From a virus, in the IMG/VR virus record IMGVR_UViG_3300023174_000629, positions 1-23,913 of that record: a stretch of 23,913 nucleotides of DNA. One strand, 5' to 3'. How positions within the stretch are numbered: the first letter of the stretch is position 1; each line of letters begins with the position of its first letter. The notes under the pieces were generated by a model. The model ran no database searches. It was not told the origin of the DNA and saw nothing but the letters and a program-made list of their open reading frames with translations. A program made the translations under genes and the position numbers. Shown here one piece after another: positions 1-23,913 of the stretch.

Positions 1-407
1 TTCCGAATCACCCAATGGCGTTGGGCGATTCCCTTGAGGATGCCTTCTAGGTAGTCAACCTTCTCCTGCTGATACTCAATCTTGGATTGTAGATCAGAGA
101 GTTGCTTATCGGAATCCATGTAGATCTCAAGATCGTTGCGGAGGATCTTGGATTGGAACGGTTCCCATCCCAATTCATCCAAACGCTCCTGCGACATCTT
201 GCCTGTGTAGTATTCCCACTTATCACGGCGAAGCATCCTGTAGTCAGCCTGTGCCTTGCGTAGGGCTAGGCGTTCGTCATGGAAGATTACGAGATACTTG
301 TTGTGCAACTGCGGAATGCGTACAGATTCGCTGCCCAACTCAGTATCGTCAATTGGCAGATCTTTCTCTGCCATCTCTTTAATCTTGTCAAGATGCATAG
401 TGGTCAT
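1..407 (-). CDS. uvsY: UvsY-like recombination mediator, 3' end cut by window edge
   Basis: The frame is open from the ATG at 407 to the window edge (135 complete codons). In T4, UvsY loads the UvsX recombinase onto gp32-coated single-stranded DNA during recombination-dependent replication. The protein starts MTTMHLDKIKEMAEKDLPID, then has IPQLHNKYLVIF, a basic YRMLRRDKWEYYTGKM segment, and a C-terminal helical part with SDKQLSDLQSKIEYQQEKV. This matches UvsY proteins of marine T4-like phages as remembered: an acidic N-terminus, an IPxLHxKY segment, a YYTGK segment and a helical oligomerisation end. T4 UvsY is 137 residues, so probably only a few residues are missing. A GGGGTGA sequence at 414-420 lies 6 nt before the start; a second in-frame ATG at 398 is possible. 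The gene begins 24 nt after the tube-like protein stop and seems co-transcribed with it. Confidence 0.88.
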   Translation of the reverse strand, partial: MTTMHLDKIKEMAEKDLPIDDTELGSESVRIPQLHNKYLVIFHDERLALRKAQADYRMLRRDKWEYYTGKMSQERLDELGWEPFQSKILRNDLEIYMDSDKQLSDLQSKIEYQQEKVDYLEGILKGIAQRHWVIR

Positions 408-413
408 AGTATA

Positions 414-420
414 TCACCCC
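414..420 (-). promoter_or_regulatory. Ribosome binding site of uvsY
   Basis: GGGGTGA on the minus strand is 6 nt from the ATG at 407 and supports that start over the ATG at 398. Confidence 0.5.
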
Positions 421-431
421 CGCGATGAAAG

Positions 432-995
432 TCAAAGGTTTGTCGTTGTGTATCCCGATATGGAAAACTTCAAAGTCGCAGACATTGTGGTGATATCAAC
501 CACATCATTTGAAAACTCCAGACCAGATAGATCTACGGGTATCAAACCTACAAAGTCAATCTTTCGGAATGGGTTCTTTTTGTTGGTAAGCAGTATTAGC
601 GATCCTTCCTCGGATGCACCTTCATTGTAATTTTGCTTGGTAACAAAAGATTGATAACCCGTGTTTTCAAGAATCCATTGAACTACCGCATAGTAATTTG
701 AGAAGTCCTCATTGATGAGAAACTTGAGAGACAGCGTTCCGTAACTGAATGAGGACTTGGGAAACTTGACGGTAGGACCAATCATAAACTCCGAACTCAA
801 TGGCTCTGCACCGCATTCGGGAAGAGTGAACTCCTGAATGAAATATGTCATAGTTGGTATTTTACGAAATGAAAACAGAAAGTTTGTCGGAATCGCCAAA
901 TTGGTATTTGGCTTGTTTGCAACTGCACCAATAATCGTGCGATCTGCAACTCCGTAATCCTTCTCCACATAGATTTTGTCGGGGTCAATGCTCAT
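432..995 (-). CDS. Tail-tube-fold virion protein B (paralogue of neighbour)
   Basis: A 187-residue protein clearly paralogous to the 181-residue protein just upstream. Both share PTNFxFSxxxxP near the N-terminus (here residues 36-47), a KFLINED-FSNY segment (residues 91-101; KFLVNED-LSNY in the neighbour), an EEGxLxxLxN segment, a FxGLxPxxxSxL segment, and an ending DxTTMxAT. The same order of patterns (F-x-V-x-ND, then a GLxPxxxxxL strand, then a beta-rich end) occurs in gp19 tube proteins, so a tail-tube fold is inferred; T4 gp54 and gp48 are known baseplate relatives of that fold. Its ATG overlaps the upstream stop in ATGA, indicating translational coupling. A tube-initiation or tail-end role is a guess, as is any identity with gp3, which I cannot show. 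Confidence 0.6.
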   Translation of the reverse strand: MSIDPDKIYVEKDYGVADRTIIGAVANKPNTNLAIPTNFLFSFRKIPTMTYFIQEFTLPECGAEPLSSEFMIGPTVKFPKSSFSYGTLSLKFLINEDFSNYYAVVQWILENTGYQSFVTKQNYNEGASEEGSLILLTNKKNPFRKIDFVGLIPVDLSGLEFSNDVVDITTMSATLKFSISGYTTTNL

Positions 996-1537
996 GCGTT
1001 GCTCAATTTCTCATAGGTGTAGTAAGTAAATGCCATAGAAACTGTAGCCGTCATAGTCGTGACATCTGTCTCTGTTGTCTTGTATGCCAACTCGCTGACA
1101 TTGGTGGGAAACAATCCACGGAAGGTGATACGGAATATTGGTGTCTTGCGATTACTCAATACTAACAAGTAACCTTCTTCTGACATCCAATTTCGCCATG
1201 TCACGCCGTTGAAATCATTGAGTCCTGCACATTCCTTTGACCATTTAACCAATGAATTGTAATTAGACAGATCTTCATTGACCAAAAACTTGAATACAGC
1301 ATCTCCGTGGGTTACTGCCTCACTCGTTGACTTGAATGTAGATCTGCCGCCAGGAAATCCCGTAGGAACATTGATAGTGGGATTGCCCCAACCTGGCAAT
1401 GAAACTCCTGTGCAAAAATATGCCAAAATAGGAACACGCTTCAAACTAAATTTGAAGTTTGTTGGATTGGTGAGATCCGTATCTGTAGGCATCTTTCCGT
1501 AGATACCATTTTGATAGTCTGCGGGAATTTCGTACAT
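992..1537 (-). CDS. Tail-tube-fold virion protein A
   Basis: A 181-residue protein with PTNFKFSLKRVPILAYF (residues 25-41), a KFLVNEDLSNY segment (83-93), EEGYLLVLSNRKTP (120-133), FRGLFPTNVSEL (139-150) and DVTTMTATVSMAF (158-170). The GLxPTNVxEL string is strikingly like the GLWPTNVGEL that I remember from T4 gp19, and the final beta-rich segment fits the same fold. It is therefore called a tail-tube-like structural protein, distinct from the genuine gp19 at 8488-9120. A GGAGG ribosome site sits 4 nt before the ATG, and a TCTAAATA late-promoter motif lies 15 nt before it. It heads a unit containing its paralogue and uvsY. A baseplate or tail-tip location is inferred from fold only. Confidence 0.62.
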   Translation of the reverse strand: MYEIPADYQNGIYGKMPTDTDLTNPTNFKFSLKRVPILAYFCTGVSLPGWGNPTINVPTGFPGGRSTFKSTSEAVTHGDAVFKFLVNEDLSNYNSLVKWSKECAGLNDFNGVTWRNWMSEEGYLLVLSNRKTPIFRITFRGLFPTNVSELAYKTTETDVTTMTATVSMAFTYYTYEKLSNA

Positions 1538-1552
1538 GGTGCCTCCAAGATG

Positions 1553-1560
1553 TATTTAGA
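1553..1560 (-). promoter_or_regulatory. Late promoter motif TCTAAATA
   Basis: TCTAAATA on the minus strand, 15 nt before the tube-like protein A start and just after the gp23 terminator. It belongs to an eight-member set of related motifs in this window and resembles the T4 late promoter TATAAATA. Confidence 0.6.
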
Positions 1561-1594
1561 TATAAAAGAACAGGAGCGGCATTTCTGCCGCTCC
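1561..1594 (-). terminator. Hairpin terminator after gp23
   Basis: Read on the minus strand, GGAGCGGCA - GAAA - TGCCGCTCC is a perfect 9-bp stem (1573-1594) with a GNRA-type tetraloop, followed by TG and then TTCTTTTATA (1561-1570). It begins 38 nt after the gp23 stop and immediately precedes the promoter of the next unit. It has the form of an intrinsic terminator and could also protect the gp23 mRNA 3' end. Confidence 0.8.
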
Positions 1595-1632
1595 CATTCC
1601 AAGTGTGGGGGTAACTTGATGCGTACTTTGTA

Positions 1633-3012
1633 TCAGAAGAGGTTATTGACCTTGACGATACGGTAGTACTGGTTGGTGCGTGCTGCGGATGTTGAATCAA
1701 CATCAGCGATTGGAGCGTTGCTGTTGTCCAAGACAAAGGGATTGTTGACCATGCCGTAGCGGGTCTTGAATCCGATCTTTGGCTGGAACGAGTTTTCACC
1801 AACAGCGCGTACCATCTGTAGCGGAACATATGGGCAGTAGAACATACCTGCATCATATGGGCTGGAACCCTTATATCCGACACAGAAGAAGTCGGAAGCA
1901 AGAGTTGTTGAGTAGTAAGGATCAATGTAGACGCGGAGGCGACCATTGAGAACACCTGCGAAGGTGTTGCCTGTGTCATCAACCTGAAGGTTGGTGGACA
2001 AGGCTGGTGCGTAGTCTAGTACACCAGACATGGCGAGAGCCGAAGCAACATCGCTGGAGCAGAGGACAAAGTTGCCCTTGCCACGGCGGGTATCCTTGGC
2101 GATCTGATTGCACTCACGCTCAATCTGGAACAGTAGACCCTTGAACTTCTCAACCGACCAACGACCGTTGGAGTCAACATTGAGGTCAAAGATACCACGG
2201 GTCTGTGTTGTACCAGACTTGGCACCCAACTTCGCGTTGCGGTAAACGGTACGAACAACTTCGCGGTTGATTTCAGCAAGGATTTCGCTGGACAGAATGT
2301 TAGCGAGTTCTGTCTCGGCATCAAGACCGTGAATGGCCTTGAGGTCTTGTGCGAGTTCCATTGTGTATTCAGCCTTGAGCGCACGGGTCTTTGCAGTAAC
2401 CGTGGTCTTTTCAATGCTGAATGCCATCTGAGCAAAGTTGTTAGTAGAACCATCACCTAGTGCTTCACCGACTGCGGTAGAGAAACCGCGAGTGATGCTT
2501 GCCTGTGCATCGGTAAGACCGGTTGCAAGGGTAGCCTCCGATGCGCCAAAGAATGGATCAACATTGTTCTGTTGTTCACCACCGGTGTAGCCGATACCTG
2601 TGTATCCACCACCAGCAACAATGTTCTGACCGCCCGTTCCACCAAACTTGGTGTCGGCTTCGCTGAACAAGGCTTCTTGTCCATTCTGTGTGTTATAACG
2701 AGCGCGGAGAGCAAAGATAAGACCAGTTGGTCCGCTCATTGGCTGAACGCCGCAGATGTCATAAGCAATGAGGTTTGGCATTGAGCGGCGAACGAGCGAG
2801 ATGAGGATTGGATCCCACTTTGCAACGCCACCGGTATCGGAGAAATTACCAGAGGAGTTAGCAGGAGCAAGTTCCTTGAGGTACTGCTCCTGGTTCTCTA
2901 GTAGTTGTGTGGTAACTGTCTTGCGCCAGTTATCCTTGATTTCGGGAAGTTCGGCGTGTTCAACGATTGCCTTCCACTTCTTTTGTAGTGCTTCTGAGAT
3001 TGTCAAGTCCAT
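1633..3012 (-). CDS. gp23: Major capsid protein gp23
   Basis: A 459-residue precursor of the shell protein that forms the hexamers of the T4-type head. Diagnostic segments are LPEI near residue 22, PNLIAYDICGVQPMSGPTG (79-97), ELAQDLKAIHG-DAE, ILAEINREVV, GVLNGRLRVYIDPY, VGYKGSSPYDAGMFYCPYVP and GFKTRYGMVNNPF. The ATG at 3012 is chosen because AGGAG lies exactly 6 nt before it; a TTG six codons upstream would absorb that site into the gene. gp21 removes an N-terminal piece in T4 at an (L/I)xE/A-type site; the aligned place here reads LKE-LAPAN (residues 45-51), with Leu rather than Ala after the Glu. A late-promoter motif lies 55 nt upstream and a strong hairpin follows. No separate gp24 vertex gene is in the window. 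Confidence 0.97.
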   Translation of the reverse strand: MDLTISEALQKKWKAIVEHAELPEIKDNWRKTVTTQLLENQEQYLKELAPANSSGNFSDTGGVAKWDPILISLVRRSMPNLIAYDICGVQPMSGPTGLIFALRARYNTQNGQEALFSEADTKFGGTGGQNIVAGGGYTGIGYTGGEQQNNVDPFFGASEATLATGLTDAQASITRGFSTAVGEALGDGSTNNFAQMAFSIEKTTVTAKTRALKAEYTMELAQDLKAIHGLDAETELANILSSEILAEINREVVRTVYRNAKLGAKSGTTQTRGIFDLNVDSNGRWSVEKFKGLLFQIERECNQIAKDTRRGKGNFVLCSSDVASALAMSGVLDYAPALSTNLQVDDTGNTFAGVLNGRLRVYIDPYYSTTLASDFFCVGYKGSSPYDAGMFYCPYVPLQMVRAVGENSFQPKIGFKTRYGMVNNPFVLDNSNAPIADVDSTSAARTNQYYRIVKVNNLF

Positions 3013-3018
3013 TTTTGT

Positions 3019-3023
3019 CTCCT
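3019..3023 (-). promoter_or_regulatory. Ribosome binding site fixing the gp23 start
   Basis: AGGAG on the minus strand, 6 nt from the ATG at 3012. It decides against the longer reading from an upstream TTG. Confidence 0.8.
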
Positions 3024-3067
3024 GTGACAAATTAGTTTTAGTTGAAAGTAACTGTGTCTAACTTCAT

Positions 3068-3075
3068 TATTTAGA
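3068..3075 (-). promoter_or_regulatory. Late promoter motif TCTAAATA for gp23
   Basis: TCTAAATA on the minus strand in the gp22-gp23 gap, 55 nt before the gp23 ATG. This implies the longest leader of the eight motif-bearing genes, in front of what is likely the most heavily expressed gene. Confidence 0.6.
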
Positions 3076-3092
3076 AATCACAATTTTTTGAT

Positions 3093-4196
3093 TCACTTGC
3101 GGGTGCGGTTGAGGCGCGAAAGTGCGTTTGCATAGACGCTCATTGACTCGCTGATGTTTTCTACAGCAGGAGCATCAGAGCCGTCTAGCGAATCGCCAAC
3201 TTCTTCCGAAAGAACTTCTTCATTGGTCTCGGCGGAATCGCTATCGGTTCCACCAACTCCGAAGTAAGACTCACGGATGATTTCCATCTTGCTGCGGAAA
3301 TCGCTTTCGTCTTCAAACGAAACGCCTTCTGCCAACTTCTTCATCTTTTCCTTTTGAGTCTCGGCTAGACCATCGCATTGCTCGTCTAGGATGTCAGAAC
3401 GGCGAAGTTCGGCAACCTTCTTGCTGATCTCAACATTCTTGAGGATCTGCTCATTGAGTTCGTTTGTGAGAACTTCAACCTTCTCTGCCATCTCGTCAAC
3501 AAGATCAACCTTGGCATTTGGAACTTCAATGTTATGCTCAAGGAAGAGCGAACGAAGACCCTCAATGAACTGCTCGGCAACCTCTGTACGGATGCCCTTC
3601 TCAACAGCGAGGCGGTTCTCGGTCATCCACTCTTCAATGACATAGGAGAGATACGAATCCAACTGTTCGGTCAACTCGTTCTTGATCTGCTCCTGTGCAG
3701 CCATCAAGCGAGTCTCAAACTCGGTCTCAAGTTCTTCTGCAATGTTTTCAATCCGCTCATTTACAGCGGTTTCAAAGATGGTAGAAGCCTTGGTCTTAAA
3801 GTCTTCGCTCAACTCTTCACCATTGAACATTGCGTCCATGTGAACAGCGAGGTCTTCCTTTGCCATGCGCTTCTTGTCAACGGTTGCCTTCTGCTTGGTT
3901 GCAGAGTCGGCATCCTGTGCAGCAGCACCGACATCAACTGGCTCTGGAATGATTGCACCCTTACCGGTGCCGTCCTGATAGAGACCCTTGTACTTGGCAG
4001 TCTCCTTTGGAAGAGTGACATTGCCAGCGGAGGGTTGCTGCATCTGCTTCTTGGCAGTTACATTTGCCTTCTGCTTTGCGGCTGTGTCGCTCTCTTCGGC
4101 AACGGTCTCTTCTTCAGTATCGGTGGTATCTTCGTCATTATCAAGGATTTCCTCTTCTAGGATTTCCTCTACTTCGTTGTTCTTGAATGAGTCCAT
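3093..4196 (-). CDS. gp22: Prohead core scaffold protein gp22
   Basis: A 367-residue, strongly charged and mainly helical protein between the protease and capsid genes, the exact T4 place of gp22, the main internal scaffold that gp21 later degrades. The first 35 residues are very acidic. Residues about 120-290 look like long amphipathic or coiled-coil helices, for example EELETEFETRLMAAQEQIK. T4 gp22 is about 269 residues, so this protein is longer, mostly through its N-terminal third. That third holds two copies of a KQKA-containing segment (near 36-54 and 97-115) flanking KYKGLYQDGTGKGA (68-81), a motif also found in the 404-residue core protein. LAE/G occurs in the C-terminal half as a possible gp21 site. 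AGGAG precedes the ATG. Confidence 0.88.
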   Translation of the reverse strand: MDSFKNNEVEEILEEEILDNDEDTTDTEEETVAEESDTAAKQKANVTAKKQMQQPSAGNVTLPKETAKYKGLYQDGTGKGAIIPEPVDVGAAAQDADSATKQKATVDKKRMAKEDLAVHMDAMFNGEELSEDFKTKASTIFETAVNERIENIAEELETEFETRLMAAQEQIKNELTEQLDSYLSYVIEEWMTENRLAVEKGIRTEVAEQFIEGLRSLFLEHNIEVPNAKVDLVDEMAEKVEVLTNELNEQILKNVEISKKVAELRRSDILDEQCDGLAETQKEKMKKLAEGVSFEDESDFRSKMEIIRESYFGVGGTDSDSAETNEEVLSEEVGDSLDGSDAPAVENISESMSVYANALSRLNRTRK

Positions 4197-4228
4197 GAAC
4201 TCTCTCCTATTTTAGTGAGGGTGCTTGT

Positions 4229-4236
4229 TATTTATG
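4229..4236 (-). promoter_or_regulatory. Late promoter motif CATAAATA for gp22
   Basis: CATAAATA on the minus strand in the gp21-gp22 gap, 32 nt before the gp22 ATG. It is the second-closest of the set to the T4 consensus. Confidence 0.55.
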
Positions 4237-4242
4237 CTTTTC

Positions 4243-4890
4243 TCAAAGTCCGCGCAGGAACTTATTAAAAGCATTCATCTTGGCTTCCTCAAGGTGTCTT
4301 GAGGAGGTTTTACGGATGTCCTTCTTGATTTGCTCAATGTCCTTTTCTACCAAACGACCGCTTTCCCAGATCCATTCCTTGCCTTCCATGATTCCACGGA
4401 CAAAGGCTTCAGGAGCGGATGGGTCGGCTACAATATCAGCGGCTGTGGCTAGTTGGAAGTCATCCTTAACGACATTTACGCCGTTACGCTCTTCCAAGGA
4501 ACCCATTCCACGGCTAGAAACGCCCAATTTGGCTCCCTCGTCAATGAGGTTTTTAACAATCTTGCCATATGGGGTGTCCATGATCTTGGCGCGACCAATG
4601 AAGTTTGAACCTTCTTGGCGAAGATCGGTAATCATATGGCTTACACGCTCAAGGTTGATGGTTGGACCTTCGGGGTGACCTAGTTCTCCAAAGGCTCTCT
4701 TCTGCTTGACGAAATTATCGTTATAGCGGAAGACTTCCTTTTGCAGGGTCTCCATTGGGTATCTACGCTTGTTGCGGTTGGTGATATTCCCTTGAAGGAA
4801 GATGCCTTCAATGAAATAGTTCTTCTGACCAGGAGCAGGCTCCTCTGTCAGGACTTGGATATTCTCGTTGAGATCACAGAACAGTTTCAT
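4243..4890 (-). CDS. gp21: Prohead core protease gp21
   Basis: A 215-residue protein matching the T4 gp21 prohead serine protease, which sits in the core and cleaves scaffold and capsid precursors during maturation. Visible features are NRNKRRYP (38-45), FGELGHPEGP with the likely catalytic His72, a GRAKIMDTPYG segment (99-109), GVSSRGMGS with the likely nucleophile at Ser125 or Ser126 (123-131), and DIVADPSAPEAFV (152-164). The order His, then Ser, then the D-xx-ADPSAP segment is characteristic of the family. The length is close to T4 gp21 (212). GGAGA lies 5 nt before the ATG. The C-terminal tail SRHLEEAKMNAFNKF may be self-processed; this is an inference. Confidence 0.95.
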   Translation of the reverse strand: MKLFCDLNENIQVLTEEPAPGQKNYFIEGIFLQGNITNRNKRRYPMETLQKEVFRYNDNFVKQKRAFGELGHPEGPTINLERVSHMITDLRQEGSNFIGRAKIMDTPYGKIVKNLIDEGAKLGVSSRGMGSLEERNGVNVVKDDFQLATAADIVADPSAPEAFVRGIMEGKEWIWESGRLVEKDIEQIKKDIRKTSSRHLEEAKMNAFNKFLRGL

Positions 4891-4908
4891 TAGGGTCTCC
4901 GTGTTAGA

Positions 4909-5289
4909 TTAGAAGGGAACAAATTCCAAATATGCAGTTACAATTGTTCCAGTAGTAGGAACTTCAACTCTGAATGTTCCATCGGCAGGTGATACTGCGT
5001 TGTTTGGAAGAGTCATTCTTTCAAAGTCAATTGTGCCAGAGTTGTTTCCTGCAAGCATGAATGCAGTTCCGCCTGTTGCGCCATAGCGGAGAAGAACACT
5101 TGCACTTCCGCTGATACCATATACAATTCTAGATAGATTTGCGGATGAATTGGTAATTCGTGCATCTATATTTGCGGCATCAAATGCAGAGTTCGTGATA
5201 CCAAATGAAATAGTTCCACTAGTATCGCCATACACTCCAACAACACAACGATTTCTTGTTTGAACAAGATAAGTTGATGAATTTCCCAT
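4909..5289 (-). CDS. Small unrecognised beta-rich protein between core genes
   Basis: A 126-residue protein, low in Lys and rich in Ser, Thr, Gly and Asn, with alternating hydrophobic stretches typical of a small beta-sandwich virion protein. It has a GTFRVEVPTTGTIVTAYLEF end. No signal peptide or membrane segment is evident. Its ATG overlaps the upstream stop in TAATG, so it is translationally coupled to the 147-residue gene, and gp21 follows after 18 nt. T4 has gp67 and gp68 here, but this composition is unlike those helical core proteins. A capsid-surface decoration protein is possible by position and composition only; I do not recognise a family. Confidence 0.6.
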   Translation of the reverse strand: MGNSSTYLVQTRNRCVVGVYGDTSGTISFGITNSAFDAANIDARITNSSANLSRIVYGISGSASVLLRYGATGGTAFMLAGNNSGTIDFERMTLPNNAVSPADGTFRVEVPTTGTIVTAYLEFVPF

Positions 5290-5732
5290 TATTCAGTCTC
5301 CTTTAATTGATCAAGGCAGAACTGAATTGCTGCCTCATGCGTTTTTCTTGATTCAATCACCATTGTTCGCAGAGCAATTTGATTTTCTTCTGAAAGTGCA
5401 TCATGCGTTGCAATGACTGCTTGTGCGTGTGTAGGTGACAGACGAATGACATCTCCATCCATTAAGCGAATTGTTTTGCCTGTTCCTACTGCGGTTTCCG
5501 CAAGAGTCTTGATGACCTTTGCGGTTGTTTCCATCAACTGATAGTTTTCGTTCAATCTCTTGATGTTGTTGCGAACGACATCAACAGTATCTGCATGGCA
5601 CTCTACGGAAAGTTTGAATTCAGAAGTAGAGGGAACTGTGCGTAGATGAATTCCACCAATGTGACAGCAAAGATAGTTTACGGCTTCGTCTAGCCGTTCT
5701 TTGCTCTTGAACTTGTAAATGATTGTTGGCAT
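5289..5732 (-). CDS. Unrecognised 147-residue protein between portal and protease genes
   Basis: A mixed alpha/beta protein. The N-terminal half (MPTIIYKFKSKERLDEAVNY, then EFKLSVECHADTVDVVRNNI) looks like a small beta-alpha-beta unit, and the second half is largely helical. The ATG directly follows the TAA of the 404-residue gene with no spacer, and AAAGGA lies inside that gene's end. The stop overlaps the next start (TAATG). It lies in the T4 gp67/gp68 slot but shares no pattern I can recognise with either. It is probably expressed with the head genes; a role in head assembly is inferred only from position. Confidence 0.6.
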   Translation of the reverse strand: MPTIIYKFKSKERLDEAVNYLCCHIGGIHLRTVPSTSEFKLSVECHADTVDVVRNNIKRLNENYQLMETTAKVIKTLAETAVGTGKTIRLMDGDVIRLSPTHAQAVIATHDALSEENQIALRTMVIESRKTHEAAIQFCLDQLKETE

Positions 5733-6947
5733 TTATCCTTTGTAGTTCTTCTTGATATATGCAAAGAAACGCTTCTTCTGATCATCAGACTTGAGATCTG
5801 AAGGAGCAGAGATGTTGAACTTCTTCATTGCAGCCTTGAAGAAACGCTCATATTCTGCCTTATCGCCTTCCTTGAAAGTCATGTTCTCTTTATTGAACAT
5901 ATCCTTGAACTCATCAAGAACACCTTCAGTCACGCTCTTTGGCATGAAAGGATGTACAGGCTTGCCGGTGTCGTATGGATCAGGAACAAATGCACCCTTA
6001 CCCGATCCATCGTCATATAGACCGGCATACTTGTTCTTCCCGTTCTTTTGCTCTTCTTGCATTTTCTCCATGCGCTCCATACGAGCCTTGCGATATTGCT
6101 CAAGACGAGACAGAGTATTGCGTACTAAACGAGTACGACCATCTAGATCTACTTTTTCAATTAGATCATTTTGTGTTTCTACTGATTCCTTTTTTGTATC
6201 GGGAAGCATAGGAGTCTTCTTTGTAGTCATCTCAATGTACTGCTTGGACATTTCTACTGCCGATTCCATACCTGGAAAGAAGTTCCATCTTGTGCCATCA
6301 ATATAGACACGAATAGGACGCGAAAGACCAAGACCTACTTGCTTGAGTTCAACAATCTTTCCTTCGTGCTGAAATGTCTTGACAAGGAATTCCTTTTCAA
6401 TTGTTGGATTCAGCCCATCATCGGATTGCTTGCGAATTTCAAATCCACCTGGAACAGGCTTGAGTGATGCAATATCAACGCTGTTGTCCATGACAGCATC
6501 AATCTGCCTTTGCATGGTGTCAAGTTCAGCCTTGCCAAGAACATTTCTCTTAATCTCTACTGCATCAGCCTTTGCTTTGTTTGCAGTCACAAAAGACTTT
6601 GCCTTGGCTAGATCTGCCTTTGCCTTTAGTTCAGCAGCCTTGCCATCAACAACAGGTGCAGCGGCTTCGCTTTTTGTCTTGATTGTCTTTGAAGAAGGTG
6701 GTGGAAGAAGTGTATTGCCATTTTTCTTCTTTACACCAACTACGGGAGGAGCAGTAGGAGCAAGAATGTTTGCTTCGGAAACAGTTTGCTCATTTTCTCC
6801 TAGGATCTCGGTAGCAACAGCCTGACGGCGTGAATCCAATGCAGCATATAGACGGCTAGCAAGTTCTTGTGATAGAACAGACTTGAAAGAAATTGCATCT
6901 CTGTCGTTGACCGAATCTATTGCATTTGAAAGATTGTTGCGTTCCAT
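5733..6947 (-). CDS. Prohead core / internal head protein, gp67-gp68-like
   Basis: A 404-residue protein right after the portal gene, where T4 encodes the core proteins gp67 and gp68. The N-terminus NAIDSVNDRDAISFKSVLSQ followed by LDSRRQAVATEIL has the helical form common in head-core proteins of T4-like phages. A Lys/Ala/Pro-rich low-complexity part covers about residues 60-135, a globular part about 160-245 contains GLSRPIRVYIDGTRWNFFPG, and a basic helix RLEQYRKARMERMEKM spans 281-296. The motif KYAGLYDDGSGKGAFVP (306-322) recurs in gp22. The end, SDDQKKRFFAYIKKNYKG, is a C-terminal form I associate with T4-like structural proteins. VSE/A at 56-59 fits the gp21 cleavage pattern. AAGGAT lies 5 nt before the ATG. 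Confidence 0.7.
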   Translation of the reverse strand: MERNNLSNAIDSVNDRDAISFKSVLSQELASRLYAALDSRRQAVATEILGENEQTVSEANILAPTAPPVVGVKKKNGNTLLPPPSSKTIKTKSEAAAPVVDGKAAELKAKADLAKAKSFVTANKAKADAVEIKRNVLGKAELDTMQRQIDAVMDNSVDIASLKPVPGGFEIRKQSDDGLNPTIEKEFLVKTFQHEGKIVELKQVGLGLSRPIRVYIDGTRWNFFPGMESAVEMSKQYIEMTTKKTPMLPDTKKESVETQNDLIEKVDLDGRTRLVRNTLSRLEQYRKARMERMEKMQEEQKNGKNKYAGLYDDGSGKGAFVPDPYDTGKPVHPFMPKSVTEGVLDEFKDMFNKENMTFKEGDKAEYERFFKAAMKKFNISAPSDLKSDDQKKRFFAYIKKNYKG

Positions 6948-6965
6948 ATTTGATCCTTATCCTGA

Positions 6966-8453
6966 TTAAGAACCCGTAGATGGGTACATACCCAAATTGC
7001 GTTCCTTCGTCATCTGTTCGTCCATTTCTCGGATTTCACTTTCAGCCATACCAAGGACTTGAGTACGAATCCAATAATGAGAATAGTACTTACCTATGTA
7101 TTTTTCAAGATCATTCAGTTCTGCACTCCGCTGCTTGCGAAGTTCGGCATTCTTGGTTTCAACATAGTACGAGTCCTTGAGATAGTCCAAGAACATGACT
7201 TCCTTGATTCCATTCCATTCATCCTGCGTAATGATCTTCTTGAGAAGAATTTGCTTGCGGAGAAGATCAAAAATCAGTTCGTTGAACTTGGAGCGTAGAC
7301 GAGTGATGAACTTTGAAAATTTCAATTCATCGCGGTTAATCTCTGACGAGCGACCTAAAGCGATACCCTTATCCTGTTCCAAACGGCTTACAGGTACATT
7401 CAGGGCGCGATACAACTTCTTTTGGAAGTAGATGATATCTGCTAACTCTCCAAGATTCTGTGCGCCTGACAGGGTGCTGATTTCAGTTCCCTTTGAACCT
7501 TCACGGCGAGGTAGCCAGTAATCCTCAAGCATGGACATGAACTTACGGTCATCGCGGATCTCGCCAGTCTGTGCATCATAGACCAACTTATTGCGATACC
7601 GATTCATAATGTCCTTGACATAGGCTTCTGCCTTAGTCTTTGGGAGGTTACCTACATCAATATAGAAGATGCGGCGTTCAGGTGCGCGAGAGATGCGGTA
7701 GATGACCACGGCATCTTCCATCATGCGTAGTTGGTTCAGCGGCTTGATAGCCTTGTGCATGAAGCCAACAGTACGGCGATAACGGCTGTCAAACAGACCT
7801 GATGAGCAGAAGGCAATAGCATCATCACTAATCTTGATGCCTTGAGCCGAACCTACTCTTGGGTTGTCTTTGTTATACAGATAGAAGTCACGGAATCCCG
7901 TGATGATCTTGTTACCATCGGGACGGGTTTCTTTCTTGAATTCGCGGATCTTTTGAATGTTCAGCGGATCAACATAGCGAAGTTCAAGGATTCCCTTCTC
8001 TGGCTTCTCTTCGTCCACAATGATATGGAAGTAGACCTTTCCATCAACATACCAACGGCGAAATACTTCATAGCCGCGAGTATCAAAAGACAGAAGACGA
8101 AGAACATTCTTAAACTCTTCTTCAATCTTGTTTTTGATCTTTGGACTCAATGTATTATCATTGGTAAAGGACATCTTGACAGGCATCTTGCCTGGCTCTG
8201 TAATGATTGCTTCGTTTACAATATCATCAACAGCAATTTCACAGATAGGATCCATTGACATTTCGCGGTACTTTGCAACAAGTTCAAAATCATTGCGTAC
8301 CGAACCGTCTAGATCAACATACTGCCCGTAAAAGCCACCGGCTTCTACTGGAATGGCACCATCGTCCGTAGTTGGAACTACGAACGACTTAAGTGCCTTG
8401 AAATCTGTTTGTTGCTTCTGCGAACGCTCTAACTTGAAGCCGAACAATTCCAT
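6966..8453 (-). CDS. gp20: Portal vertex protein gp20
   Basis: A 495-residue homologue of the T4 portal (524 residues), whose dodecamer occupies one head vertex, starts head assembly and is the channel and motor dock for DNA packaging. Family segments seen are GFYGQYVDLDGSVRND (40-55), YREMSMDPICEIAVDDIVNE (62-81), SFDTRGYEVFRRWYVDGKVY (122-141), LRYVDPLNIQKI (158-169), IYRISRAPERRIFYIDVGNL (251-270), YRNKLVYDAQTGEI and YWLPRREGSKGTEISTLSG. GAGAGG precedes the ATG by 8 nt. The spacer to gp19 (34 nt) has no late-promoter motif, so it is probably read through from gp19. The sequence is intact with no missing block. Confidence 0.97.
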   Translation of the reverse strand: MELFGFKLERSQKQQTDFKALKSFVVPTTDDGAIPVEAGGFYGQYVDLDGSVRNDFELVAKYREMSMDPICEIAVDDIVNEAIITEPGKMPVKMSFTNDNTLSPKIKNKIEEEFKNVLRLLSFDTRGYEVFRRWYVDGKVYFHIIVDEEKPEKGILELRYVDPLNIQKIREFKKETRPDGNKIITGFRDFYLYNKDNPRVGSAQGIKISDDAIAFCSSGLFDSRYRRTVGFMHKAIKPLNQLRMMEDAVVIYRISRAPERRIFYIDVGNLPKTKAEAYVKDIMNRYRNKLVYDAQTGEIRDDRKFMSMLEDYWLPRREGSKGTEISTLSGAQNLGELADIIYFQKKLYRALNVPVSRLEQDKGIALGRSSEINRDELKFSKFITRLRSKFNELIFDLLRKQILLKKIITQDEWNGIKEVMFLDYLKDSYYVETKNAELRKQRSAELNDLEKYIGKYYSHYWIRTQVLGMAESEIREMDEQMTKERNLGMYPSTGS

Positions 8454-8487
8454 GTTTTAAACCTCTCTATTGTTGACCGACCTCAAA

Positions 8488-9120
8488 TCAGGTTGTTGTA
8501 CCAACCAACTGGTAATACTGATACGACAAAGTAACGCCAAATTCAGAGATTTGTCCCTTACTTTCAAAGGAGAGTTCTACCGCTGCAATTTCCTTTGGAT
8601 AGCAACCAATGAACTTGTATGTGCAGATGGCATTACCTTCACGGGTAAGAGGCTGAACTGCCCAATCCATCAAGTACGAATTGAAGTTGTTTGGACCAAC
8701 ATTGCTCTGATAGGAGTTAATGAGGTTTGACCAAGATTCAAACGACTTGCGTAGATTGTACGAACCATCGTTGTATACTTTCAGCGGCCAGTCTGCAAAT
8801 GTACGGTCAGCAGCAAACTTCATGGTTCTACCCATGAAGGTTGCAGTACCTTCGCTAAGGGTAGCAGCAGGAATCTGTGCGCCCTTGCAGAGGAAGGTGA
8901 TCTGACTGTTTGAATTTCCATTATTTACCAAGCCACCAACTGCGCTTACCGCACCCGCAGCAGCGGTGCCGAAGATCGCTCCTGCGACTCCTGCTGCTGC
9001 ATTGATTGCGCGGGTTCCGCCGCTTGGAAATGAACCTGTTACCAGGTAGAGATTGTCTCTCGCACCACCATTAATAAGGTTCGCTCGGAAAGCGTCTATG
9101 CTGAATTGGCTGTATGCCAT
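8488..9120 (-). CDS. gp19: Tail tube protein gp19 with Ala/Gly-rich insertion
   Basis: A 210-residue homologue of the T4 tail tube subunit (163 residues), which forms the inner tube through which DNA passes. Recognisable parts are ITFLCKGAQIPA (74-85), ADRTFADWPLKVYNDG, a KFIGCYPKEIAAVELSFESK segment, and the end EFGVTLSYQYYQL. The extra length is partly an Ala/Gly-rich hydrophobic stretch at about 39-66 (AAAGVAGAIFGTAAAGAVSA) between the first and second strands, where T4 has a short turn. AAGGAGA lies 6 nt before the ATG, and a CCTAAATA late-promoter motif is 18 nt upstream. Two further tube-like proteins are encoded at 432-1537. Confidence 0.95.
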   Translation of the reverse strand: MAYSQFSIDAFRANLINGGARDNLYLVTGSFPSGGTRAINAAAGVAGAIFGTAAAGAVSAVGGLVNNGNSNSQITFLCKGAQIPAATLSEGTATFMGRTMKFAADRTFADWPLKVYNDGSYNLRKSFESWSNLINSYQSNVGPNNFNSYLMDWAVQPLTREGNAICTYKFIGCYPKEIAAVELSFESKGQISEFGVTLSYQYYQLVGTTT

Positions 9121-9138
9121 TTAAGGTCTCCTTTTCCT

Positions 9139-9146
9139 TATTTAGG
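9139..9146 (-). promoter_or_regulatory. Late promoter motif CCTAAATA for gp19
   Basis: CCTAAATA on the minus strand, 18 nt before the gp19 ATG, in the 32-nt gap after gp18. It gives the tube gene its own start, separate from the sheath gene. Confidence 0.6.
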
Positions 9147-9152
9147 GGGCGA

Positions 9153-11000
9153 TTAGCCGCCTACTTCGGTGAACGAAACGCCAGTCTTCGTGGCGATGAA
9201 GTTGAGTTGGATGAAGTTGATGCTACGGGCAGGCTTGATATAGATGTCTGCTACGAAGCGGTTACCGTCAATTACTTCAGCCGTATTGTTGGACTCATCG
9301 CACTTCACTAGGAAGTCGGTGATACCACGGCGGCTCTGAACATCACGGAGGAACGGCTCAACCATTGAACGGAACTGTGACCGTGTGAATGCATCATTGA
9401 ACTCAAAGAGGCTGTACTTCGCAGCGGTTGCGATTGCCTTCTCAAGAACGATGAACAAACGGCGCACATTGATACGGTCAAAGGCAGAGGGCTTGGTCTG
9501 TGCGGTCTTATCGCCGTAAAGCAAGGTTCCCTGTCCTGACATTGTGATGACAGGATTGATGTTGTTTTGATACAGAGTATCACGGTGAGTCTGACCTGGA
9601 TTATAGGCTAGACGGATTGCATTGCGAATGATGCCACGGTTGAAACCTGCGGGAGACCACCAAGGATCATTGCTCAAGTCTGTACGGACGCAAAGACCCG
9701 CAATATCACCGTTGAGTGGGATATAACGGTAGACATCATTGTAAGCATCAAATTGATACTTGTAGCCCGAATCTATTACGGTATAAGACGAGTTGCCTAC
9801 GGCATTGCGGAAAGCAAGAGCATTTGACAACTTGGTTGCTTCCGAAGCAGTTGCATCGTTGTTCTGTGGTGATACAAACGCAACGCAGTCCTTACGGGTG
9901 TTTGCAATTGCAACTAGGCTTCCGACATTTCCTCCGGTGCATGGACCACCGATAAGCAAGGATACATCCGACTGATCAGGATCGGCAAATTTATCGTATC
10001 CCAATCCAGTTGCAAACAAACGCACAGTATCACCGAATTCGCCTGTTCCGCCTGTTAGTTGTAGACGGAAGATACCCGAAGCAGTAAGGCTGGAAGGTTG
10101 TCCTGGATTTCTTGTGGCTCCAACAGGGTAACCTGTACCGTAACGAGCATTCGTGACTACGGCGGAATTGTAACTCCAAGTTCCAACGCCACCAAAAGTC
10201 AAACCAGAAATTTGAGTAGTCAGACCACTACCGCTCAAGCCACCTGCAACAAATGGTGCGCTGTTGAATGTTTGGGTTGTTGATACAGAACCCGCAACTC
10301 CAAGATACTTTGAACTTTGATTGATCTTAGTCTTGAAGTAATTACTTGTTCCATCAGCCAAGAGTGCGGCAGGATCAATTGAAAGACCTTGGAATCTTTC
10401 AAGAACAGTTTCTGGAGTTCCGGTAAATTGCCCAAGACGGTCAAGAACAATAAGATGGAACTCATCGTTTGCTTGTGTAAGCCCAAGAACACTTGATGCA
10501 TAGTAAGAAGTATTTGGAGCCGAATCAAACTGCGATCCATATGTCCATGTAGCAAAAGCAGTTGTACCTGCATCAGCACCGCAGATTTCTACGGCTAGGC
10601 TATTACCAAGATTACCTGGATATTTGGCATAGAATAGACCGCTTGCTGTGCTTATCGTGGTAGTATCTGTATCGCTGTTTGGAACATATGCCTGTCCCGC
10701 AGTTTGGCCTGCATTCAAAGCAGTAGAAGAAGATGCGGTACCGGTTGTTACGCGAACAACCTGAAGATTGTTGCCGTAACCAAGGAAGTTGGCTGCGCTG
10801 AACCAATAAGTAGCATTGGAGTCATTAGGAGTTCCAAACAGAGCAGCCAAATTGGCGACATCGGTGACGATTACGCGCTGATCGGCTGGACCCCATTGGA
10901 AGTATCCCGCAAAGCCAGCATTGGTTGTGGCTACAGCGGGGATGATTGTAGTTAGATCTCTCTCTGTGACTGTTACGCCAGGACTGATTTGGAATCCCAT
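9153..11000 (-). CDS. gp18: Tail sheath protein gp18
   Basis: A 615-residue contractile sheath subunit (T4 gp18 is 659). The start MGFQISPGVTVTERDLTTI and the GFAGYFQWGPADQRVIV segment are typical of the sheath N-terminus that links neighbouring subunits. The middle is a Ser/Thr/Gly-rich, variable beta region. The conserved C-terminal part has SPAGFNRG, LAYNPGQTHRDTLYQNNINP, a QGTLLYGDKTAQTKPSAFDR segment, INVRRLFIVLEKAI, FEFNDAFTRSQFRSMVEPFL, and the end FVADIYIKPARSINFIQLNF. AGGAGA lies 8 nt before the ATG. A GCTAAATA motif 41 nt upstream, beside the gp17 stop, is the likely promoter. Confidence 0.97.
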   Translation of the reverse strand: MGFQISPGVTVTERDLTTIIPAVATTNAGFAGYFQWGPADQRVIVTDVANLAALFGTPNDSNATYWFSAANFLGYGNNLQVVRVTTGTASSSTALNAGQTAGQAYVPNSDTDTTTISTASGLFYAKYPGNLGNSLAVEICGADAGTTAFATWTYGSQFDSAPNTSYYASSVLGLTQANDEFHLIVLDRLGQFTGTPETVLERFQGLSIDPAALLADGTSNYFKTKINQSSKYLGVAGSVSTTQTFNSAPFVAGGLSGSGLTTQISGLTFGGVGTWSYNSAVVTNARYGTGYPVGATRNPGQPSSLTASGIFRLQLTGGTGEFGDTVRLFATGLGYDKFADPDQSDVSLLIGGPCTGGNVGSLVAIANTRKDCVAFVSPQNNDATASEATKLSNALAFRNAVGNSSYTVIDSGYKYQFDAYNDVYRYIPLNGDIAGLCVRTDLSNDPWWSPAGFNRGIIRNAIRLAYNPGQTHRDTLYQNNINPVITMSGQGTLLYGDKTAQTKPSAFDRINVRRLFIVLEKAIATAAKYSLFEFNDAFTRSQFRSMVEPFLRDVQSRRGITDFLVKCDESNNTAEVIDGNRFVADIYIKPARSINFIQLNFIATKTGVSFTEVGG

Positions 11001-11041
11001 ATGGGCGGTCTCCTGTGATTATTCAAAAGTGCGAACGATGG

Positions 11042-11049
11042 TATTTAGC
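11042..11049 (-). promoter_or_regulatory. Late promoter motif GCTAAATA for gp18
   Basis: GCTAAATA on the minus strand, 4 nt beyond the gp17 stop and 41 nt before the gp18 ATG. It would let the sheath gene be transcribed separately from the terminase genes. Confidence 0.55.
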
Positions 11050-11053
11050 ATTT

Positions 11054-12748
11054 CTACCAGTTCCCTCCGTCATATGCAGGGTCATCTCCCCAAGGATTGT
11101 TTTGTCGCATTCTTGCTTGTTTTGGCGTTTCCTCGCGCCCCAATTCCACTTCATCTTGACTTCGTTGATCGTCCACTCCTAATTCCAAAAACCCAAAGGG
11201 AACAAGGTCTTCCTCTAGTTTCTTGAGTTTATCTTCAAACAATTTTTGCCGAATATCTGTGTTTACCAAATCTTTAAAATATGGCTGTGTTGTTAGCCAT
11301 CCAAACATAACGAGAGTAGCAATCAAATCATCGTTATAGCCTGGACTTGCCTCATATGCAGAACCTTTAGCAACATAGGTTGAAAGTTCTGCAATAGTAT
11401 CAAAGTCATTCAGAAAGATCTTGTCGTTCTCAATCATCTCCTTGAGAACAAGACATCCTGTCTTCTTGATTTGATTGGACATCTTGATACCGTATTGGCT
11501 TCTTCCTGTGCCAAATCCTTCTCCTGCCTTCTGACCTTTTTTGCCTTTAACTGTAATACTGATGATGTTCTCGTATTCAAGTTCCTCTCGTAGGATATCC
11601 GATACCTGTTGACCCGTATCATTCAACTCAATAAGAGCATAGGCTTCGTTGTAGCGATTGCCAATTACTTCAAGTAAATTGGGGAAAATCATAACAGGCA
11701 TGGTATTGTTTCTGAACTTGGCTACTACCTTGTAGGGCATTTGAGTAGCATCTACTATTGTTGCGGCGTGATAGTCTTGTCCCTGTCCACGGGCTGTATC
11801 TACACACATGGCATAGATGTGATTTTTGATTGGAGCCTCATATACCATTAATCCTTCATCATTTTGATATATTGGAGGCTCATATGCAAGAGATGAAATC
11901 TTGGTAGGTTTGATGAGCGTATCTTCAGAACCAAGGAATTCGCATTCAAATTCTTGATACCAAAGGCGTTCGTTTGCAAGACTTGCTTTTGTAATCTCTC
12001 TCCACTTTGCGTCACGACCAGGAACATCACTCCATTTGGCTTCAATAGGAATGTATTGGTTTCGCTTATTCTCGGCATCCTTCCACAACTTATAGAACAT
12101 ATTCATGCCGCGAGGTGTAGACACAATGACTACCTTGGAAGTCTTACCTGATGAAATGGTAGGATAAACAGATGAGAAGAATTCCTGTGCTACATTTTCA
12201 GGAACGTGGGCGAACTCGTCCAAAAGCAAAAAGTTAAAACTGTCACCACGAACAGCAGATGCGCTTGTAGCAGATGCCACTACTTTGGAACCATTCTCTA
12301 AAGTGAAACTCAACTTGTTCCATTCAATGACACCCTGCTGCAACCACTTGGGTAGATTTTCATATGCAAACTTTAGACGGCTTAACAATTCACTTGCAGT
12401 CTTCAGTTTGTTTGCAAGGATTGCTACCTTATAATTGGGTGTGAACAGAATGCTATAGAGAATATAGCCCAACATGACGGTGGACTTGCCGCTCTGACGA
12501 GGGATCTTTGAAATGACAAAACGGTTTGTATGGATCGCCCGAACAATCTTCTTCTGAAATCCATACATCTTGAAGACCATTGGTCCTTGGTCAAGGGTCA
12601 CGATCTTCATGTAATTTTCAAGGAAGTAAATGGGATCCTTGGAACATTTGACATATTCTGCCAACTCTTCCTTGGTGTAATCTACTTGAACATTCGGACC
12701 CTTCAGCAGAGGATTGCCAAGGTAACTATCACCTTGCTTACTTGGCAT
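11054..12748 (-). CDS. gp17: Terminase large subunit gp17 (packaging ATPase-nuclease)
   Basis: A 564-residue packaging motor subunit that docks on the portal, drives DNA into the head with ATP and cuts the concatemer. ATPase parts: Walker A RQSGKST (84-90), Walker B FLLLDEF with Asp177 and catalytic Glu178, and the coupling motif VSTPRG (209-214). RNase H-like nuclease parts: CVDTARG with Asp317, ALIELND with Glu374, and YNDDLIATLV with Asp473/474, the Asp-Glu-Asp triad expected from T4 gp17. The length is slightly under T4 gp17 (610). The ATG overlaps the end of gp16 by 11 nt, with AGGAAG inside gp16, so the two subunits are translationally coupled. Confidence 0.98.
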   Translation of the reverse strand: MPSKQGDSYLGNPLLKGPNVQVDYTKEELAEYVKCSKDPIYFLENYMKIVTLDQGPMVFKMYGFQKKIVRAIHTNRFVISKIPRQSGKSTVMLGYILYSILFTPNYKVAILANKLKTASELLSRLKFAYENLPKWLQQGVIEWNKLSFTLENGSKVVASATSASAVRGDSFNFLLLDEFAHVPENVAQEFFSSVYPTISSGKTSKVVIVSTPRGMNMFYKLWKDAENKRNQYIPIEAKWSDVPGRDAKWREITKASLANERLWYQEFECEFLGSEDTLIKPTKISSLAYEPPIYQNDEGLMVYEAPIKNHIYAMCVDTARGQGQDYHAATIVDATQMPYKVVAKFRNNTMPVMIFPNLLEVIGNRYNEAYALIELNDTGQQVSDILREELEYENIISITVKGKKGQKAGEGFGTGRSQYGIKMSNQIKKTGCLVLKEMIENDKIFLNDFDTIAELSTYVAKGSAYEASPGYNDDLIATLVMFGWLTTQPYFKDLVNTDIRQKLFEDKLKKLEEDLVPFGFLELGVDDQRSQDEVELGREETPKQARMRQNNPWGDDPAYDGGNW

Positions 12749-13196
12749 CCGTATCTTCCTTATTCATGTCTTCAATCATCTTGCTATTGGCACTACGAAG
12801 CATCTTCTGTAAGTCTGCGGTGTTGCCCACAAAGATACTGTTATTGGTGACTGTAGTAGTCTTGCCAGGTTCCTGCTTCTTAATGTCCTTGATTTGCTTA
12901 TGTAAATGGATCAACTTATTGTTTGCTTCCAAAGAAGAAGCAATCAATTGTGCCACCACTTCATATGCGCGAGGATTTTGACTTTCGGTCGCTACCTCAA
13001 GAAGAGTCTCTAGTGCTTCTTCGGACTTTTCAATGATGCGCTTCAGGTTATCACGAACTTCCGTATAGTCCCGATCTGCTTCTGTTCTGTCAGTCTTTAT
13101 TGACTTGACTTCCCTGCGAACAACTTCTTGTTTTGGTTCGGGTTCTGATTTTGGCAAATTTAAAGCATTAGATAGATTATCATCAACATCACTCAT
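12738..13196 (-). CDS. gp16: Terminase small subunit gp16
   Basis: A 152-residue protein next to the large subunit, close in size to T4 gp16 (164), which forms rings and regulates packaging initiation and gp17 activity. The N-terminal 45 residues are charged and probably flexible. A central helical pair follows, with YTEVRDNLKRIIEKSEEALE and AYEVVAQLIASSLEANNKLI, giving the coiled-coil oligomer form, then a KKQEPGKTTTVTNNSIFVG segment and an acidic tail. The LIASSLEANNKLIHLHK type of segment is shared by gp16 of marine T4-like phages as remembered. AAGGA precedes the ATG; gp15 ends 10 nt upstream. The sequence alone would be weak, but position makes the call firm. Confidence 0.88.
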   Translation of the reverse strand: MSDVDDNLSNALNLPKSEPEPKQEVVRREVKSIKTDRTEADRDYTEVRDNLKRIIEKSEEALETLLEVATESQNPRAYEVVAQLIASSLEANNKLIHLHKQIKDIKKQEPGKTTTVTNNSIFVGNTADLQKMLRSANSKMIEDMNKEDTDAK

Positions 13197-13206
13197 AATT
13201 ATTCCT

Positions 13207-14016
13207 TTAGAAAGGTTTTATTGTTATAGTCGCTTGACCTGTTTTGCCAGGAACAAATCCGGTTGCACCTGTCACGGATTGTACCGTTATATTGATATTG
13301 CTTCCCGATGCTCCATATCCCGAAGTAACACCACCACCAGGAACTGCAAGATTTGCTTCCACCTTGCGAATAACATTGACATCCTTGATCGGACCGTACA
13401 TATAGATCTTTGCCACAAATGCCAATGTCATAATGGTAACTTTGCGAGTTCCATAATCACCCTGACTGCCATCATCACCTTCGGTCAATGTTGCATTCTT
13501 GAAGACAACAGGAACACTAACCGCAGGATCCGTATCGTTCATGTTTACAGTAAGTGAATATTCAGGCTGAAAATATGGGATTATTTGCTCAAAGATTTGA
13601 AGAGCATCATCTGTATTTTTTGCCAAGATACTCAACGATAAATCAAGATTATACGGAACTCTCTCATATCTGCGCTTGGCTTGAGTTGCGCTCAAATATG
13701 AAACGGTGGAGTTCATAGTAGACAACTTACGAGAAGCATCATAAGTGATGTTCTGCATCTCAAATGACAAGCGAGGAAGATAGTTTTCCAACTTTACTTT
13801 GGCTTGATCAAAGTCAGTACCAATACGCTCCAAGCGGCGAACAAATTTCTGCCGAGGACCATATGCTATTGGTACTTTGATTCTTTCTACTTCCGTACCG
13901 TTACCATCACTATTTCCACCCGCAGTATCATAACGAGCAATGTGGATATTGTTGAATAGATTGGCGAATGCCACTATTGTTTTTCTCACCGTACCATGAT
14001 AGAAATACTCAAACAT
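13207..14016 (-). CDS. gp15: Tail sheath stabiliser gp15
   Basis: A 269-residue homologue of T4 gp15 (272), the hexameric ring that caps the finished tail and joins it to the neck. The start MFEYFYHGTVRKTIVAFANL is typical (T4 starts MFGYFYN), followed by an FNNIHIARYD segment, then VPIAYGPRQKFVRRL, LPRLSFEMQNITYDASRKL and VPYNLDLSLSILAKNTDDAL. IIPYFQPEYSLTVNM belongs to the conserved core. The last 40 residues are Gly/Thr/Val-rich and more variable. The ATG is 2 nt after the gp14 TAA, with GGAG inside the gp14 end. Confidence 0.94.
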   Translation of the reverse strand: MFEYFYHGTVRKTIVAFANLFNNIHIARYDTAGGNSDGNGTEVERIKVPIAYGPRQKFVRRLERIGTDFDQAKVKLENYLPRLSFEMQNITYDASRKLSTMNSTVSYLSATQAKRRYERVPYNLDLSLSILAKNTDDALQIFEQIIPYFQPEYSLTVNMNDTDPAVSVPVVFKNATLTEGDDGSQGDYGTRKVTIMTLAFVAKIYMYGPIKDVNVIRKVEANLAVPGGGVTSGYGASGSNINITVQSVTGATGFVPGKTGQATITIKPF

Positions 14017-14018
14017 GG

Positions 14019-14891
14019 TTACGGTTCTCCAAAGGGATGGGTTTCGTCAAAATTCATAAAGACATCTGCTTCGGTTTGAATGATCTCGTTTGAATGATCT
14101 ATGAGAGTTCCAAATGTTTCGCTGCTTCCAGATGCAGATATTGGATAGTATGCGGATTTGTCTGACTTTGTTACATAGCCTCCCGTGAGACTCCAGCCGC
14201 CAACCGTATCCACAAGAACAATGCTTGTCGGTTGCTGCGGGTTCCAAGCATACACGGTTGCTTTTGTAGTCGCCGCCGAAAACTCTCCCGCAGTCGCCCC
14301 ACCCGAAGGCTGATATACGAAGTCGCCTGCTGTAAAAGTTCCTGTTGCACCTGATACTCCTAGTGAGAGTTGAAGTTTGAAGGCAACTTCTTCTACCGCA
14401 TCTATTTCGGGTATACCCGTAGCCATCTTTTCCTCGCTGTATTGGAAAAGTTCGCAAGTCATCTGGTAGGAGACTAGTTTGCCTAATTGATAAAAGGGAT
14501 TCTCGTGTTCTACAAACTTAATTTCAAACAGACCCTTGTTCAACGGAAGAAATAACAAATCACCTTCCAATGGTCTAGCCATTCCCGTTTCTCGCTTGAA
14601 TCGCTTGCGAGATACGGTGAATTTGACGCTATCCCTAACCTCAAACCCGAACTTAGTGAATTGGTCACCACCCTCAAAAGCAGTTGTGGTGTCCATGTAC
14701 ATCTCTATCATTCTGAAGGAGTTGAACCGCGAGTACGGTGCTTCTCCAAAGAAATCATCCTTTACGATCATGGTTCTTGGGATGTAGAACATCTCCATAC
14801 CATGAATTTTGATGGCTTCAATAGTCAGATCCTCAACGAGGTTCTGCTCTGGTAAATTCTTGAACTTGTTGAAGTAAGGATTGAGTGCCAT
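14019..14891 (-). CDS. gp14: Neck protein gp14
   Basis: A 290-residue homologue of T4 gp14 (256), a head-completion and neck protein that seals the filled head and forms the tail attachment site with gp13. Family features are NPYFNKFKNLPEQNLVEDLT near the start, a segment with EAIKIHGMEMFYIPRTMI, then EAPYSRFNSFRMIEMYM, the FGFEVRDSVKFTVSRKRF strand, LFLPLNKGLFEIKFVEHENP, and the terminal FDETHPFGEP, which resembles the NPFGE-type end of related gp14 proteins. A region of about 190-260 is Gly/Thr/Ala-rich and looks like an inserted surface loop. The ATG follows the gp13 TAA by 1 nt. Confidence 0.92.
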   Translation of the reverse strand: MALNPYFNKFKNLPEQNLVEDLTIEAIKIHGMEMFYIPRTMIVKDDFFGEAPYSRFNSFRMIEMYMDTTTAFEGGDQFTKFGFEVRDSVKFTVSRKRFKRETGMARPLEGDLLFLPLNKGLFEIKFVEHENPFYQLGKLVSYQMTCELFQYSEEKMATGIPEIDAVEEVAFKLQLSLGVSGATGTFTAGDFVYQPSGGATAGEFSAATTKATVYAWNPQQPTSIVLVDTVGGWSLTGGYVTKSDKSAYYPISASGSSETFGTLIDHSNEIIQTEADVFMNFDETHPFGEP

Positions 14892-14892
14892 T

Positions 14893-15735
14893 TTAGCCCA
14901 TCATAAAGTCTACTGGTAGTTCGTACTTGGTTATGATTTCCTTCTCAATTTCATTTATTTCCTTCTCCGCTTCGTTGGTGATATCAACGCCACGAAGAGT
15001 AACATCGCCAGGAAGTTTGATGCCGCTGTACTTGCTCATGTTCGTACCCCATTGACGCTTGATGAGAGCAGTAAGGTACTTCTTTAGCATTCTGTCCTCG
15101 TAGATCTCTGTATGAATACGAGGATCAAGGATACGATAGCAATCAAGAATAAGATATGCGCCTGGTCTTACGATTTTCCAATCCATGTAGATTTCAAGTT
15201 TGTTGGTCACGCGGCTGAAGTTGACCTTCTTCTCGGGTGACAAGTATTGGCGTAAGAGTGACAGATACTGCTGTGTCAAATCATATTGAACCATGTCAAT
15301 AGTGCCGAAGGTATACAGATCGTTCAATGCGTACTGATAGCGAACATCAAACATATCAATTGTCTGTTGAGAAATATGAAAAATTCCTGTGACACTTGTG
15401 ATAAGATTATCAATTGGGACAACACCGCCCGAAAGATGTTCGGGAGTGCCTCCGGTTAAACCCGCTTCGGTTATTGTCTGATAGCGATCATCATAACTCA
15501 AACTATTTGAGTTGTCGCTTTCTAACAAAAGATACTTACGGTCAATATCGGCTTGGGTGAGTTTGTATTTTAAATATACGCGCTCTACGCCATCAAAGTG
15601 ATATTCGGACATATATCGCATGGCATCTTCTGTGCGGTCATTGATCTGTTCATCGTCCACATTGATTTCAACCACAGGCGCACCGAGTTGGCGCAAGCAG
15701 TAATCTACGAGTTTTTGCCGTGTGTCAATAGCCAT
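14893..15735 (-). CDS. gp13: Neck protein gp13
   Basis: A 280-residue homologue of T4 gp13 (309), the head-completion adaptor that binds the portal after packaging. The N-terminus LVDYCLRQLGAPVVEINVDD and the following QINDRTEDAMRYMSEYHFDG are the standard gp13 opening. Later parts include YQYALNDLYTFGTIDMVQYD, the RVTNKLEIYMDWKIVRPGAY strand, and the helical end IKRQWGTNMSKYSGIKLPGD. GGAGGA lies 5 nt before the ATG, and a TCTAAATA motif is 16 nt upstream. This is therefore the likely first gene of the gp13-gp17 unit, in which every gene overlaps or nearly touches the next. Confidence 0.93.
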   Translation of the reverse strand: MAIDTRQKLVDYCLRQLGAPVVEINVDDEQINDRTEDAMRYMSEYHFDGVERVYLKYKLTQADIDRKYLLLESDNSNSLSYDDRYQTITEAGLTGGTPEHLSGGVVPIDNLITSVTGIFHISQQTIDMFDVRYQYALNDLYTFGTIDMVQYDLTQQYLSLLRQYLSPEKKVNFSRVTNKLEIYMDWKIVRPGAYLILDCYRILDPRIHTEIYEDRMLKKYLTALIKRQWGTNMSKYSGIKLPGDVTLRGVDITNEAEKEINEIEKEIITKYELPVDFMMG

Positions 15736-15751
15736 CAGATTCCTCCGATAC

Positions 15752-15759
15752 TATTTAGA
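15752..15759 (-). promoter_or_regulatory. Late promoter motif TCTAAATA for gp13
   Basis: TCTAAATA on the minus strand, 16 nt before the gp13 ATG and just after the adhesin block. The next four genes carry no such motif, so this promoter may serve gp13 to gp17. Confidence 0.62.
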
Positions 15760-15776
15760 CTTTTCTTAACGATGCT

Positions 15777-16571
15777 TCAAGTTTTAACAATCCATTTGAA
15801 AGGCGGTTCTGACTTCATAGGAAGGAAAAAGTCATTAGGATCGGCAGGAGTCAACTCCTGAAGTGAATTGGGAGCCGTTTGTAGCAATGAAAAGGGTTTG
15901 ATAGATGTCACGGTAAGCAGCCCTTGTCCGCAAGACATTACAGTCACCAATCCGTGTGCAGATAGATTCAATACAGTATTGGCAGGAATCTTGCCATCAT
16001 ATGCAAATACAAGAATACTATCAGAACCACTTATGGTTTTTACTTTGATGCTTTCGTGGCTACCAAAAGATAAAGCAAACAAAGCAGGGTAGTCGTTGGA
16101 ATTGATCAGAGATCCATTGCATTCCAACCATCCAAAAGGTACTTCAGTAGCCCATAAAGGCATCATCGTGCCTACAGGCGCACCCGCGTGTGTATGCGCC
16201 CCCGCGCACGGGCGTGTGAAGATGCCTTTACCCTTGGCAATCCCTTGAACTACAGGCAATACTCCTTCTTCTACCAATGTGCCATCCTTGGCAAGATAGT
16301 AAGTCTTTCCTGCTTCCAAAGTGTCAAGATTGACCACTCCCGACAAGACAACATCCACTTCAGTATTCATGGGTGGATGCAATCTTTCCACTATTCCAAG
16401 AATTGGGTCATTTGGATTACAGGAACCATAAGGTCTTAAAACACCATCGCTCCCGACACAGACCACTATGCCAGAAGCGAAAGGTGCGGTGTATCCAAGA
16501 GAAACGGTGGATCGTATGGAGTCCGACCCACCGTTTCTTGGAAACATTAGATGCGAAGGTATCCCCGCCAT
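15777..16571 (-). CDS. Tail-collar-domain fibre/adhesin protein
   Basis: A 264-residue protein in the position of the T4 short tail fibre/fibritin genes. PVGTMMPLWATEVPFGWLEC followed by NGSLINSNDYPALFAL (132-167) is a clear phage tail-collar domain, normally ending in F-x-LP...FKxIIKT; here that end is FFLPMKSEPPFKWIVKT, the last 17 residues. About 75 residues are inserted between the two halves. The N-terminal 120 residues are beta-rich, with an FASGIVVCVGSDGVLRPYG segment and a GKTYYLAKDGTL segment. GAHTHAG (124-130) contains an H-x-H motif, which binds metal in some T4 fibre tips. The start is the ATG in the TAATG overlap with the glycosyltransferase stop; a reading 44 codons longer would run inside that gene. 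Confidence 0.82.
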   Translation of the reverse strand: MAGIPSHLMFPRNGGSDSIRSTVSLGYTAPFASGIVVCVGSDGVLRPYGSCNPNDPILGIVERLHPPMNTEVDVVLSGVVNLDTLEAGKTYYLAKDGTLVEEGVLPVVQGIAKGKGIFTRPCAGAHTHAGAPVGTMMPLWATEVPFGWLECNGSLINSNDYPALFALSFGSHESIKVKTISGSDSILVFAYDGKIPANTVLNLSAHGLVTVMSCGQGLLTVTSIKPFSLLQTAPNSLQELTPADPNDFFLPMKSEPPFKWIVKT

Positions 16572-17755
16572 TATGCGTTCATCAGTTCCTCGGTAGCAAA
16601 CTTCAGATTTGCTTCCATGCGCTCCTTCTGATCGGGTGGGAATCTTCCACTCTGTAGAAGTGCAATGGATGCCTGACGAGACTCCTTGAAGTGTCCTGCC
16701 CAATAAGCAGCAATTGCAAACTCATCAAGCAACATCCACTCATAGATCGGAGCAGCAATAAAGAGTGCGCCTTCGGGGCAACGGCACTTGAGACCTTGCT
16801 TAGCAAAGGTATATGCCTGATCAAAACGAATGTTCAGGCGGCATAGACGAGCCGCTGCCCACAGGCTTTCTGCACGATAAGGAGCAGACTGATAGGCATT
16901 GAAGTAGACCTTGATGATCTCGTCAATGTTCTTGTTCAGAACTTCCATGATGCGACCTGCCTGATAAAGGGAATAGAAGACTTCTTCGTTCCATCCACCA
17001 AGTTCCGCCCGCTTCATGTATGCAGCAAGAGCCTTCTCCCATTGCTGTGAGTCACGGTAGGACTGTGCAAGGTAGAAGTGATAACGGTTGAAGTCCTTTG
17101 GATCTACTTCACCCTTCAAGGCTTCTTCAAAGCGTTCTGCATCGCGCTCATACTTACCGCTTTGACTTGAACGATTGCCATCCTGAATCGGGGTATTCTT
17201 GAAGCCACGCGCAAAGTCACGGGTTTGAATTTCATCGTGGCAATCAACATATTCATGGAGAATGCCACGATAATAGAACTTCTTCTTGGTGCTTGTCATC
17301 TGCGGACGGTGATACTTGGTGCCACCGTATTCTGCAAAGATGTTGTAGAGATCGGCAGTCAGACTTGCCTTGAACTGTTCGGGATCAAAACCTGGTTCAA
17401 AAACAAGAACCTCATCTGCATCAATCATGTAGGCATAGTCGCCTTCGGTGCTGGCAAGTTCAAGAGCCTCGCTGCGGTTATGACCAAAGTCCTTCCAAGG
17501 ACGCTCATAGAGTTTGCCAGGAATGCCGACATTCTCAAAGAACTTGCGAATCTTGTCCTGTGTGCCATCGGTTGAACCGGTGTCAACAATGACCCAATTG
17601 TCAATGATGGGAAGTACCGAAGCAAGGCAGCGTTCAATGACACGCGCCTCATCCTTGACGATCATGCATAGAGTGATCGTCTTTGTCTTTGATGGATTGT
17701 TTGTGGGTGCAGATACAACTGCGGTGGGTGTGGTCTGTTCAATCGTAGTAACCAT
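16571..17755 (-). CDS. Family 2 glycosyltransferase with helical repeat C-terminus
   Basis: A 394-residue protein. The N-terminal part is a GT-A fold: ITLCMIVKDEARVIERCLAS (27-46), VIVDTGSTDGT (55-65), and the metal/nucleotide-sugar site MIDADEV (110-116). The C-terminal half has TPR-like helical pairs, for example FNRYHFYLAQSYRDSQQWEK and EVFYSLYQAGRIMEVLNKNI. Such GT2-TPR proteins occur in large aquatic phages and bacteria and transfer sugars to unidentified acceptors. The ATG at 17755 is chosen because GGAG is 6 nt before it; the ATG four codons upstream has no such site. It lies between small-virion-protein and collar-protein genes, coupled to the latter (TAATG). The acceptor could be a fibre, capsid or host glycan. 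Confidence 0.85.
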   Translation of the reverse strand: MVTTIEQTTPTAVVSAPTNNPSKTKTITLCMIVKDEARVIERCLASVLPIIDNWVIVDTGSTDGTQDKIRKFFENVGIPGKLYERPWKDFGHNRSEALELASTEGDYAYMIDADEVLVFEPGFDPEQFKASLTADLYNIFAEYGGTKYHRPQMTSTKKKFYYRGILHEYVDCHDEIQTRDFARGFKNTPIQDGNRSSQSGKYERDAERFEEALKGEVDPKDFNRYHFYLAQSYRDSQQWEKALAAYMKRAELGGWNEEVFYSLYQAGRIMEVLNKNIDEIIKVYFNAYQSAPYRAESLWAAARLCRLNIRFDQAYTFAKQGLKCRCPEGALFIAAPIYEWMLLDEFAIAAYWAGHFKESRQASIALLQSGRFPPDQKERMEANLKFATEELMNA

Positions 17756-17761
17756 TATGTT

Positions 17762-17765
17762 CTCC
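17762..17765 (-). promoter_or_regulatory. Ribosome binding site fixing the glycosyltransferase start
   Basis: GGAG on the minus strand, 6 nt from the ATG at 17755. It overlaps an earlier in-frame ATG at 17767 that lacks its own site. Confidence 0.6.
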
Positions 17766-17794
17766 ATATTTAAAGAAACTGTGCTATCAAACTG

Positions 17795-17802
17795 TATTTA
17801 GT
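17795..17802 (-). promoter_or_regulatory. Late promoter motif ACTAAATA for the glycosyltransferase
   Basis: ACTAAATA on the minus strand, 39 nt before the chosen glycosyltransferase ATG, in the gap after the 107-residue gene. Confidence 0.5.
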
Positions 17803-17824
17803 TGTCTTGATTGTGAGTTTGAGC

Positions 17825-17845
17825 AAAACCCGAAGATTCTTCAGG
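17825..17845 (-). terminator. Possible weak terminator after the 107-residue gene
   Basis: On the minus strand CCTGAAG - AAT - CTTCGGG can form a 7-bp stem (17829-17845, with one G-U pair), followed directly by TTTT. The gene's TGA lies inside the stem. It is short and only suggestive. Confidence 0.35.
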
Positions 17846-18164
17846 TAATCTCAAGAACCGATACAAAAGCATGAATGTAACCCGTTGCGCCAGGAGTAGC
17901 CCGTAGAGTATTTCCTGCCTCAAGGACAATTGGAGTATCCAAGGCTTGGAGGGTTGTTGTGACAGGAACCGAGCCATTTGTAATAATAGAATACCCTGTG
18001 CTGCCTTTTACTACCTCAAGAGTAACCGTTGTTCCATTTGCACTATTGACATTGCTAAAATTAACCGAGTTTACAATCGCAGTACCAGATCCCACACCAC
18101 TATAAATGGTGTTTGTGCCTACAGTATTGAGATAGGTTCCTACGCTTTTGTATGTTTCTGGCAT
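17841..18164 (-). CDS. Small beta-rich virion protein
   Basis: A 107-residue protein with no Cys or Trp and few charged residues. It starts METYK-like (MPETYKSVGTYL) and ends with PIVLEAGNTLRATPGATGY, then HAFVSVLEIT. This opening and the LEAGxTLRAT...SVLEI end are a pattern I associate with small phage structural proteins of unproven function. A perfect TATAAATA lies 18 nt upstream, and AAAGGA is the ribosome site, so it should be well expressed late. It sits between the repeat adhesin and glycosyltransferase genes. A role on the virion surface is likely; the exact location is unknown. Confidence 0.65.
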   Translation of the reverse strand: MPETYKSVGTYLNTVGTNTIYSGVGSGTAIVNSVNFSNVNSANGTTVTLEVVKGSTGYSIITNGSVPVTTTLQALDTPIVLEAGNTLRATPGATGYIHAFVSVLEIT

Positions 18165-18182
18165 TGATGAAATCCTTTTGAG

Positions 18183-18190
18183 TATTTATA
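18183..18190 (-). promoter_or_regulatory. Perfect T4-type late promoter TATAAATA
   Basis: TATAAATA on the minus strand, exactly the T4 late-promoter consensus, abutting the stop of the repeat adhesin gene and 18 nt before the 107-residue gene. Confidence 0.72.
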
Positions 18191-18191
18191 T

Positions 18192-19877
18192 TCATCTAAT
18201 TGGTGTGACATTCCAGCCTTTGGCGGTAGCAATACTTCTGTTGCAAAATGGCTCACCCCAATTGCCCGTGATGATGCAAGTTCTTGCTGATGTTAGTTGT
18301 GGTAGATTATCAAATACTTTGTTCAATTCTGATGGTGATAAATTGCAACTGCTCAGTTCCCAGGATCCACCCGAAGACAAAATTGACATTTGAGTTGCTG
18401 CTTGTTTTAAGTTATAGCAACCTGTAAAAGGAGTTCCGACTAATGTTACTGCCCTGAAATCAAACAAAGGAATGGCTTGAAGCGAGGAACAATTGTTAAA
18501 CATAAAATTAACATTAGTTACTTTTGTAGCAATGAACAAAGGAACGGTTTGAAGTGTTTTGCAACCATTAAACATATTGCTAAAATTAGTCCCATTTGCA
18601 GTATTTAACAAAGGAACGGTTTGAAGTGTAGTACAACCATTAAACATACTGCTAAAATCAGTCCCATTTCCAGTATTCAACAAAGGAATGGTTTTAAGTG
18701 AAGTACAACCATTAAACATACCAACAAAACTAGTCCCATTTGCAGTATTCAACAAAGGAATGGTTTGAAGTGAAGGACAACTTAAAAACATACTGCTAAA
18801 ATTAGCCCCAGTTGCCGTATTTAACAAAGGAATGGTTTGAAGTGAAGTACAACTTGCGAACATACTGCCAAAATTAGTCCCATTTGCAGTATTCAACAAA
18901 GGAATGGTTTGAAGTGAAGGACAACTTAAAAACATATTGCTAAAATTAGTCCCACTTGCAGTATTTAACAAAGGAATGGTTTGAAGTGAAGTACAAATGT
19001 TAAACATACTGCTAAAATTAGTCCCATTTGCAGTATTCAACAAAGGAATGGTTTTAAGTGAAACACAATTATAAAACAATAGAGAAAAATTAGTCCCATT
19101 TGCAGTATTCAACAAAGGAATGGTTTGAAGTGAAGTACAATCTCGAAACATACTGTCAAAATTAGTAATATTAGCAGTCCAAGATGTTCCCTTGACAGAC
19201 TTTAAATTTGATGCATTCCGAAATATTTCCCTACCGTTGGTGATTCCGCTATCACCTACCCATTCAAACTGCTGGATTGCTGAAGGGCGGGTTGTCGTAG
19301 CAAGCGTAAATGTATTGATTGTAGATCCTGCAAACCTCATATCCAACCACGGTGAAGCAGTAGCAAAAGTAAAAGTATATCCTGTTTGAGCGTAAACTCC
19401 GTTAAAATTCATGCCGCTAAATGTCGTTCCTGCAACGGTAGGATATGCAGTAATCACGGTTTGGCGGTATCCACTTAAACCAACATCGCCTGTAATAGTT
19501 GTAGATGCAGAGATTCCTTCATACAGGAATTGATATTGTGCAGTTGCTCCTGCGGCATACGATTGAGTGGCACCATTTCCCCAATCAACTGTATATGTGC
19601 AACCTGTTATTGAGAATGCCACAAAATTACTGCTTGCAGAGGGACCAGTAGATCCAGGTTCACCTGCTGTTACTCCTGTAGGATATAGTGCAAGCAATCC
19701 TGCAAACATCTGATCTCCTGCTGTCATGGATGGCAATGGCAACCAGTTTGCAGGACGAATCCATTGAGTTTGATTTGTTCGCAAGTAATTCTTGTTTTCG
19801 GAGATTACACCATAATCATCGGAAAGGTGATTTTGACCAACATAGCCACTATTGGATTTTGAACTGCGAGATTTCAT
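18192..19877 (-). CDS. Repeat adhesin: PKD-like N-terminal part plus DUF285/BspA-type repeats
   Basis: A 561-residue protein. Residues about 35-60 (TQWIRPANWLPLPSMTAGDQ) begin a form seen in phage and bacterial surface proteins. A beta region with CTYTVDWGNGATQSYAAGAT resembles the VDWGDG strand of PKD-like domains. From about residue 239, ten 24-residue units follow, each near NFSSMFNGCTSLQTIPLLNT-ANGT, then a degenerate eleventh; this matches DUF285/BspA-type leucine-rich surface repeats as remembered. The end (LPQLTSARTCIITGNWG) is also LRR-like. The ATG at 19877 overlaps the fibre stop in ATGA, with AGGAG 9 nt before it; a TTG three codons earlier is less likely. Binding of a host surface structure is inferred. 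Confidence 0.78.
   Translation of the reverse strand: MKSRSSKSNSGYVGQNHLSDDYGVISENKNYLRTNQTQWIRPANWLPLPSMTAGDQMFAGLLALYPTGVTAGEPGSTGPSASSNFVAFSITGCTYTVDWGNGATQSYAAGATAQYQFLYEGISASTTITGDVGLSGYRQTVITAYPTVAGTTFSGMNFNGVYAQTGYTFTFATASPWLDMRFAGSTINTFTLATTTRPSAIQQFEWVGDSGITNGREIFRNASNLKSVKGTSWTANITNFDSMFRDCTSLQTIPLLNTANGTNFSLLFYNCVSLKTIPLLNTANGTNFSSMFNICTSLQTIPLLNTASGTNFSNMFLSCPSLQTIPLLNTANGTNFGSMFASCTSLQTIPLLNTATGANFSSMFLSCPSLQTIPLLNTANGTSFVGMFNGCTSLKTIPLLNTGNGTDFSSMFNGCTTLQTVPLLNTANGTNFSNMFNGCKTLQTVPLFIATKVTNVNFMFNNCSSLQAIPLFDFRAVTLVGTPFTGCYNLKQAATQMSILSSGGSWELSSCNLSPSELNKVFDNLPQLTSARTCIITGNWGEPFCNRSIATAKGWNVTPIR
18444..19163 (-). repeat. Ten tandem 72-bp units encoding the DUF285-type repeats
   Basis: Ten in-frame units of exactly 72 bp (24 codons), each with MF, then C, then SL and IPLLNT at fixed spacing. 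The unit core is almost unchanged in DNA for units 1-9 and decays in unit 10 and in a partial unit 11 just beyond, the usual sign of recent expansion from the middle. Confidence 0.85.
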
Positions 19878-22800
19878 AGGAACCAACTCCTAGCATTTGA
19901 AGTCATGTTCACATTGTTTTGAATGATGTTTCCACCTGTTACTGTGAGATTTCCGCCTGAAATATTCAATGAAGTCAGAACACCCAAAGAAGTGATATTG
20001 GGTTGTGCTGCGGTGGACAGAGTTCCTGAGACTGTACCTGCAAAAGTAGCACCATTGGAGACATAGAGGTGATTGGTAGTCAATCCTGCGCTAAATGTAC
20101 CTAGACCCGTATAAACTGCGGTACTTGCAAATGTAGCACCATTAGTTACATAAAGGTGATTAGAGGTAATACCTGCATTGAATGTACCAAGACCGGTATG
20201 GACTGATGTGCTAGCAAAAGTTACACCATTTGAAACATACAGATGATTTGAAGTAATACCACCACTAGCGGTTACTAGTCCTGAAGAACTCAAGGAAGTT
20301 AGAGTTCCAACTGAAGTAATATTAGGTTGTGCTACGGTATTAAGTGTACCGGTGATACCACCAGCCGAACTAATACCACCGGAACCAACATCAAGTCTTG
20401 TCAAAGTTCCAACTGAAGTGATGTTTGGTTGTGCTATGGTACTAAGTGTTGCCGATACAGTACCGGCAAAAGTAGCACCATTAGAGACATGGAGGTGAGT
20501 TGAGGTAATACCGGCATTGAAAGTACCTAGACCCGTATAAACTGCGGTACTTGCAAATGTAGCACCATTAGTTACATAAAGGTGATTGGATGTAATACCT
20601 GCATTAAAAGTACCGAGACCAGTATGGACCGATGTGCTAGCAAAAGTTACACCATTGGAAACATATAAGTGATTGGATGTAATACCACCACTAGCAGTTA
20701 CTAGTCCTGAAGAACTTAAGGAAGTCAAAGTTCCGACTGAAGTGATGTTAGTTTGTGCTGCTGTTGCTAGGGTTCCGGAGATCGTACCGGCAAATGTTGC
20801 TCCGTTAGAAACATATAGATGGTTGGAAGTAATACCACCACTTGCAGTCACTAGTCCTGAAGAACTCAAGGAAGTCAAAGTTCCGACTGAAGTGATATTA
20901 GTTTGTGTTGCTGTTGCTAAGGTTCCTGAAATGGTTCCTGCAAATGTAGCACCATTAGAGACATAGAGATGTGTAGATGTGATGCCTGCGTTGAAAGTAC
21001 CGAGACCAGTATAGACTGATGTGCTGGCAAAAGTTACACCATTGGAGACATAAAGGTGATTTGAAGTGATGCCACCACTTGCAGTCACTAGTCCTGAAGA
21101 ACTCAAGGAAGTCAAAGTTCCGACTGAGGTAATATTGGTCTGTGCTGCTGTTGCTAGGGTTCCGGAGATCGTACCGGCAAATGTTGCTCCGTTAGAAACA
21201 TACAAGTGATTGGTAGTCAATCCTGCACTAAATGTACCTAGTCCTGAAGAACTCAAAGAAGTTAGAGTTCCAACTGAGGTAATATTGGTCTGTGCTGCTG
21301 TTGCTAGGGTTCCTGAAATGGTTCCTGCAAATGTAGCACCATTAGTTACATAGAGATGGTTGGTGGTTAATCCTGCATTGAATGTTCCTAGACCCGTATG
21401 AACTGATGTACTTGCAAAAGTTACACCATTTGAAACATACAAGTGATTGGTAGTCAATCCTGCACTAAATGTACCTAGACCTGAAGAACTCAAGGAAGTC
21501 AAAGTTCCGACTGAAGTGATGTTATTTTGTGCTGCTGTTGCTAGGGTTCCGGAGATCGTACCGGCAAATGTTGCTCCGTTAGAGACATAAAGGTGATTGG
21601 AAGTAATACCACCACTTGCAGTCACTAGTCCTGAAGAACTCAAGGAAGTCAAAGTTCCGACTGAAGTGATATTAGTTTGAGCAGCGGTATTAAGTGTCGC
21701 TGATATGCTTCCAGCAAAGGTAGCACCATTAGAGACATAGAGATGGTTGGAAGTAATACCACCATTGAAAGTACCGAGACCAGTATAGACTGATGTGCTG
21801 GCAAATGTAGCACCATTTGAGACATAAAGGTGATTTGAAGTGATGCCACCACTTGCAGTCACTAGTCCTGAAGAACTCAAAGAAGTTAGAGTTCCAACTG
21901 AGGTAATATTGGTCTGTGCTGCTGTCGCTAGGGTTCCTGAAATCGTACCGGCAAATGTAGCACCATTTGAGACATATAAGTGATTTGAAGTAATACCACC
22001 ACTTGCAGTCACTAGTCCTGAAGAACTCAAGGAAGTCAAAGTTCCGACTGAAGTAATATTAGTTTGAGCAGCAGTCGCTAGGGTTCCTGAAATCGTACCG
22101 GCAAATGTAGCACCATTAGAGACATAGAGATGGTTGGAAGTAATACCACCACTTGCAGTCACTAGTCCTGAAGAACTTAAGGAAGTCAAAGTTCCGACTG
22201 AGGTAATGTTATTTTGTGCTGCTGTTGCTAGGGTTCCGGAGATCGTACCGGCAAAGGTAGCACCATTTGAAACATAGAGATGTGTAGATGTGATGCCTGC
22301 GTTGAAAGTACCTAGACCTGTATGTACTGATGTGCTGGCAAAAGTTACACCATTGGAGACATATAAGTGATTAGAGGTAATACCACCACTTGCAGTCACT
22401 AGTCCTGAAGAACTCAAGGAAGTCAAAGTTCCGACTGAAGTGATATTGGGTTGGGCTGCTGTATTGAGTGTTCCTGATACGGTACCAGCAAAGGTAACAC
22501 CATTTGAAACATATAGATGGTTGGTGGTTAATCCTGCATTGAATGTACCCAGACCAGATGCGGCAAGAGAAGTCAAAGTACCAACTGAGGTAATATTGGT
22601 CTGTGCTGCTGTTGCCAATGTACCCGATATTGTTCCTGCAAATGTGGCACCATTGGAGACATAGAGATGTGTAGAAGTGATACCGGCATTGAATGTTCCA
22701 AGACCCGTATGAACTGATGTACTTGCAAAAGTTACACCATTGGAGACATAAAGATGATTTGTGGTCAATCCTGCGCTAAATGTACCTAGACCCGATGCAG

Positions 22801-23593
22801 TTAGAGAAGTCAAAGTACCAACCGAAGTGATACTATTTTGTGTTGCAGTTGTCAGAGTTCCTGAAATTGTACCGGCAGAGATTGTACCTGCAAATGTCGC
22901 TCCGTTAGAGACATACAGGTGATTTGTGGTCAATCCTGCGTTAAATGTACCTAGACCAGATGCGGTCAAAGAAGTCAAAGTACCAACAGATGTAATGGTA
23001 TTTTGCGTTGCAGTTGCTAAAGTACCAGAAATTGTACCCGCAGAAATTGTTCCTGCAAATGTAGCACCGTTTGAAACATGAAGGTGAGTTGTGGTCAACC
23101 CTGCGTTCATAGTCTGTAGACCCAAGAATGTATTGGATCCCGTGGTTGCTATACTTACAACTGCACCTGTTGTTCCATTCACACTCTTGACATAATTGCT
23201 AGTCAGACCTACTGCACCCGCAGCAGATACAAGGAATTCATTTCCAAACGATGCAACACCTGTAACAGTTGCAGATGCTAGAGGGACTGCAAAAGATACA
23301 GCACCAGTAGAACCATTGAAACTCTTGACATAATTTGCAGTAAGGCTTACTGCACCCGCAGCAGATACAAGGAATTCATTTCCAAACGATGCAACACCGG
23401 TTTGGGATGCAGATGCAAGATATACCGTAGCGGTTCCTGGTGGTCCTTGCGCTCCTGTTGGACCTGTTGGACCTACTAGTCCTTGAATGCCTTGTGGTCC
23501 TTGGACACCTTGCTGTCCCTGTAGGATAGTAGATGCCCCTCCAACCGAAGGAGTACTTACGGTTATGTTTGCAATGTTTGGATTGTTTGGCAT
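19874..23593 (-). CDS. Giant modular tail fibre-like protein
   Basis: A 1239-residue protein very rich in Ser, Thr, Gly, Ala and Asn. Residues 26-53 are collagen-like, with Gly at every third place. Residues about 57-101 and 103-147 are a tandem pair (GVASFGNEFLVSAAGAV in both). From about 164 to 1207 run 24 repeats built on a HLYVSNG core: a long form of about 50 residues, with GTLATAAQ and NITSVGTLTSL, and a short form of 29. The protein ends NISGGNLTVTGGN, then a 15-20 residue tail with no recognisable receptor-binding or chaperone domain. Similar NITSVGTLTSL repeats occur in fibre-like proteins of marine phages as remembered. The start overlaps the previous stop (TAATG). It is probably a long trimeric beta shaft. 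Confidence 0.8.
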   Translation of the reverse strand: MPNNPNIANITVSTPSVGGASTILQGQQGVQGPQGIQGLVGPTGPTGAQGPPGTATVYLASASQTGVASFGNEFLVSAAGAVSLTANYVKSFNGSTGAVSFAVPLASATVTGVASFGNEFLVSAAGAVGLTSNYVKSVNGTTGAVVSIATTGSNTFLGLQTMNAGLTTTHLHVSNGATFAGTISAGTISGTLATATQNTITSVGTLTSLTASGLGTFNAGLTTNHLYVSNGATFAGTISAGTISGTLTTATQNSITSVGTLTSLTASGLGTFSAGLTTNHLYVSNGVTFASTSVHTGLGTFNAGITSTHLYVSNGATFAGTISGTLATAAQTNITSVGTLTSLAASGLGTFNAGLTTNHLYVSNGVTFAGTVSGTLNTAAQPNITSVGTLTSLSSSGLVTASGGITSNHLYVSNGVTFASTSVHTGLGTFNAGITSTHLYVSNGATFAGTISGTLATAAQNNITSVGTLTSLSSSGLVTASGGITSNHLYVSNGATFAGTISGTLATAAQTNITSVGTLTSLSSSGLVTASGGITSNHLYVSNGATFAGTISGTLATAAQTNITSVGTLTSLSSSGLVTASGGITSNHLYVSNGATFASTSVYTGLGTFNGGITSNHLYVSNGATFAGSISATLNTAAQTNITSVGTLTSLSSSGLVTASGGITSNHLYVSNGATFAGTISGTLATAAQNNITSVGTLTSLSSSGLGTFSAGLTTNHLYVSNGVTFASTSVHTGLGTFNAGLTTNHLYVTNGATFAGTISGTLATAAQTNITSVGTLTSLSSSGLGTFSAGLTTNHLYVSNGATFAGTISGTLATAAQTNITSVGTLTSLSSSGLVTASGGITSNHLYVSNGVTFASTSVYTGLGTFNAGITSTHLYVSNGATFAGTISGTLATATQTNITSVGTLTSLSSSGLVTASGGITSNHLYVSNGATFAGTISGTLATAAQTNITSVGTLTSLSSSGLVTASGGITSNHLYVSNGVTFASTSVHTGLGTFNAGITSNHLYVTNGATFASTAVYTGLGTFNAGITSTHLHVSNGATFAGTVSATLSTIAQPNITSVGTLTRLDVGSGGISSAGGITGTLNTVAQPNITSVGTLTSLSSSGLVTASGGITSNHLYVSNGVTFASTSVHTGLGTFNAGITSNHLYVTNGATFASTAVYTGLGTFSAGLTTNHLYVSNGATFAGTVSGTLSTAAQPNITSLGVLTSLNISGGNLTVTGGNIIQNNVNMTSNARSWFL
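19887..19891 (-). promoter_or_regulatory. Ribosome binding site for the repeat adhesin
   Basis: AGGAG on the minus strand inside the fibre gene's last codons, 9 nt before the ATG at 19877 that overlaps the fibre stop. Confidence 0.55.
19970..23100 (-). repeat. 24 fibre-shaft modules, long (~150 bp) and short (87 bp)
   Basis: In reading order the modules are L L S L L S L L L S L L S L L S L L S S L S S L (15 long, 9 short). The short form equals the long one minus 21 residues that include NITSVGTLTSL. The first two long units carry five extra residues (TISAG). Unit 21 carries an added SVGTLTRLDVGSGG-type half unit. Many modules are near-identical in DNA. End coordinates are approximate. Confidence 0.85.
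23153..23425 (-). repeat. Tandem pair of ~46-codon units in the fibre N-terminal part
   Basis: Two copies of a unit containing LASA-x-x-TGVASFGNEFLVS and ending in YVKS-NG-TGAV. The DNA for ACCAGGAATTC-like core blocks is identical over long stretches in both copies. Probably a spacer between the collagen-like stretch and the shaft. Confidence 0.75.
23435..23518 (-). other. Collagen-like Gly-X-Y segment
   Basis: Residues 26-53 of the fibre have Gly at ten successive third positions, with Pro at several X or Y places (GPTGPTGAQGPPG). In phage fibres such segments form trimeric collagen-type helices, which supports a trimeric fibre. Confidence 0.85.
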
Positions 23594-23913
23594 TAGACCC
23601 TAGTTACCTCGGGATAGACTGTTATCATTCCCTGAACAAGTCGCTGAATGGATGTACCATTATTAAATTGCAATTCCACATCATAGAAATAAGTTCCTGC
23701 TTTTATTGCCGCAGTCGCAGTTGGTCCAAGAGATACGCTGATGTATCCTGTTCCACCCGTAATTGAAGTATCAAATGTGGTTGCAGTATTGGAACTATAG
23801 TGCTTACGCATCTGTGCATTGGCGGTATAACCAGAGGAAAGGTCAATAGCATTTCCGTTCGTATCGTTTGCACGAATAGTGAACGCGAAGTTCGCTCCTT
23901 GATCCATGTCGTA
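23593..23913 (-). CDS. Small virion protein, probably 5'-truncated
   Basis: The frame is open from the window edge to the TAA at 23593-23595. The first visible ATG is at 23907 (MDQGANFAFTIRANDTNGNA), but two codons before it (Tyr-Asp) are also open. Related proteins of T4-like phages, as remembered, begin with several residues ahead of the DQGxxF segment, so the true start is probably outside. Further features are IDLSSGYTANAQMRKHYSS (21-39 from that ATG), the strand GTYFYDVELQFNNGTSIQRL and the end VQGMITVYPEVTR. It looks like a beta-sandwich module similar to BppU-type baseplate N-terminal domains. It is coupled to the giant fibre gene and could be its attachment or baseplate partner. Confidence 0.68.
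   Translation of the reverse strand, partial: YDMDQGANFAFTIRANDTNGNAIDLSSGYTANAQMRKHYSSNTATTFDTSITGGTGYISVSLGPTATAAIKAGTYFYDVELQFNNGTSIQRLVQGMITVYPEVTRV

Follow-up and report, generated by a model that had tools for sequence, protein, structure and literature searches.

A conserved peptide motif common to the gp22-like scaffold and a second head-core protein in a clade of uncultivated T4-like phages

Composition of the head gene locus

The analyzed stretch of DNA, here referred to as the window, is the viral record IMGVR_UViG_3300023174_000629 with a length of 23,913 bases. The genes and features under study are listed in Table 1. Neighbouring head genes were recognized by domain matches to gp23 (5.6e-151) and gp20 (4.5e-170). 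As in T4, the gp22 gene is located between the genes of gp21 and gp23. The gene of the second protein directly follows gp20 and precedes gp21, which is the place of the T4 genes 67 and 68. A search with the gp22 query matched exactly two places of the record, and these were the two copies of the motif described below.

Table 1. Position of the genes and features in the window
Feature	Position	Strand	Basis or remark
gp22-like head scaffold protein, 367 aa	3093..4196	-	Pfam T4_CASP 8.5e-73; phrog_237 5.5e-81
Helical repeat downstream of motif, gp22 aa 97-111	3864..3908	-	start of helix predicted at 98-125
Motif copy 1, gp22 aa 68-90	3927..3995	-	BLASTP vs second protein; kept across clade
Helical repeat upstream of motif, gp22 aa 36-52	4041..4091	-	resembles aa 97-111
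Predicted gp21 cleavage site V-A-E, gp22 aa 32-34	4095..4103	-	33 residues upstream of motif; alignment-based
gp21-like prohead protease, presumed cutter of both proteins	4243..4890	-	Peptidase_S77 2.5e-35
Second core protein, 404 aa	5733..6947	-	gp67-like N-terminus, beta domain, helix, motif, C-terminal module
C-terminal helical module, second protein aa 360-404	5736..5870	-	pLDDT mostly 72-88
Motif copy 2, second protein aa 306-328	5964..6032	-	BLASTP vs gp22; conserved
Predicted gp21 cleavage site L-I-E, second protein aa 262-264	6156..6164	-	41 residues upstream of motif
gp67-like N-terminal segment, second protein aa 9-58	6774..6923	-	phrog_1064 E=0.021

Identity of the two proteins

The assignment of the first protein as a gp22-like scaffold, made in the initial annotation, was borne out by its T4_CASP match, which reached 245.4 bits compared to a Pfam cut-off of 27. 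The domain spans aa 117-358 and the motif is located outside of it. Among 21 protein pairs of the window, gp20 and gp22 showed a weak similarity (E=0.021), which was taken as chance.

The second protein had been described as gp67/68-like, which was right only in part. The match to phrog_1064, the family of T4 gp67, was weak and limited to the first ~50 of 404 aa. Of the 13 members of its alignment, ten gave matches at E<=0.1 with a best value of 3.4e-4, while T4 gp67 itself as a control was found at 1.7e-30. With phrog_1049, the family of T4 gp68, the second proteins gave no match, whereas the T4 gp68 control matched at 1.7e-71. Beyond the ~50 N-terminal residues neither a clear family nor a fold match was found, and Foldseek returned zero matches at E<=0.001 against the PDB and viral libraries. 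The C-terminal module was kept in relatives and was present twice in the loci L096 and L104.

The motif in both proteins

A motif of ~23 residues in both head-core proteins, with otherwise unrelated surroundings and partly matching DNA, was the central claim of the initial annotation, and all three parts of it were confirmed at the exact coordinates. BLASTP of the whole proteins aligned the two copies with 15 of 23 residues identical (E=6e-9). Every other segment aligned between gp22 and the second protein had E>=0.25, and the helices upstream of the motif were unlike each other. On the DNA level 46 of 69 bases were equal, which is accounted for by the match of the proteins. An identical codon was used for 8 of the 15 shared residues compared to 6.8 expected from the codon usage of the window, and recent copying of DNA is therefore not indicated.

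The consensus of the motif is K[YF]xGLY[KQD]DG[TS]G[KR]GA[IVF][IV]PxP. Tyr6, Asp8, Gly9, Gly11, Gly13 and Pro19 were invariant among 35 distinct gp22 and 32 distinct second-protein motif windows. Despite the common consensus each protein holds its own version (T vs S and K/Q vs D). Homogenisation or co-variation of the two copies within genomes was not detected (P=0.10).

In 32 motif-bearing gp22 the mean column identity was 0.80 for the 19-residue motif core, compared to 0.39 before and 0.42 after it and 0.60 in the scaffold domain. Ten second proteins gave 0.72 for the motif and 0.62 overall. The motif is thus an island of conservation within a variable tail, which itself is probably disordered.

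That the similarity is a functionless leftover of gene duplication or conversion appears highly improbable. A single past transfer by recombination is possible, and the codon match is at about chance level. However, the long conservation amid variable flanks in both proteins, the copy-specific signatures and the lack of homogenisation within genomes argue against such an origin.

In the AlphaFold2 models of both proteins the motif is a coil of low confidence (pLDDT about 50 and 41-51), which is consistent with a linear motif. Both models were of low confidence overall (mean pLDDT 59.5 and 67.3) and were based on shallow alignments. The reading as part of a larger known domain was set aside, since Pfam covers the scaffold domain only and a search of the motif profile against solved structures gave a best E of 0.34. 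Inspection by eye showed that the residues required for an EF-hand or a Walker-A motif are missing.

Repeats flanking the motif were found in part of the proteins. When no more than 3 of 300 shuffles were allowed to score equally well, they were significant in 15 of 49 rows of gp22 and in 8 of 37 rows of the second protein. In the gp22 of the window (row L053) aa 36-52 and 97-111 formed such a repeat with 0 of 300 shuffles as good; its second protein had no significant flanking repeats (89 of 300).

Distribution and phylogeny

Viral contigs were searched with patterns that excluded the motif, yielding 36 loci on the basis of gp22 and 18 on the basis of the second protein. The motif was present in every close gp22 relative with an available N-terminus and absent from the distant ones (<=43% identity). 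A motif-profile search, of which the best 80 of 118 places were used, extended the set. After masking of the motif, the 182 motif-bearing ORFs (redundant) were classified as gp22 (104) or second protein (78), and none as anything else.

In total 70 distinct gp22 were obtained. Portal and protease were present on the loci of 43 distinct motif-bearing gp22, and here 38 carried both copies and five the gp22 copy only. Another 12 motif-bearing gp22 were located on incomplete loci, three of them with the second copy seen, and 15 were motif-less, including one (L015) which is truncated before the motif. A second copy without the gp22 copy was not found in any genome examined.

Whole-record scans gave the same picture. 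Among nine records, two copies were detected in five (L018 with a record of 177 kb, L017, L014, L016 and L047, where one additional overlap of E=8 was disregarded), a single copy in L010, whose contig starts shortly before gp22, and zero in three motif-less relatives. In 13 further whole records two copies were found in eight, and one in the five lacking the second copy.

In a gp22 tree of 66 rows the motif-bearing rows together with L015 formed one clade (support 100/98). Since the two copies occur together in both main subclades, the pair is probably ancestral and older than the diversification of the clade. Absence of the second copy requires three changes on this tree. It was missing in L121, L124-L126, L131/L132 (L131 being a fragment identical to L132 where compared), L110/L113 and L137.

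Outside of the clade the motif was absent from the T4-like relatives searched. Two samples drawn independently of the motif, each the best 80 of at least 600 stretches, contained it in L001 only (gp21-based; gp22 detected in 72 of 80 loci) and in L219 only (scaffold-domain-based; among 73 new loci), and both are contigs of the motif-bearing set already. In 50,697 records of isolate phages the 27- and 34-aa motif queries gave no match at E<=10, the sensitivity of such short queries being limited. Of 90 pattern-matching stretches in bacterial and archaeal genome contigs none was confirmed as the motif. A peptide common to gp22 and an ORF between portal and protease was detected for 24 of 40 motif-bearing but 0 of 97 motif-less gp22, by a comparison which misses some true pairs. 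In the open-access literature searched, no published report of the motif was found.

Absence in relatives of both proteins, which the initial annotation had named as speaking against a shared function, was thus not observed inside the clade, whereas the T4-like relatives searched outside of it did lack the motif. The motif is a feature of a clade of uncultivated T4-like phages and not T4-wide.

Predicted cleavage sites

T4 gp21 is described to cut after L/I-x-E (PMC9026906). All 35 distinct second proteins had an [ILV]-x-E at 30-42 residues upstream of the motif. It headed the pre-motif helix in 36 of 36 first-copy cases, compared to a background of 505 of 22,237 positions (the pattern also allowed M). 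Six further matches of the helix pattern lacked the site, namely five second helix copies and one chance match. In 14 of the 35 proteins the site is preceded by a leader of 8 residues, counted from the closest Met ahead of it.

In gp22 an aligned [ILV]-x-E was present 31-56 residues upstream of the motif in all 32 rows, at 33-34 in the subclade of the window. The gp22 tail is rich in glutamate and 138 of 556 glutamates have I/L/V at position -2; single predicted sites in this tail are therefore weak evidence, apart from their alignment. The outer two residues of the site were constant and the middle one variable, which looks as it would for a protease site. V was frequent at the first position and lies outside of the L/I of T4. 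The order of predicted site, helix and motif is common to both proteins.

The conserved site upstream of the motif (35/35 and 32/32) could indicate that the motif marks gp21 substrates by docking on the prohead protease and bringing the nearby [I/L/V]-x-E into its active centre. The gp22 and gp67 classes are both gp21 substrates in T4 (PMC9026906). We nevertheless consider protease docking unlikely. Five second proteins without the motif were inspected. L121, L125, L132 and L110 kept both the pre-motif helix and the site, and L137 kept the helix. Motif and site are thus separable, which weakens this explanation. Furthermore, the whole-record scans found the motif in no other protein, and presumed substrates such as gp23 are without it.

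Alternatively, the motif segments could be precursors of small peptides that are retained in the mature head. According to Table 1 of PMC9026906 the mature T4 head holds a 2.5 kDa fragment of gp22 and a 3.9 kDa fragment of gp67, and here the equivalent two protein classes carry the motif beside a predicted cut site. However, T4 gp22, gp67, gp68 and gp21 have no common peptide by a like comparison, no conserved cut site was seen directly after the motif, and the second copy was lost three times. This makes peptide retention improbable as well.

Modular composition of long second proteins

Six long second proteins (L095, L107, L109, L119, L120 and L134) contained two to four sites of the type I-Q/H-E, spaced 94-112 residues apart. 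Each of them appears to open a new module of ~100 residues. One module type was present twice in L109, and the module with the motif was always the last. This arrangement suggests a carrier part that stays constant and cargo that varies ahead of it.

A more far-reaching, tentative and rather doubtful reading is that the product of the second gene serves as a modular carrier of cargo. The docking peptide of the scaffold would have been copied in its constant C-terminal part, by which the chain would be built into the core. There gp21 would cut the I-Q-E-type sites and free interchangeable modules of ~100 residues in the head, resulting in a polyprotein version of the T4 internal proteins.

Putative role of the motif

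The initial annotation proposed a common binding peptide or a core-targeting tag. This is partly supported, as the motif is a conserved island, limited to two proteins, probably ancestral and kept at the protein level; on the other hand it is not T4-wide and its second copy is dispensable. Based on these sequence comparisons, we would interpret the motif as a short linear docking peptide which is used twice and by which the second protein may join the core of the scaffold, a proposal whose chances we regard as about even.

Internal proteins of T4 are recovered together with gp22 on purification, and a short peptide targets them to the core (PMC9026906); their entry by a short targeting sequence is also described in PMC9958956, PMC3012670 and PMC7411985. 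The gp22 copy would lie in the flexible N-terminal tail ahead of the helical scaffold rod, and the copy of the second protein between helices in its constant C-terminal carrier part. Both would bind one receptor surface within the prohead as it grows, and in this way the second protein would enter the core via the docking signal of the scaffold itself. Subsequently, gp21 would cut at the conserved [I/L/V]-x-E that precedes the motif in either protein. This would free the upstream part, i.e. the gp67-like domain in the protein of the window and the ~100-aa modules in the long relatives.

The gp22 copy was kept where the second copy was lost, and the second protein is therefore unlikely to be the sole partner. 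A component of core or shell that is kept for gp22 itself is the more likely receptor; in this case a second copy would be expected never to occur without that of gp22, as was observed. The motif might also self-associate and cross-link gp22 tails mutually and to the second protein. A nearly identical peptide in both proteins would fit, and lineages with the gp22 copy only could still form gp22-gp22 contacts. Yet the motif is a glycine-rich, low-confidence coil in both models where nothing points to association, and we regard self-association as quite unlikely.

Some observations count against docking. The second copy was lost in three places of the tree, so that some lineages do without it. 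In addition, the motif lies downstream of the predicted cut, unlike the T4 targeting sequence, and the upstream helices differ between the proteins.

What is known of how non-scaffold proteins are selected for the prohead core of T4 comes mainly from a single leader of ~10 residues. If docking by the motif is true, it would represent a second, scaffold-mimicking route of entry with a single receptor predicted for both proteins. The small peptide could be used to find this receptor, and it would also single out, in uncultivated phages, a gene with possibly variable cargo.

Comparison with known systems

The locus resembles the head-peptide system of T4 in its gp22 and gp67 classes and in the gene order 20-67-68-21-22-23, except for additional small genes. 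In T4 both gp22 and gp67 are substrates of gp21, and a fragment of each stays behind in the mature head (PMC9026906). T4 gp22 itself lacks the tail, its residue 1 aligning at position 103 of phrog_237.

Pelagi- and cyanophage-like gp22 also carry a conserved short peptide in a variable tail before the scaffold domain (23 distinct windows). It differs in sequence and is restricted to gp22, in contrast to the clade motif with its two proteins. Profile comparison of the two tail peptides gave an hhalign probability of 0.3%, with 29 of 2000 permutations as good. All 18 further matches of the pelagi/cyano-type peptide were located in gp22. Of four apparent non-gp22 cases, three look like gp22 fragments truncated where the contig stops, and the fourth is a weak match in antisense.

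The closest likeness is to the capsid-targeting sequence (CTS) of the T4 proteins IPI-IPIII and Alt. This is a short peptide as well, which probably directs a non-scaffold protein into the prohead core, with a gp21-type site nearby. The CTS is reported to be N-terminal, ~10 residues in length, itself removed and without conservation among the other core proteins (PMC9958956, PMC9026906). The motif, in contrast, comprises ~23 residues and is also present in the scaffold. Two defining features separate it from a CTS: it is internal in both proteins (aa 68-90 and 306-328) instead of N-terminal, and it is located downstream of the predicted site (35/35 second proteins), whereas a CTS lies in the part that gp21 removes. 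The motif is hence not a CTS itself but analogous to it.

N-terminal tail peptides of gp22

Several T4-like groups seem each to carry their own peptide in the gp22 tail. Pelagi/cyano-like phages had a conserved peptide that differs from the 23-residue motif and was found in 23 distinct windows. It was confined to gp22, and its carriers were the gp22 proteins of loci among L140-L217 of the compared phages and contigs, plus Mosig (L052). A further glycine-rich peptide was present in the gp22 tail of loci L220-L222, L224, L229 and L268, in some of them with a P-x-P-V-like end.

Modular second core proteins

The second core protein ORFs of L095, L107, L109, L119, L120 and L134 consisted of modules of approximately 94-112 residues in series. 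Each module start was preceded by an I-Q/H-E site, a predicted cut site of the prohead protease gp21, and module types were exchanged or duplicated between these phages. Such proteins look like a protease-cut polyprotein of internal head proteins. The C-terminal module was present as a tandem double copy in L096 and L104. Proteins from phages of Vibrio and Tenacibaculum, labelled either DNA ligase 1 or hypothetical, gave weak matches to a similar C-terminal segment.

Additional ORFs of the window

PHROG searches with the two small proteins gave no match at E<=0.1 for the one at 4909-5289 and at E<=0.01 for the one at 5289-5732. The 1239-aa repeat protein is probably a fibre. The repeated units of the 564-aa protein resemble BspA-like leucine-rich repeats.

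Small and repeat proteins encoded in the window
Protein	Position	Strand	Feature
small protein	4909-5289	(-)	between second core protein and gp21
small protein	5289-5732	(-)	between second core protein and gp21
564-aa protein	18192-19886	(-)	repeated 'MFNGCTSLKTIPLLNT'-type units
1239-aa protein	19874-23593	(-)	collagen-like start, then many near-identical repeats
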